64,000 nt of DNA, from contig NZ_SKCH01000001.1 of assembly GCF_005434945.1 (NCBI RefSeq), forward strand, positions 310,001-374,000, in the 5' to 3' direction. The notes under the pieces are model-generated. The model searched no databases. It saw only the letters and a program-made list of their open reading frames with translations, and was not told the origin of the DNA. The position numbers and the translations under genes were made by a program. The stretch is from Prescottella subtropica (lineage in GTDB: Bacteria; Actinomycetota; Actinomycetes; Mycobacteriales; Mycobacteriaceae). This document shows positions 1 to 64,000 of this stretch, piece after piece (position 1 is the stretch's first letter; every line of letters begins with the position of its first letter).

Positions 1-228
1 GAGGACGACGTGGGCGTCACCGCCGTCGCCGTTGGCGAAGCAGATGCACTCGTCGATGAGTGTCTCGGTGACCGCGGCGTCGGGGTTCCCGCGGCCGACG
101 GGACGGCCGGGCACTCGAGCGGGATCCTCCTTGAAGTCCAGCACCGTGGATTCCTGTGAGTCGCCCGTGGCCCCGGCCCAGATCGCGTCGAGTGCGGTGT
201 GGACCGTATCGGGGAGGGTGGGTGCCAT
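1..228 (-). CDS. AlbA_2/Schlafen-type ATP-binding protein, N-terminus (cut by window edge)
   Basis: Only the first 76 codons lie in the window; the gene runs off the left edge. The ATG is at 228. The protein carries an acidic LDFKEDP motif near residue 35 and an ECICFANGDGG motif near residues 60-70. This pair is typical of the AlbA_2 (Schlafen-like) DNA-binding domain of actinobacterial ATP-binding transcriptional regulators. Upstream lies a 38-bp near-palindrome and a third related half-site, so the gene is probably tightly repressed. The identity of the missing ATPase part is inferred from the family only. Confidence 0.6.
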   Translation of the reverse strand, partial: MAPTLPDTVHTALDAIWAGATGDSQESTVLDFKEDPARVPGRPVGRGNPDAAVTETLIDECICFANGDGGDAHVVL

Positions 229-245
229 GTGTGGATGGTACCCAC

Positions 246-283
246 AGTTGTTTCATAGTTGTTGAAACAACTATGAAACAACT
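246..283. promoter_or_regulatory. 38-bp near-perfect palindrome (candidate operator)
   Basis: The arms 246-263 and 266-283 are exact reverse complements (AGTTGTTTCATAGTTGTT against its complement) around a central GA. It sits 18 bp upstream of the ATG of the AlbA_2-type gene on the minus strand, where it would overlap the promoter or the transcript start. The size and AT-rich core fit a site for a dimeric repressor. The neighbouring TetR protein or the AlbA_2 protein itself are the candidate binders; this is inference. Confidence 0.65.
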
Positions 284-371
284 TGTCGGCGGCATGGCGT
301 CGGGCGGCCTGCCGATACGGATCTACCGGCGGTGTAAGTGCAGGTAGGGATGCTTTTCCTATCGGGATGCG

Positions 372-394
372 AGTTGTTTCGTAGTTGTCGAACT
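372..394. promoter_or_regulatory. Second, single copy of the same operator motif
   Basis: AGTTGTTTCGTAGTTGTCGA at 372-391 matches the left arm of the 246-283 palindrome with two changes in its 18 bases. It lies between the 3' end of the TetR gene and the palindrome, so the same protein could bind at two places about 110 bp apart upstream of the AlbA_2 gene. Confidence 0.45.
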
Positions 395-427
395 GCCGGG
401 CCGAGGTGATCGACCTCGTGGCTCCGC

Positions 428-1042
428 TCAGAGTTGTCCGCCGGTGACGTGCTGCAGGGCCTCGAGTCCGAGGCTGTTGCCGGTGGCGTTCGCGGGCAGG
501 GCGGCGCCCCGTTCCGCGGCCCGTGCCGCGGACATCGCGGCGATCCAGGCCGCGAACACGGAGGCGGCCCGGGCGTGGGGGACGAGGGAATCGGCCGGGT
601 GGTTCCCGCGCTCCACGGCATCGGTGATCAGTTGGGCCTGCACGCCCATCCAGCGCTGGAACACGTGTCCGGCGACGTCCGGTGGCCCCGAATCGAGGTG
701 GGCGACGAGAGGATGCACGCGGGTGTCCGTGTTCTCGACCCGGTCGGTCCACCCGGCCGCGGTCATCGCCTGCAGCGCGTCCCGGACGGTGTCGACAACC
801 GGTTCGTCGACGGGGCGTTCGAGAATCGCGTCGACGAACGCGTCGAGCCAACCGTCGAAGTAGGCGAGCAGGATCGCGGCCTTCGACGGGAAGTGGAGAT
901 AGACGGTGCGCACCGCGACGTCGGCGGCCTCGGAGATGTTCTCGATCGAGGTCTCGGCGTAGCCGCGTTCGTCGAACAATGCGTCGGCGGCTGCCAGGAT
1001 CCGTGCCCGGGTGGAGGCTCTGCGGCGTTCCTGCCGGGTCAA
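428..1042 (-). CDS. TetR/AcrR family transcriptional regulator
   Basis: 204 residues. The N-terminal helix-turn-helix is clear (ARILAAADALFDERGYAETS, then VRTVYLHFPSKAAIL near residues 40-55); the C-terminal ligand domain is not assignable. The start chosen is TTG at 1042, whose last two bases and following A form the TGA stop of the upstream membrane gene (TTGA overlap). This gives the expected TetR length; a longer reading would run through the membrane gene in another frame. It is probably co-translated with that gene and may control it. A perfect 14-bp palindrome at 1885-1898, upstream of the pair, is a candidate autoregulatory site. Confidence 0.85.
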   Translation of the reverse strand: MTRQERRRASTRARILAAADALFDERGYAETSIENISEAADVAVRTVYLHFPSKAAILLAYFDGWLDAFVDAILERPVDEPVVDTVRDALQAMTAAGWTDRVENTDTRVHPLVAHLDSGPPDVAGHVFQRWMGVQAQLITDAVERGNHPADSLVPHARAASVFAAWIAAMSAARAAERGAALPANATGNSLGLEALQHVTGGQL

Positions 1043-1827
1043 GCCGGATCCGCCTGCGGCTTCGGGGCGAGCCTGGACACCAGCACGTTCCCGGCGACAC
1101 CCACGACGATCATGCCGATTCCGGCGGCGTCCGGCAGGGCATCGGTCACCCAGCCGAAGATGCCGGCGATCACGACGAACATCGGCACCCACGCGAACAG
1201 GGTGACGATCGACGGTGCGACTTCGATCTCCCCGCGGGTCGCCGCATCTGCGGCGCCGGCGTGGTCGGGGTAGAACTCGGTGAACGCGACCGCGAAGAAG
1301 ATCGCGGCCAGCGGCAGGATCCAGGCAGCCCAGAAGTTGCCCGGGTCGTCCAGGACCGCGTCGCCGAACAGTCCGGCCCCGGCGGAGAAGGCGAACGCAC
1401 CGGCCCACACGGACGAGATCGCATAGTTGATCTTGACGAACAGGGGTGTGTCCCAATACTCCTGCGGTGCCTGTTCTTTCGCATACGGCAGCGTGAACGG
1501 CCGCCGGACGAGAATCGTGACGACGACGAACAGTGCCAGGGCGGCGTTGGTGATCTCACCGGCCCACACCTCGATCCAGTCGACAGCACTGTCGGACGCG
1601 GCGAGACCCACGACGGCGAGCGCCGCGAAGAACAGCGCACCGAATGTGTCCAGGGCGTGGATCCTGACTCCGCGACGGGTGCCGAGCCACATCGTCAGCA
1701 GCGTCAGGCCCAGGGCGGCGCAGACGGCCTCCTCGAACCGGCCGGGCGCCGACAGGACTGCCATGAGAATCCACGGGGCGATACCCGACAGCGGTGACTT
1801 CAGGTACCCGTCGAGGAATTTCGTCAT
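1039..1827 (-). CDS. Multi-pass membrane protein of unknown function
   Basis: 262 residues, with about six or seven hydrophobic segments spread over the whole length (for example around residues 18-45, 58-75, 90-105, 135-155, 165-180, 205-225 and 230-250). No family motif is recognised. The ATG at 1827 is preferred to an upstream in-frame ATG at 1860 because it sits directly at the first amphipathic/hydrophobic stretch. It overlaps the TetR gene by four bases, so the two form a transcription unit and the regulator may sense a substrate handled by this protein. No transport function can be claimed. Confidence 0.7.
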   Translation of the reverse strand: MTKFLDGYLKSPLSGIAPWILMAVLSAPGRFEEAVCAALGLTLLTMWLGTRRGVRIHALDTFGALFFAALAVVGLAASDSAVDWIEVWAGEITNAALALFVVVTILVRRPFTLPYAKEQAPQEYWDTPLFVKINYAISSVWAGAFAFSAGAGLFGDAVLDDPGNFWAAWILPLAAIFFAVAFTEFYPDHAGAADAATRGEIEVAPSIVTLFAWVPMFVVIAGIFGWVTDALPDAAGIGMIVVGVAGNVLVSRLAPKPQADPA

Positions 1828-1884
1828 GCGGGACACTGTATTCCGGGTGGAAGTGCACACGTACTACTTTTCGCGCAGTCGGGA

Positions 1885-1898
1885 TCGAAAGTTTTCGA
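1885..1898. promoter_or_regulatory. 14-bp palindrome upstream of membrane/TetR unit
   Basis: TCGAAA-GT-TTTCGA, a perfect 6+2+6 inverted repeat 58 bp upstream of the ATG at 1827. It lies in the divergent region shared with the acyl-CoA synthetase gene. It is a plausible operator for the TetR protein encoded at 428-1042. Confidence 0.45.
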
Positions 1899-1997
1899 AC
1901 GGGCCGGGCACTGTTCGGCGGACGCCGATGCCGTCGTGCCGCCGCCGACAGAGGGTAGTGACGCACATCTCATTCGTGGCGTAGGTTGCATTCACGA

Positions 1998-2020
1998 CGT
2001 GTCCGTCACCGGTGGACACG
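1998..2020. promoter_or_regulatory. Inverted repeat just upstream of acyl-CoA synthetase
   Basis: CGTGTCC and GGACACG arms (7 bp) enclose a 9-bp spacer that itself contains the palindrome ACCGGT. The site ends 19 bp before the ATG at 2039. Its position fits a repressor site covering the transcription start of the acyl-CoA synthetase gene. Confidence 0.4.
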
Positions 2021-2038
2021 GAAACCAGGAGCCGCCTC

Positions 2039-3661
2039 ATGCTGAGCACGATGAACGAACTGCCGCTGTCCGTCGCACAGTTGCTGCGTCACGGCAGCAC
2101 CGTCCACGGGAGCGCCGAGGTGGTGACGTGGACGGAGTCGGGTCCGCGGCGTCGCACGTACGCGGAGGTCGGACGCCGGTGCGCGGCCCTCGCGCACGCG
2201 CTGCGCGGTCTCGGTGTCGACGGCGACGACCGGGTGGCGACGTTCATGTGGAACAACGCCGAACATCTCGAGGCGTATCTGGCGGTGCCGTCGATGGGGG
2301 CGGTGCTGCACACCCTCAACGTGCGGCTGTTCCCCGAGCAGTTGGTGCATGTGGCGAATCATGCCGAGGACCGGGTGGTCATCGTCGACGCGACGCTGAT
2401 CCCGCTGCTCGCACCGCAGCTGCCGCAGCTCAAGACCGTCGAGCATGTGATCGTCACCGGCGACTCCACGGCCGGCCTCGAGGCGCCGGACGGCGTCCAG
2501 GTGCACAGCTACGAGGCGCTGCTCGCCGCGCAACCCACCGAGTACGAGTGGCCGGAAGTGGACGAGAGGTCCGCGGCCGCAATGTGTTACACGTCGGGCA
2601 CCACCGGCGACCCGAAGGGCGTCGTGTATTCGCACCGGTCGATCTACCTGCATTCGATGCAGGTGTGCATGAGTGACGGTCCGAATCTGAAGCAGGGGGA
2701 CCGGGCGCTCGCGGTGGTGCCGCAGTTCCACGCGATGTCGTGGGGTCTGCCGTACGCGGCGTTCATGATCGGGGCGTCGCTGATCATGCCGGACCGGTTC
2801 CTGCAGCCCGCCCCGCTGGCCGAGCTGATCGCGTCCGAGCGGCCCACGTTCGCGGCCGCCGTCCCGACGATCTGGCAGGGTCTGCACCTGTATCTCGAGC
2901 AGCATCCGCAGGACATCTCGTCGATGCGGGAGGTCCTCATCGGCGGGTCCGCGGTGCCGCCGTCGCTGATGCACGCGTTCGAGGACGACCATCAGGTGTC
3001 GGTGCTGCACGCGTGGGGCATGACGGAGACGTCACCGCTCGGGTCCGTCGCCCGCCCACCCGCCGACGCGAGCGGCGACGACCGCTGGCGCTACCGCTAC
3101 ACGCAGGGCCGGTTCCCGGCGTCCGTGGAGGCGCGGCTGATCGACGACGCCGGCGACACCGTCCCGCACGACGGCAGCAGCATCGGCGAACTCGAGGTGC
3201 GCGGGCCGTGGATCGCGGCGGCGTACTACGGCGTCGACGCCCCCGACAAGTTCCGCGACGGCTGGCTGCGCACCGGCGACGTCGGCTCCATCACCCCCGA
3301 CGGCTTCCTGACCCTGTCGGACCGGACGAAGGACATCATCAAGTCCGGTGGCGAATGGATCTCGTCGGTGGACCTGGAGAACGCGGTGATGGCGCACCCG
3401 GCGGTCGCGGAGGCCGCGGTGATCGGCATCCCCGACGAGAAGTGGGACGAGCGCCCGCTCGTGGCGGTGGTGCTGCGCGAGGACAGCGACACCACCCTCG
3501 ACCAGCTGCGCGACTTCCTGGCCGGCAAGGTCGCCAAGTGGCAGCTGCCGGAGAACTGGGCCCGCATCCGGGAAGTCCCCAAGACCAGTGTCGGCAAGTT
3601 CGACAAGAAGCGGCTGCGCGCCGACTTCCACGACGGGAACCTCGAGATCACCCGGCTCTGA
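2039..3661 (+). CDS. Fatty-acid/aryl-acid CoA ligase (FadD-like, ANL superfamily)
   Basis: 540 residues, normal for the family. It should activate a carboxylic acid to its acyl-AMP and then the CoA thioester. Seen: the P-loop-like TSGTTGDPKGVV near residue 185, the adenylate motif GMTETSP near 327, DRTKDIIKSGGEWIS near 427, and a C-terminal TSVGKFDKK whose first lysine (about 520) is the adenylation lysine. The ATG at 2039 follows AGGAG; an in-frame ATG 27 bp upstream has no better site. It is closest in layout to medium/long-chain acyl-CoA synthetases; the acid it uses cannot be read. It is divergent from the membrane/TetR unit and stands alone. Confidence 0.9.
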   Translation: MLSTMNELPLSVAQLLRHGSTVHGSAEVVTWTESGPRRRTYAEVGRRCAALAHALRGLGVDGDDRVATFMWNNAEHLEAYLAVPSMGAVLHTLNVRLFPEQLVHVANHAEDRVVIVDATLIPLLAPQLPQLKTVEHVIVTGDSTAGLEAPDGVQVHSYEALLAAQPTEYEWPEVDERSAAAMCYTSGTTGDPKGVVYSHRSIYLHSMQVCMSDGPNLKQGDRALAVVPQFHAMSWGLPYAAFMIGASLIMPDRFLQPAPLAELIASERPTFAAAVPTIWQGLHLYLEQHPQDISSMREVLIGGSAVPPSLMHAFEDDHQVSVLHAWGMTETSPLGSVARPPADASGDDRWRYRYTQGRFPASVEARLIDDAGDTVPHDGSSIGELEVRGPWIAAAYYGVDAPDKFRDGWLRTGDVGSITPDGFLTLSDRTKDIIKSGGEWISSVDLENAVMAHPAVAEAAVIGIPDEKWDERPLVAVVLREDSDTTLDQLRDFLAGKVAKWQLPENWARIREVPKTSVGKFDKKRLRADFHDGNLEITRL

Positions 3662-3670
3662 CGGGCGGCG

Positions 3671-4078
3671 TCAGGACGCGCTGCCGAACCCGAACGGCGA
3701 CGGCGCCACGTCGAACTGCAGTGTCGTGGTGGCCGTCGCCCCGGACGGCGGGGCGTAGGTGAAGGCGACGGTGTACCGCCCGGCCTCGTGCAGCCGGGTG
3801 GCCGCCGTCGCCCCGCCGAGCGTCAGCGGCATCGTCACGGTGCGCGCGTCGCCGTCGGGTTCGGTGATCCGGGCCGTGACCGGTGTCGTCGCGTCGGCGC
3901 CGGACGGGGTGGGGGTGACGACGACACCGAGGGTGGTGATCGTGTTCGCGTACACGGTGCCGATCGGCGGGATCACGGTGACGTCGTAGACGGTGGCGGC
4001 GGACGCGGCCGGCGCGAACGCCAGGACGGCGGCCCCGGCAAGCGCGGTGACGGCGGCGGAGGTGCGGGAGACGCGCAT
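3671..4078 (-). CDS. Small secreted protein, Ig-like beta fold
   Basis: 135 residues. It begins with a Sec signal peptide (charged MRVSRTS, hydrophobic core, APAASA cleavage near residue 28). The mature part is Thr/Val/Ala-rich with alternating strands, including a FTYAPPSGATATTTLQF stretch near the C-terminus, resembling a single bacterial Ig-like domain. No cysteine pair and no anchoring signal are seen, so it is probably released or loosely wall-bound. It is convergent with the acyl-CoA synthetase gene. Function unknown. Confidence 0.75.
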   Translation of the reverse strand: MRVSRTSAAVTALAGAAVLAFAPAASAATVYDVTVIPPIGTVYANTITTLGVVVTPTPSGADATTPVTARITEPDGDARTVTMPLTLGGATAATRLHEAGRYTVAFTYAPPSGATATTTLQFDVAPSPFGFGSAS

Positions 4079-4115
4079 GGCAGCCCCTTCGTGTCGGTGA
4101 GGCGCCCACGCTAAC

Positions 4116-4179
4116 GGCTCGGCCGCACACAGTTCCGGAGAATGCGTGCGGCCGAGCCGAAATCACCCGCGGCGGGTGA
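4116..4179 (-). terminator. Two GC-rich hairpins after the mannosyltransferase gene
   Basis: On the minus strand the transcript of the gene ending at 4188 would run into a 17-base palindrome (TCACCCGC/GCGGGTGA, 4163-4179) and then a perfect 13-bp stem (4116-4128 with 4146-4158, 17-base loop). There is no strong U-tract. They may terminate transcription or separate the two same-strand genes. Confidence 0.45.
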
Positions 4180-4187
4180 ACCGCCGA

Positions 4188-4922
4188 TCAGGCCTTCTTG
4201 CCGAACCGCAGCTTCCACGGCACCAGCGCCGATTCGAGCTGCACCTTCAGGCTCATCTTCGACACACCCTCGATGCGCTCCTCGAAGCGGATCGGCACCT
4301 CGGCGATACGCATGCCGCGGCTGGTGGTGCGGTAGTTCATCTCCACCTGGAACGAGTAGCCGTTGGACTGGATGGACGCGACGTCGATCGCGCGGAGGGT
4401 GTCGGCGTGCCACGCCTTGAAGCCGGCCGTCGCATCCTTGACACCGAGTCGCAGGATCGCGTTGACGTAGAAGTTGGCCCACGCCGACAGCGCCTTGCGG
4501 TGCCACGGCCAGTCGCTGGCGACCGCGCCGCCGGGCACGTACCGGGAGCCGAGGACCACGGCGGCGTCCGTCGTGGTGAGGGTGCGGACCATCGTGGGGA
4601 CGACCTCGGTCGGATGCGACAGGTCGGCGTCCATCTGGACGACGATGTCGGCGCCCTCGTCGAGGGCCTGGGTCATGCCGGCCACGTAGGCGCGACCGAG
4701 ACCGTCCTTGACGGTGCGGTGCAGCACCCGGATCGGGAGCGTCGACTCGGTGGCGAGCTTCTCGGCGACATCGCCGGTGCCGTCGGGGGAGTTGTCGTCG
4801 ACCACCAGCAGGTGCAGGTTCTCGACCTCCAACGCTGCCAGCAGTTCGACCAGTTTCGGCAGGTTGTCGCGTTCGTTGTACGTGGGTACAACGATGGTGG
4901 TTTTCGGCGAACTGCTGTCCAT
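4188..4922 (-). CDS. ppm1: Polyprenol-phosphate mannose synthase-like glycosyltransferase (GT2)
   Basis: 244 residues, the length of a single-domain dolichol/polyprenol-phosphate mannosyltransferase. The enzyme transfers mannose from GDP-mannose to a polyprenyl phosphate on the cytoplasmic face, supplying lipomannan/lipoarabinomannan synthesis in mycolate actinomycetes. Seen: VVPTYNERDNLP at 11-22, VVDDNSPDGTGD at 40-51, the metal-binding DAD at 98-100 in QMDADLSHP, and GSRYVPGGAVASDWPWHRK near 130. There is no membrane domain, so the acyltransferase half fused to it in M. tuberculosis Ppm1 is separate or absent. The ATG at 4922 has GGAAGG upstream; a GTG seven codons earlier is less likely. 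Confidence 0.85.
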   Translation of the reverse strand: MDSSSPKTTIVVPTYNERDNLPKLVELLAALEVENLHLLVVDDNSPDGTGDVAEKLATESTLPIRVLHRTVKDGLGRAYVAGMTQALDEGADIVVQMDADLSHPTEVVPTMVRTLTTTDAAVVLGSRYVPGGAVASDWPWHRKALSAWANFYVNAILRLGVKDATAGFKAWHADTLRAIDVASIQSNGYSFQVEMNYRTTSRGMRIAEVPIRFEERIEGVSKMSLKVQLESALVPWKLRFGKKA

Positions 4923-5099
4923 GGTGCCTTCCCTGGTGATCACACGCTGTCGTCTCCGGCGAAAACGAGTGTGGTCATCAATGCATACGAAGGCAACTTA
5001 CCTGGGCTTATCCGAGTGTTCAGGTGGGTTCACGGTGATGTTCACCATCTGTGGGTGTGATCTGTGCTGTGATGCCGTGCTCGATCGAGGAAAGAGGAG

Positions 5100-5182
5100 C
5101 CCGGGCGGTCCTGGTCGGGGGAGGAGGGCAGGACCGCCCGGGCGGGGAGGCGAACGAGAATCGAGGGGTGGACTCTCGTTCG
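5100..5182 (-). terminator. Strong double hairpin downstream of the 5197-7526 gene pair
   Basis: Two stems follow the minus-strand gene that ends at 5197. One is a 9-bp stem CGAACGAGA/TCTCGTTCG (5151-5159 with 5174-5182). The other is a 14-bp all-GC-rich stem (5100-5113 with 5129-5142). No U-tract follows. This is the common actinobacterial form of a factor-independent or processing hairpin. The remaining sequence to 4923 holds the promoter region of the mannosyltransferase. Confidence 0.6.
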
Positions 5183-5196
5183 CGGGTCGGGGTGGT

Positions 5197-6357
5197 TCAG
5201 GGGGCGACGTCGCCGGCGCCGTCGAATCCGTAGCGGTCGCACGGGCCGATGACGGCGACCTCGAACAGTCCGGAACCGACGTGGGTGACGCCGTCCTCGG
5301 TGAGCGTGAACCGGGACAGGTTGTCGACGGGACAGAACAGCTTCTTCCACGGCTCGATGTCGGCGACCTTCTCGCGCAGGCCCTGCACGACGAGTTCGCC
5401 CTGCCACATGCCGTGCCGCCAATCCTGTTCGAGGCCGTAGCCGGTGCCGACGCCGAGATAGTGGGGGAGGACCGGGTCGCACGTGACGGTGAGGACGTCG
5501 TCGGGTCTGCCGTAGCCGCCGGACCGGTGGAATTCGAGTGTGCCGGTAGCGATCTCACGGGTGCCGGAGACGAACGTCAGGTCGTGTTCGGGGCGGCCGA
5601 GCCATTCGGGTTCGCGGCTGCGGTCGGTCCACACGCGGGTGGCGTCTTCGACGATCCGGCGGCCGTGCCGATCCTCCTGCACGATCGCGACGATCGAGAA
5701 GTCGTCGAACTGCATGATCGCGTAGATCCAGAAGAAGTTCTGCTCCCCGGCGAGCGCCGGATCGGCGCGCCGGCCGGGTGGTTCGGCCTCGCCGGCCGGG
5801 CGCACACCCCACGAGCGGTCCCGGTTGCCGCGCCAGGTGTCGGGGGTGACCGCGATCGTGTCGCCGTCGACGGTCAGGGTGCCCTCCCACCGTCCGGTCT
5901 GCACGAACCGTTGGGTGTCGAACGTGACCCGCTCGAGCTGTCGGTGGAAGTGCCTGGCCTCCAACGCGGCCGGGGTGCCGGATGTGAAGACGAGATCGAA
6001 CGACAGATCCGGCGCCTCCGGGGTGGGGTCGAGCACGACCCGCAGCCGGTGCAGTCCCTCGATCACCTCGATCCGCAGCGGCCCGACGGAGACGTCCATC
6101 CGGTCGTTGCCGAGCGCCTTGGACGCCCGCGCCACGATGTGGTCGTCGCCGCGGCGCAGCACCGCGAACCCGTCGGTGACACCGAGGTTCGGGTACTGGC
6201 CCAGCCCGACGATGAGGAACAGTGGCTGCCCGTCGTAGTCGAGGCCGGGATGGCAGTTGAAGTAGTAGCGGTCGTAGAAGTTGCGGTCGGAGGTGCCGAC
6301 GTGCCGGATCGGTTCGGCGATCTGGTGCACCGGGAAGTCGTCCATCGGGGAGAGCAT
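5197..6357 (-). CDS. Uncharacterised beta-rich protein (CrtC/AttH-like) paired with an APH-like kinase
   Basis: 386 residues without signal peptide or membrane segment. The sequence alternates short strands and contains a RGNRDRSWGVRP motif near residue 200. A G-x-RDHSWG-x-R type motif marks the lipocalin-like AttH/CrtC superfamily, so a ligand-binding or hydratase-like fold is possible; the His of that motif is Arg here. The ATG at 6357 shares its A with the stop codon of the phosphotransferase gene (TGATG), so the two are translationally coupled and likely act together. No reaction can be assigned. Confidence 0.65.
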   Translation of the reverse strand: MLSPMDDFPVHQIAEPIRHVGTSDRNFYDRYYFNCHPGLDYDGQPLFLIVGLGQYPNLGVTDGFAVLRRGDDHIVARASKALGNDRMDVSVGPLRIEVIEGLHRLRVVLDPTPEAPDLSFDLVFTSGTPAALEARHFHRQLERVTFDTQRFVQTGRWEGTLTVDGDTIAVTPDTWRGNRDRSWGVRPAGEAEPPGRRADPALAGEQNFFWIYAIMQFDDFSIVAIVQEDRHGRRIVEDATRVWTDRSREPEWLGRPEHDLTFVSGTREIATGTLEFHRSGGYGRPDDVLTVTCDPVLPHYLGVGTGYGLEQDWRHGMWQGELVVQGLREKVADIEPWKKLFCPVDNLSRFTLTEDGVTHVGSGLFEVAVIGPCDRYGFDGAGDVAP

Positions 6358-7526
6358 CACGCCACCTCCGTCCCGCCGACGCGGTCCCAGTAGGTGCCGG
6401 CGAGCATCTCCTCGAGCGTCTTCCGATGCAGGATCATGTCGTCCGGATCGGCGGGCGCCTCGGCCTGACCGAACGCCACTGCGCGGCACTGGATCCGGAA
6501 CATGATGATCGCGTGTCGCAGCGCCGCGTACAGCGTGTAGAAGTCCAGATTCTCGGGGGTGTGCCCGGTGAGATCGGTGTAGGTGCCGGCGACGTCACCG
6601 CGGCGCAGCAGGTCCGGCAGGCCCGGCAGCCCGGCGACGGTGGCGAGGTCCTCGAAGAAGCGGTGGATGAAGATCATCCAGCCGAGGTCCAGTTCGCGGG
6701 GGCCGAGCGCCGCCATCTCCCAGTCGAGGACCGCGGCGGGCTCGAAGTCACGGTAGACGACGTTCCCGATCCGGGCGTCGCCCCAGCAGAGCACGGCCGG
6801 CCCGGACGGGGACGGCCGGTGCTCGTCGAGCCACGCGAGTCCGCGTTCGATGAGCGGCGACCGCGGCCCGGTCTCCGTCGCCCACGCGTAGTAGCGGCGC
6901 TGTCCGTCGATGTGGGCGCTCAGAGCAGCAGTGGCCGACGTGGCAGCGGCGTCCGGAAACAGTTGCGCCGGTTCGGGTGTCGCGTGCAGATCGGCCAGGA
7001 TGCGAACCGAGGTGTTCTGCAGTCGGCGGCGGTCGGCGTCGGAACCCTCCGACAGCCACGACCCGAAGTTGTACGGCATCACGTCCGGTGGGATCAGGCC
7101 GTCGCATCGTTCCATGACGAAGAACTCGCCGCCGAGAGCGTCCGGGGACGTCTCCGACCAGTACACGCGTGGCACCGGGACGTCGGAGCGTTCGGCGACG
7201 GCCTGCATGATCCGGTACTGCCGGTCGAGGTCGTACGACGGGAAGATCGGCACCCCGGACGGGGCGGGCGCGATGCGGGCCACCAGGTCGTGGTGCCGGC
7301 GCTCCCCGGCTTCGAACCACACCGCGTCGAACAGGATCGTCTCGTTGGACATGCCGTTCGCCGCGGGTACCTGCACGTCGGTGACCTGCGGGTCCGCGTC
7401 GGCGGGCAGTGCCGTGCGCAGCCAGTCCTGCAGTCGGTGCGCGAGTTCGCCGGGGTCGGTGCGGGACGCGCCGGGGCGGGCCACCTCGGAGAAATCCGGG
7501 CTTCCGGTGGTGTGCTCGGCACTCAT
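6357..7526 (-). CDS. Aminoglycoside-phosphotransferase-fold family protein
   Basis: 389 residues, the size of the cytoplasmic APH/choline-kinase-fold proteins often found with acyl-CoA metabolism genes in actinobacteria. Seen: the catalytic loop CWGDARIGN near residues 246-254 (Asp base and Asn; the usual His before Gly is Trp) and the metal-binding VLDWEMAALG near 263. The nucleotide-binding N-lobe has NGMSNETILF near 57. The substrate is unknown; antibiotic resistance should not be assumed. It is the first gene of a two-gene unit and is divergent from a TetR regulator with a palindrome in between. Confidence 0.8.
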   Translation of the reverse strand: MSAEHTTGSPDFSEVARPGASRTDPGELAHRLQDWLRTALPADADPQVTDVQVPAANGMSNETILFDAVWFEAGERRHHDLVARIAPAPSGVPIFPSYDLDRQYRIMQAVAERSDVPVPRVYWSETSPDALGGEFFVMERCDGLIPPDVMPYNFGSWLSEGSDADRRRLQNTSVRILADLHATPEPAQLFPDAAATSATAALSAHIDGQRRYYAWATETGPRSPLIERGLAWLDEHRPSPSGPAVLCWGDARIGNVVYRDFEPAAVLDWEMAALGPRELDLGWMIFIHRFFEDLATVAGLPGLPDLLRRGDVAGTYTDLTGHTPENLDFYTLYAALRHAIIMFRIQCRAVAFGQAEAPADPDDMILHRKTLEEMLAGTYWDRVGGTEVA

Positions 7527-7624
7527 GACTGCCCCCTCGGTGGTCGGGAGGCCGGTGATGAAGACGAGGCCTCGCGGTCTACGAACTCGATCTGCCTACC
7601 CGATGCATCCCGTATCGACTGGGC

Positions 7625-7650
7625 CGTGACACAATGTAACGACTGTCACG
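7625..7650. promoter_or_regulatory. TetR-type operator between divergent kinase and TetR genes
   Basis: CGTGACA and TGTCACG (7-bp perfect arms, 12-bp spacer) lie 24 bp before the ATG of the TetR gene and 99 bp before the start of the kinase gene at 7526. The site can control both divergent promoters, so the regulator at 7674 is the natural binder. Confidence 0.6.
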
Positions 7651-7673
7651 TTTTTGTGTAAGAGGTTTCAAGA

Positions 7674-8267
7674 ATGTCGTCGAAAATTCCTGCGCAGCAC
7701 CGGTTGGGTCCGCAGCGTAATCCCGCGATCGACGACGCGGTGCTGCAGGCGACACGCGAACTGTTGATCGAGAACGGTTACGCCGGAACATCGATCGACG
7801 CTATCGCCACCCGAGCCGGGGTCGGGCGTCCCGCGATCTACCGGCGCTGGCCGTCGAAGGCGCACGTCGTGCACGACGCCGTCTATCCGACGGTGGTGAC
7901 CGAGTGGGAGTCGGATCTCCCGATCGCCGACGAGATCGAACGCCTTGCCCGCGGTGCGGTCGCGCTGTTCGGGGCCCCGGCGACGCGGGAGGCCGTGCCG
8001 GGGTTGATGAGCGAGGGCCGCACCGACGAGACGGCCCGGATGGCACTGGTCACCGGTCAGATCGACGTGATCCGTGACGTGCTGGCACAGCGGATCGCCG
8101 ACGCCGTCGCTGCCGGCGAGATCCGCGACGGGGTCGACGCCGACGTCCTGCTCGACGTCATCGCCGGCGCGGCGATCTTCGCGCAGTCGGTGCGCGACGT
8201 GCAGGATCAGGACGGGCTGGCGACGGCACTCGTCGACATCGTGTTGCACGGGACGCTGCCGCGGTAG
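7674..8267 (+). CDS. TetR/AcrR family transcriptional regulator
   Basis: 197 residues. The N-terminal HTH is typical (VLQATRELLIENGYAGTSID, then AIATRAGVGRPAIYRRWPSK near residues 45-64). The RRWPSK ending puts it in the AcrR-like group with a TetR_C-type ligand domain of about 120 residues. The ATG at 7674 is preceded by AGAGG. It lies opposite the kinase/beta-protein pair and shares the palindrome at 7625-7650, so local repression is the likely role. Confidence 0.88.
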   Translation: MSSKIPAQHRLGPQRNPAIDDAVLQATRELLIENGYAGTSIDAIATRAGVGRPAIYRRWPSKAHVVHDAVYPTVVTEWESDLPIADEIERLARGAVALFGAPATREAVPGLMSEGRTDETARMALVTGQIDVIRDVLAQRIADAVAAGEIRDGVDADVLLDVIAGAAIFAQSVRDVQDQDGLATALVDIVLHGTLPR

Positions 8268-8311
8268 ATTCCGCCGAGCACGTACGTAACGGCACGACGA
8301 GGAGTGGACAC

Positions 8312-8698
8312 ATGAGCGCTGCCGCCGATCTGGTCACCGAATTCTGCACCCGATGGTCCGATCCGGACCCGGACGTCCTGGCGAGCTACTTCACCGAAGA
8401 CGCCGTGTACCACAACATTCCGATGGATCCGGTGGTCGGACGCAACGCGATCCGCGAATTCCTCGTCGGCTTCCTGGCCACGTTCGAGGGCATCGACTTC
8501 GTCGTCCACCGCCAGACGGCGTCCGGCTCCGTCGTCATGAACGAGCGCACCGACGTCCTCCGCGGCCTCGGCAAGGAGACCCCGCTGCCCGTCATGGGCG
8601 TGTTCGAAGTGGTGGACGGGAAGATCGCGGCGTGGCGCGACTACTTCGACATGGGCGCGATCACCGCCGCGTTCGGTGGGGGAGATTCCGCCGGCTGA
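8312..8698 (+). CDS. Limonene-1,2-epoxide hydrolase-like protein (SnoaL fold)
   Basis: 128 residues, a single NTF2/SnoaL cone. The five residues that form the active site of limonene-1,2-epoxide hydrolase have counterparts here: Tyr33 and Asn35 (VYHNIP), Arg79 and Asp81 (NERTDV), and Asp110 (AAWRDYFD). Family knowledge therefore supports a one-step epoxide hydrolysis on a small hydrophobic epoxide; the substrate is inferred only. The ATG at 8312 follows GAGGAG. It begins 44 bp after the TetR gene on the same strand and may be in its transcript. Confidence 0.8.
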   Translation: MSAAADLVTEFCTRWSDPDPDVLASYFTEDAVYHNIPMDPVVGRNAIREFLVGFLATFEGIDFVVHRQTASGSVVMNERTDVLRGLGKETPLPVMGVFEVVDGKIAAWRDYFDMGAITAAFGGGDSAG

Positions 8699-8732
8699 CC
8701 CGACTCCACACCGGCGTCATGAGCTCGTCCGT

Positions 8733-9884
8733 CTAGCGCGGCAACTGCAACAGCGCGGTCAAGCCACCGTCGGGATTCGCGGTGAGCGTCAACTGGCCGG
8801 CGTGCGCCTCGGCCACCGCCGCCACGAGCGCGAGCCCCAGCCCGTGGCCGCCGTCGTGCGTGCGGGCACGGCCGCTGCCGCGCACGAACGGCTCGGTCAG
8901 CGTCGCCAGCAGTTCGGCCGGCACCGGCGGGCCGTCATTGCGCACCAGAATGCGTACCGCCGCCGCATCGACCTCGCACTCCAGTTGCACGGCACCGTCG
9001 GGAACGTTGTGCCGAATCCCGTTGCGGAGCAGATTGGTCAGTGCCTGCCGCAGCAGCACCCGGTCGCCGTTCACCGTCGCAGGCTGCGATGCGGGCCGCG
9101 GTAGTGCAACCTTCAGCGCGGCAGCCTCGGGCACAACCACCGTCAGGCTCTCGTGCACGAGGGCGGTCACATCGACCTCCTCGCGCGTCAGTAGACCCGA
9201 CTGTGACTGCGCCAACTCGAGCAACGCAGTCACGGTTTCCGCGTTCGCCCGATTGACTTCCCGGATGCGTTCGGCCAGCGCCCGCAGATCCGCCGTGGTG
9301 GCCTGCGGGTCCGCGAGCGCAACGTCGATCATCGTCTGTGTCGCGGCGAGCGGCGTGCGCAGTTCGTGCGAAGCGTTCGCCGCGAAACGGCGGTGCGAGT
9401 TCAGTGACTCGGCCAGAGAAGACAACATCCGATCGAACGTATCGGCCAGATCGCGCAGCTCGTCGCGCGGGCCGCTCAGCGCGAGTTGCTGACTCAGATC
9501 GCCGGCGGCGGCGCGGGTGGCGGCCGCGTTCAACGCCGCCAGTGGAGCGAGCATCCGCCCCGCCACGAACCAGCCCACGGCCGCGGATGCCAACGCCAGT
9601 ACGGCCAGCGTGACGATCGATGTGACGAGCATGGTGTCCAGGAAGTTCGTCAACGCCGTGAGTGGGACATCCACCTCGAGAACGCCCTCCGGGGTCGCCG
9701 GCACCGCCAACCGAAAGTTGACCGACATGAAGTACATGAACAGGTAGACGATCGCGATCAGCGCCGCACCCACGGCCGTCACCAGACCGGCATAGGTGAG
9801 AGTGAGCCGGGCGCGAATGGTCAAGCGTCGGGCACGGCCGATCGGTGTCTGCGGCACAGCCGCGGCGAAGCCCCGCAAGTGCAT
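8733..9884 (-). CDS. Two-component sensor histidine kinase (HAMP type)
   Basis: 383 residues: TM1 about 31-53, a short extracytoplasmic loop, TM2 about 86-108, HAMP about 109-160, then the H-box with phospho-acceptor His173 in SHELRTPLA. The ATPase domain has the N-box NLLRNGIRHN and the G-box DGGHGLGLAL. The sensor loop is only about 30 residues, so direct sensing of a large ligand is unlikely; envelope or membrane state is more plausible. It follows the response regulator gene by 4 bp, and the two form one unit. The neighbouring membrane acyltransferase-like gene and the protease are divergent from the pair and may be targets. Confidence 0.92.
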   Translation of the reverse strand: MHLRGFAAAVPQTPIGRARRLTIRARLTLTYAGLVTAVGAALIAIVYLFMYFMSVNFRLAVPATPEGVLEVDVPLTALTNFLDTMLVTSIVTLAVLALASAAVGWFVAGRMLAPLAALNAAATRAAAGDLSQQLALSGPRDELRDLADTFDRMLSSLAESLNSHRRFAANASHELRTPLAATQTMIDVALADPQATTADLRALAERIREVNRANAETVTALLELAQSQSGLLTREEVDVTALVHESLTVVVPEAAALKVALPRPASQPATVNGDRVLLRQALTNLLRNGIRHNVPDGAVQLECEVDAAAVRILVRNDGPPVPAELLATLTEPFVRGSGRARTHDGGHGLGLALVAAVAEAHAGQLTLTANPDGGLTALLQLPR

Positions 9885-9888
9885 GGTG

Positions 9889-10560
9889 TCAGCTCTCCTC
9901 TGCCACGCCGAAACGGTAACCCACGCCGATCACCGTCTGAATCACCCGCGGTTCGCCGAGCCTCTTGCGCAAATGGGAGATGGTGACGCGCGGAGACGCC
10001 GTGAACGGGTCGGCGTTCGCGTCCCACGCCTTCGCCAGCAGAGTCTCCGCCGACAGCACGTCACCGGTGGCTTTCATCAACGTGTGCAGCACCGCAAACT
10101 CTTTGCGGCTCAGCCGCACCGTCTCACCGTCACGCCACACCTCGTGCCGCAGCGGATCCAGGCGCACCCCGTGGGCTTCCAGCACCGGCCCCCGCGCGGG
10201 CTGGCTGCGACGCTCCAACGCGCGCAGGCGCACCACCAGCTCGGGAAACTCGAACGGCTTCACCAGATAGTCGTCGGCGCCGATCTCGAAGCCCTCGACA
10301 CGTTCGGCCAGCGCGTGCGCGGCGGTCAGCATGAGGACACGGATCTCCGGGTGCGTGGTGGCGATGTGCCTGCAGACGTCGTCACCGTGCACCGTCGGCA
10401 GGTCGCGGTCCAACACCACGACGTCGTAGTCGTTGAACGCGATCAGTTCGAGTGCCTCGGCACCGTCGCCGCTGACGTCCACCGCCATCGACTCACGCCG
10501 CAGGCCGGTGGCGATCGCCTGCGCCAGATAGGGTTCGTCTTCGACGACCAGGACGCGAAT
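9889..10560 (-). CDS. OmpR/PhoB-type response regulator with apparent ATT start
   Basis: 223 residues, exactly the usual OmpR-family length when read from ATT at 10560. The reading begins MRVLVVEDEP, places the acidic pair at 7-8, phospho-acceptor Asp51 (VVLDRDLP) and Lys101 (YLVKPF), and a winged helix at about 130-220. No ATG, GTG, TTG or CTG exists in frame upstream before a stop. The first canonical start (ATG 10488) would remove beta-1 and both acidic residues. A strong GAGGAG lies 5 nt before the ATT. A sequencing error in an ATG is the alternative. Confidence 0.88.
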   Translation of the reverse strand: MRVLVVEDEPYLAQAIATGLRRESMAVDVSGDGAEALELIAFNDYDVVVLDRDLPTVHGDDVCRHIATTHPEIRVLMLTAAHALAERVEGFEIGADDYLVKPFEFPELVVRLRALERRSQPARGPVLEAHGVRLDPLRHEVWRDGETVRLSRKEFAVLHTLMKATGDVLSAETLLAKAWDANADPFTASPRVTISHLRKRLGEPRVIQTVIGVGYRFGVAEES

Positions 10561-10663
10561 GATGACTCCTCGACTCGGTGGCCGCTCCGCTCGGCGGTGG
10601 CTGGTCGCAGCGGACGATTTTCTTTAACACTATGACAACACCGTTGTTCGTAGCGTTGCGAAG

Positions 10664-11749
10664 ATGTTCGATACACAGTCGTTCGCCGCTGCTGCGGCGG
10701 AGTCACCGCCGGCGGCCGTCGGCAGCGGTCGCGCGCGCATCGTGGCTGTCGATGTTGCTCGCGCCCTCGCCCTCATCGGCATGATCGTTTCGCATCTCAT
10801 GCCGCCGGAAGGTGCTTGGGGGAGGGTCTTTCTCGGTTTTCCGTCGGCATTGTTCGCCGTGCTGTCGGGCGTCTCGCTTGCGATCATGGCCGACCGCGGC
10901 AACCGTTCGGGTGGTGACGAACTCGCCGGCATTCGTCACAGTCTGATGGTGCGCGGCGTGCTGCTGATCCTGCTTCAGCAACTGCTGGCCCCGGTGTCGG
11001 GCACCATCTTCGTGGTACTGCAGACCATCGGCATCTGCTACATCGCCCTGGCCGTCGCGCCGCGGTGGCGCACCAGAACGCTTGTGGTGCTTGCGGTGTG
11101 GCTGGTCGCGGCCTCGGCCGTCATCCACGCGGTGGCCAGTTTCACGGCGCTGCCTGTCTTTTTGACACCGCCCTACCCGGTGACCGTATGGGCGGCACTG
11201 ACCGTGGCCGGCATCCTGGCGTACCGCCATCTTCTCGGTTCCCCGAAGGCACAAGTGTGGACACTCGTCGTCGGCGCCGCCGTCGCGGTCGCCGGTGCGG
11301 CAATGCGCAACGGCGCGATCGACTACGAGGCCACGCGGGCCGCCCGAGACCGCAACGGGCTCATCGGCGTCGCCCTCGTCGACCCCACCCCGCACAGCGG
11401 GGGCCTGCTGGACACAGTCACCGTCGCCGCCGGGGCGCTCGCGGCGCTGGCACTGTGCCTGCTGGTGTGGCGTGGCCCTGTGCGCTGGACGCGGCCGCTG
11501 CAGGTGATGGGCTCGATGTCGCTCACGGTCTACGTGGCCCACATCGTCTCCGCCGGGCCGTTCTCGACCCCGAGCGCACCTACCTCGCTGCCGGTGCTGG
11601 GGTGGACCACGATCGCGGTGTCACTTGCGGGTTCGACCCTGCTGTCGCTCTGGTTCAGACAGGGGCCGTGCGAGTGGGCGATGGCGCGCTGCTGCAAGAT
11701 CGCCGCCGACCGCACGTTGCCGCCACGTCCCGAACTGGCGCGCGGATAG
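10664..11749 (+). CDS. Multi-pass membrane protein, acyltransferase-like (DUF418/DUF1624 type)
   Basis: 361 residues with roughly nine or ten membrane helices. The N-terminal RIVAVDVARALALIGMIVSHLMP motif region (residues about 25-48) is characteristic of the DUF418 and heparan-alpha-glucosaminide acetyltransferase-like families, which carry an acyl group across the membrane onto sugars or other acceptors. The acceptor here is unknown. The gene is divergent from the two-component system, with only 103 bp between the starts, which suggests control by it. The protease gene follows on the same strand after 90 bp. Confidence 0.75.
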   Translation: MFDTQSFAAAAAESPPAAVGSGRARIVAVDVARALALIGMIVSHLMPPEGAWGRVFLGFPSALFAVLSGVSLAIMADRGNRSGGDELAGIRHSLMVRGVLLILLQQLLAPVSGTIFVVLQTIGICYIALAVAPRWRTRTLVVLAVWLVAASAVIHAVASFTALPVFLTPPYPVTVWAALTVAGILAYRHLLGSPKAQVWTLVVGAAVAVAGAAMRNGAIDYEATRAARDRNGLIGVALVDPTPHSGGLLDTVTVAAGALAALALCLLVWRGPVRWTRPLQVMGSMSLTVYVAHIVSAGPFSTPSAPTSLPVLGWTTIAVSLAGSTLLSLWFRQGPCEWAMARCCKIAADRTLPPRPELARG

Positions 11750-11839
11750 CGCGATATCGGCCTTCGCCGTCGACATCACTCTCTTCTTCTCTACGTACTC
11801 GTGGCCGCGCCGAATGCGCGGCCCATGGAAAGGATCAAC

Positions 11840-12691
11840 ATGTTCACATCCCGATTGTTCGCCGCCGGTGTTGCCGGGTTCGCGTTCGTGGCGTTGGGGC
11901 CGGCGGGAACGGCGCAGGCCTTGCACAGCGATACCTTCGCCGAGGACAACGCCGAGTCCGCGGCGGTGGTGTCCGCGCAGATCTCCGATACCGGTTCGCT
12001 CGACGGCGACTGCACCGGCACCGCGATCGCGCCGCAGTGGGTACTCACCGCCCGGCACTGCGTCGAACCGTTCCCGACCCCGGGCGGCAGCGTGCGACTG
12101 GGGCAGGGGGACCAGCAACGCCGGGTGAAGGTGGATCACTGGGAGTCCGCCCCAGCGGGGGACGTGGCGCTGCTGCACACGGTCGAGGACATGGGGTTGG
12201 CCGGCTACCCGAAGGTGGCGGACACGGTGCCCGAGTCGGGTGCCGCAAGGCTGTACGGCTGGTCGCCGGACGGCAGCGGCAAGACGACGAAGCTACCGGT
12301 TGCGGAGGGACAGATCACGGAACTCTTGGACATGTCGCTGTTCGGGAGCAAGCAGATGATCAACGTCGACACCCACAACGGCGGAAAGACGCAGCCCGGT
12401 GACTCCGGTGGCCCGCTCTTCGTGGACGGAAAGGTGGCCGGCACGCTGTCGGCCTCCTTGGGGCAGGGCGAAGGCGGGATTTCCGAGGTCGCCGCGTATG
12501 CGCCCGTCGCCGAGCAGTACGGCTGGGTGATGGAGACCATCAGCGGTGGCGGTCCGGGAGCGGACACGGGCATGTCCAGTGGCAGCGATCTCAATCCGGC
12601 CTGGCTGGTCGGCGGTGGTGCAGGCTTGCTGGCGGCGATCGCCGTGTCGGTGGTGGTCGTGCGCGGGCGCGGCAAGCAGAAGGCGAGTTAG
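11840..12691 (+). CDS. Membrane-anchored trypsin-like serine protease
   Basis: 283 residues. It has a signal peptide (hydrophobic 6-20, cleavage near AQA27) and the chymotrypsin triad: His73 in LTARHC, Asp108 in GDVALL and Ser189 in GDSGGP. A C-terminal transmembrane segment (about 253-272) with a basic tail tethers it to the outer face of the cytoplasmic membrane. A Gly/Ser-rich linker (about 235-250) separates protease and anchor. The ATG at 11840 follows AAAGGA; an in-frame start 39 bp upstream would put charged residues before the signal. Substrate unknown. Confidence 0.88.
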   Translation: MFTSRLFAAGVAGFAFVALGPAGTAQALHSDTFAEDNAESAAVVSAQISDTGSLDGDCTGTAIAPQWVLTARHCVEPFPTPGGSVRLGQGDQQRRVKVDHWESAPAGDVALLHTVEDMGLAGYPKVADTVPESGAARLYGWSPDGSGKTTKLPVAEGQITELLDMSLFGSKQMINVDTHNGGKTQPGDSGGPLFVDGKVAGTLSASLGQGEGGISEVAAYAPVAEQYGWVMETISGGGPGADTGMSSGSDLNPAWLVGGGAGLLAAIAVSVVVVRGRGKQKAS

Positions 12692-12702
12692 CGCAACCCA
12701 CG

Positions 12703-13137
12703 TCATCCCTTCAGTTTCTTCATCGTCAGGTGCGACTCGAGTTTCGCGATCGCGGGCTGTTCCATGAGTTTGGTGCGCAGGAACACCTCGAAGTCGCTCA
12801 GATCGGGGACGGCGACGCGGATGAAGTAGTCGGGCCGGCCGATCATCCGCCGGAACTCGACCACCTCGTCGAACGCGCCGACCGCGGCCTCGAACGCCTC
12901 GACGGTGCGGCGGTCCTGCGAGACGATCTCGGCGTTGACGAGAACTTCCCAGCCGCGTCCGACGGCATCGGGATCGACGACGGCCCGGTATCCGGTGATC
13001 ACGCCGTCGGCCTCGAGTCGGCGGACGCGGCGCAGGCACGGCGACGGGGTGAGGCCGACTCGGTCGGCCAGTTCGGCGTTGGAGAGACGCCCGTTCACGG
13101 TGAGTTCGCGCAATATTGCGCGGTCGAGATCATCCAC
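12703..13137 (-). CDS. Lrp/AsnC family regulator, AzlB-like
   Basis: 144 residues: N-terminal HTH (LSNAELADRVGLTPSPCLRRV near 15-37) and a C-terminal RAM ligand domain (about 60-140), the standard Lrp layout. The GTG at 13137 is chosen because a CAATAT -10 box lies exactly 6 nt upstream, which implies a leaderless mRNA; an ATG at 13197 would add 20 atypical residues. It is divergent from azlCD. In Bacillus the Lrp-like AzlB represses azlCD, so a role in sensing branched-chain amino acids is the best inference. Confidence 0.85.
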   Translation of the reverse strand: MDDLDRAILRELTVNGRLSNAELADRVGLTPSPCLRRVRRLEADGVITGYRAVVDPDAVGRGWEVLVNAEIVSQDRRTVEAFEAAVGAFDEVVEFRRMIGRPDYFIRVAVPDLSDFEVFLRTKLMEQPAIAKLESHLTMKKLKG

Positions 13138-13213
13138 GGTGAAATATTGCGCTACAGGTGCTCTGTGGGCAATATCCGGCAACCATATTTCCTGCAATGA
13201 GCACTAATATTGC
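13107..13213. promoter_or_regulatory. Phased AATATTGC array over both divergent azl promoters
   Basis: AATATTGC occurs at 13112-13119, 13143-13150 and 13206-13213, with a 7/8 inverted copy at 13169-13176. The first copy is the core of a 16-bp perfect palindrome (13107-13122). Direct-copy spacings are 31 and 63 bp, three and six helical turns, as expected for wrapping by an Lrp octamer. The 13143 and 13206 copies overlap the -10 boxes of the regulator gene (CAATAT, 13149-13144) and azlC (TAATAT, 13205-13210). Confidence 0.7.
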
Positions 13214-13216
13214 CGT

Positions 13217-13951
13217 GTGACCAGTACGTTTACCGATCGGGCTGTCGCCGATCCGACCGCCACCTCGGTGTGGGAGGACCTGCGAACCGCGGCCCGGGAC
13301 ACCGTCTCGGTGGGATTCGGTCTGTTCCCGCTCGGCCTGGCGTTCGGCCTGCTGATGGTGCAGTCGGGTTTCGCCTGGTGGTGGACGCCCATCTTCTCCG
13401 TGACGATCTATGCGGGCTCGCTCGAGTTCCTCGTGATCGGCCTCGTCCTCGCGGTGACCCCGCTCGCGTCGATCGCGATGACGACGCTGCTCGTCAACTT
13501 CCGGCACGTCTTCTACGCGCTGTCGTTCCCACTGCACCGGATCAAAGGCCGGGCGGCACGGATCTACAGCATGTACGCGCTCACCGACGAGACGTACGCG
13601 GTCACCGCGTCGAAGGATCCAGAATCGCTGACCGGACGCCGCATCCTGCTCATTCAGGTGTGCTGCCAGTTGTACTGGGTGCTCGGCGGGGTGGCCGGCG
13701 CCCTGGTCGGCAATGCGCTGCCGATGAAGATCGAGGGCCTGGACTTCGCGCTCACCGCGCTGTTCGTGGTGCTCACGATCGACGCGTTCCGTGCCCGCCG
13801 GGACGTCCCGGCCACGGTCCTCGCGTTGCTGAGCGCCCTCGTCGCCCTCGTCGTCGCCCGGGAGCAGATGCTCGTGGTCGCGATGGGCCTGTTCGTCGCG
13901 GCCCTGCTGGTGCGCTACGGGTGGCAGCGCAGGAGCGCCGCCCGTGCCTGA
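13217..13951 (+). CDS. azlC: Branched-chain amino acid exporter, large subunit AzlC
   Basis: 244 residues with about seven membrane helices. FPLGLAFGLLMVQSGFAW (about 36-53), YAGSLEFLVIG and NFRHVFYALS are hallmarks of the AzlC/YgaZ family. With AzlD it forms an inner-membrane exporter for leucine, valine, isoleucine and possibly methionine. The GTG at 13217 is 6 nt after a TAATAT -10 box, so the transcript is probably leaderless. It overlaps azlD by 8 bp. Confidence 0.93.
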   Translation: MTSTFTDRAVADPTATSVWEDLRTAARDTVSVGFGLFPLGLAFGLLMVQSGFAWWWTPIFSVTIYAGSLEFLVIGLVLAVTPLASIAMTTLLVNFRHVFYALSFPLHRIKGRAARIYSMYALTDETYAVTASKDPESLTGRRILLIQVCCQLYWVLGGVAGALVGNALPMKIEGLDFALTALFVVLTIDAFRARRDVPATVLALLSALVALVVAREQMLVVAMGLFVAALLVRYGWQRRSAARA

Positions 13952-14270
13952 CGTGTCGTACATCCTCTCGGCCCTCGCCGTGATCCTGGTGGTGACGTTC
14001 GCGTTGCGGGCGCTGCCGTTCGCGGTGATCGCGCCGCTGCGCTCGTCGGCCGTCGTCCACTACCTGGGCGCGCACATGCCGGTCGGGATCATGCTGATCC
14101 TCGCCGTCTACACGCTCCGGAACATGACGCCGGCGCCCGCGTCGTCGGTGCCGGTCGCCGTCGCGTTGGCCGTCACCGTCGGACTGCACCTGTGGCGGTC
14201 GCACGCACTGCTGAGCATCGTCGGCGGCACCGCGGCGTTCGTCGTCCTCCACAACTGGCTGTTCGTCTGA
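13944..14270 (+). CDS. azlD: Branched-chain amino acid exporter, small subunit AzlD
   Basis: 108 residues, three or four membrane helices, the normal size of AzlD/YgaH. The RALPFAVIAPL motif near residue 23 is conserved in the family. It starts with GTG inside the end of azlC (8-bp overlap), so the two subunits are co-translated. The 170 bp after it hold no gene. Confidence 0.9.
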   Translation: MPDVSYILSALAVILVVTFALRALPFAVIAPLRSSAVVHYLGAHMPVGIMLILAVYTLRNMTPAPASSVPVAVALAVTVGLHLWRSHALLSIVGGTAAFVVLHNWLFV

Positions 14271-14440
14271 ACAGATTTCTGAACCGATGCAGTTCGTCGC
14301 GCCGGGACGCACGTTCGGCGCACATTCCGGACGCGTCACCGATTCACATCCCTCACGTGTGATCGAAACCGCACGTCACGGCGTTTTCATCGGTTCGTGG
14401 TCGGGGAGTCATCGGCCCGTCCGGCGTTAGCCTTGTCACT

Positions 14441-16000
14441 GTGACGCAGCACGTAGACGACACGGGGACATCACTCGATCTGACCGGGACCTCGACCAGG
14501 ATCCGCAGTTCGGTGTTCCGTAACAAGGTGACCTCCGCACAGGAGGCTGTCGAATTCATCCACCCGCACGACACCGTTGCGATCAGCGGTTTCGCCAGCG
14601 CCGGCACCCCGAAGGAGGTGATTCCGGCGCTCGCCGAACGGATCCGGCAGGTCCGCGGTGAGGGCGCGAACTTCACCGTCGATCTGTTGACCGGCGCCTC
14701 GGTGTCCGCGAGCACCGAACGGATGCTCGCCGAGGTGGACGGCATCTCGCTGCGGATGCCGTACCAGTCCGAGCCCACCGCCCGCGGCAACATCAACAGC
14801 GGCCGGATGGACTACGTCGACATCCACCTCTCGCACGTCGCGCAGCAGGTGTGGGAGGGCTACTACGGCAACGTCGACGTCGCCGTCGTCGAGATCTCCG
14901 GTATCACCGAGACCGGGGAACTGATCCCGTCCGCGTCGATCGGCAACAACAAGACGTGGCTCGACGTCGCCGACCGGGTGATCCTCGAGGTCAACTCGTG
15001 GGTGCCGGAGGAGATGACGGGCATCCACGACGTCTACTACGGCACCGCGCTGCCGCCGCACCGCAAGCCGATCCTGCTCACCGACGTCGAGGACCGGATC
15101 GGGCAGCCCACCATGACGGTGGACCCGCGCAAGGTCGTCGCGGTCGTCGAGACGAACGCCCGCGACAGTGCCAGCGAACTGGCCCAGCCGGACGAGATCA
15201 GCAAGGCCATCGCCGCGCACGTCATCGACTTCTTCGAGTACGAGGTGTCGAAGGGGCGGCTGCCCGCCGACGGTCTGCTGCCGCTGCAGTCCGGTATCGG
15301 CAACGTCGCCAACGCCGTCCTGCAGGGCCTCGACGCGGGCCCACACAAGGGACTGACCTGCTACTCCGAGGTCATCCAGGACGGCATGCTGCACCTGATC
15401 AAGAACGGCACCGTGCGGTACGCGTCGGGAACGTCGCTGGCCCTGACCGACGCCGGGATCGACGAGTTGGTGTCGAACATCGACTTCTACCGCAAGCACA
15501 TCGTGCTGCGGCCGCAGGAGATCAGCAACCATCCGGAGATCGTCCGCCGCCTCGGGGTGATCGCGATGAACGGCATGCTCGAGGCCGACATCTACGGCAA
15601 CGTGAACTCCACCCACGTCATGGGGACGAAGATCATGAACGGGATCGGCGGCTCGGGCGACTTCACCCGCAACGGCTACCTGTCGCTGTTCCTGAGCCCG
15701 TCCACCGCGAAGAACGGGGCGATCTCCTCGATCGTGCCGATGGTCCCGCACGTCGACCACACCGAGCACGACGTCCAGGTACTCATCACCGAACAGGGCC
15801 TCGCCGACCTGCGCGGCCTGTCCCCGCGCAAGCGGTCCCGTGTCGTCATCGACAAGTGCGCGCACCCCGACTACCGGGCCATGCTGCTCGACTACGTCGA
15901 CCGCGCCGAGCACGCTCCGTCGGCCGGGCACACCCCGCACCTGCTCGGTGGAGCACTCTCGTTCCACCAGCGCTTCCTCGAGACGGGCACGATGCGATAG
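14441..16000 (+). CDS. Acetyl-CoA hydrolase/succinyl-CoA:acetate CoA-transferase family (Cat1-type)
   Basis: 519 residues, full length for the family. The enzyme moves CoA between acetate and succinate or related acids through a glutamyl-CoA intermediate; the catalytic Glu is expected at 310 in YSEVIQDG. GFASAGTPKEV near 50 and GIGGSGDFTRNG near 400 are conserved CoA-pocket segments. It starts with GTG at 14441; TAGCCT ends 7 nt upstream, so a leaderless mRNA is plausible. It is convergent, with zero spacing, with the LuxR gene. It probably serves acetate/propionate overflow or uptake. Confidence 0.9.
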   Translation: MTQHVDDTGTSLDLTGTSTRIRSSVFRNKVTSAQEAVEFIHPHDTVAISGFASAGTPKEVIPALAERIRQVRGEGANFTVDLLTGASVSASTERMLAEVDGISLRMPYQSEPTARGNINSGRMDYVDIHLSHVAQQVWEGYYGNVDVAVVEISGITETGELIPSASIGNNKTWLDVADRVILEVNSWVPEEMTGIHDVYYGTALPPHRKPILLTDVEDRIGQPTMTVDPRKVVAVVETNARDSASELAQPDEISKAIAAHVIDFFEYEVSKGRLPADGLLPLQSGIGNVANAVLQGLDAGPHKGLTCYSEVIQDGMLHLIKNGTVRYASGTSLALTDAGIDELVSNIDFYRKHIVLRPQEISNHPEIVRRLGVIAMNGMLEADIYGNVNSTHVMGTKIMNGIGGSGDFTRNGYLSLFLSPSTAKNGAISSIVPMVPHVDHTEHDVQVLITEQGLADLRGLSPRKRSRVVIDKCAHPDYRAMLLDYVDRAEHAPSAGHTPHLLGGALSFHQRFLETGTMR

Positions 16001-18616
16001 TCAGCTCAACAAACCTGTCCGGTAAGCGATTTCGAGTGCCTCGTCGCGGGAGTGTGCACCGATCTTCCGGTACAGGGACCGTTGCTGGCTCTTGACGGTG
16101 TTCGTCGACACGAACTGTTCCCGTGAGATCTCGAGCGTCGACAGCCCCTGCGCCAGCGCGGCGAGGACGGCGTGCTCACGTTCGGTGAGCCCCACCCGGT
16201 GGACGGTCGGCGGGTACATCTCGGGGGCGTCGGAGGCGAGGAACGTGGCGGCGGACGACGACCGGTGCGGCGCAGCGGCGTCGAGTTCGACGACGACGCG
16301 CCGTGGCACCGTCGCGAGCGTGCCCAGCAGTCCGGTGCGGTCGACGATCGCCGTGGCCTGCGTCCACGCCTGCACCGCGGCGATCCTCTCGCCGAGCGCG
16401 AGATGTGAGGCGGCCTCGACCAGCAGCACCTCGAGTTGGGTGCGGGTGAACGGGTAACTGAACCAATCGCACGTGCGGCACAGTGCGAGCGCGGTCTCCG
16501 GTGCGCCGGTCAGCATGTGGGCGCGGGCGGCCGTGACCACCGTCAGCGGGTACTCGAGCGGTTGCGTGTCGAGGATCGAGTGGGCGCGGTTGCCTTCCCC
16601 CAGGGCGAGACGCAGATTGACGTCGAGTGTGGTCAGCACCCGGGCGGCCACCGAACCGGGGCGCAGCACCGCCGCCCGGGAGGCGATCGCGCGCTGCAGC
16701 ACCGCCATCCCCGTGTACGCCTGACCGGTGGCCAGCGCGTAGCGGCAGTGGGCATAGGTGACGTACGGCCACAACTCTTCCCGATCCGGTGCCTCACCCA
16801 GTTCGTCGAGCCACCGGCCGGCGGCGGCGAAGTCGAGTCGGTCGAGTGCGACGATCACCCGGGCGGCGAGTCCGCCGACCTTGACCATCGGTTCGAGCCA
16901 GCCGTCCGGGTCCGGGTGGGCGTCCTCGAGGTCGATCCATTCCTCGGCTCGCCGCGGTTCACCGATGATCGCCCAGTTCAGGGCTGAATTCCCGGCCGCG
17001 TTGCGGGCCACCAGATTGACGCCCTCGGACGGCGGGGCATGCGGGCCCGACGCACCGCGGTGGGCCAGGCGCAACTCCACCGCGGACTCGGCGATCGCAC
17101 CGGCGAGCTGATACGTGATACCCCACTGCAGGCGCATGATCGGCAGACCCGGGCCGATGTCGTCGGGGCGGGCCGCGAGCGCACCGCGCACCAGATGCGA
17201 GAGCAGTCGGGTGGTCGCGGCGGCCCGCGCATGCTCCCCGGCCAGCCGAAGCATGAGCGACTGGATGCACCCGACGGCGAGGGCGTCGCGGGCCGCGTCG
17301 GTGGCGCCGAGGGCCTCCATGGCGGCCGGGTCGCTCGGCAACGTGTCCGCGGGAATGGTCGGCTGGGTGCCGAGCAGCAGGAACAGATCGCGTCCGGCCT
17401 TGATGACGGGACGCTCTGCGATCAGGCTGTCGGGCAGATCCCGCAGGGTTGCCCGCAACAGTCCGAAATGACTGCCCACCAAGTGGATCCAGTGCGCTTC
17501 GAGGAGTTCCACGACCAGCGCCCAGTCCTGGGCCTCGATCGCGTAGGACAGGGCGCCGGCGGCGTCACCCGCATCCGCCGCATGGTGTGCCAGCGTCGTC
17601 AGGCGGCGTCCCGGTTCGAGACCGGCCCGGTCCTGCAGGACGAGGAGGCGCTCGCGGACGGGGCCGGGGAACTCCCACGCGTCGCCCACCGTCGTCTCGC
17701 AGTAGGTGACGATTCCGGCCCGCTCGAGCCGTGTGAGCCGGCACGCGGGGTCGTCGACACCGGTGAGCAGGGCCGCGACCTCCGCCGTGACGATCCGCGC
17801 GGACGCCACCGCTGTCACGAAGTCGCGGTCACCCTCGACCGCCGGATGTCCGAGGACGGCGTCGTGCACGAAACGGTCGATCGCGGTGTCGAGGCGGTGG
17901 GTCAGCAGTTCGCGTCGCCCCGGCACGTCGGGCAGGCTCTTCGCGACTGCCACGGCGACCCGCATCAGTTCGGGCAGCGCGCCGACCCGCTGTTGAATGT
18001 ACTCCAATTCCCCTGGCCCGAGGTCGATTCCGGCGTACTCGAACAGTTCCGCCGCGTCGTCGAGTGTGTACTGCAGGTCGCGAGCCGACACGAGTTCGTG
18101 GGTCGGCTCCATCAGGATCGGATCCCCGAGCAGGGTGCGGGCACACGCGGTGGCGACGACGGTGACGTTGTGGCACCGGTCGAGCAGATGCTCGATCTCG
18201 TCCTCGAGTCGGTCGTCGTCGACCAGGTCGATCCGGGGCAGCACGAGCAGTATCGGTGCGTCGCTGCACGCGAGGAGATCCCGAACTCTCTCGGCGGCTG
18301 CGAGTGCGGGATCCGTAATCCCTTCCCCGGCAACGATCCCGATCGATCGTGCGACGTCGATCAGTGAATTCCAGAACGTGTCGGCATCGACGACGTCGTC
18401 CGGGGCGGGCACCTGCAGAACCGCGTGGAAACCGGGCCGCACCGACTCCGACCACGAGGACACGAGGTCGGTCTTGCCGAATCCGTGCGGGGCACGGATC
18501 ACGGTGACCGGCGCATTGCGGTCCAGGCGGGCGTGAAGCCGGGTGCGCGGCGGAGCCCACCCGGCCGCACGGCGCGGCACACGACCGACGCTGCGGACGT
18601 CTCTGTTTCGACCCAC
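16001..18616 (-). CDS. Large MalT-like LuxR transcriptional regulator (STAND ATPase)
   Basis: 871 residues. It has a Walker A RAPHGFGKTDLV at 41-52, a Walker B-like ILLVLPRIDLV region near 115, a long helical-repeat middle consistent with TPRs, and a C-terminal LuxR HTH (LTEREHAVLAALAQGLSTLE, NTVKSQQRSLYRKIG). Such LAL regulators bind ATP and an inducer, then activate a few promoters. The target is unknown: the nearest genes are the convergent CoA-transferase and the divergent DUF2889 gene. The start at 18616 gives the P-loop its usual distance from the N-terminus. Confidence 0.88.
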   Translation of the reverse strand: MGRNRDVRSVGRVPRRAAGWAPPRTRLHARLDRNAPVTVIRAPHGFGKTDLVSSWSESVRPGFHAVLQVPAPDDVVDADTFWNSLIDVARSIGIVAGEGITDPALAAAERVRDLLACSDAPILLVLPRIDLVDDDRLEDEIEHLLDRCHNVTVVATACARTLLGDPILMEPTHELVSARDLQYTLDDAAELFEYAGIDLGPGELEYIQQRVGALPELMRVAVAVAKSLPDVPGRRELLTHRLDTAIDRFVHDAVLGHPAVEGDRDFVTAVASARIVTAEVAALLTGVDDPACRLTRLERAGIVTYCETTVGDAWEFPGPVRERLLVLQDRAGLEPGRRLTTLAHHAADAGDAAGALSYAIEAQDWALVVELLEAHWIHLVGSHFGLLRATLRDLPDSLIAERPVIKAGRDLFLLLGTQPTIPADTLPSDPAAMEALGATDAARDALAVGCIQSLMLRLAGEHARAAATTRLLSHLVRGALAARPDDIGPGLPIMRLQWGITYQLAGAIAESAVELRLAHRGASGPHAPPSEGVNLVARNAAGNSALNWAIIGEPRRAEEWIDLEDAHPDPDGWLEPMVKVGGLAARVIVALDRLDFAAAGRWLDELGEAPDREELWPYVTYAHCRYALATGQAYTGMAVLQRAIASRAAVLRPGSVAARVLTTLDVNLRLALGEGNRAHSILDTQPLEYPLTVVTAARAHMLTGAPETALALCRTCDWFSYPFTRTQLEVLLVEAASHLALGERIAAVQAWTQATAIVDRTGLLGTLATVPRRVVVELDAAAPHRSSSAATFLASDAPEMYPPTVHRVGLTEREHAVLAALAQGLSTLEISREQFVSTNTVKSQQRSLYRKIGAHSRDEALEIAYRTGLLS

Positions 18617-18704
18617 CCGGAACCACCCCCAGCCGTTCGACTGATCTGATCATCGCAAACCCGGAAATCGGGGCTGCGCGTGCCTCCGGCGTCCCGTCTC
18701 GTGA

Positions 18705-18737
18705 GAACCGGTTCGATACCGCGCCACGGATCGTGGC
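18705..18737. promoter_or_regulatory. Two short palindromes between LuxR and DUF2889 genes
   Basis: GAACCGGTTC (18705-18714) and GCCACG-GAT-CGTGGC (18723-18737) lie in the 133-bp divergent region, 13 to 45 bp before the DUF2889 start. Either could be an activator or repressor site; no Shine-Dalgarno is evident for the DUF2889 gene. Confidence 0.35.
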
Positions 18738-18749
18738 ACGGTCGACAGC

Positions 18750-19715
18750 ATGAGTGCATACCCGCCGGATCGGCAACTGCACGGTGACGTGCGGCAGTCG
18801 CGAGCCGACATGCCTGCCGCGCAGCCGGGTTCGTGGCGGCGCCTCACCTGCCTCGATCTCGTCCGGCCGCACGGCCCGGCCGGGGACCTCACCGTCCGCG
18901 GCCGGGCCCTCGACGTCACGACGGACTCCGGGGGCCGACCGGTGTCGTACGACGATGCCCGGCTCGAGGCCACGGTCGACTACCACGGTGGCCGCGTCCT
19001 GCTCCATCTCGAAACCTCTCCGGAACTGCCGGAACTCGCGGCGCTGGTGGGGGCGTCGGTGATTGCGGGCTTCCGCGGCCGGGCGGACCTCGACACGGTG
19101 GCCGGCATCTCGGCGCCGCTGGCCGCGCTGCTCGACGACCTTCCGGTCGGAGTGTTGATCTCCGGGCACGCGGTATCGGCGGCCCGGACATCCGGCAATG
19201 AAAGTGTCACTGTGAGTAGCGGATACATTCCGGTCGCGGACCAGTGCGCGGGTTACGCGGCCGGCGGCGCGCTGATGACGGCGATTGCCGAGCGGGGCCG
19301 CAGCCCGGTCGCGGACGGCCCCGACGCACCCGCACTCGACGCGCCGGAGTGGATGTCCGAGCCGCTCGCCGAACACGGGATGCGGCGCATCCGGCGGATC
19401 GACCGCCACCACATGGACGGGGCAATCCGCGTCGACGCGATGTTCCGCGACACCTATCGGCGGGTGGACGGCGTCGAGACCGTGATCCACGAGTACGAGC
19501 TGGCGGTCGTCGCGGACGAGGCGACCGGCGTGATCGAACACGCGGTCGCGACACCGCGTGTACTGCCGTGGTTCGACTGCCCCGGCGCCGTGGCGAGCGC
19601 GGGCACGCTCGTCGGAACGACCCTGGAGCGGATAGACGAGCGGGTGCGCCGCGACTTCCGCGGTGTCGGAACCTGCACGCACCTCAACGATCTGCTGCGC
19701 AGTATCGGGCGCTGA
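18750..19715 (+). CDS. DUF2889 domain protein
   Basis: 321 residues, soluble. The C-terminal third contains the DUF2889 pattern: RVDAMFRDTYRRVDG near 228, VIHEYELAVV, and FRGVGTCTHLNDLLRSI at the very end. In actinobacteria such proteins are scattered near CoA-transferase and aromatic degradation genes, but no reaction is established. It is divergent from the large LuxR regulator, which makes it a possible target. Confidence 0.7.
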   Translation: MSAYPPDRQLHGDVRQSRADMPAAQPGSWRRLTCLDLVRPHGPAGDLTVRGRALDVTTDSGGRPVSYDDARLEATVDYHGGRVLLHLETSPELPELAALVGASVIAGFRGRADLDTVAGISAPLAALLDDLPVGVLISGHAVSAARTSGNESVTVSSGYIPVADQCAGYAAGGALMTAIAERGRSPVADGPDAPALDAPEWMSEPLAEHGMRRIRRIDRHHMDGAIRVDAMFRDTYRRVDGVETVIHEYELAVVADEATGVIEHAVATPRVLPWFDCPGAVASAGTLVGTTLERIDERVRRDFRGVGTCTHLNDLLRSIGR

Positions 19716-19721
19716 AACCGG

Positions 19722-20561
19722 TCAGGCGCTGAAACCCTTGGCCGCCAACCAGTCGAGGACCGTGTCGGCGATCTCCTCCCAGCCGTGGTCGACGGTGAGG
19801 GAGTGCCCGCGATCGGCGAACACCACGTAGTCGTTGTCGGTGTGCGCCTTGTGGTACCGGTGGTGCGTGGCGCGGCTGACGGACTCGGGAACCGTGTGAT
19901 CCTGCCCGCCGCCGAGGATCAGGAGCGGACCGCGCTCGACGTCGGTGTCGACGTGAGTCGGGGAACCGGGGCGCAGGTTCGCCAGCGCCGTCTCGAACAG
20001 CGGCCGACCCGGGGACGGAATCGTCCAGTGCTCGTACAGTTCGTCGGATTCGTCGCGGGCGAGTGTGTTGCCGAAGCGGTGCGCGAACGCATCCGGTGTC
20101 AGGGTGATGCTGCGTTTGGCGTTCGCCGGGTTCCCGAGCACCGGGAACGACGACTTCAGGTGCGCGAGCGGGGCCGCGCGGACACCCCGGATCGCCGTGG
20201 GATCGATCGCGATCGCGGCCGCCGCAACATCGGCAGCCAGGAGTTTCTGCGCGATCAGACCGCCGAACGAGTGCCCGACGACGATCGGCTTCCGGTTGAG
20301 CGGGGCGATGGCCTCCGCGAAGTGCGCGGTGATCTCGTCGAGGCCGATACCCGCCTGGGCGTCGGCGCGGGCGCGGGTGTCGGTGATACTCGGCACCTCT
20401 CCCGGCCAGGTGGGGGCGAGTGTCGGGAACCCGGCGGCGGCGAACTTGTCCTGCCACCGATCCCACGACGCCGCGGCGAGCCACAACCCGTGGACGAACA
20501 TCACCGGCGGCGCGCCGCGGGGTGTCGGCGGGACGTGCGGTCGAGGTGAGGTGTCGGGCAT
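19722..20561 (-). CDS. Alpha/beta hydrolase
   Basis: 279 residues with the full fold: oxyanion-hole VHGLW at 23-27, nucleophile Ser98 in GHSFGG, acid in GGGQDHTVP near 223, and His in DRGHSL near 254. It has no signal peptide, so it is cytoplasmic. The family includes esterases, C-C hydrolases and haloperoxidase-like enzymes; the substrate cannot be told. It is convergent with the DUF2889 gene (6 bp between stops). Confidence 0.8.
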   Translation of the reverse strand: MPDTSPRPHVPPTPRGAPPVMFVHGLWLAAASWDRWQDKFAAAGFPTLAPTWPGEVPSITDTRARADAQAGIGLDEITAHFAEAIAPLNRKPIVVGHSFGGLIAQKLLAADVAAAAIAIDPTAIRGVRAAPLAHLKSSFPVLGNPANAKRSITLTPDAFAHRFGNTLARDESDELYEHWTIPSPGRPLFETALANLRPGSPTHVDTDVERGPLLILGGGQDHTVPESVSRATHHRYHKAHTDNDYVVFADRGHSLTVDHGWEEIADTVLDWLAAKGFSA

Positions 20562-20747
20562 CGGTGGGTCCTTCCGGGACGGGAAATGCCTGCGGAATGC
20601 CTACGTGTGCTGCCATCACGATGCATGAAGGATTCGGTTCCGTGACCCGAAGTTGCTTATTCGGTATGGACTTCGGTCGCCGATCGGGGACAAAACACTC
20701 GAACGGGTGTGGTCGAACGGATACCGGATCGCCGTCCGGGTGCCAGA

Positions 20748-21500
20748 ATGGGGCCGGTGAGTTCCATCTGGTGGGGGCAGACCACCGGGCAGGGCTGGGC
20801 GCAGCTGATCGCCCTCGGCTACGCGCTGTTCCTCTGCTCGGCGATCGGCCTGGAACGCGAGTTCCGGCGCAAGAGCGCCGGTATCCGGACGTACGCGATC
20901 GTCGGTGTCGGGGCGGCACTGTTCGTGCTGATCAGCAAGTTCGGATTCTCGGACGTGGTTGCGGTCGGCACCGTGAACCTCGATCCGTCCCGGGTCGCCG
21001 CCCAGATCGTCTCCGGTATCGGATTCATCGGTGCCGGAATCATCTTCGTCCGGCAGGATGCCGTCCGCGGGCTCACCACCGCGGCCGCCATCTGGATCAG
21101 TGCGGCCGTGGGGTCGGCGTGCGGTGCCGGTCTGCCGGTCCTCGCGGCCGCGGTGACGGTCGCCTACTTCGTGGTCGTGTACGTCTACCCGCCGATTCTG
21201 CGGCGGGTGCCCGGCAGCCGGGTACGACGCGAACCGATCCAGCTTCGTTACGTGGACGGCCGGGGTCTGCTGCGGCAGATCCTGCAGACCGCCACCGACA
21301 TGAACTACGCCGTCACCCACGTCGGCACCAGCCGGTCCGAACTCGACGGCACCGTGCGCCTGACGATGGACGTCGAGGGCCGGGGCGGGCTGGCGGGACT
21401 GGCGGATCGGCTCGCGTCGATCGACGGTGTCGTCGAGGTCACCGCCGGGCGGCGCGACCTCGACGACACGGGACTCGACGAGTACGAGGACGACGAATAG
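20748..21500 (+). CDS. MgtC/SapB family membrane protein
   Basis: 250 residues: about five helices in the first 145, then a soluble C-terminal domain of ACT-like length. SAIGLEREFRRKSAGIRTYAI near 30 and GIGFIGAGIIF near 92 are the conserved MgtC core. MgtC proteins inhibit the F-type ATP synthase or help growth at low Mg2+. The ATG at 20748 and a GTG at 20757 are both possible starts; no M-box-like leader is visible in the 186 bp upstream. Confidence 0.85.
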   Translation: MGPVSSIWWGQTTGQGWAQLIALGYALFLCSAIGLEREFRRKSAGIRTYAIVGVGAALFVLISKFGFSDVVAVGTVNLDPSRVAAQIVSGIGFIGAGIIFVRQDAVRGLTTAAAIWISAAVGSACGAGLPVLAAAVTVAYFVVVYVYPPILRRVPGSRVRREPIQLRYVDGRGLLRQILQTATDMNYAVTHVGTSRSELDGTVRLTMDVEGRGGLAGLADRLASIDGVVEVTAGRRDLDDTGLDEYEDDE

Positions 21501-21501
21501 C

Positions 21502-22290
21502 TCAGGGCAGCAGGGCTGCCGGGGTGCCGGGCAGACCCGGATAGTAGGTGCCGGCCGACCAGCCGCCGTCGACGGCGAGTTCGGCACCCGAGATGTAGGC
21601 GGCATCGTCGCTCGCGACGAACAGGGTGGCGCGGGCGATGTCCTCGCTCTCCCCGATCCGTTGCAGCGGCACCCCGACGTACTTGCTCTGCAGGTCGTCG
21701 CCGCTCAGGCCGGCCGGATTGCCGAGGGTGGTGTCGACGCCACCGGGATGCACCGAGCACACCCGGATCCCGGACGGCCCCAACTCGTAGGCCAGGGCCT
21801 TCGTCAGTCCCCGCACCGCCCACTTGCTGGCCGTGTAGGCGGCCAGTCCGTTGACGCCGCGCAGCCCGTCCACCGACGAGATATTGACGATGACGCCGCG
21901 CCCGGCGTTCTTCATCGTCGGGACGACGGCCTTGGCGCCGAGCAGGTTTCCGAGCACGTTGACGTCGAGGAGGCGTTCGGTCTTCGCGACGTCGAGGTCC
22001 TCGATCGGCGCCCAGTGCATCACGCCGGCGTTGTTGACGAGGATGTCGACGGCCCCGAACCGGTCGACCGTCTGTTCGGTGAACGCCGTCCACGACGCCT
22101 CGCTGCTCACGTCGAGGGGGGCGAAGAACGCGGCGTCGCCCAGTTCGTCGGCGAGCGCGCGGCCCCGATCCTCGAGAACGTCGCCGAGTGCCACCCGGGC
22201 GCCCTCGGCGGCGAAGAGTCGGGCCGTCGCCGCGCCCATACCCTGGGCCGCTCCGGTGATGATCGCAACCTTGCCGTCGAGCCGTGCCAT
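21502..22290 (-). CDS. Short-chain dehydrogenase/reductase
   Basis: 262 residues. It has the classical SDR pattern: TGAAQGMG at 12-19, acidic Asp37 (GDVLE) favouring NAD(H), NNAG at 86-89, catalytic Ser138/139, and Tyr152 with Lys156 in YTASK. The closest general type is the 3-alpha(20-beta)-hydroxysteroid dehydrogenase/glucose-dehydrogenase group. The ATG at 22290 has GGAGG upstream. It ends one base from the convergent MgtC gene. Confidence 0.88.
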   Translation of the reverse strand: MARLDGKVAIITGAAQGMGAATARLFAAEGARVALGDVLEDRGRALADELGDAAFFAPLDVSSEASWTAFTEQTVDRFGAVDILVNNAGVMHWAPIEDLDVAKTERLLDVNVLGNLLGAKAVVPTMKNAGRGVIVNISSVDGLRGVNGLAAYTASKWAVRGLTKALAYELGPSGIRVCSVHPGGVDTTLGNPAGLSGDDLQSKYVGVPLQRIGESEDIARATLFVASDDAAYISGAELAVDGGWSAGTYYPGLPGTPAALLP

Positions 22291-22468
22291 GCGTCCTCCG
22301 TAGTGCGTCGTGGACCGGACTGCCCGGCCCACCCCGACGATGGTGCGGGGTCGGCGTGAACGGAAGGCCGCTTCTCGCTCAGTGATCTTCATCGGCCGAT
22401 TGCCCAGCAGAATGTCACGATCCGGGGAAGGGTAGGGGGATCGACTCGGTGCCGGAAGGAGGCCCCGG

Positions 22469-23125
22469 ATGGATTTCCGGACCTGGTGGGACTTCGTGTC
22501 GGTGCGGCGGCAGCAACTGCTCACCGACTCGTTCCTCCACGTCAGCGCAGTCGTGCAGTCGGTGGTCATTGCCGGTGTCATCGCGGTGGTGATCGGGATC
22601 GTGGTCTACCGCAGCCCGGCCGGGTCGGCGGTCGCGACGGGCCTGGCCAGCACGGTCCTGACGCTGCCGTCGTTCGCCCTGCTGGGCCTGCTCATCCCCG
22701 TCCTGGGCCTCGGTGTCGCCCCGACCGTGACCGCGCTGGTGCTGTACGCACTGCTGCCGATCATCCGCAACACCATCGTCGGCCTGGGCGCGGTCGATCC
22801 CGCGATCACCGACGCCGCGAAGGGCGTCGGGATGGGCCGACTGCACGTGCTGGGGCGGATCGAACTGCCGCTCGCGTGGCCGTCGATCCTCGCCGGCATC
22901 CGGGTGAGCACCCAGATGCTCATGGGCATCCTCGCGATCGCCGCCTACGCCAAGGGGCCGGGCCTGGGCAACCTCATCTTCTCGGGCCTGTCCCGGGTGG
23001 GCAGCCCCACTGCGGTACCGCAGGCCCTCACCGGCACCGTGCTCATCGTCGTTCTCGCGCTCGCCCTCGACGGACTGCTGGTCCTCCTCGGGCGCCTCAC
23101 CACCTCGAGGGGGATCCGTGACTGA
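22469..23125 (+). CDS. Osmoprotectant ABC transporter permease (OpuBB-like)
   Basis: 218 residues with five or six helices and the EAA-type loop (ITDAAKGVGMGRLHVL near 115-130). It is one of two permeases of a choline/glycine-betaine type importer. The ATG at 22469 follows GGAGG. Its stop overlaps the ATPase gene by 8 bp. It opens a four-gene operon, permease-ATPase-permease-binding protein, matching OpuB/OpuC order variants. Confidence 0.9.
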   Translation: MDFRTWWDFVSVRRQQLLTDSFLHVSAVVQSVVIAGVIAVVIGIVVYRSPAGSAVATGLASTVLTLPSFALLGLLIPVLGLGVAPTVTALVLYALLPIIRNTIVGLGAVDPAITDAAKGVGMGRLHVLGRIELPLAWPSILAGIRVSTQMLMGILAIAAYAKGPGLGNLIFSGLSRVGSPTAVPQALTGTVLIVVLALALDGLLVLLGRLTTSRGIRD

Positions 23126-24329
23126 ACTGCTCACCGACGAGGAACGCACCGGCAAGGGCGTCGAGATCGTGCTCGACGACGTCGTCAAACACTATTCCGG
23201 GCAGGACGATCCGGCCGTCGACCACGTCTCGATGACCATCCCGGCGGGGGAGACGGTGGTGTTCGTCGGGCCGTCCGGCTGCGGCAAGACCACCACCATG
23301 CGGATGATCAACCGGCTGATCGAGCCGACGTCCGGAACCATCACCATCGCCGGTCACGACACCCACGCGATCGACCCGGACCGGCTGCGCCGCGGCATCG
23401 GGTACTCGATCCAGCAGGCCGGGCTGTTCCCGCACCTGACCGTCGCGAAGAACGTCGCCACCGTGCCCGGCCTGGTGGGCTGGGGCAAGAAACGCACCTC
23501 CGAACGGGTCGACGAGATGCTCGACCTGGTCGGTCTCGACCCCGACACGTACCGCGGGCGCTATCCGCGGCAACTCTCCGGCGGGCAGCAGCAGCGGGTC
23601 GGGGTGGCCCGGGCACTGGCCGCCGACCCGCCGGTGCTGCTCATGGACGAGCCGTTCGGTGCCGTCGACCCGATCACCCGCGGACTGCTGCAGGACGAGT
23701 TGATGAGGCTGCAGTCCGATCTCGGCAAGACGATCGTGTTCGTCACCCACGACTTCAACGAGGCCGTCAAACTCGGTGACCGGATCGCGGTCCTCGGCAA
23801 CCGGTCGCACATCATGCAGTACGACACCCCCGAGGCGATCCTCGCGAACCCCGCCAACGACACCGTCGCCGGGTTCATCGGTGCCGACGCATCCCTCAAA
23901 CAGCTCACCCTGTCCCGGGTCGGCGACATCGAGCTGACACCGTGCCCCACCGCCTATCCGGACGGGTCGGTCGCCGATCTGCGCCGGGCCCTCGACGAGC
24001 AGGACGCCCTGTGGGCGGTGATCCTCGACGGCCGGGACCGTCCGGTGCGCTGGGTGTCGGCCGAGCAGTTGGTGTCGGCGGCCTCGCTCGAATCCGTCGG
24101 AGACCCGGTCGGCGAGAACGTCTCGGTCACCTCGACCCTGCAGGACGCACTCGAGGCACTGCTCGTGCAGGCCAGCGCGTCCACGGCAGTGACGGATCGG
24201 GGCGGCCGGTTCGTCGGACTGGTCACGATCGACTCACTCGTCCAAGCCCTGCAGGTGGTGCGCGACGAACATGCCGACGACCACGCCGGGGACCCTGCCG
24301 GGGACCACGCCGTGGACCCGTCGTCGTGA
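23118..24329 (+). CDS. Osmoprotectant ABC transporter ATP-binding protein with CBS domains
   Basis: 403 residues. ATPase part: Walker A GPSGCGKTTT (about 51-60), signature LSGGQQQRVGVARAL (about 153) and Walker B LLMDEPFGAVD (about 175). The C-terminal 120 residues form a CBS pair, with VTDRGGRFVGLVTIDSLVQAL near the end. In OpuA-type systems the CBS module senses ionic strength and gates transport. The tail repeats short D-H-A-G-D units (about 387-400). Confidence 0.93.
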   Translation: MTELLTDEERTGKGVEIVLDDVVKHYSGQDDPAVDHVSMTIPAGETVVFVGPSGCGKTTTMRMINRLIEPTSGTITIAGHDTHAIDPDRLRRGIGYSIQQAGLFPHLTVAKNVATVPGLVGWGKKRTSERVDEMLDLVGLDPDTYRGRYPRQLSGGQQQRVGVARALAADPPVLLMDEPFGAVDPITRGLLQDELMRLQSDLGKTIVFVTHDFNEAVKLGDRIAVLGNRSHIMQYDTPEAILANPANDTVAGFIGADASLKQLTLSRVGDIELTPCPTAYPDGSVADLRRALDEQDALWAVILDGRDRPVRWVSAEQLVSAASLESVGDPVGENVSVTSTLQDALEALLVQASASTAVTDRGGRFVGLVTIDSLVQALQVVRDEHADDHAGDPAGDHAVDPSS

Positions 24330-25087
24330 CCGCCGACACCGGCCGGGAGGCCACCGCGCGTGCCGAGCGCATGCGACTGCTGGTGCAGCCGCTGCTGGTG
24401 CTGCTGCTGACCGCCGGCGTCCTCGGCTGGGCGTTCACCCGCGAGTTGACGGCGACCCAGCAGGCGAGCATCAGCGTCGGCAACATCGCGACCCTGACGT
24501 GGCAGCACGTGCTCATCACCGTGGTGGTGGTGGTGATCGTGCTGGCGCTGGCGGTGCCGCTCGGCACCCTGCTCACCCGTCCCGGGTTCCGCAGGCTCGC
24601 ACCGATATTCGTGGGCATCGCGAACATCGGTGCGTCGGCGCCCGCGATCGGTCTGCTGGTGCTGTTCTATCTCGCGACGCGGACGACGGGCTTCTGGATC
24701 GGGGTGCTGCCGATCGCGTTCTACTCGCTGCTGCCGGTGCTGCGGAACACGATCCTCGGCTACCAGCAGGTGGATCCGGCGCTGATCGACGCCGGCCGCG
24801 GCCAGGGCATGTCGGCGCCGACGGTGCTCCGACGAGTCGAGTTCCCGCTGGCCGTGCCGTACATCCTGGCGGGTCTGCGGACGTCGCTCGTGCTGGCCGT
24901 CGGCACCGCGACCCTGTGCTTCCTGGTGAGCGCGGGTGGGCTCGGCATCCTCATCGACACCGGATACAAGCTGCGCGACAACGTGACTCTCGTCGTGGGC
25001 GCCGTCCTGGCGGTCGCGCTGGCGCTGCTGGTCGACTGGCTCGGCGCCCTCGCCGAATCGTTCCTCGGACCGAAGGGACTGCGGTGA
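24326..25087 (+). CDS. Osmoprotectant ABC transporter permease (OpuBD-like)
   Basis: 253 residues and about six helices. The EAA loop LIDAGRGQGMSAPTVLRRVEFPLA is split about residues 152-176. The GTG start at 24326 overlaps the ATPase stop (GTGA). It is the second permease of the same operon and is followed one base after its stop by the binding-protein gene. Confidence 0.88.
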   Translation: MTADTGREATARAERMRLLVQPLLVLLLTAGVLGWAFTRELTATQQASISVGNIATLTWQHVLITVVVVVIVLALAVPLGTLLTRPGFRRLAPIFVGIANIGASAPAIGLLVLFYLATRTTGFWIGVLPIAFYSLLPVLRNTILGYQQVDPALIDAGRGQGMSAPTVLRRVEFPLAVPYILAGLRTSLVLAVGTATLCFLVSAGGLGILIDTGYKLRDNVTLVVGAVLAVALALLVDWLGALAESFLGPKGLR

Positions 25088-25088
25088 C

Positions 25089-26075
25089 ATGACGGTGACA
25101 CGGCGGGTCCGGGTCCTGGCGACGTTGATGCTGACACTGGTCGTCGCGGCCGGCTGCGGACTCGAATCCGGCAGCGCCGTCCCGTTGAAGGTGGGGGCCG
25201 GCAGCATCGAGCCCGTGCCGGACCTCGCGGGTGTCCGGATCACGGTCGGCTCCAAGGACTTCAGCGAGCAGATCATCCTCGGCTACATCATCGAATTCGC
25301 GCTCGCGGCGGCCGGTGCCGACGTCCGCGACCTGAGCAACATCCAGGGCTCCAACAGTGTCCGGGACGCCCAGATCGCCGGCCAGATCGACGTCACCTAC
25401 GAGTACACCGGCACCGGCTGGATCAACTATCTCGGCCATGAGAAGCCGATCCCGGATTCCCGTGCCCAGTACGAGGCGGTCCGCGACGAGGACCTCGAAC
25501 GCAACGGCATGGTGTGGATCGATCCGGCACCGATGAACAACACGTATGCGCTGGCGACGAGCCGGCGGGTCGCGGAGGAGACCGGGGTGCGGACCCTGTC
25601 CGACTACGCCGAACTCGTGCACCGCGATCCGGCGGCCGCGGCGACGTGCGTCGAAACCGAGTTCAATGTCCGGCAGGACGGATTCCCGGGCATGGCGGCC
25701 GCGTACGGATTCGATCCGAAGGGGGTGGAGCGGCGGATCCTGCAGACCGGCATCATCTACCAGGCGACCGCCGACGGTAGCCAGTGCCGGTTCGGTGAGG
25801 TGTTCACCACCGACGGCCGGATTGCGGCCCTCGACCTCGTGCTCCTCGAGGACGACCGGCAGTTCTTCCCCAAGTACAACCCGGCGATCATCATGCGGGA
25901 GGGTTTCGCCGCCGACCACCCCGCGATCGCGGAGGTCATGGCCCCGGTCTCCGCGCTCCTCACCGACGCGGTGATCACCGACCTCAACCGCCGGGTCGAC
26001 GTGGACGGTGAGGACCCGGCGGTCGTCGCACGGGACTGGATGGTCGGCCAGGGGTTCGTGACGGCGAAGAGTTGA
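25089..26075 (+). CDS. Osmoprotectant-binding lipoprotein (OpuBC/ProX-like)
   Basis: 328 residues. The signal ends in the lipobox VAAGC with Cys23, so the mature protein is lipid-anchored outside the membrane. ITVGSKDFSEQIILGYI near 53-69 and VTYEYTGTGWINYLG near 98 are typical of the OpuAC/ProX type II binding fold for betaine, carnitine or choline. It is the last gene of the operon. No terminator is visible before the next gene's operators, only 13 bp downstream. Confidence 0.92.
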   Translation: MTVTRRVRVLATLMLTLVVAAGCGLESGSAVPLKVGAGSIEPVPDLAGVRITVGSKDFSEQIILGYIIEFALAAAGADVRDLSNIQGSNSVRDAQIAGQIDVTYEYTGTGWINYLGHEKPIPDSRAQYEAVRDEDLERNGMVWIDPAPMNNTYALATSRRVAEETGVRTLSDYAELVHRDPAAAATCVETEFNVRQDGFPGMAAAYGFDPKGVERRILQTGIIYQATADGSQCRFGEVFTTDGRIAALDLVLLEDDRQFFPKYNPAIIMREGFAADHPAIAEVMAPVSALLTDAVITDLNRRVDVDGEDPAVVARDWMVGQGFVTAKS

Positions 26076-26087
26076 AAACGCTCGATC

Positions 26088-26132
26088 GTCAACCGTTGGT
26101 TGACGACAGGGGATCGTCAACTTGTTGTTGAC
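26088..26132. promoter_or_regulatory. Double GTCAAC-N5-GTTGAC operator
   Basis: Two 17-bp inverted repeats with identical arms, GTCAAC-N5-GTTGAC, at 26088-26104 and 26116-26132. They start 28 bp apart. The second ends 2 bp before the ATG of the HTH/Clp-N gene, so occupied sites would cover the promoter and ribosome-binding region. The most economical binder is the product of that gene. Confidence 0.7.
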
Positions 26133-26134
26133 GT

Positions 26135-26881
26135 ATGACGAATCCGGTACCGATGTCGAATCCCGTCCGACTCGACGATCTGATCGACGCGATCAAGAAG
26201 GTGCACGTCGACGCCCTCGAACAGTTGACCGATGCGGTGCTCGCGGCCGAACATCTCGGTGAGCTGGCCGACCATCTGATCGGGCACTTCGTGGACCGGG
26301 CCCGCCGCACCGGCGCCTCGTGGACCGATATCGGCCACAGCATGGGCGTCACCAAGCAGGCTGCGCAGAAACGGTTCGTCCCGAAGGGGCCGGGGGAGCC
26401 GGCCGACCTCGATGCGAGCCAGGGATTCAGCCGGTACACGCCACGTGCCCGCAACGTGGTGATGGCCGCGCAGAACGAGGCCCGCGCAGCCGGCAACGAC
26501 ACCATCACCCCCGAGCATCTGGTGCTCGGTCTGCTCGGCGACCCGAACGCGCTCGCGGTGCGGGCTCTCGCCGTGCAGGGCATCGGCGCCGACACCGTGC
26601 GCGTCGCGACGACCGCGGTCCTCCCGCCCCGCGTCGACGCCGTCCCCGATCTCATCCCGTTCGACGCGGCCTCCCGGAAGGTCCTCGAACTGACCTTCCG
26701 GGAAGCGCTTCGCTTGGGACACAACTACATCGGTACCGAACACCTCCTGCTGGCGCTGCTCGAGCAGGAGGACGGGGCCGGGGTGCTGGCCGACGCCGGA
26801 GTCGACAAGGCCGCGACCGATGCCTTCGTCACCGAGGTGCTCTCGGCGATCGTCGCCGCGCAGGGCGAGCAGACCCGGTAG
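26135..26881 (+). CDS. HTH protein with two Clp N-terminal repeats
   Basis: 248 residues. An N-terminal helical domain contains an HTH-like WTDIGHSMGVTKQAAQKRF near 65-83. It is followed by a double Clp-N module (FSRYTPRARNVVMAAQNEAR near 95, TPEHLVLGLLGDP, then FDAASRKVLELTFREALRLG and GTEHLLLALLEQEDG). There is no AAA+ domain, so it is not an unfoldase. It may link substrate or adaptor sensing by the Clp-N part to DNA binding. The start at 26135 abuts its presumed operator, with no separate Shine-Dalgarno; ATG 26153 is an alternative. Confidence 0.8.
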   Translation: MTNPVPMSNPVRLDDLIDAIKKVHVDALEQLTDAVLAAEHLGELADHLIGHFVDRARRTGASWTDIGHSMGVTKQAAQKRFVPKGPGEPADLDASQGFSRYTPRARNVVMAAQNEARAAGNDTITPEHLVLGLLGDPNALAVRALAVQGIGADTVRVATTAVLPPRVDAVPDLIPFDAASRKVLELTFREALRLGHNYIGTEHLLLALLEQEDGAGVLADAGVDKAATDAFVTEVLSAIVAAQGEQTR

Positions 26882-26887
26882 GGAGCC

Positions 26888-28006
26888 TTACTCGGCGAAC
26901 CGCAGGATCGCGGCGGCCGGCACGTCCTCGGGGACGTCGCCGGACCGCACCGCGAGCACCTTCGCCCCGGTGAGCAGTGCCCGCCGGGCGATCTCGTCGA
27001 CGACACCGTACGCGTGGTTGCCGTCGAGTTCGGCGAGGGCGACCGTGCCGTTCTCGGGGTCGATGGTGCCCGGCACGACACCCTCGATGTCGACCAGCAG
27101 GGTGTCGATCCGGCCGAACGTGGCGGACCGGGCGACGTCGGTGATCTCGACCTGGGCGCGTCCCTTCGACCGCAGATCGTCGAACTGTGCGCGGGTGTCG
27201 GCGAGCTGCTGTGCGTAGAAGCCGTCGAGAACCTTCCGGGTGGCCTGCGCGATCTGCTCGTCGGTCATCTCCTCCGGATTGCCGGGGATGCCCTCGTCGA
27301 GCAGCTTGTGATAGTTGTTCACCGAACGGTACAGCGACGCAGTCGGTTCCGCGGCCGCCAGGATCATCGGGATGTCCCGGCCGGTGAGGACGCTGCGCAG
27401 TTCGTGGTCGATCGCGCGGACGTACTCGTGGACGCGGAGCTTGCGGCCCTCGGTGCCCTGCACCCGGCCGTGGACGCGGCCCGGTGCGGTGCGTCCCAGC
27501 GATTCGACACCGGCGTGGCTCGCGGCGTCGGCCGGTAGACCGGGCACGTGCACCGTCGACGGTGCCTGGTCGGCGGTGACCTCGATCAGCCGGACCGACC
27601 CCTCCGCGAGGGCCAGCACGAACGCGGTCTGCGGGAACGTCACCGTCCGCAGCAGCGGCTTGATGTAGAAGCGGTCGCTGACGATCGCGCACGCTCCGAG
27701 TCGATTGGGGAGCCGGTAGCGGCGCACCCTCTCCGGTGTGGCGAGCACGACGAGGGTGCGCGCCTGGTAGCGCCAGAACGCCTCGTCGTCGATCAGGTCA
27801 CCGAACGCCTTCTCCAGCGTCGCGCGTTCCTTGGGATCGGTGACCTCGTCGAGCGCGGCCTTGACCTGGTTGGTGAATTCGATGCGGCTCTTGCCCGGTT
27901 CCTGGACGTCGTCCTCGGTGGGGGTGTAGATCGAGATGCAGGTCTGGCCCTCCACCCCGGCGAGCCGACGGATCTCGGCGTGACTCGGAATATCGCTGTA
28001 GAGCAT
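26888..28006 (-). CDS. BaeRF-type (archaeo-eukaryotic release factor-like) protein
   Basis: 372 residues. The layout matches bacterial eRF1-like proteins: an N-terminal domain with ISIYTPTEDDVQEPGKSR near 24, a middle domain, and a C-terminal L7Ae-like domain ending in AVRSGDVPEDVPAAAILRFAE. Members are thought to act at the ribosome or in stress and hibernation, but no reaction is established. It is convergent with the HTH/Clp-N gene (6 bp apart). The start at 28006 has GAGG upstream. Confidence 0.7.
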   Translation of the reverse strand: MLYSDIPSHAEIRRLAGVEGQTCISIYTPTEDDVQEPGKSRIEFTNQVKAALDEVTDPKERATLEKAFGDLIDDEAFWRYQARTLVVLATPERVRRYRLPNRLGACAIVSDRFYIKPLLRTVTFPQTAFVLALAEGSVRLIEVTADQAPSTVHVPGLPADAASHAGVESLGRTAPGRVHGRVQGTEGRKLRVHEYVRAIDHELRSVLTGRDIPMILAAAEPTASLYRSVNNYHKLLDEGIPGNPEEMTDEQIAQATRKVLDGFYAQQLADTRAQFDDLRSKGRAQVEITDVARSATFGRIDTLLVDIEGVVPGTIDPENGTVALAELDGNHAYGVVDEIARRALLTGAKVLAVRSGDVPEDVPAAAILRFAE

Positions 28007-28087
28007 TCCTCGACCTCCCGGTAGTTGGTCGGTTTCAGCGTACCCACGACGGCAAGCCTCGGCAGGGTTTCGACGACCGGCCGGGAT

Positions 28088-28741
28088 TCAGCGCCCGGAC
28101 GTCAGGTCCGCCGCCGCGTCGACGGTGCGCGCGACCACGTCGCCGCGGCCGGGATCGAGTCCGTGCCGGCCGCCCTCGATCAGGATCAGCCGGTGCTCGG
28201 CGGGGACGAGTTCGAGCGCGGCCCGCATCTCGTCGGGGGTACCGAACGGGTCCCGGTCGCCGTGCACGAACACCGACGGAGTCCGCAACTGCGGCAGGTG
28301 CTCGATCCGCGACTTCTCCGGCTTCTTCGGTGGGTGCAGCGGATACGACAGCAGCACAAGGGCATCCGCGACATCCGGGCATTCGGCGGCGAGCATCGTC
28401 GACTGGCGTCCCCCGTACGAATGGCCGGCCAGGATCAGCGGCCCGTCCTCGAGCGCGCGGACCGCAGCGGCTGCCGCGACGATGCCGTCCCGATCCTGTG
28501 CCGCATGCGCCCGGTGCGGCGGACCCGACGCCCGCCGCTGCCGGAACGGCAGGTTGTACCGCAGCACCAGCAGTCCCCGCTCGGCGAACCCGGCGGCCAT
28601 GGCCCGCAACAACTCCGACGTGCAGTCCCCGCCCGCACCGTGCGTCAGAGCGACCGCACCGGCCGGGTCCCCGTCAGGCCGGTGCAGATACCCCTGCACA
28701 CCGTCGGCGTCGATGTCGAACGGTGCGCACGGAGTCTCCAT
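28088..28741 (-). CDS. Small alpha/beta hydrolase (KANL3/Tex30-like)
   Basis: 217 residues. LTHGAGGDCTS near 32-42 forms the oxyanion region, GHSYGGRQS near 107 carries the nucleophile Ser, VHGDRDPFG near 162 the acid, and GGRHGLDPGRG near 190 the His. There is no signal peptide. This dienelactone-hydrolase-like family is widespread and uncharacterised. It ends 81 bp before the BaeRF gene on the same strand and starts 15 bp after the LeuA-domain gene. Confidence 0.75.
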   Translation of the reverse strand: METPCAPFDIDADGVQGYLHRPDGDPAGAVALTHGAGGDCTSELLRAMAAGFAERGLLVLRYNLPFRQRRASGPPHRAHAAQDRDGIVAAAAAVRALEDGPLILAGHSYGGRQSTMLAAECPDVADALVLLSYPLHPPKKPEKSRIEHLPQLRTPSVFVHGDRDPFGTPDEMRAALELVPAEHRLILIEGGRHGLDPGRGDVVARTVDAAADLTSGR

Positions 28742-28756
28742 GACCGTCGAGAGTAG

Positions 28757-29236
28757 TCAGCGGTGCAGCAGGTTGGCGCCCGCGATGATCGCCGACAGCG
28801 ACGACGCGATGCCGTCGGCGTCGATCGCCGTCGCCCAGCGGCGCTGCCCGTCGTGCTCGCACAGGACGAACGTCGCGGTGCCGGCGGGCGTGGACTGCTG
28901 GTGGAACGAGAGGATCTCGAGCTGGAAACCCGCGTCGTACAGCATCGCGGTGAGTGCCGCGATCGGACCGGTCGCCGCCGCGGACGCCGACGTGATGCGG
29001 TCACCGATGCCGAGCGTCGCGGTGTAGGTGCTGCGGCCGGCACCGAGCGTGGCCGCGGTCCAGGCGCCGAGACGGACCGGGCCGCCGGTGGGGGCGAACC
29101 GCGCCGTGAACTCGGACCAGCTCAGGCCATGCGCCTGGGCGCGCAGGTCACGCGGCAGACGGGCACCGAAACGGTGGAAGAACGGATCGTCCGAGAACGA
29201 CGGAGAGGGGGCGGCGAAAGCGTGAGAGGTGCGCAT
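28757..29236 (-). CDS. Stand-alone LeuA allosteric (regulatory) domain protein
   Basis: 159 residues. Residues about 50-145 match the C-terminal regulatory domain of alpha-isopropylmalate synthase, the part that binds leucine and dimerises: PVRLGAWTAATLGAGRSTYTA, LGIGDRITSASAAATGPI, then a second half ending SSLSAIIAGANLL. The catalytic TIM barrel is absent and the N-terminal 45 residues are unlike LeuA. It may sense a branched-chain amino acid or modulate LeuA in trans; that is inference. An AGGAAG ribosome-binding site lies 10 nt upstream, inside a hairpin. See the attenuator entries. Confidence 0.75.
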   Translation of the reverse strand: MRTSHAFAAPSPSFSDDPFFHRFGARLPRDLRAQAHGLSWSEFTARFAPTGGPVRLGAWTAATLGAGRSTYTATLGIGDRITSASAAATGPIAALTAMLYDAGFQLEILSFHQQSTPAGTATFVLCEHDGQRRWATAIDADGIASSLSAIIAGANLLHR

Positions 29237-29246
29237 GATGCGAGGT

Positions 29247-29316
29247 CTTCCTGAACTGAAGGAAGGACCGACGGGAGATAGCTCGACGACCCGCAGCGAG
29301 GGGTCGGTCCGATTCA
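29247..29316 (-). promoter_or_regulatory. Candidate ribosome-mediated attenuator with competing hairpins
   Basis: Mutually exclusive stems lie between the leader ORF and the LeuA-domain gene. GGGGTC (end of leader ORF, 29322-29317) pairs with GACCCC (29305-29300). GACCC (29305-29301) can instead pair with GGGTC (29292-29288). GGACCGAC (29310-29303) can pair with GTCGGTCC (29272-29265). Finally CTTCCT (29265-29260) pairs with AGGAAG (29252-29247), which is the Shine-Dalgarno. Ribosome position on the leader would decide which forms. There is no U-tract, so control would be translational. Confidence 0.5.
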
Positions 29317-29358
29317 GACCCCGCTACGGCGGTGAACTACTACCTCGATGCGCTGCAT
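29314..29358 (-). CDS. Putative leader peptide MQRIEVVVHRRSGV
   Basis: A 14-codon ORF, Met-Gln-Arg-Ile-Glu-Val-Val-Val-His-Arg-Arg-Ser-Gly-Val, ending 78 nt before the LeuA-domain gene. The three Val codons are GTA GTA GTT, unusual in this GC-rich DNA, and Ile precedes them, so scarcity of branched-chain aminoacyl-tRNA would stall ribosomes here. There is no Shine-Dalgarno, but a good promoter places the transcript start at or within 2 nt of its ATG, so it would be translated as a leaderless message. Confidence 0.45.
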   Translation of the reverse strand: MQRIEVVVHRRSGV

Positions 29359-29366
29359 GGCCGAGA

Positions 29367-29395
29367 AGTCTAGGCGCGACTCCGGGGGCATGCAA
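29367..29395 (-). promoter_or_regulatory. Promoter of the leader/LeuA-domain unit
   Basis: TTGCAT (-35, 29395-29390) and TAGACT (-10, 29372-29367) are separated by exactly 17 bp. The -10 box ends 8 nt before the leader ATG. The promoter begins 4 bp after the stop codon of the upstream aztD-like gene. Confidence 0.6.
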
Positions 29396-29398
29396 CCG

Positions 29399-30646
29399 TC
29401 AGCCGTGGACGCCGGTGATCTCGTCCGGGGTGTGCGGCAGTTCCGCGGACGTCGTGACCTCGCCGGTCTCGATATCGACGGCATGGATCCGCTGGGTCGT
29501 CGGATCGGTGACGTACGCGGTGAAACCCTGCACGAACAGTGCCGGTCGCGGAGTCTGCCACTGCACCGGTTCGGTCCACGGGTCGACGACGGGCAGGCGT
29601 CGGAGCACCGCACCGGACGACGCGTCGAGCACGTGCAGGGCGCCGTCGGTACCGAGCACGAGCGCCTCTCCGAACGGGCCGCGGCCGAGGGACCGGAACG
29701 TGTAACTCGTCCCGAGATCCACCAGGTGCAACTCCCCGGTCACCGTGTCCGTCAGCGACACCCGCTCCGGGCGTTCGAGCTTCGCGTCTGGGTCGGTCTT
29801 GTAGTCGCCGAGCATCACCGGGGACGCCTCCGATCCGGCCTGGTTGCCGATCCGCCCGTACGGATCCGGGCTGGTGATCTTCGTGATCGCGCCGTCACGG
29901 TAGATCAGCAGGCCGTCCTGGCAGCCGAAGACGACGGCGCCGTCGGCGGCGATCGCCTCCCCGTGCACGCCCGGACACTGCTCGTTGCGGGCGATCTCGG
30001 TGCGGCCCGCGTCGTACACGACGATGCCGGTGCGGGCCGTCTCGTCGCCGAGCGTGGTGATCAGCCGGCCGTCGGGCAGTTCGACGGCGGCGCCGTGATG
30101 TGGGTGCGGGGTGGTGAACGTCGAGGTGGGCGGGACACCGTCGGCGAGTGCGGTCGGGTCGAACGATGCGATGCGCCCGGTGCCGTCGTCGAACAGCACG
30201 GTGCGTCCGGCATGACGCACGACGTGGCCCGGCTCGTCGGCGCCGAACATGATGTCGGTGAGCGTCGGTGCCGCCGTGTAGTGGTGGGCGTGGTCGCCGT
30301 GCGTCTGCGACCACGTGCCGGTGTCGAGGACCCGGAAGCCGCCTGCGGTGGAGACGATCACGTGCCGGTCGTCGCCGGCCGGGCTCAGCCGATTGAATCC
30401 GGAAAGCTCGGATTCATTTACCACCGTGAGGGTTTCGGCGTCGAGAACGAGGACGCCGCCGTCGTAGGTGACGGCCAGCCGTGGCGTCGCGGACCGGACC
30501 TGGGCGGGCGCGGTGGTCGAGGCGTCCGGGCTCGTCGTGGTGGACGTGGCGGCGTCGGTGCCCGTGCAGCCGGCGAGAAGTGCCGTGCACGCCGCGACGG
30601 ATGCGGCCAGCGTGAAACGTCGGGGGCGGGGATCGGTGCGGTTCAT
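29399..30646 (-). CDS. aztD: AztD-like zinc-binding lipoprotein
   Basis: 415 residues. The lipobox LLAGC (Cys27) makes it an exported lipoprotein. The rest is a seven-bladed-propeller type repeat protein with His clusters THGDHAHHYTAAP (near 115) and TTPHPHHGAAVELP (near 185), as in AztD, the extracytoplasmic zinc chaperone that loads the ABC binding protein AztC. Transporter genes aztABC are not next to it here. A Zur-box-like palindrome lies 21 bp upstream of the start, which strongly supports zinc control. Confidence 0.82.
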   Translation of the reverse strand: MNRTDPRPRRFTLAASVAACTALLAGCTGTDAATSTTTSPDASTTAPAQVRSATPRLAVTYDGGVLVLDAETLTVVNESELSGFNRLSPAGDDRHVIVSTAGGFRVLDTGTWSQTHGDHAHHYTAAPTLTDIMFGADEPGHVVRHAGRTVLFDDGTGRIASFDPTALADGVPPTSTFTTPHPHHGAAVELPDGRLITTLGDETARTGIVVYDAGRTEIARNEQCPGVHGEAIAADGAVVFGCQDGLLIYRDGAITKITSPDPYGRIGNQAGSEASPVMLGDYKTDPDAKLERPERVSLTDTVTGELHLVDLGTSYTFRSLGRGPFGEALVLGTDGALHVLDASSGAVLRRLPVVDPWTEPVQWQTPRPALFVQGFTAYVTDPTTQRIHAVDIETGEVTTSAELPHTPDEITGVHG

Positions 30647-30666
30647 GCCGCAAGGTCTATCCCTTG

Positions 30667-30683
30667 TTGAAAATGATTGTCAA
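30667..30683. promoter_or_regulatory. Zur box
   Basis: TTGAAAATGATTGTCAA, a 17-bp imperfect palindrome of the Fur/Zur type and close to the actinobacterial Zur consensus TGAAAATGATTTTCA. It is 21 bp upstream of the aztD start on the minus strand and 5 bp past the stop of the monooxygenase gene, so it can only serve aztD. Confidence 0.75.
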
Positions 30684-30687
30684 AGAC

Positions 30688-32175
30688 TTACGTATGCATC
30701 TGTGCATATCGCGCGGCACGCAGCAGTTCGAAGTCGTCGGGATCCACCCGCCGGGTCCGGCGCCGATAGCCCCACGACGACCCCGGCCACAGCGCGTGGT
30801 TGGATCCGCGCCCGTTGAGGTACCAGCTCGCGCAGCCGCCCGTGCTCCACACGCCGCGGGACAGTCGGTCGCGCAGTTCCTCATCGAACACGGACTGGAC
30901 GCCGGAACGGACGTCGAGCGCGTCGACTCCGGACGCGTCGACCAGGCGCATCGCGTCGCGCACGTACCGGATCTGCGCCTCGATCATCACGAGTACCGAC
31001 GTGTGGCCCAGCCCGGTGTTGGGTCCGGACAGCAGGAATGCGTTGGGCAGCCCGGACACCGTGATCCCGAGGTGGGTGCGGACACCGTCGCGCCGCCACC
31101 GCTCGAGCAGGCTCACGCCGCTGCGGCCGACCAGGTGCATGCGGTTCAGGGCCCCGGCCACCCGGAAGCCGGTGGCGTAGACGATCGCGTCGACCTCATG
31201 GGCGGTGCCGTCGGCGGTGACGACCGCGTCGGGCCGGATCTCGGTGATCGGATCGGTGACGAGGGTGGTGTCCGTCCGGGCGAGGGTGGGATAGAAGTCG
31301 TTCGAGCGCAGGATGCGCTTGCAGCCGATCCGGTAGCCGGGGGTGAGCGCCGCCCGCAGGCCCGGGTCGGCGACCTGCCGATGCAGATGGCGGCGGGCGC
31401 GGGCCTCGGTGACGCCGAGCAGTCTCGGATAGCGACTCAGGCCGAGCCCGAGCGCTTCGTCGGACCAGTAGGTGGCGGATCGGAAGAGCTTGTGTGCCAG
31501 CATGCTTCGACGGGAGAGTGCAGTTACGACCGGATGCTCTCGGCGCGGCAGCACCCACGCCGGGGTGCGCTGGAAGACGTGCAGGTGTGACGCCGCCTCG
31601 GCCAGCTGCGGGGCCAGTTGGATCGCGCTGGCGCCGGTGCCGATCAGCGCGACCCGCCGGCCGGTGAGGTCGACGTCGTCGCGCCATGCCGCCGCATGCA
31701 TGCTCGGTCCCTCGAACGACTCCGCACCCGGAATGCGGGGGAGTCGTGGCACATTCAGAGCGCCCGTCGCCACCACCAGGAACTGGGCGACGAACTCCCG
31801 CCCCGCGGAATCGGTGACGTGCCAGCGGCATTCGGACTCGTCCCAGTGGGCGCCGGAGACCGTGGTGCCGAACTCGATGTGGTCGCCCAACCGGTAGCGC
31901 CGCGTCAGTTCCGTGAGGTAGCCCAGGATCTCGGGCTGCGTACCGTGCGAACCCCGCCAATCGTGCCGGGGCTCGGACGAATACGAGTACAGCACCGACG
32001 GGACGTCGCACGCACACCCCGGGTAGATGTTCTGCCGCCAGGTGCCACCGACCGCGTCGGACCGTTCGAGGACCACGAAATCACGGTCCCCGCTGCGGGC
32101 CAGGTCGAGGGCCGTGCCGAGTCCGGCGAACCCGGCTCCCACGATCAACACCCGACTACGACGAACCTGTGACAC
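30688..32175 (-). CDS. Flavin monooxygenase, Baeyer-Villiger type
   Basis: 495 residues. FAD motif GAGFAGLG at 12-19, NADPH motif GTGASAIQ near 180, and the Baeyer-Villiger fingerprint F-x-G-x3-H-x3-W at about 157-167 (FEGPSMHAAAW). Such enzymes insert oxygen next to a carbonyl in ketones or cyclic/steroid ketones using NADPH and O2. A perfect TTGAAC/GTTCAA operator precedes the gene. No dedicated hydrolase is adjacent, so the substrate is open. Confidence 0.9.
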   Translation of the reverse strand: MSQVRRSRVLIVGAGFAGLGTALDLARSGDRDFVVLERSDAVGGTWRQNIYPGCACDVPSVLYSYSSEPRHDWRGSHGTQPEILGYLTELTRRYRLGDHIEFGTTVSGAHWDESECRWHVTDSAGREFVAQFLVVATGALNVPRLPRIPGAESFEGPSMHAAAWRDDVDLTGRRVALIGTGASAIQLAPQLAEAASHLHVFQRTPAWVLPRREHPVVTALSRRSMLAHKLFRSATYWSDEALGLGLSRYPRLLGVTEARARRHLHRQVADPGLRAALTPGYRIGCKRILRSNDFYPTLARTDTTLVTDPITEIRPDAVVTADGTAHEVDAIVYATGFRVAGALNRMHLVGRSGVSLLERWRRDGVRTHLGITVSGLPNAFLLSGPNTGLGHTSVLVMIEAQIRYVRDAMRLVDASGVDALDVRSGVQSVFDEELRDRLSRGVWSTGGCASWYLNGRGSNHALWPGSSWGYRRRTRRVDPDDFELLRAARYAQMHT

Positions 32176-32242
32176 GCTGCTTTTCCGATCCCTGGGAATT
32201 CCGCAGCGCTCCCCTCACTGCCCGACGCAGGTCAGTGTGCAA

Positions 32243-32259
32243 CTTGAACAGTGTTCAAG
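32243..32259. promoter_or_regulatory. TetR-type operator upstream of monooxygenase
   Basis: CTTGAAC-AGT-GTTCAAG, a perfect 7-bp-arm palindrome 68 bp before the monooxygenase start on the minus strand. No regulator gene is adjacent, so the binder is encoded elsewhere. Confidence 0.6.
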
Positions 32260-32277
32260 ACAAATCGGTGGGACGTG

Positions 32278-33285
32278 TCACGCCACCTCGTCCTCGCCAC
32301 CCGGCTGGACTTTCCGCAGGCCACGGTAAGCCTCGGCGGGACTGTGCCGGCCCGCGACGACGGCCTCCACCTCGGCCGCGATCGGCATCTCGACGGCGTA
32401 GTCGCGGGCCAGTTCCATCACCGTCGGGGCGGTCTTGACACCTTCGGCGACCTGACCGAGTTCCTCGACCGCCTGCTCGACGGTGAGCCCGCGGGCGAGC
32501 GCCTCCCCGACGCGGCGGTTGCGCGACGCCGGACTCATACACGTCGCGATCAGATCACCCACCCCGGTCAGTCCCGCGAACGTGCGCGGGTTGGCACCCA
32601 TCGCCTCCCCGAGTCGGGTCATCTCCGCCAGCCCGCGGGCCAGGACCATGGCGCGGGTGTTGTCGCCGACACCCAGGCCGTCCGCCATGCCCGACGCGAT
32701 CGCCACGATGTTCTTGAGGACGCCGCCGAGTTCGCAGCCGAGGACGTCGGTGTTGCGGTAGACGCGGAACACGGGCGACGCGAACAGCGGCTGCAGCGCG
32801 GTCGCGACGTCCTCGTCCTGCGTCGCGACGACCGCGGCCGCGGCCAGGCCGTCGGCGATCTCACGGGCGATGTTCGGCCCGGACAGCAACCCGACCGGAT
32901 GACCGGGCAGGCATTCGGAGATCACCTCGGTGGGGCGTTGCCGGGTGCCCGGTTCGAGGCCCTTCGCGAGCGACAGCACCGGCACCCACGCCCGCACCTC
33001 GTTGCAGATCAGGCTCAGTGTGGCGCGCACCGCGTGCGACGGCACCCCCACCACCAGCACGTCGGCCTCGTTCGCGGCCTCGACGATGTCGGAGGTGGCC
33101 CGCAACCCGTCCGGCAGCGCCCGGTCGCCGAGGTAGCGGCTGTTGCGGTGCTCGCGGTTGATCTCGTCGGCCGTCTCCGGGCTGCGCGACCACAACAGGG
33201 TGGGGGTGTTGCGGGCCGCGAGCCCGGCCACCGTCGTCCCCCACGAACCGGAGCCGAGCACCACGACACGTACCGGGCGGGCCAT
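32278..33285 (-). CDS. gpsA: NAD(P)-dependent glycerol-3-phosphate dehydrogenase
   Basis: 335 residues, full length. It reduces dihydroxyacetone phosphate to sn-glycerol-3-phosphate for phospholipid synthesis. Seen: Rossmann [10 protein letters not shown] at 11-20, SLAKGLE near 106, [10 protein letters not shown] near 134, and the catalytic Lys in [19 protein letters not shown] near 185. It starts at ATG 33285. The gene stands alone on the minus strand; the next plus-strand gene begins 116 bp away. Confidence 0.95.
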
Positions 33286-33400
33286 CAGCGATCACCGCGT
33301 CGAACGTCGTTGCCGTCCATCGCTCCAGGTTGACACTCCGGGGCGGTTCCCGGCGCCGATTCGGCGAACTCGTCCCGCGTCCACGCGTACCGTCGGAGGC

Positions 33401-34540
33401 GTGTCCGACGAACTTCCGTTGCGGGACGTGTATTCCGAGCCCACCCTGGCCGACGTACTGCCGTCGGTACTCGCCGCGCTGGGGGTGCCCGGTGAGGCGA
33501 ACCGGCTGGCGCTGCCGGACGCCGCGCGGGTCGTCGTGCTGCTCGTCGACGGCCTCGGATGGAATCTGCTGCGCCGCAACACCGATGCAGCACCCTTCCT
33601 GAACAGTGTGGCGACGGAACCGATCCGCGCCGGATTCCCCACCACCACCGCCACCTCCATCACCACGTTCGGTACCGGGCTGCCGTCCGGCCGGCACGGG
33701 GTCACCGGCTACACGTCCGTCGTCGCCGACGCGGGCGGGCCGCTGAACTGGCTGCGCTGGCAGCGGGTCGGGGACCGGCGCGATCTGCTGCCGACGGTGG
33801 TGCCGGAACGAATCCAGCCGCACCGCACCGTGTTCGAACGGGCCACCGCCGCCGGAGTCGTCGCGACCACGGTGCTGCCCCGCGAGTTCGGCGGCACCGG
33901 ACTCACCCGCGCGGCGCTGCGCGGCGGACGGTTCGCCGGGAGGATCGCATACGGGGACCTGCTGCACGCCACCGTCGCGGCCGCGTCGGTCGGGCCCCGC
34001 ACCCTCGTCTACTGCTATCTCAGCGAGATCGACACCCTCGGCCACGTGTACGGACCCGAAACCGGCGGTTGGACGGCGCAACTGACGATCGTCGACCGGC
34101 TCGTCGAGGACCTCGTCGCGCACCTCGGCTCCGACGTCCGACTGCTGGTGACCGCCGATCACGGCATGGTGACCGTCGACGAACGCGTCGACGTCGACAC
34201 CGACCGGGCTCTCACCGACGGGGTCGCCGCGATCGCCGGGGAGGCCCGCTGCCGCTACGTGCACACCGCACCCGGCCGTGCCGACGCCGTGCTGCGGCGG
34301 TGGCGGGACGTGCTCGGGGAGCGGGCGTGGGTCGGCACCCGTGGCGACGTCGTCGCCGCCGGACTCCTCGGTCCCGACCCGACATCGGACGCGCTCGAAC
34401 GGGTCGGGGACGTCGTCGCGATCGCCCGCGGCACGGTCGCCCTCGTCCGCGGGGAAGCCGAACCGCGGATGTCGCGGCTGATCGGCCAACACGGCGCCCT
34501 CACCGACGACGAACTGCTGGTCCCGCTGCTGCAGGTGTGA
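33401..34540 (+). CDS. Alkaline phosphatase-superfamily phosphodiesterase
   Basis: 379 residues of the type I phosphodiesterase/nucleotide pyrophosphatase group. VVLLVDGLGWN near 47 (metal Asp), GFPTTTATSITTFGTGLPSG near 82 with the Thr nucleophile, ITGY-like segment and VTADHGMV near 250. There is no signal peptide. The GTG at 33401 is taken because TACCGT ends 7 nt upstream (leaderless); the GGAGG immediately before it is too close to serve as a Shine-Dalgarno. The substrate, perhaps phosphodiesters or nucleotide sugars, is unknown. Confidence 0.82.
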   Translation: MSDELPLRDVYSEPTLADVLPSVLAALGVPGEANRLALPDAARVVVLLVDGLGWNLLRRNTDAAPFLNSVATEPIRAGFPTTTATSITTFGTGLPSGRHGVTGYTSVVADAGGPLNWLRWQRVGDRRDLLPTVVPERIQPHRTVFERATAAGVVATTVLPREFGGTGLTRAALRGGRFAGRIAYGDLLHATVAAASVGPRTLVYCYLSEIDTLGHVYGPETGGWTAQLTIVDRLVEDLVAHLGSDVRLLVTADHGMVTVDERVDVDTDRALTDGVAAIAGEARCRYVHTAPGRADAVLRRWRDVLGERAWVGTRGDVVAAGLLGPDPTSDALERVGDVVAIARGTVALVRGEAEPRMSRLIGQHGALTDDELLVPLLQV

Positions 34541-34612
34541 GAGTGGGTGCGCGCCGCGGCGCCGGACTCTAGGGTGGCGGACGGATTCGGCAACGACGAC
34601 TGGGGGAGTGGC

Positions 34613-35587
34613 ATGCGCACGCGTGAGACGACGATCGTCCGGCACTGGAAGGTCAGCCTGCGGGCGTGGCTGGTGTTCTGGATCGTCCGGATCCTCGTCA
34701 AACCGCTGTTCACGCTGTGGCCGACGACGGACCGCGGGATCGCGGCGCTCGCGCATCTCGAGAAGCTCGTCGACCGGCTGCCGAAACCGCCCGGTGTCAC
34801 CGTCGAGCCGATGACGCTCGGCGGGGTGCCCAGCGAATGCGTCACCCACCATCGGCAGGCCGCGGACGCACTCGCCGGCGCCACGATCCTGTACTTCCAC
34901 GGCGGCGGATTCGTGTTCTGCGGCCTGGCCACCCACCGCAGCCTGTGTGCGGTGCTCGCCGCCCGCGCCGGGGTGCCGGTGATCTCCGTCGAATACCGGC
35001 AGTTGCCGTACGGCGGGGTCGGCACGTCGATCCACGACGCGATGGCCGCGTACACCGACCTGCTCGACCGCTGCGCGGACCCGTCCAAGATCGTCCTCGC
35101 CGGAGATTCCGCAGGCGGCTACCTGGCGATGAAGGTCGCCGAACTCGCCGCCACCCGCGGCCTGGCCACGCCGGCCGCGGTGATCGGGTACTCGCCGCTG
35201 CTCAACCTGGCGCTCGAGGAGCACGACCCGGATTACATGCGCCGTGACGCCTACCTGCCGATGAGCCAGGTGGAGAAGCTGAAGGACCGATGGGCCGGTG
35301 GGCCCGATCCGATCGTCGGCGCCGACTCGCCCGTCGAGGCCGACCCGAGCCTGTTCCCACCGGTGTTCTTCAGCGTCGCCCAGTACGAGCTGATGCGGCC
35401 CGACGTCGAGACGATGACCGAGCGGCTCGCAGCGGCCGGGCAGGCCGTCGAGACCCACGTGTGGAGCGGCCAGATCCATGCCTACCCGGTGATCGGCACC
35501 TATCTGAACGAGGCCACCATGACGATCGCGTTCAGCCTCGACTTCGTGCGCCGCGCGCTCGGCCACCGCGGCCGGCACGCGGCGTGA
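34613..35587 (+). CDS. Alpha/beta hydrolase, hormone-sensitive lipase family esterase
   Basis: 324 residues. HGGGF near 97 is the HSL oxyanion motif, GDSAGG near 164 holds the nucleophile Ser; Asp and His follow (WSGQIHAYP near 285). The hydrophobic stretch at 14-38 suggests membrane association rather than a cleaved signal. The ATG at 34613 follows GGGGAG, preferred over an in-frame ATG at 34547. Expected substrate: short or medium chain esters. Confidence 0.88.
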   Translation: MRTRETTIVRHWKVSLRAWLVFWIVRILVKPLFTLWPTTDRGIAALAHLEKLVDRLPKPPGVTVEPMTLGGVPSECVTHHRQAADALAGATILYFHGGGFVFCGLATHRSLCAVLAARAGVPVISVEYRQLPYGGVGTSIHDAMAAYTDLLDRCADPSKIVLAGDSAGGYLAMKVAELAATRGLATPAAVIGYSPLLNLALEEHDPDYMRRDAYLPMSQVEKLKDRWAGGPDPIVGADSPVEADPSLFPPVFFSVAQYELMRPDVETMTERLAAAGQAVETHVWSGQIHAYPVIGTYLNEATMTIAFSLDFVRRALGHRGRHAA

Positions 35588-35590
35588 CCG

Positions 35591-36037
35591 TCACCGGCCG
35601 TGTGCCTCGATCTGCTTGCGCAGGTTCGCTTCCGTCTGCTTGATCGCGGTGACGACGAACGGCTCGATCAGCTTGCCGAGCAGGCGCCCTGCGACGCCGC
35701 CGGGCAGCTCGTAGCCGAAGTCGACGGACAGTTCGGTGCGGTCGTCACCGACCGGCGCGAACATCCAGCTCGACCGGTTACCGAAGCCGTCGACCGACGA
35801 CAGCGTGATGATCCGGTCCTGCTCCCACTCGGTGACCTCGACCGTCGACGTGAACGTCTTCGGCCCGATCTGCATGGCTGCGGCGTAGCGGGCGCCCAGA
35901 CCCTGGACCTGCTCACCGATCGGATCGAACCGGGTGATGCCGAACATCCAGTCGGGCACGTTCCGGTAGTCGTCGATGTGCGCGAACGCGAGCTCGACGG
36001 GAACGATGGCGACGGCCTTGTGTCGAACGTGGATCAT
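35591..36037 (-). CDS. SRPBCC (START-like) family protein
   Basis: 148 residues, one helix-grip domain: IHVRHKAVAIVPVELAFAHI, DYRNVPDWMFGITRFDP, TEWEQDRIITL, and a C-terminal long helix (KLIEPFVVTAIKQTEANL). These polyketide-cyclase/dehydrase-like proteins bind a hydrophobic ligand. ATG at 36037 follows GAGGGAGG. Convergent with the esterase gene. Function unknown. Confidence 0.78.
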   Translation of the reverse strand: MIHVRHKAVAIVPVELAFAHIDDYRNVPDWMFGITRFDPIGEQVQGLGARYAAAMQIGPKTFTSTVEVTEWEQDRIITLSSVDGFGNRSSWMFAPVGDDRTELSVDFGYELPGGVAGRLLGKLIEPFVVTAIKQTEANLRKQIEAHGR

Positions 36038-36092
36038 GTGTTCCTCCCTCCGATGGAAGTCGGACACTAGTACACGTCGGGAGTGACCCGCG

Positions 36093-36749
36093 TCACCGAC
36101 GTCCGGAAAGTCGGAACTCGGCGATCTCGCGGGTGTGGTCGATCGCGTCGGACAAGGCCCGATGCCGCTCGTCCGCCGACTCGGCTGCCAGGATCGTGAA
36201 CTTGTCCGCCGCACCCATCGGCACCCACGCCGCCAGCGCATACAGGTGGTCACCGGGCTGGGCGAGCACGTCGAACATGCGCGGCGGCGCCGGCGGCGGA
36301 TCCTCCCGCAACTCCCGCACCCGGGTCAGCAGGATGTACAGCTCGGTGATCTTGTCGGTGAGATGCTGCAACTGGCCGTCCGAGAGACGCCCGGACGCCT
36401 CCACCGGCCACGACTCCACCTCCGCCTGCGGGTACGGATCGTCACCGAGCCAGTGCCGCACCCGGATTCGCTCCTCCGCCACACAGTTCAGGGAGGTTCG
36501 GCCGTCGCCGATCCCGATGTGGGACACGATGCGCACCGACGTGCCGACGTCGTAGCGGTCCTCCCCGCCACCCACCTCCCGGCCCCGTTCGATGAGTACC
36601 GTCCCGAACACCGGGCCGGCAGTCGCGGACAGACAGTCCCGCACCAGCGCCTGATAGCGCGGCTCGAACACGTGCAGCGGCAACCGCTCCCCGGGCAGCA
36701 GTGCGGCGCCGAGCGGGAACATCGGCAGGACGGTCAACGGTTCGGTCAT
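36093..36749 (-). CDS. Lon substrate-binding (LON N-domain) protein
   Basis: 218 residues. LPMFPLGAALLPGERLPLHVFEPRYQALV at 6-34 is the Lon N-terminal (PUA-like) signature, with ISxG-type segment VSHIGIGDGR later. There is no ATPase or protease part. These small proteins are common in actinobacteria and may be adaptors. Its ATG shares a base with the DUF309 stop (TGATG), so the two are translationally coupled. Confidence 0.82.
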   Translation of the reverse strand: MTEPLTVLPMFPLGAALLPGERLPLHVFEPRYQALVRDCLSATAGPVFGTVLIERGREVGGGEDRYDVGTSVRIVSHIGIGDGRTSLNCVAEERIRVRHWLGDDPYPQAEVESWPVEASGRLSDGQLQHLTDKITELYILLTRVRELREDPPPAPPRMFDVLAQPGDHLYALAAWVPMGAADKFTILAAESADERHRALSDAIDHTREIAEFRLSGRR

Positions 36750-37222
36750 CACGGCATCCGCAGTCGAGGCACCGGCACCGTCTCCGGTGGGGTACCGGCA
36801 TCCAGTTCGGCGATCAGATGATCCGCCCACGCCACCAGTCCGGTGACGTCGAGGGCATGCGGCGGATCCACCTCGAACGGCACGATCCGATGCCGGCCCT
36901 GCCGTAGCAGCGACACCGCCCCCGCCGGATTGCCGCGCAGCAGATGCGTCACCGCCACCGCCAACTGCGCCAACCCCTGCCACAGCCCGCGCTCCTCGTG
37001 CGGCGCTTTCTTCCACGCCGCCTCGAGCACCTCGTGCGCATGGAACGGCAACTCGTGATCCAACAGCCGCTGCGCCTCCGTGATCGCCGCACCGGGGTCC
37101 AGATCCAGATCGTCGGGCATCGTCGGAAACCCCTCCTCACCCCACGCCAGCGGCCGCCCCAGCCGATCCCGGGGGCGGGCGTTGCGGGGCTTGCCGAGCG
37201 TGTCCCGATCACGGTCCGCCAT
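36749..37222 (-). CDS. DUF309 domain protein
   Basis: 157 residues. The DUF309 core is FHAHEVLEAAWKKAPHEERG near 60-79 followed by LWQGLAQLAVAVTHLLRGN near 80-98. The HxxxxE-type helix pair suggests a metal or ligand site, but no role is known. It is coupled to the Lon-domain gene; the pairing recurs in actinobacteria. Confidence 0.8.
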   Translation of the reverse strand: MADRDRDTLGKPRNARPRDRLGRPLAWGEEGFPTMPDDLDLDPGAAITEAQRLLDHELPFHAHEVLEAAWKKAPHEERGLWQGLAQLAVAVTHLLRGNPAGAVSLLRQGRHRIVPFEVDPPHALDVTGLVAWADHLIAELDAGTPPETVPVPRLRMP

Positions 37223-37383
37223 ACAAGCAATCTAACGCTCGAGACGGGGTGTGGGGAGGGTGCGCCCGACGGGTGGACGGTGGTGCCGCCATGGACGCGG
37301 CCGCTGCGCGCGGATTCGTCTCCTGCGCGCACGATCGCGCGTGCGGGACGTCAACTCGCGTGCAGGATGGGTCCGGACAGAGA

Positions 37384-37417
37384 AAAACCCGGTATCGCAG
37401 ATGCGATACCGGGTTTT
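37384..37417 (-). terminator. Intrinsic terminator of the initiator tRNA gene
   Basis: A perfect 15-bp stem (37384-37398 with 37403-37417) with a 4-base loop. It sits 5 bp beyond the tRNA 3' end on the minus strand and runs into an AAAAA tract that reads as U-run in that direction. Confidence 0.85.
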
Positions 37418-37421
37418 CCGG

Positions 37422-37498
37422 TGGTAGCGGGGACAGGATTTGAACCTGCGACCTCTGGGTTATGAGCCCAGCGAGCTACCGAGCTGCTCCACCCCGCG
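37422..37498 (-). tRNA. Initiator tRNA-fMet (CAT)
   Basis: 77 nt including the encoded CCA. Anticodon loop CTCATAA is carried on a CTGGG/CCCAG stem with the three G:C pairs typical of initiators, and there is a C1 x U72 mismatch in the acceptor stem that allows formylation. T-loop GTTCAAATC and D-loop AGCTCGGTA are standard. It closely matches the mycobacterial metU initiator. Confidence 0.97.
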
Positions 37499-37639
37499 AT
37501 GCGTTACCTACAGTACACGACGCGGCCGGAATCCCCGCATCGGTGCCGGTCCCGGTGATCGGAAGCAGCGGCTCGAGCCCGCCCGTGACCGCCCTAACCT
37601 GCGGGGACACGGCACGACGACGGATCGCGGAGGATCGGT

Positions 37640-38452
37640 ATGGCACTGCTCGAGAACAAGGTCGCCTTCATCACGGGTGCGGCACGTGGACAGGGACGCA
37701 ACCACGCGATCCGGTTCGCACGGGAGGGCGCGGACATCGTTGCGCTCGACGTGTGCGCCCCCGTGTCCGGCGACGTCGGCTACCCGGCCGCCACCCCCGA
37801 GGACCTCGAGGAGACCGCCCGACTGGTGCGCGCCGAGGGCCGCGAGATCGTCACCGCGATCGGCGACGTCCGCGACCAGGCGGCGCTGCAGGCCGCCGTC
37901 GACGCCGGGATGGAGCGCTTCGGACGCCTCGACGTCGTCGTCGCCAACGCCGGCATCTCCACCTGGAACCGCTTCTGGGAGATGCCCGAAGACCAGTGGA
38001 CGACGATGATCGACATCAACCTCAGCGGCGTGTGGCGCACCCTCAAGGCAGCCGTGCCCGCCATGATCGACGGCGGCCGCGGCGGCTCGATCATCGTGGT
38101 CAGCTCCGCCGCCGGCATCAAGGCCAGCCCCGGCACCGCCAACTACACGTCCGCCAAACACGGCCTCGTCGGACTCACCAAGACCGCCGCAATCGAACTG
38201 GGCGAGTACGGGATTCGCGTCAACTCCATCCACCCCAGCGCCGTCGACACCCCGATGGGCCAGGACGCCAACGTCGGCAAACTCCTCGCCCAGTACCCCC
38301 GCTACATCGACAACTACAAGTGGCCGCTGGCCGGCCTCACCAAGTGCAGCGTCGACGACATCACCGACGCCGTCCTCTACCTCGCGAGCGAGCAGTCCCG
38401 CACCGTCACCGGCGCCCAGATGTCCCTCGACCTGGGGCTGACGACGATCTAG
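37640..38452 (+). CDS. Mycofactocin-type short-chain dehydrogenase
   Basis: 270 residues. TGAARGQGRNHAIRFAREGA at 12-31 with LDVCAPV after the acidic residue, and the insertion around 44-60, are typical of the carveol-dehydrogenase-like SDRs that hold NAD tightly and pass electrons to mycofactocin. Catalytic Ser155/156, Tyr169 and Lys173 (YTSAK) are present. No mycofactocin genes are in the window. A GGAGG precedes the ATG. Confidence 0.88.
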   Translation: MALLENKVAFITGAARGQGRNHAIRFAREGADIVALDVCAPVSGDVGYPAATPEDLEETARLVRAEGREIVTAIGDVRDQAALQAAVDAGMERFGRLDVVVANAGISTWNRFWEMPEDQWTTMIDINLSGVWRTLKAAVPAMIDGGRGGSIIVVSSAAGIKASPGTANYTSAKHGLVGLTKTAAIELGEYGIRVNSIHPSAVDTPMGQDANVGKLLAQYPRYIDNYKWPLAGLTKCSVDDITDAVLYLASEQSRTVTGAQMSLDLGLTTI

Positions 38453-38465
38453 GCGCTCCGCACCC

Positions 38466-38505
38466 GTGCGCCTTTTTGGTAGTGGGAGCTACCAAAAAGG
38501 CGCAC
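38466..38505. terminator. Bidirectional terminator between SDR and hppD
   Basis: A perfect 17-bp inverted repeat (38466-38482 with 38489-38505), six-base loop, with a T5/A5 tract inside the stem. It is placed 14 bp after the SDR stop and 16 bp after the hppD stop on the other strand, so it serves both convergent genes. Confidence 0.8.
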
Positions 38506-38520
38506 AAGCGGCGCAGCCGC

Positions 38521-40228
<1,708 letters not shown>

Positions 40229-40360
40229 ATGAGTGTGTCGTTCCTGAAGGCGGCATCGGATCTGCTGAATGGTCTGCTGACAGACCTGTTCTCCGGCTCG
40301 GTCATGCCGGGAGTCGGGGGTCTGAACAGCTCGCTGGCAGACGTTCTCCGGCTCAGCTGA
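40229..40360 (+). CDS. Small amphipathic peptide 1 (43 aa)
   Basis: First of five tiny ORFs. Its 43 residues are one likely amphipathic helix (FLKAASDLLNGLLTDLF, 5-21), then FSGSVMPGVGG, then NSSLADVLRLS. There is no signal peptide, no Cys and no strong charge. The GSV core (Ser24) recurs in all five peptides, and SSLADVL recurs at the start of peptide 2. ATG 40229 follows GAGAGGGTGGG. Not recognised as a known family; in size and character like the mycomembrane peptides PorA/PorH. Confidence 0.65.
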   Translation: MSVSFLKAASDLLNGLLTDLFSGSVMPGVGGLNSSLADVLRLS

Positions 40361-40404
40361 GCCCGATCAATCTGAATGATTTTCTCCGACAAGAGGAGTG
40401 ACCG

Positions 40405-40539
40405 ATGAAGTTGAGTTCGCTCGCCGATGTCCTCGACGGCCCCTTCGCTGCGCTCATCAACAGCGTCATGGCGCAGTTGCTGTTCATGCCGCTGCAGGGC
40501 TCCGTCGACATGGGCTGGGAGCCCGTTCTGCCTGTCTGA
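40405..40539 (+). CDS. Small amphipathic peptide 2 (44 aa)
   Basis: 44 residues, starting MKLSSLADVLDGPFAALIN. A strongly hydrophobic helix (14-30) is followed by QGSVDMGWEPVLPV, with the shared GSVD core at Ser33. AAGAGGAG lies 6 nt before the ATG. It begins 44 nt after peptide 1. No signal peptide. Third codon positions are mostly G or C, as expected for a real gene here. Confidence 0.65.
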   Translation: MKLSSLADVLDGPFAALINSVMAQLLFMPLQGSVDMGWEPVLPV

Positions 40540-40575
40540 TCAGGCTTCTGAAACTACACGGAAGGGGAAAACATA

Positions 40576-40779
40576 GTGGATACCGGAAGTCTCGTCGACC
40601 TGGTCACCAGTGTCGACCTCGGATCCCTCACGGACCCGATCGCATCGATGAAGGATGTGGTCGATGCGCTGTTCAAGGTCGTCGGTGACGTGATCGGCCT
40701 CTGGCCGGCAGGGTCCGGCGCAGCGAACGGCAGTGTCGATGCGCTCCTCACCGGTCTCGGCTCCGCCGCAGGCCAGTAA
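40576..40779 (+). CDS. Small amphipathic peptide 3 (67 aa)
   Basis: The longest of the set. GTG start at 40576 with GGAAGGGG upstream. Three GS units (GSLVD, GSLTD, GSVDA; Ser5, Ser17, Ser53) frame an amphipathic helix (SMKDVVDALFKVVGDVIGLW, 24-43). The C-terminus is GLGSAAGQ. It is rich in Val, Leu, Asp and Gly, with two lysines and no Cys or aromatic besides F and W. It begins 36 nt after peptide 2. Confidence 0.65.
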   Translation: MDTGSLVDLVTSVDLGSLTDPIASMKDVVDALFKVVGDVIGLWPAGSGAANGSVDALLTGLGSAAGQ

Positions 40780-40797
40780 CCAGGGAAGGAAGAACGC

Positions 40798-40911
40798 ATG
40801 TTCGATCTGTCTGTCACCTACAGTTCCGACATCTCGAAGTTCGGGTCCGTCGATCTGGTCGCCACGTTCACGAAGTTCCTGAACGCGCTGTCCCTCGCGC
40901 CCACAATCTGA
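40798..40911 (+). CDS. Small amphipathic peptide 4 (37 aa)
   Basis: 37 residues with the shared KFGSVDLVATFTKFLNALS core (14-32; Ser17). 32 of 37 codons end in G or C. AGGGAAGGA precedes the ATG and the gap from peptide 3 is 18 nt. No signal peptide. It could span a membrane as an amphipathic helix only in a multimer. Confidence 0.62.
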   Translation: MFDLSVTYSSDISKFGSVDLVATFTKFLNALSLAPTI

Positions 40912-40926
40912 CGAAAGGAACCGGCG

Positions 40927-41025
40927 ATGCTGCAGAAGTACATCAACAACTTTCTGATCGGTTCGGTCGAATCGATCGTGGGCTTCACGGCTCTGGGGAG
41001 CACGCTCCTCAAGACCCCGAAGTGA
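40927..41025 (+). CDS. Small amphipathic peptide 5 (32 aa)
   Basis: 32 residues, MLQKYINNFLIGSVESIVGF then TALGSTLLKTPK. The GSVE core is at Ser13, and a second GS at 24-25. 28 of 32 codons end in G or C. GAAAGGA lies 6 nt upstream of the ATG, 15 nt after the peptide 4 stop. It is the last peptide before the acyltransferase gene. Confidence 0.62.
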   Translation: MLQKYINNFLIGSVESIVGFTALGSTLLKTPK

Positions 41026-41053
41026 TCGACTCGCACATGGTGGTGTGAAGATG

Positions 41054-41086
41054 CTGGGCTCGAAGGTGAATCATCTTCGGGCCCAG
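41054..41086 (+). terminator. Hairpin between peptide cluster and acyltransferase
   Basis: A 12-bp stem with one G-U pair (41054-41065 with 41075-41086), nine-base loop, followed by TAATCGTCGT rather than a U-run. It lies 29 bp after peptide 5 and 48 bp before the acyltransferase start. It may lower read-through so that peptides are made in excess over enzyme, or protect the upstream mRNA 3' end. Confidence 0.5.
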
Positions 41087-41133
41087 TAATCGTCGTCCCA
41101 CTGTGGTTCCGTGACGATCTCCCGAGGAGTGCC

Positions 41134-42537
41134 ATGACGCTGTCTTCCCACGACGCCGACTTCGTCTACAACGAGTCCGACGGGCACCTCGGCCATGTCT
41201 TCGCCGTGTATCTGTTCGACACCACCGGACATCCCGAGTCGGAGTTCACGCACGAGCAGGCACTCCGGTGGACTGCCGAGCGACTCGGTCACCACGACCT
41301 GTTCACACACGCGGTCCGGCGCGTACCCCTGGGGCTCGAACACCCCTACTGGCAGCCGGTCTCCGTGGACGCCCGTGACCACGTCCGTGTCACCCCGATC
41401 ATCGGATCCGGCTGGGCGCCACTACAGGAGCAGTTGAGCGTCCTGCTGACCACACGTATGGACCTCGCGCGACCGCCGTGGGAGTTGCACTTCTTCACCG
41501 GTATCGAAGGACTCGACGATCTACCCCACCGCATGACGGCTGTGGTGTTCAAGGTTCATCACAGCGCCGGCGACGGGTTGGCAGTCCTCGGGATGGCCCA
41601 CAGTCTCTTCTCCGACCGGACAATGTCGGTATCACAGGCGCAACAGGCGCCGCTCCTGCCCGTTCGGATGCTCGCACGTTCGATCTTGGAATTCCCCGGT
41701 CGCGTCCTGCGTTTCGTCCGGGCCGTCCCCGACAGCCGGGACGCAGGCAGTGCCGTAGCAGAGGAACTGGCCGCCGGCACCTGGGACGGTGAGCGTGAGC
41801 AGCCGTCGACCCGATTCAACGGTGCGGTCAGTGGGCGAGTCGCCCTGTCGTCGACCGTCTTCTCCCTGAACCGGATTCGTCGGATCAAGGAGATGGTCCC
41901 CGGCTCCACCGTCAACGACGTCGTACTCACCGCCGTCGGTGCCGGGCTCGCCGACTACCTGGAGCGGCAGCACGAACCGCATCGTGGCTCACTCGTCGCG
42001 ACGGTACCCAGATCCATGCGGACGGTGGAGGAATCGGAGTCGGCCAACCGACTGGCGATCATGGGCGTCGACATGCACACCGACATCGCGGACCCGATCG
42101 ACCGATTGACGGCGATCGTCCGGTCGTCGCGGTCGGAGAAGACCCGCACCGCGCATCCTGCGGTGCGTCGGCAGGCCGCGGCGTCGGAGACCGCCCCGCC
42201 GCCACTGATGCGGCTCATCGCGTACGCGCGGAAGAAGAACGACCACGACCCGAGCCGTCCCCGCTACCAGCACACGATGGTGAGCAACATGCCGTTCACC
42301 GTCGACGGTCTCACGCTGAACGGGGCGCCCGGTGTCGCCGCGATCGGTGGACAACCCCCGGTCGACGGTGACGGTCTGCGCCACTTCGTGATCGCGGCGG
42401 ACGGTGACCGGCTCACCCTCACCGTCGTCGCCGATGCCGCGTCGATGCCCGACCCCGGCCACTATCTCGATCTGATCCGGGGGCGTCTCGACGAACTCGA
42501 GGAGGCCGCCGCGCACCCGCGTTCGGCGTTAGTCTGA
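41134..42537 (+). CDS. WS/DGAT-like acyltransferase
   Basis: 467 residues, full length for the wax ester synthase/diacylglycerol acyltransferase family. The catalytic HHxxxDG motif is HHSAGDG near residue 143; the structural PLW-like N-terminal region and SNMPFTVDGLTLNGAPG near 385 are present. The family moves an acyl group from acyl-CoA to an alcohol. Here it follows five serine-bearing peptides on the same strand, so a peptide hydroxyl is a possible acceptor (inference); storage lipid synthesis is the conventional alternative. ATG 41134 follows CGAGGAG. Confidence 0.85.
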   Translation: MTLSSHDADFVYNESDGHLGHVFAVYLFDTTGHPESEFTHEQALRWTAERLGHHDLFTHAVRRVPLGLEHPYWQPVSVDARDHVRVTPIIGSGWAPLQEQLSVLLTTRMDLARPPWELHFFTGIEGLDDLPHRMTAVVFKVHHSAGDGLAVLGMAHSLFSDRTMSVSQAQQAPLLPVRMLARSILEFPGRVLRFVRAVPDSRDAGSAVAEELAAGTWDGEREQPSTRFNGAVSGRVALSSTVFSLNRIRRIKEMVPGSTVNDVVLTAVGAGLADYLERQHEPHRGSLVATVPRSMRTVEESESANRLAIMGVDMHTDIADPIDRLTAIVRSSRSEKTRTAHPAVRRQAAASETAPPPLMRLIAYARKKNDHDPSRPRYQHTMVSNMPFTVDGLTLNGAPGVAAIGGQPPVDGDGLRHFVIAADGDRLTLTVVADAASMPDPGHYLDLIRGRLDELEEAAAHPRSALV

Positions 42538-42579
42538 ACAGCGCACGTGCCGCAGTAGTCGAGGCGATCGGAGCAGGCG

Positions 42580-43431
42580 ATGTCACCCGTGAACGAGACC
42601 CGGCCGGTGATCGTGGGCGTCGACGGATCCGACGCCTCCCGCCATGCCGTGCAGTGGGCGGCCGCCGAGGCACACGCCCGCAAGGTTTCGTTGAAACTGG
42701 TGCACGTCATCGACACGGAGAACGACTTCCCGTTCGCCGCGGACGACCTCGAGGAGGAAGAGGCGTTCGGTCGGGAAGCGCTGAAAGCGGCCCGGGAGGC
42801 CGCGACGATCGAGGACTACACGCTCGACATCGAGGTGGAACTGCTGCGTGGCCGGGTGAACCGGGCATTCGTGGATCTGTCCGAGCATGCGAGCCTGCTC
42901 GTCGTGGGCTCCGTCGGCAGCGGCTTCTTCACCCGCATGGTCCTCGGGTCGACGGCCCTGTCCCTGGCACACCACGCCAAGTGCACGGTTGCGGTGATCC
43001 GCGGCGCCGACGGCAGCCCCGTCCCACCCACATCCGGTCCCGTCGTCGCCGGCGTGGACCATTCGGACAGTGCCGACATCGTCGTCGGCACCGCGATGCA
43101 GGAGGCGTCCATCCGGCACGCCGAGATGACCGCCGTACATGCGCGCCGCCGCCGCGGCAGCCACGAGGCCGACGAGGAGGCCCGCGCCCGCATCGACCGG
43201 CTGATCGCGACATGGGGTGCGAAGTTCCCGTCGGTGCCGGTGGAGACGGTGCTCGCCGAGGCCGGCCCGACCAAGCATCTCGTCGCACTCAGCTCGACGG
43301 CCCGTGCGATGGTCGTCGGCAACCGCGGCCGGGGCGGCTTCGAGAGCGCGCTGCTCGGCTCGACGTGCCAGTCGCTGCTCTATCACGCGCAATGCCCCGT
43401 CATCGTCGCCCGCACCCGGGCCACCCCCTGA
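42580..43431 (+). CDS. Universal stress protein, tandem UspA domains
   Basis: 283 residues: two UspA folds (about 1-140 and 150-283). ATP-binding loops VVGSVGSGFFTRMVLGSTA near 107 and VVGNRGRGGFESALLGSTC near 243 are intact in both halves, so it should bind ATP like mycobacterial Usp proteins of hypoxia and stasis. The ATG at 42580 has GGAGCAGG upstream. It starts 42 bp after the acyltransferase. Confidence 0.9.
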   Translation: MSPVNETRPVIVGVDGSDASRHAVQWAAAEAHARKVSLKLVHVIDTENDFPFAADDLEEEEAFGREALKAAREAATIEDYTLDIEVELLRGRVNRAFVDLSEHASLLVVGSVGSGFFTRMVLGSTALSLAHHAKCTVAVIRGADGSPVPPTSGPVVAGVDHSDSADIVVGTAMQEASIRHAEMTAVHARRRRGSHEADEEARARIDRLIATWGAKFPSVPVETVLAEAGPTKHLVALSSTARAMVVGNRGRGGFESALLGSTCQSLLYHAQCPVIVARTRATP

Positions 43432-43444
43432 CCGGCGGCCCGGC

Positions 43445-43927
43445 GTGGACCGGCAGGGGCATCGGCTCGACGGACTCGACGTCGACCTGATCGCCCGGTT
43501 GCGCCGCGATCCCCGGATCGGGGTACTCGAGCTCGCGCGTCGTGCCGGGGTCGCCCGCGCCACCGCCGCCGCCCGGCTGCACCGGCTCGAGGAGGCCGGG
43601 ATCGTCACCGGCTACGGACCCGACATCGACCTGCGGGCGGCCGGATTCCCGGTGCAGGCGTTCGTCACCCTGGAGATCGCGCAGGGCTCGCTCACCCAGC
43701 TCACCGGGGAACTCGAGGCCATCCCCGAGGTGGTCGAGGCGTGGGCCACCACCGGGGCCGGGGACGTGCTGTGCCGGGTCGCGGCCGCGTCCCACGACGA
43801 CCTGCAGGCCCTGCTCGTCGACCTGCACCACTCGTCGACCGTCGCCCGGTCGGTGTCCGTCGTCGTGCTGTCCCAGGTGGTCCCGTACCGGTCGGTGCCG
43901 CTGCTGGCGAAGTCGGTCCGCCCGTGA
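43445..43927 (+). CDS. Lrp/AsnC family regulator
   Basis: 160 residues. N-terminal HTH ([24 protein letters not shown] near 25-48) and C-terminal RAM domain with LVVDLH-type segment. It begins with GTG 43445, 13 bp after the stress protein. It precedes the alkylation-repair genes by 31 bp and may regulate them or the stress gene. Confidence 0.82.
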
Positions 43928-43958
43928 GATGTCGGTGATGGCTGGCAGTATCGGTGAC

Positions 43959-44456
43959 GTGGATACCGTGCACACTGTCGTCGACTCCCCGATCGGACCG
44001 CTGACGCTGGTCCGGGGCTCCGACGGTCTGTGCGGGCTGTACATGCACGAGCAGCGGCACCTGCCGGCTCCGGAGCGGTTCGGTGCCCGCCGCGACACCG
44101 GCTTCGATGCGGTGATCGACCAGTTGGCCGAGTACTTCGCCGGTGAGCGCACCGCGTTCACTCTCGACGTGGCACCGTCCGGCACCGAGTTCCAGCAGCG
44201 GGTGTGGGCGGCGCTGCGCACCATTCCGTACGGCGACACCTGGACGTACCTGCAGCTCGCGGAGCAGTTGGGTAATCCCGCCGCGATCCGGGCCGTCGCC
44301 GCCGCCAACGGCCGCAACCCGATCGGCATCGTCGTCCCCTGCCACCGCGTGATCGGCAGCGACGGATCCCTCACCGGCTATGCGGGCGGGCTCGACCGCA
44401 AACGGTTCCTACTCGACCTCGAGGGCGCCGCGGGAGTCCAGGATGGACTGTTCTGA
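43959..44456 (+). CDS. ogt: Methylated-DNA-protein cysteine methyltransferase
   Basis: 165 residues from the GTG at 43959. It removes O6-methyl groups from guanine by irreversible transfer to Cys128 in [13 protein letters not shown]. The HTH-like DNA-binding part [19 protein letters not shown] precedes it. The start is uncertain: ATGs at 43929 and 43938 are in frame but lack a ribosome-binding site, and no SD favours the GTG either. Its end overlaps the sigma-factor gene by 14 bp. Confidence 0.9.
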
Positions 44457-44994
44457 CGATCCGATCTCACGTTCCGGCCGCCCGGAGCGTCTACCGGGTG
44501 TGGGAGCGACACCGTTCGAGCAGATCGTCACCGAGCACGGGCCGGTGGTTCTGCGGGTGTGCCGTGCGCTGCTCGGGCCGGCCGACGCCGACGACGCCTG
44601 GTCCGAGACGTTCCTGGCGGCGCTGCGCGCCTACCCGGAGCTGCCGCCGGACGCGAACGTCGAGGCGTGGCTGGTGACCATCGCGCACCGCAAGGCCGTC
44701 GACATCCACCGGGTGCGCGGCCGCATCCCGATCCCCACCGACGAGATTCCGGAGCGCGCCACCGCCCGGGACGTGCCCGGCACGTGGAATCACGAACTAT
44801 GGGACGCGCTCGCCGACCTGCCGTTCACCCAGCGGGCCGCCGTCGTCCACCACCATCTGGCCGGGCTGCCGTACGCGCAGGTCGCCGCCATTCTCGGCAA
44901 CAGCACCGACGCCGCCCGACGCGCCGCCGCCGACGGCATCGCCCGGCTGCGCCGCACCTACCCGGCCCTCGCCTCGGAAGGAGTCCCCCGATGA
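44443..44994 (+). CDS. ECF-like sigma factor
   Basis: 183 residues. Region 2: [20 protein letters not shown] and [18 protein letters not shown] (about 40-95). Region 4: [20 protein letters not shown] and [16 protein letters not shown] (about 125-165). No anti-sigma gene is adjacent. It lies inside the repair operon, ATG 44443 within the ogt gene and its stop inside the next gene (ATGA), so it probably drives this operon or a DNA-damage regulon. Confidence 0.82.
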
Positions 44995-45596
44995 CCATCC
45001 TGCCCACGCTGCCCGCTCTCCCCACCCCGGACGTGGCCGCCGCGGACCTGGACCGCCTGCATGCCCGGTTGTCCGCCGCCGCCGATCGCGACGGCATCCT
45101 CGACGTCGGCTACCGGTCCGTCGACACCCCCGTCGGTCGACTCCTGTTGGCCGCCACCGACATCGGCCTGGTCCGGGTCGCGTATCCGCGGGAGGACCAC
45201 GACGCCGTCCTCGTCGATCTCGCCGACCGGATCAGCCCCCGCATCCTCGCGGCGCCACGACGTCTGGACGCCGCCGCCCGGCAGCTCGACGAATACTTCG
45301 AACACCGCCGCACCCGCTTCGACGTGCCCCTCGACCTGCGGCTCACCCGCGGCTTCCGGCGCACGGTCCTGACCCTGCTGCCCGACATCGACTACGGCAC
45401 CACCGCCAGCTACACCGAGATCGCCGAGGCCGCCGGCAGCCCGCGCGCGGTGCGGGCCGTCGGCACCGCATGCGCCACCAACCCGCTGCCGGTGTTCGTG
45501 CCGTGCCATCGGGTGATCCGCAGCGACGGCACCATGAGCCGCTACGCCGGCGGTGTCGAGGTGAAACGGGCGCTGCTGGATCTGGAGGCGGCGTGA
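44991..45596 (+). CDS. Second methylated-DNA-protein cysteine methyltransferase (Ada C-domain type)
   Basis: 201 residues with catalytic Cys172 in VFVPCHRVIRSDG. The N-terminal 45 residues are an extension without the zinc Cys4 of the Ada N-domain, so it cannot sense methylphosphotriesters as Ada does. SPRAVRAVGTACATNPLP forms the DNA-binding helix and turn. It overlaps the sigma gene (ATGA) and alkA (GTGA). Confidence 0.85.
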   Translation: MTILPTLPALPTPDVAAADLDRLHARLSAAADRDGILDVGYRSVDTPVGRLLLAATDIGLVRVAYPREDHDAVLVDLADRISPRILAAPRRLDAAARQLDEYFEHRRTRFDVPLDLRLTRGFRRTVLTLLPDIDYGTTASYTEIAEAAGSPRAVRAVGTACATNPLPVFVPCHRVIRSDGTMSRYAGGVEVKRALLDLEAA

Positions 45597-46447
45597 CGCT
45601 GCGCCTGCCGTTCCGCCCGCCGCTCGCGTCGGCCCCGCTGCTCGCCGCACTGTCCGCGCACACCGTGGCCGGTCTCGAACGGCACGCCCCGGACCGCGGC
45701 GCGCACACCCGCGTCGTACCCGCCCCGCACGGGCCGGCGGTGGTGCAGGTCCGGTTCGACACCGACCACGTGGAGGCGACGATCCGGTCCGCGCACGGCG
45801 ACGACGTCCCGCACCTCGAGGCGGTGCTGCGCCGCTGGCTCGACCTCGATGCGGACCCGGACGTCGTCGACGAGGCGCTGTCGACAGACAGTGTTCTGGC
45901 ACACCATGTTTCCGCGCGACCGGGGTTGCGGGTCCTCGGCTCGGTGGACGGCTTCGAGACCGCGGTGCTCACCGTGCTGGGGCAGCAGGTGTCGCTACCG
46001 GCGGCCCGGACGTTCGGGTCCCGTCTGGTGGCGGCATTCGGTGCGCCCACCGGCGTCGACGGTTTCACGAGTTTCCCTGTGCCCGAAGTCCTTGCCGGAC
46101 TCGATCCGTCGGTCATTCGGGAAGCGGTGGGCCTCACCGGGACCCGCGCCCGCACCGTTCACGCCCTCGCCGCGGCGGCCTGCGACGGTCTTCCCCTCGG
46201 ACCGGGCACGGACCCCGACGAGTTCCGGACCCGACTGCACGCACTACCCGGTATCGGGCCGTGGACCGTCGACTACCTCGCCGTCCGGGTCCTCGGCGAC
46301 CGGGACGCCTACCCGTCCGGCGACCTCGTGCTCCGACGCGCCCTCGGCGTGGCGACCGCCCGCGAGGCCGCCGCGGCATCGGAGCGGTGGCGGCCCTGGC
46401 GGGCATACGCCCTGTTCCACCTGTGGACGGCGCAGGCGTACCTGTGA
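45593..46447 (+). CDS. alkA: DNA-3-methyladenine glycosylase II
   Basis: 284 residues. HhH-GPD core: LPGIGPWTVDYLAVRVLGD (about 218-236) followed by the catalytic Asp244 in YPSGDLVLRRAL. The N-terminal AlkA_N domain occupies the first 110 residues. It excises alkylated purines. With the two methyltransferases and a sigma factor in overlapping order, this is an alkylation-response operon without the Ada activator domain. The GTG start overlaps the upstream stop by four bases. Confidence 0.92.
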   Translation: MTLRLPFRPPLASAPLLAALSAHTVAGLERHAPDRGAHTRVVPAPHGPAVVQVRFDTDHVEATIRSAHGDDVPHLEAVLRRWLDLDADPDVVDEALSTDSVLAHHVSARPGLRVLGSVDGFETAVLTVLGQQVSLPAARTFGSRLVAAFGAPTGVDGFTSFPVPEVLAGLDPSVIREAVGLTGTRARTVHALAAAACDGLPLGPGTDPDEFRTRLHALPGIGPWTVDYLAVRVLGDRDAYPSGDLVLRRALGVATAREAAAASERWRPWRAYALFHLWTAQAYL

Positions 46448-46454
46448 GTCGCCG

Positions 46455-47852
46455 TCACCGGGGGAGCTGGCGCAGCCCGATCATCGTGCGGTTCGAGACG
46501 TAGCTGTAGCGTCCATCGCCGCCGACCCGCAGCATGCCGTCGGACCCGAGCGCATTCGGATCGTCGTCGATCGCCAGGAACGGTGTCTCCCATTTCGGTT
46601 CCCCGGTCCGGAGGTCGAACGCGCGGATCGCCTCGTGATCCACTGTCACCACCACCCGGTCGTCGTGCCCCTGCACGGTGCCGAAGTTGCTCTCGTCCCG
46701 TTGCCACAACCGTTTCCCGGTGCGTAGATCCAGCGCCGTCGTCGCGTCACCGTCCCGGAGGATCGCGATGTCACCGACGACCGCGGTGGCCGTCCCGAAC
46801 CTGGTGTTCGCGTTGTCCTCGTCGACCTCGCGCGGCGTGGACACCAGATCGGTGCTCGTCCACAGCCGTTCGCCGGTGGCCCGATCGTGTCCGCCGTCGC
46901 CGACGAGCACGGGAACCGTCGCGTCGACGGGATCGTCGAACGACGGTGACTGTGTCACTTCACCGTCTACGGCGGCGATTACGCGTCCCGCGCCGTCGAT
47001 CACCTCGGTTCCGGTACGACGGTAGCCGTCGCACTCGATGCGGGTCGTCACCACCAGGGCGCCGGCCGTCGGCTCCACCCGTGAGCAGCCGTCGAGTGAC
47101 GACGTCCACGTCGGCTCGCCGGTGTCGAGATCGAACCCGGCGAGGTCGGTGCCGAGCACAACGACACCCTGCCCGTGCGCGACGTCCAGAGCATGGGAGA
47201 GATCGTCCTCCCACCAGCCCTCCATGTCGAACGACCGTGACCACGACGCGTCCGGGTCGTCGAGTGTGCCGGCGTGGACGCGGACGTCGGCGTCCTCGAT
47301 GTTGCCCTCGGCGACGTACAGGCGATCGTCGACGGTGGCCACCGCGAACACGATCCAGTCCGTCGGGGTCCGGGTGACGTCCCCGGTGGTGACGTCGAAT
47401 CCCACGAGCGCGGGCTCGTCCGCCACCGGCGATGTGAAGCACACGATTTCGCCGTCGACAGGAGCGGAGGTGCACCCGCCCAGCTCCTCGGCGGGGCTGC
47501 GCCAGCGCACATCGCCGCTCGCCGCGTCGACCCCAACCGTCACGGGATCTCCCAGGCTCATGCCGCCGTTCGAGATGCCGACGATCGAGACCAGCATGTC
47601 GCCCGCGTCGACGAAACCCGTATTTCCCCAGTCGTATTCGCTACCGGTGACCGGATCACGGAACTCGGCGAACGACTGCCCGTACATCGCGGCCGCGTCG
47701 AGAGACCAGCCCAGGCCCGGTGCCGCATCGACGGTTCCGGTGATCTTGCGGGTGCCGTCACCGCCGTCCTGGACGACGGTCACGACGGCACCGGTGACGG
47801 TGACGGCGGCCACGGCGGCGGCCACCGTCAGGTTGCGGACCTCACGGTTCAC
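46455..47852 (-). CDS. PQQ-like beta-propeller, membrane-anchored
   Basis: 465 residues. One N-terminal hydrophobic segment (about 8-27) is a signal anchor; the rest shows repeated blades with DVRW, GEPTWTS, GERLWTS, GKRLWQ and GEPKWET motifs, i.e. PQQ-like tryptophan-docking repeats without PQQ or metal ligands. Probably an extracytoplasmic scaffold. The GTG start overlaps the upstream gene's TGA (GTGA). Confidence 0.75.
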   Translation of the reverse strand: MNREVRNLTVAAAVAAVTVTGAVVTVVQDGGDGTRKITGTVDAAPGLGWSLDAAAMYGQSFAEFRDPVTGSEYDWGNTGFVDAGDMLVSIVGISNGGMSLGDPVTVGVDAASGDVRWRSPAEELGGCTSAPVDGEIVCFTSPVADEPALVGFDVTTGDVTRTPTDWIVFAVATVDDRLYVAEGNIEDADVRVHAGTLDDPDASWSRSFDMEGWWEDDLSHALDVAHGQGVVVLGTDLAGFDLDTGEPTWTSSLDGCSRVEPTAGALVVTTRIECDGYRRTGTEVIDGAGRVIAAVDGEVTQSPSFDDPVDATVPVLVGDGGHDRATGERLWTSTDLVSTPREVDEDNANTRFGTATAVVGDIAILRDGDATTALDLRTGKRLWQRDESNFGTVQGHDDRVVVTVDHEAIRAFDLRTGEPKWETPFLAIDDDPNALGSDGMLRVGGDGRYSYVSNRTMIGLRQLPR

Positions 47853-49225
47853 GACGTCACCTCCAGGCCGGGGGCGAGCACGATCGCCTCGAGCTGCTCG
47901 AACGACAAGGGCGGTACCGGTACGGCTGCATTCGACACCGCCTGGACGTAGCCGCCGGACGGCCGGGTGACCGCGACGGTCCGCGACGTCATCTGTGTCG
48001 ACTGCGCACCCGCCTCCATGCCGACCTGTGCGTAGTGATGTTCGCGGCGTTCGACGATGCTGCCGTCCGCGAGCGTGCGGAACTCGGTGACCGTGCCGTC
48101 GTACGACCCTCGCCCGGAAGAGGTTTCGGACGTGTTCGGAAGATCCTGTCCGCCGGAGATCGCCACCCGCAACTCCGACTCGCTACCGGGTGTCGTGACC
48201 TGCACCGCCTGGCACAGGGTGCCCGCGTCGTACCCCGCCGGCCACAGCGCCCCGAGCGGACGATCCGTGGTCACGCCGGGCAGCGGCACCACCGCCAGGG
48301 CTGCACCGACCCGGGCCGCGGTGGTGCGGTCGATCGCGGGACCGCCCTCGACCGACGCGGCGCAGGACGTGGGTGGCATACCCGTGCCCGGCGGGACGGG
48401 CGCGGTCACCCGCAACGCGGGCAGCGTGGCAAGCGTGACGAGCTCGTCGATGCTCAACGGGACCGTACCGCTGAGCTTTTCCTCGCCGCCGGAGTACGAG
48501 CTGTCGGACGCGGACAGGTGGATCCGGCTGCCGTCCGTCGTGTACGCCGTCGCACTGCGCGACAGCGTCCGCTCGCCGTCGGTTTCCGACCACGTGTCCT
48601 GCACGTCGACGACGGTGCCGTCGCCGAGGGTGCGGCGCGCATCGAGCGCCCCGGCGACACACGGCGGCACCGGATCGGCATTCTGCTGCACCGACACCCA
48701 CAGAGAACCGCGGGCGTCGCCGCGGAGCAGTGTTCCGGACGTGTCGGTGCTGCCGCCGAGATCGGGGGCGGATTCCTCGTCGCTCACGATCGGCCGGAAG
48801 TACAGCGACGCCTCCGGCGACGCGAACTCCACCTCCGTCCCGGCGGGGAGAGCGCCGACCAGCGCCTCCGACATGGCGAGCGCCTTCGGCCCGGAGAACC
48901 ACGGGTAGGTGGGGTTGTCGTAGCCGGGGGACTTGTCGCGCAGGTACGCGACGAATTCTCCCTTCGAGGGCGGTTCCACGACATCGCAGCCGGTGATCTG
49001 CGTCGGATACGTCACCGACGGTGTCACATAGCTGTATTCGGGGCGCTCCGGCGAGGGCGGCGGTGTGGTCGTGGTCGGCGGCGCCGTCGTCAGCTCCGGT
49101 TCCGGGGTGTGCAGCAGCCCCGCGACGACGACACCCGCCGCGACGACGGACACCACCGACAGCCCGAAACTCCAGGCCGCGATCCGGCGTGACGGTGACC
49201 CCGACCCGGTGTCGTCGTCGCTCAT
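47849..49225 (-). CDS. Membrane-anchored extracytoplasmic protein of unknown function
   Basis: 458 residues. One N-terminal TM (about 16-40), a Thr/Pro linker (TTAPPTTTTPPPSPERP near 45-61), then two similar globular halves, each with a paired Cys and a TLADGS/TLGDGT-like strand motif, which suggests an internal duplication. It is coupled to the downstream propeller gene; both would sit outside the membrane. The Shine-Dalgarno lies in a hairpin (see next entry). Unrecognised. Confidence 0.65.
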   Translation of the reverse strand: MSDDDTGSGSPSRRIAAWSFGLSVVSVVAAGVVVAGLLHTPEPELTTAPPTTTTPPPSPERPEYSYVTPSVTYPTQITGCDVVEPPSKGEFVAYLRDKSPGYDNPTYPWFSGPKALAMSEALVGALPAGTEVEFASPEASLYFRPIVSDEESAPDLGGSTDTSGTLLRGDARGSLWVSVQQNADPVPPCVAGALDARRTLGDGTVVDVQDTWSETDGERTLSRSATAYTTDGSRIHLSASDSSYSGGEEKLSGTVPLSIDELVTLATLPALRVTAPVPPGTGMPPTSCAASVEGGPAIDRTTAARVGAALAVVPLPGVTTDRPLGALWPAGYDAGTLCQAVQVTTPGSESELRVAISGGQDLPNTSETSSGRGSYDGTVTEFRTLADGSIVERREHHYAQVGMEAGAQSTQMTSRTVAVTRPSGGYVQAVSNAAVPVPPLSFEQLEAIVLAPGLEVTS

Positions 49226-49229
49226 GTCC

Positions 49230-49278
49230 CTCCCCGTGACAGTTCACTTCCTCTGCGGAAGTTGTCTATCACGGGGAG
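49230..49278 (-). promoter_or_regulatory. Hairpin sequestering the Shine-Dalgarno of the 49225 gene
   Basis: CTCCCCGTGA (49278-49269) pairs over 10 bp with TCACGGGGAG (49239-49230). An inner ACTTCC/GGAAGT stem (49262-49257, 49251-49246) lies within the loop. The GGGGAGG ribosome-binding site, ending about 3 nt before the ATG, is the 3' arm of the outer stem. It can act as a translational switch, as a thermosensor or protein-binding site, or simply as a DNA palindrome. Confidence 0.5.
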
Positions 49279-49281
49279 GGA

Positions 49282-49440
49282 TCACACGGGCATCACGCCT
49301 TCTCCTGCGCCGCCTTTCGTGCCGAACGCGCCGCCGCCCTTCGCCTGTGGTTGCCGCTCCGGGATCCGTTCCCGATCGAACTGGGCCGTCTTCTCGATCA
49401 GGTGGTGGTCCTGCAGCAGGGTCGGCCCGTCCGGCCCCAC
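49282..49440 (-). pseudogene. Catalase N-terminal fragment, inactive
   Basis: A 52-codon frame, [20 protein letters not shown] then [20 protein letters not shown]. It matches the conserved catalase N-terminus, in which RIPER-x-P-HA-x-G carries the catalytic His; here that His is Gln (CAG). After AFG the similarity stops, and a TAG lies just upstream in frame. This is a degraded remnant between the MMPL and 49225 genes, and nothing else of catalase is seen. Confidence 0.7.
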
Positions 49441-49490
49441 TGTCTACCAGCCAGACCACTTCGGCGGCGATCCGTCAACCGACCGTGTGC

Positions 49491-51683
49491 TCAGTCCTTC
49501 GTGCGGGCCAGTGCCGACGGCCACCAGATCGTCTTGCCGATGTCGTGGGACAGCGCGGGCACGAGCACACTGCGGACGATGATCGTGTCGAGGAGGACAC
49601 CGAACGCGACCGCGAACCCCACCTGCGCGAGGACGACGAGCGGCAGCACCCCGAGCACCGCGAATGTGCCGGCCAGCACGATGCCCGCCGACGTGATCAC
49701 CCCACCGGTCACGGCGAGACCGCGCAGCACACCGGACCGGGTGCCGTGTTCGAGGGTCTCCTCCCGGACCCGCGTCATCAGGAAGATGTTGTAGTCGATG
49801 CCCAGCGCCACCAGGAACACGAACGCGAACAGCGGGAACGACGGATCCGCGCCCGCGAAATGGAACACGTGGGTGAAGAACAGTCCGGACACGCCGAGGG
49901 TCGCCGCGAAACTCAGGACGACCGTCCCGATGAGGATCAGCGGGGTGAGCAGCGCCCGCAACAGGATCGCCAGCACCACGAAGATCACCACCAGCACGAT
50001 CGGGATGATCAGATTCCGGTCGTGCACCGACGCCGTCTGCACGTCCAGGGTCGCGGCGGAACTGCCCCCGACGAGCGCGGAGGCGCCGGGCACCTCGTGC
50101 AGAGTGTCCCGCAGTCGCTGCACCGTCTGCAGCGCCTCGGGTGAATCGTACGAATCGGCAAGCGCCACAGTGACGACCGTGCGCCCGTCGATCGGGGCGA
50201 CGTTCAGGATCGCGGGCGGACAACCGGGGGGAAGCTGCTGTGGGACGCCGCCGGACTTCTGCAGCAGGGCCTTGACCTTCTCGAAGTCGGTCTGCACGCA
50301 CACCGATCCCGGCCCCTGCCGCACCCCCTCGACACCGCTCGCCGCGGCGATCACCGCGTCGACCGCCGCCGCGTTCGTGGTGACGACGGCCGGTGCACCG
50401 GCACCCGGATCGAAGTTGGCGTCGTACAGGGCCTGCCCGCGGACGGCGTCGGGGGTGTTGGTGAAGTTCTCCGTCGCGGTCAGCCCGTCGGTCTGCAGGC
50501 TGCCGATCCCGACCGCGAACAACACGGCCAGCAGCACCGTCGCCCCGATCCAGGCGGGCCGGTCGCGGCGTCCGACGAACTCGGCGATCCGCCCCCACAT
50601 CCCGTGCGTGGCAAGATCCGTCGCACCGTCGACCCGCGGCCGACGCGGCCAGAACACCCACCGCCCCACCACCGACAGGGCCACCGGCAGGAACGTCATC
50701 ATCACCACATAGGTGCACGCGATACCGATCGCGGCGACCGGCCCGAGGCTCTTGTTGGAGTTCAACTGCGAGAACCCCAGGCACAGCAGACCCAGGATCA
50801 CCGTCACCGCCGACGCCGTGATCGCCGGCACCGACTCCCGCCACGCCTTGATCATGGCGTCGAACCTGTTGTCGTGGAAGTGCAGTTCCTCCCGATACCG
50901 GGCGATCAACAGCAGCGCGTAGTCGGTGCCCGCACCGATCACGAGGACGAACAGGATGCCCTGACTCTGCCCGGTGAGGGTGAGCAGATCCTGCTTCGCG
51001 AGCAGATAGATCACCATCGACGACAATCCCAGCGCCAGCAGCGCCGAGAACAGCGGAAACACCCACAGCACCGGCGAGCGGTACACCACCAGCAGGATGA
51101 CGATCACGACGAGCAGTGCCACCAGCAGCAGGGTGCTGTCGAGTCCCTCGAACGCGTCGATGAACGCGACCAGCAGCCCGCCCGGACCGGCCGGCAGCAC
51201 CTCCACCCCGGTGTCGACAGCCCCGCGGGCCGCATCGAGGACGTGCTGTTCGGCGGCGGCCAGCGCCGGCCCGGTCACCGCCGTCCCGTCCTGCTTCGCG
51301 ATCAGCGGCACGAACACCGACGCGACGGCGCCGTCCGGCGAGAACTGGGTGGGCGTCACCGAACTCGCATCCACCCCGTCGACCGCCGAGATCGCGGTGC
51401 GCGCCTGCTCGATCCCGGCCCGGTCGGCGTCCGTCAACCCACCGGCCCGTTGGAAGACGACCGCCCCCGGTACCGTCTCGACCTTCATGAACTTCGCCGA
51501 CTCGTTCGTCACGATCGTCGACTCCGCCTGCGGCGGCAGAAACGACGCATTGTCGTTCTTCTGCACCTCGGCGAGCTTGCTCTGGAACCCGCCTCCCAGA
51601 CCGCCGAGGAGGAACACGACGATCGCGACCGCCACCACCGTGAACACGGGCCACCGGCGCCGGGGCGATTCCACACGTGCCAT
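49491..51683 (-). CDS. MMPL/RND family transporter
   Basis: 730 residues. TM1 at 10-30, a large periplasmic loop, five TMs (about 175-350), a second loop, and five TMs (about 530-700): the MMPL/YdfJ two-fold RND pattern. The DYALLLIARYREEL segment (about 255) and GIDYNIFLMTRVREE (about 650) carry the proton-relay Asp-Tyr residues. MMPL proteins export lipids or siderophores; no substrate gene is adjacent. Start ATG 51683 follows GAGG. Confidence 0.9.
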   Translation of the reverse strand: MARVESPRRRWPVFTVVAVAIVVFLLGGLGGGFQSKLAEVQKNDNASFLPPQAESTIVTNESAKFMKVETVPGAVVFQRAGGLTDADRAGIEQARTAISAVDGVDASSVTPTQFSPDGAVASVFVPLIAKQDGTAVTGPALAAAEQHVLDAARGAVDTGVEVLPAGPGGLLVAFIDAFEGLDSTLLLVALLVVIVILLVVYRSPVLWVFPLFSALLALGLSSMVIYLLAKQDLLTLTGQSQGILFVLVIGAGTDYALLLIARYREELHFHDNRFDAMIKAWRESVPAITASAVTVILGLLCLGFSQLNSNKSLGPVAAIGIACTYVVMMTFLPVALSVVGRWVFWPRRPRVDGATDLATHGMWGRIAEFVGRRDRPAWIGATVLLAVLFAVGIGSLQTDGLTATENFTNTPDAVRGQALYDANFDPGAGAPAVVTTNAAAVDAVIAAASGVEGVRQGPGSVCVQTDFEKVKALLQKSGGVPQQLPPGCPPAILNVAPIDGRTVVTVALADSYDSPEALQTVQRLRDTLHEVPGASALVGGSSAATLDVQTASVHDRNLIIPIVLVVIFVVLAILLRALLTPLILIGTVVLSFAATLGVSGLFFTHVFHFAGADPSFPLFAFVFLVALGIDYNIFLMTRVREETLEHGTRSGVLRGLAVTGGVITSAGIVLAGTFAVLGVLPLVVLAQVGFAVAFGVLLDTIIVRSVLVPALSHDIGKTIWWPSALARTKD

Positions 51684-51784
51684 CGGGGCTCCTCGTCGAC
51701 GAATGCGGCCGAGTACCAACGCAGATCAGTACAGCACGCGGCGCCCGGTCGGGTGGGGCGATCGGCCCGACCGGGCGTGCGGCG

Positions 51785-52528
51785 TCAGCGCAGCTTGATG
51801 GTGCCGCCGTCGACCATGAGGGTCTGCCCGGTCATGTACGACGCGTCGGCGCTGGCCAGGAACACTGCGACCCGGCCGATGTCGGACTCCGGGTCGCCGA
51901 GACGGTGCATCGGGGTGCTCGAGAGGAGACGCTCCTCCATCGCCGGGTTCGCCTCGATGTACGCCTGGATGCCCTCGGTGAGCGCGAGCGGCGAGATGAG
52001 GTTGACGTTGATGCCGTCCGTCGCCCACTCGTTCGCGGCGACTCGACTGATCGCGCGGATCGCTTCCTTCGCGGCCGCGTACGACGTCTGCGTCACCTTG
52101 CCCTCGATGCCGGCGCCCGAGGCGAAGTTGATGACCGAGCCCTGGTTCGCCTTCAACTGTTCGTGGCAGGCCTGCATCAGCCAGAACGTCGGGTAGAAGC
52201 CGGTACCGAACGACAGGTCCAGCATCTCCTGCGTGGTCTCGAGCAGCGGCGCCTGCCGGGACGCGTGCGCGTTGTTGACCAGCACGCTCACCGACCCGAA
52301 CGCGTCGACGGCCGCGTCGCGGATCCGCGCGGCGCTCTCCAGCTTCGAGATGTCGGCGTTCAGGTAGCGGACCGCGTCGCCGAGTTCGGCCTCGAGCGCG
52401 GCACCGGCGTCGTCGTTGATGTCGACGACCAGGATCTTCGCGCCCTCCTTCGTGAACGCGCGGACGATGCCGCGCCCGATACCGCCCGCGCCGCCGGTGA
52501 CGATCGCGACTTTGCCCTCGAGCCTCAT
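51785..52528 (-). CDS. Short-chain dehydrogenase/reductase
   Basis: 247 residues. TGGAGGIGRG at 11-20, VVDIND at 34-39 (NAD preference), NNAHAS at 85-90 where NNAG is normal, Ser137, Tyr150 and Lys154 (YAAAK). The NNAH change next to the cofactor strand and SVINFASGAG are typical of some aldehyde or diol dehydrogenase SDRs of rhodococci. Start ATG 52528 with GGAGG. Confidence 0.87.
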   Translation of the reverse strand: MRLEGKVAIVTGGAGGIGRGIVRAFTKEGAKILVVDINDDAGAALEAELGDAVRYLNADISKLESAARIRDAAVDAFGSVSVLVNNAHASRQAPLLETTQEMLDLSFGTGFYPTFWLMQACHEQLKANQGSVINFASGAGIEGKVTQTSYAAAKEAIRAISRVAANEWATDGINVNLISPLALTEGIQAYIEANPAMEERLLSSTPMHRLGDPESDIGRVAVFLASADASYMTGQTLMVDGGTIKLR

Positions 52529-52624
52529 GTTTGTCCTCCGATGTGGTTGTGGTCGTGGTGAATACGACCTCCGTTCGGAACCGACGATACGGATTTTCGT
52601 GAGCTCCGGGTCGTGTGATCCCGG

Positions 52625-54163
52625 TTACAGGGACTCGGGGTCGGCATAGCAGTCCCGAACCCCGACATCCATCGGGAACCGGACGGTCGTGTTGCCGAAC
52701 AGCAGCCTTGTTGCGGCGTCCGCGGCCGCGAGGACGTGCGCGCCGGCGGCGTCGGGGCGACGCGTGTGGACGACCACCTCGTCGTGCTGGAAGAACACCA
52801 ACTCGCCGTCGTCGGGCGAGTCACCGAGACGTCGACGCAGATCCGCGAGCAGGCACAGCGCCCACTCGGCGGCCGTCGCCTGCACGACGAAGTTGCGGGT
52901 GAACCGGCCGCGGGCGTGGGCATCCCCGCTCGACCACCATCCGTCCGACGGCGGCGGGCACGCCCGCCCCAGCCACGAGTACACCACCTCACCGCGTTCC
53001 CCGGCGCGGGCCGCATCCTCCACGAACTGCACCGCCACCGGAAAACGCTTGCGCAGCAACGCCAGCAGCGACCGGGCCTCCCCGGCAGTGGCGCCGTACA
53101 GGACGCCGAGGATCGCGACCTTCGCCTGCGCCCGGTCGCCGCCGAACGCCTCCGCCGCGACGAGCGCGTACAGGTCGTCGGATCCGGCCGCCGCCGTCAT
53201 CCGCGGATCCGCCGACATCGCCGCCAGGATCCGCGGCTCGAGCTGGCCGGCGTCGGCGATGACGAACGTGTGCCCGGGATCGGCGATCACACTCGTGCGC
53301 AACGTCTTCGGGATCTGCAGGGCGCCACCACCGCGGCTGGCCCACCGTCCCGACACCACCCCACCCGGCACGTACACCGGCCGGAACCGGTTGCCGCGCA
53401 CCCACGCGTCCAGCCACGACCAGCCGTTCGCGGCATGCAGCTTCGCCAGATCCCGGTAGTGCAGCAGCGGCTCGACCGCCGGATGGTCGATCTCCCGGAG
53501 CACGTACTTGCGGGTCGACGTCACCTCGATGCCCTCCCGTGCGAATGCCGCCACCACCTCCGGGTGCGACGCCGGATTGACCGTCCGCCCGAACGCCGCC
53601 GACACCTCGCCGGCCGCCGCCTGCAACCGGGTGGGCAGCACGTGATCGGGGGTGCGTGGACCCAACGAACGTTCGAGCAGGTCGAGGTGTGCGGCCGCCG
53701 AGAACGGCAGACCGGCATGCCCCATCTCCGCACCCGCGAGGCCGCCCGCCGACTCGGCCGCCACCAGCAGCCGCAGCCGCGGATCGTCCCCGATCGCCGC
53801 GATCTGGCGGGCATGCCGGTCCACGACGACCTCCGGCGGGGTGGACGGGACCGCGTCGAACAGTCCCGGCCGGTCGTCGACCGGGGTGTCGACGGCGGTG
53901 CCGAAGCGTCCGGCGCGGGCGTCGAGCAGGGCACCGGTGAGGCGCAGGTCGTGGGTTTTCCGCAGTCGCACTCCCGCCGCGAGCAGCGGAGGGCACACCC
54001 GGGCTGCGTCCTCGATCACCCAGCGCGGCTGCTCGGCCGCCTCGGCGTCCCGGACCGTGGCGGCGGCGTCGGTGGTGCGCTGCGGCGGCGCCACGGGGGT
54101 ACCGGACTCGTCGGTCCGGATCAGCGTGGCACCGTCACCGTCGAGGACCAGCACCGTTCTCAC
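52625..54163 (-). CDS. DNA polymerase I-like (bifunctional 3'-5' exonuclease/polymerase type)
   Basis: 512 residues. Only the exonuclease-like N-part and the family A polymerase domain are present; there is no 5' nuclease. Motif A DAGQLEPRILA (about 302), motif B RAQAKVAILGVLYG (about 347) and motif C FFQHDEVVVH (about 460). Motif C keeps the catalytic HDE; motif A has DAGQLEPR for the usual DYSQIELR. The N-terminal exonuclease residues look degenerate. It is a member of a stand-alone actinobacterial family, probably repair-related. Confidence 0.85.
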   Translation of the reverse strand: MRTVLVLDGDGATLIRTDESGTPVAPPQRTTDAAATVRDAEAAEQPRWVIEDAARVCPPLLAAGVRLRKTHDLRLTGALLDARAGRFGTAVDTPVDDRPGLFDAVPSTPPEVVVDRHARQIAAIGDDPRLRLLVAAESAGGLAGAEMGHAGLPFSAAAHLDLLERSLGPRTPDHVLPTRLQAAAGEVSAAFGRTVNPASHPEVVAAFAREGIEVTSTRKYVLREIDHPAVEPLLHYRDLAKLHAANGWSWLDAWVRGNRFRPVYVPGGVVSGRWASRGGGALQIPKTLRTSVIADPGHTFVIADAGQLEPRILAAMSADPRMTAAAGSDDLYALVAAEAFGGDRAQAKVAILGVLYGATAGEARSLLALLRKRFPVAVQFVEDAARAGERGEVVYSWLGRACPPPSDGWWSSGDAHARGRFTRNFVVQATAAEWALCLLADLRRRLGDSPDDGELVFFQHDEVVVHTRRPDAAGAHVLAAADAATRLLFGNTTVRFPMDVGVRDCYADPESL

Positions 54164-54200
54164 GGCGTCCAGTGTGCCGGGCGGTACCGACAGCCCTCGA

Positions 54201-56129
54201 TCAGGGTTTCGGATACCGCCGGGCCACGTTCTCCTCGGCCGACGGACCCGCCTCCCACGACGCGATCCACGGCCCGGTGCCCTCGCTGGGATCGATCACC
54301 CCGGCCTCGAGCCACGCGTAGTCGCCGGCGAGGGCGGCACGTGCGATCTCGTGGTCGACGTCGTCGGTGTTGTCCCACAGGGCGGCGAACAACCGGTCGA
54401 TCCGCAGCCGGGACTGCCGGCAGAAGGCGTCGGCCAGGTCCACGGCGGACGCACCCCGGTCGTGGTCGTCGGTGCTCGCCTCCATGTCGGCGCGCACACA
54501 CGCCGCCGACATCGCGAACAGTTCGGCACCGATGTCGACGATGCGTCCGAGGAACGCCTGGTGTTTCTCCATGCCGGCCTGCCAGCGGGTCATGCCGTAG
54601 AACGTGGACCGGGCCAGCTTGCGGGAGTTGCGTTCGATGAACCGGAAATGTGTTGCCAGACTGCCGAAGTCGCCGTACGCCGCCGGCAGCTGTCCCTTGC
54701 CGGACACCAGGTGCGGCAGCCACTTGGCGTAGAAGCCGCTCGCGCCGACCGCAGCCTTGGCCTTGTGCTGCAGGTCGGCCTTCGGGTCGGCCAGATCCCC
54801 GGCCGCCGCCAGATGCGCGTCGACGGCCTCACGGGCGATGAGCAGCCGCATGATCTCGCTCGACCCCTCGAAGATCCGGTTGATCCGCAGATCCCGAACC
54901 AACTGTTCGACCGGTACTGCCCGCTCCCCGCGCGCGGCGAGGGACGCGGCGGTCTCGTAGCCGCGGCCGCCACGGATCTGCACGAGTTCGTCGGCGATCA
55001 GACACGCCATCTCGCTGGACCACAGCTTCGCGAGCGCCGCCTCGATACGGATGTCGTTACGGTCCTCGTCGGCCATCCGGCCCGCCAACTCCACCACCGC
55101 CTCGAGCGCGAACGTGGTGGCCGCGATGAACGAGATCTTCGCCGCCACCGCACCGTGCTCGCCGACCGGCCGGCCCCACTGCACCCGCTCCGCCGACCAC
55201 TCGCGGGCGATCTTCAACGACCACTTGCCGGCCGCCGTGCACATCGCCGGAATCGCCAGCCGGCCCGCGTTCAGCGTGGTCAGCGCGATCTTCAGGCCGT
55301 CGCCCTCGCGTCCGATCAGGTTCTCCGCGGGCACCCGCACCCGGTGCAGGCGGGTGACACCGTTCTCGATGCCGCGCAACCCCATGAACGCGTTGCGGCG
55401 TTCGACGGTGATGCCCGGCGAATCCGCCTCCACGACGAACGCGCTGATGCCGCCGCCGTGGTGGACGTCCGGTACCCGTGCCATCACCACCAGCAGTTCG
55501 GCGACCACCCCGTTGGTGGTCCACAGCTTGACGCCGTCGAGCAGGTACGCGGCCCCGTCCTCGGTGGGGGTGGCCGTCGCCGCCAGCCGCGCCGGATCGG
55601 AGCCGACATCCGGTTCCGTGAGCAGGAACGCCGAAATAGCCCCGTTCGCGCAGCGCGGCAGGAACTTTCGTTTCTGTTCTTCGGTGCCGGCCAGCTTCAA
55701 CGGCTCGGGCACCCCGATCGACTGGTGCGCAGACAGCAGCGCGCCGAGACTCGGATGCACCGCCGACACCACCGCCAACGCCCGGTTGTATGCCACTTGC
55801 GACAGACCCAGACCGCCGTACTCGGTGGGCACCTTCAACCCGAAACAGCCCAGTTCCGTCAGGCCCGTCACGTAGTCGTCGGGTATCCGGGCGTCCCGCT
55901 CGATCACCGCCCCGTCCAGGCCGCGGCAGAACCGATCGAGTTCGGCGACGAACGCATCGGTCCGCGCAGTCTCGTCGGCATCCGGCCGCGGGAAGGGATG
56001 CACCAGCTCGAGCGGGAACCGGCCGAGGAACAACTCCTTCGCGAACGAGGGTCTGTCCCATCCGCTCTCCCGCGCCTCCTCGGCGACCGCGCGGGCCTGT
56101 TCTTCCGTCACATGAGTCGGTGACGCCAT
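54201..56129 (-). CDS. Large acyl-CoA dehydrogenase
   Basis: 642 residues, longer than the usual 380-400, like FadE7/FadE5-type enlarged dehydrogenases. It oxidises an acyl-CoA at the alpha-beta bond using FAD. Seen: LLTEPDVGSDPA near 183, and the C-terminal domain with INRIFEGSSEIMRLLIA near 438; the catalytic Glu is in that segment. The extra C-terminal 150 residues end in ENVARRYPKP. ATG 56129 follows GGAGG. Divergent from hmgA. Confidence 0.9.
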   Translation of the reverse strand: MASPTHVTEEQARAVAEEARESGWDRPSFAKELFLGRFPLELVHPFPRPDADETARTDAFVAELDRFCRGLDGAVIERDARIPDDYVTGLTELGCFGLKVPTEYGGLGLSQVAYNRALAVVSAVHPSLGALLSAHQSIGVPEPLKLAGTEEQKRKFLPRCANGAISAFLLTEPDVGSDPARLAATATPTEDGAAYLLDGVKLWTTNGVVAELLVVMARVPDVHHGGGISAFVVEADSPGITVERRNAFMGLRGIENGVTRLHRVRVPAENLIGREGDGLKIALTTLNAGRLAIPAMCTAAGKWSLKIAREWSAERVQWGRPVGEHGAVAAKISFIAATTFALEAVVELAGRMADEDRNDIRIEAALAKLWSSEMACLIADELVQIRGGRGYETAASLAARGERAVPVEQLVRDLRINRIFEGSSEIMRLLIAREAVDAHLAAAGDLADPKADLQHKAKAAVGASGFYAKWLPHLVSGKGQLPAAYGDFGSLATHFRFIERNSRKLARSTFYGMTRWQAGMEKHQAFLGRIVDIGAELFAMSAACVRADMEASTDDHDRGASAVDLADAFCRQSRLRIDRLFAALWDNTDDVDHEIARAALAGDYAWLEAGVIDPSEGTGPWIASWEAGPSAEENVARRYPKP

Positions 56130-56174
56130 GATCCGCCTCCTCGAAGAGAGACCTACCCGTGAGTATTCCCCTCT

Positions 56175-56242
56175 CCCGCGTTTCGCGCACTTGCCGCGCG
56201 TTTCGGGCGGGATCCGGGCGCGACAAGTGCGCGAAACGCGGG
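56175..56242. repeat. Long inverted repeat between acyl-CoA dehydrogenase and hmgA
   Basis: Arms of 19 bp (56175-56193 and 56224-56242) are perfect reverse complements around a 30-bp spacer, itself containing a related CGCGCGTTTCGGGCG. The sequence can form a long cruciform in the divergent promoter region. It could be an operator for both genes or a copy of a dispersed palindromic element. Confidence 0.7.
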
Positions 56243-56295
56243 GTGGGTGGGGAGGGGCGGGCCTAGACTGAGGCGAGACGAGTGGGAGGTCGGTC

Positions 56296-57489
56296 ATGGC
56301 GTTCTACCGGCAGGTCGGGGACGTGCCGCCGAAACGCCACACGCAGCACCGCGACGCCGACGGTCGGCTCCGCTACGAGGAACTCATGGGCGAGGACGGC
56401 TTCTCGTCCGACTCGTCCCTGTTGTACCACCGGAACATTCCGTCGTCGATCGTCGACGCCACCGCGTGGCACCCCGGCGACGGTGTGACGGTCCCCAACC
56501 ATCCACTGCTCCCGCGGCATCTGAAACCGCACGACCTGTTCCTTGCCGGCACGGGCGCCGACGCCGTCACCGGCCGCCGCCTACTCCTCGGCAACACCGA
56601 CGTCCGGATCTCCTACGTCGTGGCCGGCACCACCTCCCCGTTGTACCGCAACGCGATCGGCGACGAACTCGTGTACGTCGAATCCGGGTCCGCGACGGTC
56701 GACACCGTGTTCGGGACACTGTCCGTGCGAGCCGGGAACTACGTGCTGATCCCGATGTCCACCATCCACCGATGGGTACCCGTCGGACCGGAACCGTTGC
56801 GCGCGTATGTAATCGAGGCCAACAGTCACATCACGCCGCCGGCCCGCTACCTGTCCCGGTACGGGCAGTTCCTCGAGCACGCGCCGTACTGTGAGCGTGA
56901 CTTGCACGGACCGGACGCCCCACTGCTCGTCGACGGCACGGACGTCCCGGTGCTGGTGAAGCATCGCGTCGGCGGGGCGATTTCCGGTACCCGCACCGTG
57001 TACGCGCAGCACCCGTTCGGCGTGGTCGGCTGGGACGGCTGCCTGTACCCGTACACGTTCGACATCGCGGACTACGAACCGATCACCGGACGCATCCACC
57101 AGCCGCCGCCGGTGCATCAGGTGTTCGCCGGACGAGGTTTCGTCGTCTGCAACTTCGTGCCCCGCAAGGTCGACTACCACCCGCTGTCGATCCCGGTGCC
57201 GTACTACCACTCCAACGTGGACTCCGACGAGGTCATGTTCTACTGCGGCGGCGACTACGAGGCCCGCAGGGGGTCCGGTATCGGCCCGGGTTCGGTGTCG
57301 GTGCATCCCGGCGGGTTCACGCACGGCCCACAGCCGGGCGCCTACGAACGCAGCATCGGGGTCGACTTCTTCGACGAACTCGCCGTCATGGTCGACACGT
57401 TCCGACCCCTCGAGCTCGGTGAGGGTGGACGTGCTTGCGAGGCCCGGGGATACGCGTGGACGTGGTCGGGGCGGGGGCCGGGGTCGTGA
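56296..57489 (+). CDS. hmgA: Homogentisate 1,2-dioxygenase
   Basis: 397 residues, cupin fold. It opens the ring of homogentisate to maleylacetoacetate using Fe(II). Candidate ligands are His305 (PYYHSN), Asp311/Glu312 (DSDEVMFY) and His343 (GFTHGP). The spacing His-to-Glu is one residue longer than the usual H-x5-E if Glu312 is used. ATG 56296 follows GGGAGG. The stop overlaps the next gene (GTGA). Confidence 0.92.
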   Translation: MAFYRQVGDVPPKRHTQHRDADGRLRYEELMGEDGFSSDSSLLYHRNIPSSIVDATAWHPGDGVTVPNHPLLPRHLKPHDLFLAGTGADAVTGRRLLLGNTDVRISYVVAGTTSPLYRNAIGDELVYVESGSATVDTVFGTLSVRAGNYVLIPMSTIHRWVPVGPEPLRAYVIEANSHITPPARYLSRYGQFLEHAPYCERDLHGPDAPLLVDGTDVPVLVKHRVGGAISGTRTVYAQHPFGVVGWDGCLYPYTFDIADYEPITGRIHQPPPVHQVFAGRGFVVCNFVPRKVDYHPLSIPVPYYHSNVDSDEVMFYCGGDYEARRGSGIGPGSVSVHPGGFTHGPQPGAYERSIGVDFFDELAVMVDTFRPLELGEGGRACEARGYAWTWSGRGPGS

Positions 57490-58331
57490 CGGTTCCGCCG
57501 CTGCTGGCCGGGCTGCTCGACGACGCGGCCCTGTTCCCGCCGGGCAACGTGCCGCCCGGTACCGCGGTCGCCGCGCATGTCGCGCACCGGCGCAGCGCTC
57601 ACCGCGATCTCGTCGGCCCGTTCGTGGTGCCGGCGCCGCGGTTGGGGGAACTTCCTGCCGTGCAGGTAGATCCGCTGACCGTGAGTGTCACGGTGTCCGC
57701 CGGTACGGTACGGGACACCCTCGCACGGGTGCGTGACCTCGACGGCATCACGCTTGCCGCGCTCGAGGTCGCGATCCCGGAGACCATCGCACTCGGCGAC
57801 GTCCTGCACGAATTGCAGGACAACGATGCCGACACCGCGGGGGTCGACATCTACCTCGAGATTCCCCGCAGCGATCGCGGCCCGTCCGTGCTCGCGGCAC
57901 TGTCCGGGACACGGTACGCCGCGAAATTCCGCACGGGCGGCGTCGTGGCGTCCGCGTACCCGGACGAGGCCGAACTCGCCACCGCGATCCACACGGCCGT
58001 CACCCTCGAGGTGCCGTTCAAGGCGACGGCCGGGCTGCATCGTGCGGTCCGGAACACCGACCCCGTAACGAGATTCGAACAGCACGGGTTCCTCGACGTG
58101 CTGTGGGCGACACACCTGGCAGCCGACGGTTCCGATGTCGACGACGTGGCCGCCGCGCTGGCGATCCGGGACGGGGCGCGACTGGTGGGCGGCCTGTCGC
58201 GGCTCACCTCGGAAGCGGTGGCCCGCATCCGGGCGTCCTTCCGGTCCTTCGGCACGTGCAGCATCACCGAGCCGCTCGCAGACCTGGCCGTGCTGGGACT
58301 GCCGGTCACCGGCGAGGAGGCCCGCGGATGA
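57486..58331 (+). CDS. Unknown protein of the homogentisate operon
   Basis: 281 residues, no signal peptide or membrane segment. Starts VTVPPLLAGLLDDAALFPPG; later segments include FRTGGVVASAYPDEAELATA and the C-terminal SFGTCSITEPLADLAVLGLP. No catalytic motif is recognised. The gene overlaps hmgA and fahA by 4 bp each, so it is likely made in equal amounts with them and serves homogentisate breakdown. Maleylacetoacetate isomerase, which the pathway needs between them, is not evident in its sequence. Confidence 0.75.
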   Translation: MTVPPLLAGLLDDAALFPPGNVPPGTAVAAHVAHRRSAHRDLVGPFVVPAPRLGELPAVQVDPLTVSVTVSAGTVRDTLARVRDLDGITLAALEVAIPETIALGDVLHELQDNDADTAGVDIYLEIPRSDRGPSVLAALSGTRYAAKFRTGGVVASAYPDEAELATAIHTAVTLEVPFKATAGLHRAVRNTDPVTRFEQHGFLDVLWATHLAADGSDVDDVAAALAIRDGARLVGGLSRLTSEAVARIRASFRSFGTCSITEPLADLAVLGLPVTGEEARG

Positions 58332-59509
58332 CCCGCATCGCGATCCCCGACGGTTCCCTGTTCGGCCCGGACAACCTGCCCTACGGGGTGTTCTCGACAC
58401 CGGGAACCGCACCGCGGGTGGGTGTCCGGGTGGGGGACCGCGTCGTCGATCTCACCCGGATACTCGGCGACGACGTGTTCGCCCGACCGACACTCGACGC
58501 GTTCATGGCGCAGGGACCGGACCGCTGGATCACCGTGCGGGAGCGGATCTCCGACGCGATCACCGGCAACCTTCCGGGCGAGGCCGTGCACGATGTCGAC
58601 GCCGTCACCCTGCACCTGCCGTTCACGGTCGCCGACTACGTCGACTTCTACGCATCGGAACACCATGCGACCAACCTCGGGAAGATACTGCGACCCGATT
58701 CGCCTGCACTGCTACCGAACTGGAAGCATCTCCCGGTCGGCTACCACGGCAGGTCGGGCACGGTGGTGGTGTCGGGCACCGACATCGTCCGCCCGTGCGG
58801 GCAACGCCGGACACCGTCCGAGCAGACACCGACGTTCGGGCCGTCGACGCGACTCGACATCGAGGCCGAACTCGGCTTCGTCGTGGGTGCCGGATCCCCG
58901 ATGGGGCATCGGATCGCCCCGGATGCGTTCGCCGAGCACTGCTTCGGGGTGGTGCTGCTGAACGACTGGTCGGCCCGTGACATCCAGGCATGGGAGTACG
59001 TGCCGCTCGGGCCGCACCTGGGCAAGAGTTTCGGCACCTCGATCTCGGCGTGGGTGGTGCCGTTGCCCGCGCTCGACGCGGCCCGCACCGACACCCCGGC
59101 GCAGGCCCCGGAGCCGCTGCCGTACCTGCGGGGGCAGGAGGCGTGGGGTCTGGACGTCGACCTCGAGATCGGGTGGAACGGCCACGTCGTCTCCCGTCCG
59201 CCGTACGCGCAGATGTACTGGTCGCCGGCGCAGATGCTCGCACACCTGACGGCGAACGGGGCGTCGGCGAGGACCGGTGACCTGTTCGGCTCGGGAACGA
59301 TATCGGGCCCTCGACGCGATCAGTGGGGATCGTTCGTCGAACTGTCCTGGGGTGGCACGGATCCCGTTGCAGTAGGAGAAGCGCACCGCACCTTCCTCGT
59401 GGACGGTGACGAGGTGGTGATCACCGCGACGTCGCCCGGCCTGTCGGGTGGGCGCATCGGTTTCGGTGAGGTGCGCGGACGCATCCGGCCCGCGATCGGC
59501 CTGCCGTGA
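58328..59509 (+). CDS. fahA: Fumarylacetoacetase
   Basis: 393 residues. It cleaves fumarylacetoacetate to fumarate and acetoacetate, the last step of tyrosine breakdown. Seen: ADYVDFYASEHHATN near 98-112 (metal Asp and catalytic His), DIEAELGFVVG near 177 (metal Glu pair), NDWSARDIQAWEYVPLGP near 213-230 and GKSFGTSISAWVVP. It overlaps the preceding gene by ATGA. Confidence 0.95.
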   Translation: MTRIAIPDGSLFGPDNLPYGVFSTPGTAPRVGVRVGDRVVDLTRILGDDVFARPTLDAFMAQGPDRWITVRERISDAITGNLPGEAVHDVDAVTLHLPFTVADYVDFYASEHHATNLGKILRPDSPALLPNWKHLPVGYHGRSGTVVVSGTDIVRPCGQRRTPSEQTPTFGPSTRLDIEAELGFVVGAGSPMGHRIAPDAFAEHCFGVVLLNDWSARDIQAWEYVPLGPHLGKSFGTSISAWVVPLPALDAARTDTPAQAPEPLPYLRGQEAWGLDVDLEIGWNGHVVSRPPYAQMYWSPAQMLAHLTANGASARTGDLFGSGTISGPRRDQWGSFVELSWGGTDPVAVGEAHRTFLVDGDEVVITATSPGLSGGRIGFGEVRGRIRPAIGLP

Positions 59510-59516
59510 TATCGGT

Positions 59517-60128
59517 TCAGCGCGGCGCGACCGCCTCGGTGACGAAGGCGGCGGCACGCTCGAACTCGCTGCGCATGTCGAACACGGTGTCCTGCCGCCA
59601 GTACCGGATCGTGGTGACGTAGACAGCGGTCACCATCTGTGCGAGGAACCGCAGCGGATAGTCCTGCCGCACTTCACCTGCCGGGAGTCCGGCTTCGAGG
59701 ATGCGCTGGAACTGGACGATGAACCGTTCGGTGCGGGCGGCACTCAGCGCGGGGGTCGCGAGGTCCCGGTCGAGTTCGCGGGTGGTGGCCCGGAAGTACT
59801 TCTCGAGGGTCACGGCGGCATCGACGACGTCGTCGAACAGGGACGTGATCCGCTGCGCGGTGGTGAGGGGGCGGGCGAGGAGGTCGTCGACGATGCCGGG
59901 CAGTTTCGTCATGTGCACCTGGTGCAGTGCGGCGAGGACGGCGTCCTTGCCGTCGAAGTAGTTGAAGAAGGTGCCCCGGGAGACGTATGCGGCGGCCGCG
60001 ATGTCGTCGATGGTGGTGGTGTCGTAGCCCTGCTCGGTGAACAGGCGCCGACCGGCGTCGAGCAGGCGGTCGCGGGTGCGCTGTTTGCGCTCAGCGCGGC
60101 GCGCGGCGGTGTCACGCTCGTCCGTCAT
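59517..60128 (-). CDS. TetR/AcrR family transcriptional regulator
   Basis: 203 residues. HTH: RDRLLDAGRRLFTEQGYDTT then DIAAAAYVSRGTFFNYFDGKD (about 20-60). Convergent with fahA, divergent from the enoyl-CoA hydratase; the 145-bp gap holds GTTCCGG/CCGGAAC arms (60173-60179, 60204-60210; 24-bp spacer), a possible operator, and TAATAT at 60227. It likely represses the hydratase promoter. Confidence 0.87.
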   Translation of the reverse strand: MTDERDTAARRAERKQRTRDRLLDAGRRLFTEQGYDTTTIDDIAAAAYVSRGTFFNYFDGKDAVLAALHQVHMTKLPGIVDDLLARPLTTAQRITSLFDDVVDAAVTLEKYFRATTRELDRDLATPALSAARTERFIVQFQRILEAGLPAGEVRQDYPLRFLAQMVTAVYVTTIRYWRQDTVFDMRSEFERAAAFVTEAVAPR

Positions 60129-60273
60129 ACCCGTCCCCCGTGTCTGTTGCCCCGACGATCCTCGACCGGCAGGTTCCGGTTGGAATATGGATCGTAAAAC
60201 TACCCGGAACGGCGGCGATCCGGCGGTAATATTCGCAAACACGACATCCTGAGGAAGCAGTGGAGGCGACGCC

Positions 60274-61023
60274 ATGACGGTGCGATACGAGCGGGACGGA
60301 CGAATCCTCGTGGTACGGATCGAACGCGAGGAACGGCGGAACGCCATCGACCGCGCCACCGCCGAGGGGCTCGAGGAGGCGTTCGACCTCCTCGACGACG
60401 ACCCGGACCTGTGGGCGGGCATCGTGACCGGGACCCCGCGAGTGTTCTCCGCCGGCACCGACATCCGGGAACGCGCGGACCTGCGGATGCCGCGCGGCGG
60501 CGAGTACGGCATCGTCCGTCGGCGTCGCTCCACCCCGCTGATCGCCGCGGTCGAGGGGTACGCGCTCGGCGGCGGCTTCGAGATCGCGTTGGCCTGCGAC
60601 CTGATCGTCGCGTCCGGCACAGCCACGTTCGGGCTACCGGAGACGCGCCGGGGCCTGGTGGCGACGTCCGGCGCACTGTTCCGGGCGCCGCGCGCCCTGC
60701 CGCTGAACGTGGCCCGCGAACTGCTGATCACCGGACGCACTCTGACCGCCGACCGCGCGTACGGTCTCGGGGTCGTCAACGAGGTGGCCGCACCCGGCGC
60801 CGCACTGGATGCCGCACTGGTCATGGCCCGCGAGATCTGCGAGGCCGCACCGGTGTCCGTCCGGGAGAGCCTGCGTGCCCTCGACGCGCAGATCACCGCC
60901 GACGACGAGCGCGGCTGGGACGTCACCGCCGACGCCCTGCGCACCGTCCTGGCCTCCGAGGACTTCCGTACCGGACTCGAGGCGTTCGCGCAGCGGCGCA
61001 CACCGCAGTGGCGCGGTCGGTGA
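60274..61023 (+). CDS. Enoyl-CoA hydratase/isomerase family protein
   Basis: 249 residues, crotonase fold. Oxyanion-hole segments SAGTDIRE (about 60) and GYALGGGFEIAL (about 95-106); Glu of the ETRRG segment near 127 is in the place of the second catalytic Glu. It hydrates an enoyl-CoA. Divergent from the TetR gene and convergent with the SnoaL-like pair; ATG follows GGAGG. Confidence 0.87.
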   Translation: MTVRYERDGRILVVRIEREERRNAIDRATAEGLEEAFDLLDDDPDLWAGIVTGTPRVFSAGTDIRERADLRMPRGGEYGIVRRRRSTPLIAAVEGYALGGGFEIALACDLIVASGTATFGLPETRRGLVATSGALFRAPRALPLNVARELLITGRTLTADRAYGLGVVNEVAAPGAALDAALVMAREICEAAPVSVRESLRALDAQITADDERGWDVTADALRTVLASEDFRTGLEAFAQRRTPQWRGR

Positions 61024-61551
61024 CTAGAGGGCTTTCATGTAGTCGAAGAAGTTCGGCGTGTGGACTTCCCGCAGTCGGGTGAGGGTGCGGTAGCTGATGA
61101 GCCAGCGGCCGTCGACCCGGCGATACTCCTCGTGGTAGTGCCCGTAGCCGTGGAGGTGCTCCTCGACATCGCCGTTGGTCCACCACAATTCGTCCTCCAT
61201 CGGCCAGATACCGGTGGCGGTGGTGTCGGAGGTGAGGGTGATCTCCGGGGTGTGCGCGTGGTGCGCGGTGGTCACGTGGGTGGAGTTGCCGAGCATGCCG
61301 CTGATCGCCTTCGTCAGCGCCTCCCGGCCCACGACGCGGCCGCCGGTACCGTTCGTCTGCGGTTGCTTGTCGTCGGGCAGTCCGCCCCACGTCTCGCTGA
61401 CCACGTCCTCGGTGTGGAAGGTGCCGTACAGATCCCACTGTTTGGTGTCCATGACCCGCAGCCGGGCCGCGAACACCTTCTTGATCTCCTCGATCGCCAG
61501 CAACTGTTCGACGGGGGACAGGGTCAGTGCATCGGTGCAGGTCTCGGTCAT
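61024..61551 (-). CDS. SnoaL-like (NTF2-fold) protein
   Basis: 175 residues, with the fold's helix-rich N-part (LLAIEEIKKVFAARLRVMDT) and strands WLISYRTLTRLRE near the C-terminus. HH pairs (AHHAHTPE) lie in the cone. No catalytic Asp/Arg pattern is definite. It sits 4 bp after the second SnoaL-like gene, convergent with the hydratase. Confidence 0.72.
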   Translation of the reverse strand: MTETCTDALTLSPVEQLLAIEEIKKVFAARLRVMDTKQWDLYGTFHTEDVVSETWGGLPDDKQPQTNGTGGRVVGREALTKAISGMLGNSTHVTTAHHAHTPEITLTSDTTATGIWPMEDELWWTNGDVEEHLHGYGHYHEEYRRVDGRWLISYRTLTRLREVHTPNFFDYMKAL

Positions 61552-61555
61552 CGGA

Positions 61556-62017
61556 TCACTTTCCGTTCGTCGGCAGGGCTACGGTGCGGTTCTCGGTGAA
61601 GTCGACGATCAACTCGCGGCGGTCGATCCGCCACGAACCGTCCGTCCGGTGGTACTCGTCGAGGTAGCGGAGCGCGACCACATGGTCGTGATGCCCGTCC
61701 CCGGACGGATACACGTGGTGCGCTTCGCAGTACACCTCGCCACGCGCGGTGTCGCCGGCGAGCTCGACGAGCTGCTGTCCGACGACGTGCCGCGTCGAGT
61801 GCAGGTGCGCGACGGCCCCGAGGATGCCCGACGCGATCCCCGACGCACCCGACAGGACCGCGTCCATGCCGCGACGCACCAGGGCGGGCGGTTGCACGAG
61901 GCGGGCGTCGGTGGTGAACAGGGCGGCCAGGACTGCGGCGTCGCGCCGGTCGACGGCGATCGCGTACTGCGCGACGAGATCCGACAGGGCGAGACGATCG
62001 GCGGGTTCGCGGGTCAT
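61556..62017 (-). CDS. Second SnoaL-like protein
   Basis: 153 residues: LVAQYAIAVDRRDAAVLAALF near 15-35 and LDEYHRTDGSWRIDRRELIVD near 120-140 are standard for NTF2-like dehydratase/cyclase proteins. Stop and the start of the next gene are 4 bp apart. With the aldehyde dehydrogenase upstream it forms a three-gene unit. Confidence 0.74.
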   Translation of the reverse strand: MTREPADRLALSDLVAQYAIAVDRRDAAVLAALFTTDARLVQPPALVRRGMDAVLSGASGIASGILGAVAHLHSTRHVVGQQLVELAGDTARGEVYCEAHHVYPSGDGHHDHVVALRYLDEYHRTDGSWRIDRRELIVDFTENRTVALPTNGK

Positions 62018-62026
62018 GGGCCGAGG

Positions 62027-63472
62027 CTACGGGGTGACCTGGGCCTGCATGGCCTCGAGGAAACCGTCCCCGTACGGCGGCAGCGTCCCCCACTCGGCAC
62101 GCGGATCGTGGCCGGGTGCCTCGAAAACCGTGCGGGTATGGCTGAACTCGAGAAAGCCCTCCCGGCCGTGGTAGTGCCCCATGCCGGACGCGCCGACACC
62201 GCCGAACGGGGCGTCGGTCATGCCGGGATGCATCATGACGTCGTTGACGGTGACACCGCCGGAACTGGTGCGGGAGAGCACCGTGTGCTGTTCCACCGGG
62301 TCGGTCCCGAAGTAGTAGAGAGCCAACGGTTTCGGCCGGCTGTTGATATCGGCGATGACGTCCTCGGTCTGGTCGTACGGCAGCAGGATGACGGCGGGAC
62401 CGAAGATCTCCTCCTGCATGATCTTCGAATCCTCGGGCGGTGAGACCACCAGGCGCAGCGGACGCTTGCGGTCGCCGTCGACGCGGGTGGACTCGTCGAC
62501 CGGGGTCGCGACGATCAGTGCACCGCGGTCACGGGCGTCGGCGACGAGGCCCTCGACCCGGGCCAGGTGTCGATCGCTCACGATCGCAACCACATCCGGG
62601 TTGTCGGTGATGGTCGGCAGCAGCGACGCGTACGACTTCTCGAGAGACTCGACGAACGTGTCGAGGTGCTCGCGCGGCACGTAGACGACGTCGGGGGAGA
62701 CGCACAGCTGTCCGCCGTTGCTCGCTTTCGCGATCGCGATCTTGTTCGCGGCGGCGTCGAGGTCTGCGCTGCGGCCCACGACGGTCGGCGACTTGCCGCC
62801 CAGCTCGAGGGTGACCGGGACGAGATTCTTGGCGGCGTTGGCCATGACCAGCTTGCCCACCTCGGTGCTGCCGGTGAACACCAGATGATCGAACGGCAGC
62901 GACGTGAACGTGTCCGCGAGATCCGGTCCGCCCGTGACGACGGCGATCTCGGACGGGTCGAAGACCTCGGCGACGGCGTCGGCGAGGACCTGCGCGGTCC
63001 GCGGCACGATCTCCGACGGCTTGAGGATCGCCCTGTTGCCGGCGCCCAGCGCACACGCGAGCGGGCTGAGCAGCGTGAACAGAGGGGCGTTCCACGTGCC
63101 GATGATGCCGACCGAGCCCTTGGCCTGGTACTGGACGTACGCCCGGGCGCCCAGCTGGTCGTACGGCGCGAACGCCGGCCGCTCCACGTCGGCCATCCAC
63201 GACTCGAACGCGTCACGGGTGTGCTTGAGCGACGTGAGCGAACCCAGGATGTCGTTCATGATCGAGTACGCGGCGAGCCGGCCCCCGAAGTCGGTGTCGA
63301 TGGCCTCGGTCAGCGGCTTGTGGTGGCGCACCAGGAGATCGATCATCCGCTGCAGGCGGTCACGGCGCACGTCCGCCGACGCCGGACCCTGCTCGACGGC
63401 GGCACGTTTCTGCGTGTCGAGGATCCGGGGCAGTTCCGCGATCGGGGTGGTGACGATGACCGTCTCGCTCAT
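62027..63472 (-). CDS. Aldehyde dehydrogenase, coniferyl-aldehyde type
   Basis: 481 residues. LELGGKSPTVVG near 222 carries the general base Glu and NGGQLCVSPD near 256 the catalytic Cys; GTWNAPLFTLLSP near 124 is the cofactor segment. NAD-dependent oxidation of an aldehyde; in this subfamily aromatic or hydrophobic aldehydes are common. First gene of a unit with the SnoaL-like pair. Start ATG 63472; upstream is the palindrome at 63573. Confidence 0.92.
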   Translation of the reverse strand: MSETVIVTTPIAELPRILDTQKRAAVEQGPASADVRRDRLQRMIDLLVRHHKPLTEAIDTDFGGRLAAYSIMNDILGSLTSLKHTRDAFESWMADVERPAFAPYDQLGARAYVQYQAKGSVGIIGTWNAPLFTLLSPLACALGAGNRAILKPSEIVPRTAQVLADAVAEVFDPSEIAVVTGGPDLADTFTSLPFDHLVFTGSTEVGKLVMANAAKNLVPVTLELGGKSPTVVGRSADLDAAANKIAIAKASNGGQLCVSPDVVYVPREHLDTFVESLEKSYASLLPTITDNPDVVAIVSDRHLARVEGLVADARDRGALIVATPVDESTRVDGDRKRPLRLVVSPPEDSKIMQEEIFGPAVILLPYDQTEDVIADINSRPKPLALYYFGTDPVEQHTVLSRTSSGGVTVNDVMMHPGMTDAPFGGVGASGMGHYHGREGFLEFSHTRTVFEAPGHDPRAEWGTLPPYGDGFLEAMQAQVTP

Positions 63473-63572
63473 GGGGTGACTCCTGTCGTTGCCGATGTCA
63501 CGAAGTTAACGAGCTGTGTCGGCGGTAACAGGGGTTCGTCTCGTTGACCGGGAATGCACGGAAAATCCGTCG

Positions 63573-63590
63573 ACGAGAACGTGTTCTCGT
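63573..63590. promoter_or_regulatory. KstR-like palindrome
   Basis: ACGAGAAC-GT-GTTCTCGT, 8-bp perfect arms. The inner AGAAC-N2-GTTCT is identical to the core of the KstR consensus TAGAACNNGTTCTA, but the flanking T/A pair is G/C here. It lies 12 bp before the secreted-protein ATG and 101 bp before the aldehyde dehydrogenase start, so it could serve both. Confidence 0.5.
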
Positions 63591-63601
63591 TAGGATGCGC
63601 C

Positions 63602-64000
63602 ATGCGCATCACCTCGACCACCGCCCTGTCCGTGCTCGCCGCAGCGGCCGTCGCCGTCACCGCCCCCGCCGTGGCCACGGCCGCCCCGAACCCGGCCGAC
63701 ACGCCGAACCAGGCCATGGCCCGCGCCTACATCGACGCGCTCGTCAGCCACGACGCGAGCGCCGTACGCTTCACCCCCGGTGCCACCCGCGTCGAGGTCG
63801 GGCTGCAGACCGGATTCGACGGCCCGCAACTGACGAACGACCTGAACCACGGCATCCAGTACCGCGTCGTCCAGGGCGTGCGGGACCTGACGCTGACCGA
63901 TACCGGCGACACCGTCCGCACCCGCTACCTGCTCGATTCCGGGATCGGCGGGCAGCGACTGATGACCGTCGAGATCGTCGAGACGTTCGACCTCGTGGAC
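63602..64000 (+). CDS. Secreted protein, N-terminal part (cut by window edge)
   Basis: 133 codons are visible and still open at the edge. Signal peptide MRITSTTALSVLAAAAVAVT ends in APAVATA near residue 27. The mature part begins NPADTPNQAMARAYIDALVS; HDASAVRFTPGATRVEVGLQ follows, an NTF2-like or DUF8021-like layout. Function unknown. The ATG at 63602 has TAGGA upstream. Confidence 0.75.
   Translation, partial: MRITSTTALSVLAAAAVAVTAPAVATAAPNPADTPNQAMARAYIDALVSHDASAVRFTPGATRVEVGLQTGFDGPQLTNDLNHGIQYRVVQGVRDLTLTDTGDTVRTRYLLDSGIGGQRLMTVEIVETFDLVD

Follow-up and report, generated by a model that had tools for sequence, protein, structure and literature searches.

In Corynebacterium, the porA and porH genes are situated between groEL2 and ppk2 (PMC3792995, PMC5944148). 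PorA, PorH and ProtX lack a signal sequence, and a 2025 preprint describes their export route as unclear (PMC12632848). The O-mycoloylation of PorA and PorH in C. glutamicum is reported to depend exclusively on Cmt1 (PMC11066868), while ProtX of the same species is described as a very small, O-mycoloylated and signal-less protein (PMC5310785, PMC12632848). The Rhodococcus channels described in PMC9233653 are of the MspA type.

Here, we describe five genes of less than about 70 codons which lie side by side, as those of the PorA/PorH type do, and which are followed by a gene for a predicted WS/DGAT-family O-acyltransferase. They were found in a 64 kb stretch of DNA, called the window throughout. 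With PorA and PorH, as well as PorACj and PorACur, the five peptides share that they are tiny, without an evident signal, predicted to be helical and encoded by adjacent genes; a groEL2 neighbourhood in some relatives and Cmt1-like genes in the genome are also common to both. However, the PorA/PorH systems comprise one or two peptides with other sequences, whereas here five peptides are accompanied by a WS/DGAT enzyme, and the copy in the window lies away from groEL2. ProtX, likened to these peptides by description alone, is also tiny and signal-less, but it is a single gene. As for the MspA-type porins, outer-membrane channels of related bacteria (PMC9233653), these have about 200-270 aa and signal peptides, whereas the five peptides are far smaller and match neither the MspA domain nor any other Pfam family (E up to 10).

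Five small protein-coding genes

The features of the locus, with invariant residues taken from alignments of 14-17 chosen rows, are as follows:

40229..40360, plus strand: ORF1, 43 aa; G23-S24 and P27 shared by all 15 aligned rows, that of the window included
40405..40539, plus strand: ORF2, 44 aa; S5 and S33 shared by all 17 aligned rows
40576..40779, plus strand: ORF3, 67 aa, GTG start; M1, S5, S12 and D14 invariant in 14 aligned rows
40798..40911, plus strand: ORF4, 37 aa; F15-G16-S17, L20-V21 and S32 among the invariant columns in 15 rows
40927..41025, plus strand: ORF5, 32 aa; G24-S25 shared by all 17 aligned rows
41053..41087, plus strand: strong hairpin with no T run, between ORF5 and the enzyme gene; ends judged visually in the fold
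41134..42537, plus strand: predicted WS/DGAT-family O-acyltransferase, 467 aa; HHSAGDG motif; peptide-associated branch

The original prediction had listed five head-to-tail ORFs of 43, 44, 67, 37 and 32 codons with high-GC third positions, and both statements proved correct (GC3 of 0.77, 0.89, 0.78, 0.86 and 0.88 from ORF1 to ORF5). It had also assigned each ORF its own ribosome-binding site. Clear sites precede ORF2 (AGAGGAG), ORF4 (AAGGA) and ORF5 (GAAAGGA), and that of ORF3 is GGAAGGGGAAAA, but ORF1 has only a weak GAGAGGG about 12 nt upstream, which is weaker still in genome G005. GTG is the start of ORF3 in every fully read copy, in the genus as well as in relatives. Nowhere else on either strand of the 64 kb do five SD-led ORFs of 30-70 codons, with ATG or GTG starts, lie without overlap within 805 bases.

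A Gly-Ser pair is a recurrent trait of the peptides, being invariant in ORF1 (23-24), ORF4 (16-17) and ORF5 (24-25), while ORF2 and ORF3 have invariant serines. By eye, none of the five has an evident signal peptide, i.e. a charged start followed by a hydrophobic core and a cleavage site, in agreement with what had been predicted. Their supposed amphipathic character was upheld for ORFs 1-3, whose hydrophobic moment exceeds that of shuffled sequences (fractions 0.014, 0.004 and 0), but not clearly for ORF4 and ORF5 (0.09 and 0.16). Single-sequence AlphaFold models, of low to moderate confidence, suggest three helices for ORF3 (mean pLDDT 68) and one helix for ORF4 (mean pLDDT 72). No Pfam or NCBIfam model was found for any of the peptides (E up to 10). 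A phage origin was considered and rejected, the PHROGs containing no matching family at E up to 0.1, and no convincing relative of ORF3 was present in the PDB (best E 0.15).

All five ORFs recur, with their order unchanged, in 12 of the 14 genomes of the genus (Prescottella, R. equi group), and the block is also present, with order and frames kept, in relatives of R. erythropolis (group g23). Nine genomes of this group were matched, each of them by the ORF3 and ORF4 profiles, and the seven loci read out of the nine show four or five ORFs each. The ORF3 profile matches 12 of the 14 genus genomes and, in the family, 22 of 401 genomes from three genera; the ORF4 profile matches 26 of 401, three of these weakly, and weak ORF4 matches in group g9 were excluded from membership. 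In genome G009, the ORF3 profile also weakly matches a protein (L044:1063-1641) with a signal-like start and C-terminal Gly-Ser-Leu repeats.

Starts and stops of the five ORFs are conserved across the compared genomes, and the frames are kept in the 12 genus genomes. For the joined ORFs, dN/dS in seven genome pairs was 0.32 (window and G005, ORFs 2-5 only), 0.25, 0.21, 0.29, 0.38, 0.21 and 0.34. Single ORFs gave 0.08 to 0.52, with one exception of 1.1 (ORF2, G012-G010); ORF5 of the pair G168-G298 was too diverged for the correction. The five ORFs are real protein-coding genes. Preserved frames and a recurring layout of peptides and acyltransferase had been named as checks, and both were observed, the latter in the genus and in the R. 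erythropolis relatives.

The stretch bearing the hairpin has an MFE z of -4.7 in the window. In 9 of 12 genomes, the 112 nt starting at the ORF5 stop gave z <= -3.5, with differing sequence, the remainder being G002, G012 and G284. The hairpin might act as a partial terminator or a 3' stabiliser. No sigma-70 promoter was found at 39700-42700, and a search for T-run terminators over this interval returned a single terminator-like site, on the minus strand.

A WS/DGAT branch with peptide neighbours

The HHxxxDG acyltransferase expected 3' of the peptides on the same strand was confirmed by its HHSAGDG motif and by both Pfam domains (PF03007, E 6.8e-32; PF06974, E 9.5e-11), each above its cut-off. 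HHxxxDG is kept in 12/12 aligned rows, the window's own included, and a profile of the enzyme matches 6chj, an enzyme of known structure, at E 1.7e-36. Although both domains and the motif are common to the WS/DGAT family, the window enzyme belongs to a separate branch, scores below the cut-off of TIGR02946 (273.8 against 309.95 bits) and has peptide neighbours. A second set of enzymes (type-B, as opposed to type-A of the window), at about 35-40% identity, is accompanied by a different peptide family, mostly located downstream and with many members starting MGS.

In a tree of 78 WS/DGATs, both sets belong to one supported group of 49 (98/94), twelve rows of which (loci L288-L299) had been fetched for their peptide matches. 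Within 2.5 kb on either strand, Gly-Ser peptides accompany 45 of these 49 branch members as opposed to 2 of the 29 other WS/DGATs in the tree. We also counted neighbours in 55 genes chosen by hand from the WS/DGAT match list, with the window gene included, L288-L299 omitted and L257 fetched for its groEL2; branch membership was set from the 78-gene tree. Here, same-strand Gly-Ser peptides lay within 2.5 kb of 21/26 branch genes and 0/29 genes outside the branch (Fisher 8e-11), and p values of this order (about 1e-10) serve as guides, overstating independence because the genes are related by descent. Peptides on either strand were found beside 23/26 and 2/29, respectively. All these neighbour counts are lower bounds, because the peptide filter missed real peptides: it gave a single match in the window and none at L176, where two are present. 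The window enzyme is a member of a distinct WS/DGAT branch that travels with small Gly-Ser peptides.

Among the 14 genus genomes, the type-A enzyme and the five ORFs occur together in 11, peptides only in one and neither in two (p 0.03). When type-B peptide matches with E below 1e-5 are taken, peptide and enzyme of this type are both present in ten genomes and both missing in four (p 0.001), a weak peptide match in G005 (E 0.004) being left out. The type-B peptide profile matches 49 of 301 family genomes from eight genera, some of them weakly; weak matches in g4, g27 and G005 were excluded from membership. The anticipated co-occurrence of peptides and enzyme was seen in other genomes. One of the refuting cases named in the original prediction nevertheless applies in part, as G011 has the five ORFs and no branch enzyme, and in G009 the neighbouring copy is broken. 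The latter is a broken WS/DGAT copy (L256:10255-11214) following intact five ORFs, with an intact branch member elsewhere in the genome (L286). Both G006 and G009 contain a branch enzyme without the peptides beside it. The WS/DGAT match search found nothing in four small genomes of genera g3 and g5 (G015, G017, G045 and G047); we regard g3 as Corynebacterium because PorH-like genes adjoin groEL2 there. A plasmid origin of the enzyme was rejected: at E up to 1e-20, only two records among 72,556 from plasmids match, with identities of 27-31%.

groEL2, Cmt1-like genes and the relation to PorA and PorH

The WS/DGAT gene of the window is flanked by a Glyoxalase-domain gene and by a gene for a universal stress protein, and does not lie at groEL2. 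The same flanks surround the WS/DGAT gene at all eight further genus loci (L280-L287), two of which (L286 and L287) have no five ORFs beside it. Elsewhere, several R. erythropolis relatives included, the orthologous five-ORF block is located 1.6-7.4 kb from groEL2 (L296, L085, L297, L257 of G006 and L256 of G009). In G006 and G009, the block begins downstream of groEL2, at distances of 6.3 and 7.4 kb, and more Gly-Ser peptides are nearby. At L298, groEL2 is directly 3' of the enzyme gene.

Cmt1-like genes are present at sister loci; Cmt1 is presumably the MytC of other papers. Close relatives of Cmt1, whose substrate is putative, adjoin sister peptides and groEL2, whereas none is encoded within the window. 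In the 55-gene set, a Cmt1-like gene lies within 5 kb of 15/26 branch genes and of 0/29 non-branch WS/DGATs. The R. erythropolis relative at L296 has the order groEL2, five ORFs, two WS/DGATs and two more Gly-Ser peptides; the opposite strand carries a gene for an S9 peptidase together with two Cmt1-like genes, of which one is cut by the end of the stretch, and the whole assembly from groEL2 to the Cmt1-like genes spans about 14 kb. Of these two Cmt1-like genes, one has Cmt1 as its best PDB match (E 4e-83), with Ag85 matching more weakly. In type-B loci of the genus, the WS/DGAT is followed by two peptides and these by a PF00756 enzyme, whose start looks signal-like by eye; extra Gly-Ser peptides are often present as well. 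For the type-B Ag85-type enzyme of the window genome, the best PDB match is Cmt1 (E 4e-53; Ag85C, 1e-23). In G033, a Cmt1-like gene (E 2.5e-73) and then PPK2 come after groEL2, with no Gly-Ser peptide seen between.

Further small proteins were noticed in these regions. Between groEL2 and lpd, the genus has peptides of 26-27 residues ending in FGSVTELS or similar, placed before dihydrolipoyl dehydrogenase (L240:6949-7347; also L241-L244, L246, L247, L256 and L257, groEL2 forward), mostly together with a 50-residue Gly-Ser peptide; a Cmt1-like gene is close by in at least L240-L248. A peptide starting MGSSEII, with a Ser/Gly-rich end, lies near groEL2 at L246:3287-3427 (groEL2 forward), L247:3251-3391 and L256:3245-3385. 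Downstream of the type-B locus, three to four more Gly-Ser peptides are encoded at L163:7979-8944 and its equivalents in L164 and L168-L170 (L170 reversed), one family of which has 88% mean column identity over six rows. Proteins with signal-like starts, alike by eye, are located between groEL2 and the five ORFs at L085:2559-3249 and L257:6862-7602 (groEL2 forward); that of L085 has no Pfam match.

Comparison by hhalign with PorA-like (four rows) and PorH-like (two rows) profiles gave no pair above 15%. Homology of ORF4 to PorA, proposed from a shared look, was not borne out (8.7%). ORF4 shares FGSV with the 27-residue peptides of the groEL2 locus (77% one way and 67% the other, over 13 columns), a motif too short for kinship to be claimed. 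As one PorH-like query, searched against the 121 genomes of the genus it comes from, matches only five (its own among them), such peptides are poorly detected, and a link to them is therefore beyond the reach of sequence comparison. Since sequence similarity was not found, the five peptides are not classed as PorA/PorH members.

Proposed function and competing explanations

In our opinion, the locus probably encodes acylated, apparently signal-less mycomembrane peptides which work like PorA and PorH, with the WS/DGAT enzyme acting in the same pathway. The reading of the locus as an acylated membrane peptide system, already contained in the original prediction, thus gains from PorA/PorH-like size, the lack of an evident signal, the conserved layout and the Cmt1-like/groEL2 context, but sequence kinship with PorA/PorH did not emerge. 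For the location, acylation and assembly of the products and for the roles of enzyme and hairpin, we infer the following course. The five short, hydrophobic and apparently signal-less peptides would reach the mycolic-acid outer membrane, where their helices could assemble into a channel or an envelope complex, similarly to PorA, PorH and ProtX. Acyl chains on serine would anchor them, the conserved Gly-Ser motifs being the likeliest sites. The neighbouring WS/DGAT, from a branch presumably dedicated to such peptides, would serve the same pathway, in our preferred version by cytoplasmic O-acylation of the peptides ahead of export, and external mycoloylation would fall to Cmt1-like enzymes whose genes lie at other places in the genome. 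The hairpin between ORF5 and the enzyme gene would hold the enzyme level under the peptide level.

From the repeated neighbourhood, the adjacent enzyme may itself acylate the peptides, but G011 lacks the enzyme, the G009 copy is broken, Cmt1 alone is reported for C. glutamicum and the four g3/g5 genomes gave no WS/DGAT match; we consider this full version less likely than not. It is a serious though not the leading possibility that the mycomembrane peptides are mycoloylated by Cmt1-like enzymes only and that the adjacent WS/DGAT has a separate function in envelope lipids: the exclusive role reported for Cmt1 in C. glutamicum (PMC11066868) and the peptides without branch enzyme in G011 fit this well, but an association repeated over several genera, layouts and two enzyme sub-branches does not. 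Somewhat less plausible is the synthesis of a neutral ester lipid (triacylglycerol, wax or other) by the WS/DGAT, with the peptides coating or organising this lipid in droplets or envelope and not serving as substrates. Enzymes that make lipids have the same family and motif, and the amphipathic ORFs 1-3 would suit a lipid surface; however, none of the 29 other WS/DGATs examined has same-strand peptides beside it, and sister loci contain Cmt1-like enzymes, for which the known relatives suggest a site of action beyond the plasma membrane.

The run of several short, partly amphipathic peptides could also recall a secreted multi-peptide bacteriocin or surfactant accompanied by an enzyme for its tailoring. 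We find this improbable, as the set is kept in 12/14 genus genomes, the two flanking genes tested concern neither immunity nor export, leader-like starts are absent by eye and relatives show the Cmt1-like context. Chance ORFs or an untranslated leader RNA, which the short size and the absence of family models might bring to mind, are strongly disfavoured to the point of being barely credible, given joined dN/dS of 0.21-0.38 and conserved starts and stops. Going beyond the favoured reading of PorA/PorH-like mycomembrane peptides, we regard it as possible, though less likely than not, that the WS/DGAT branch has turned into a protein O-acyltransferase which acylates the Gly-Ser serines inside the cell and so enables exit to the mycomembrane, the operon then belonging to a large class of peptides that is unannotated and spread over several genera.

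In the literature outside subscription journals, we found no description of the same system. What appears to be new here is an operon not covered by the family libraries and a new enzyme travelling with it, while the functional likeness to PorA/PorH is suggested by context. The recurring peptides and the enzyme branch suggest that rhodococci and related bacteria have a so far hidden family of outer-membrane peptides modified by lipids. As the peptides escape Pfam and NCBIfam, a class of envelope proteins of these bacteria may be missing from annotations, and proteomics of solvent extracts gains named peptide targets. The peptide-travelling acyltransferase branch provides a concrete candidate for the step of signal-less export outside Corynebacterium.
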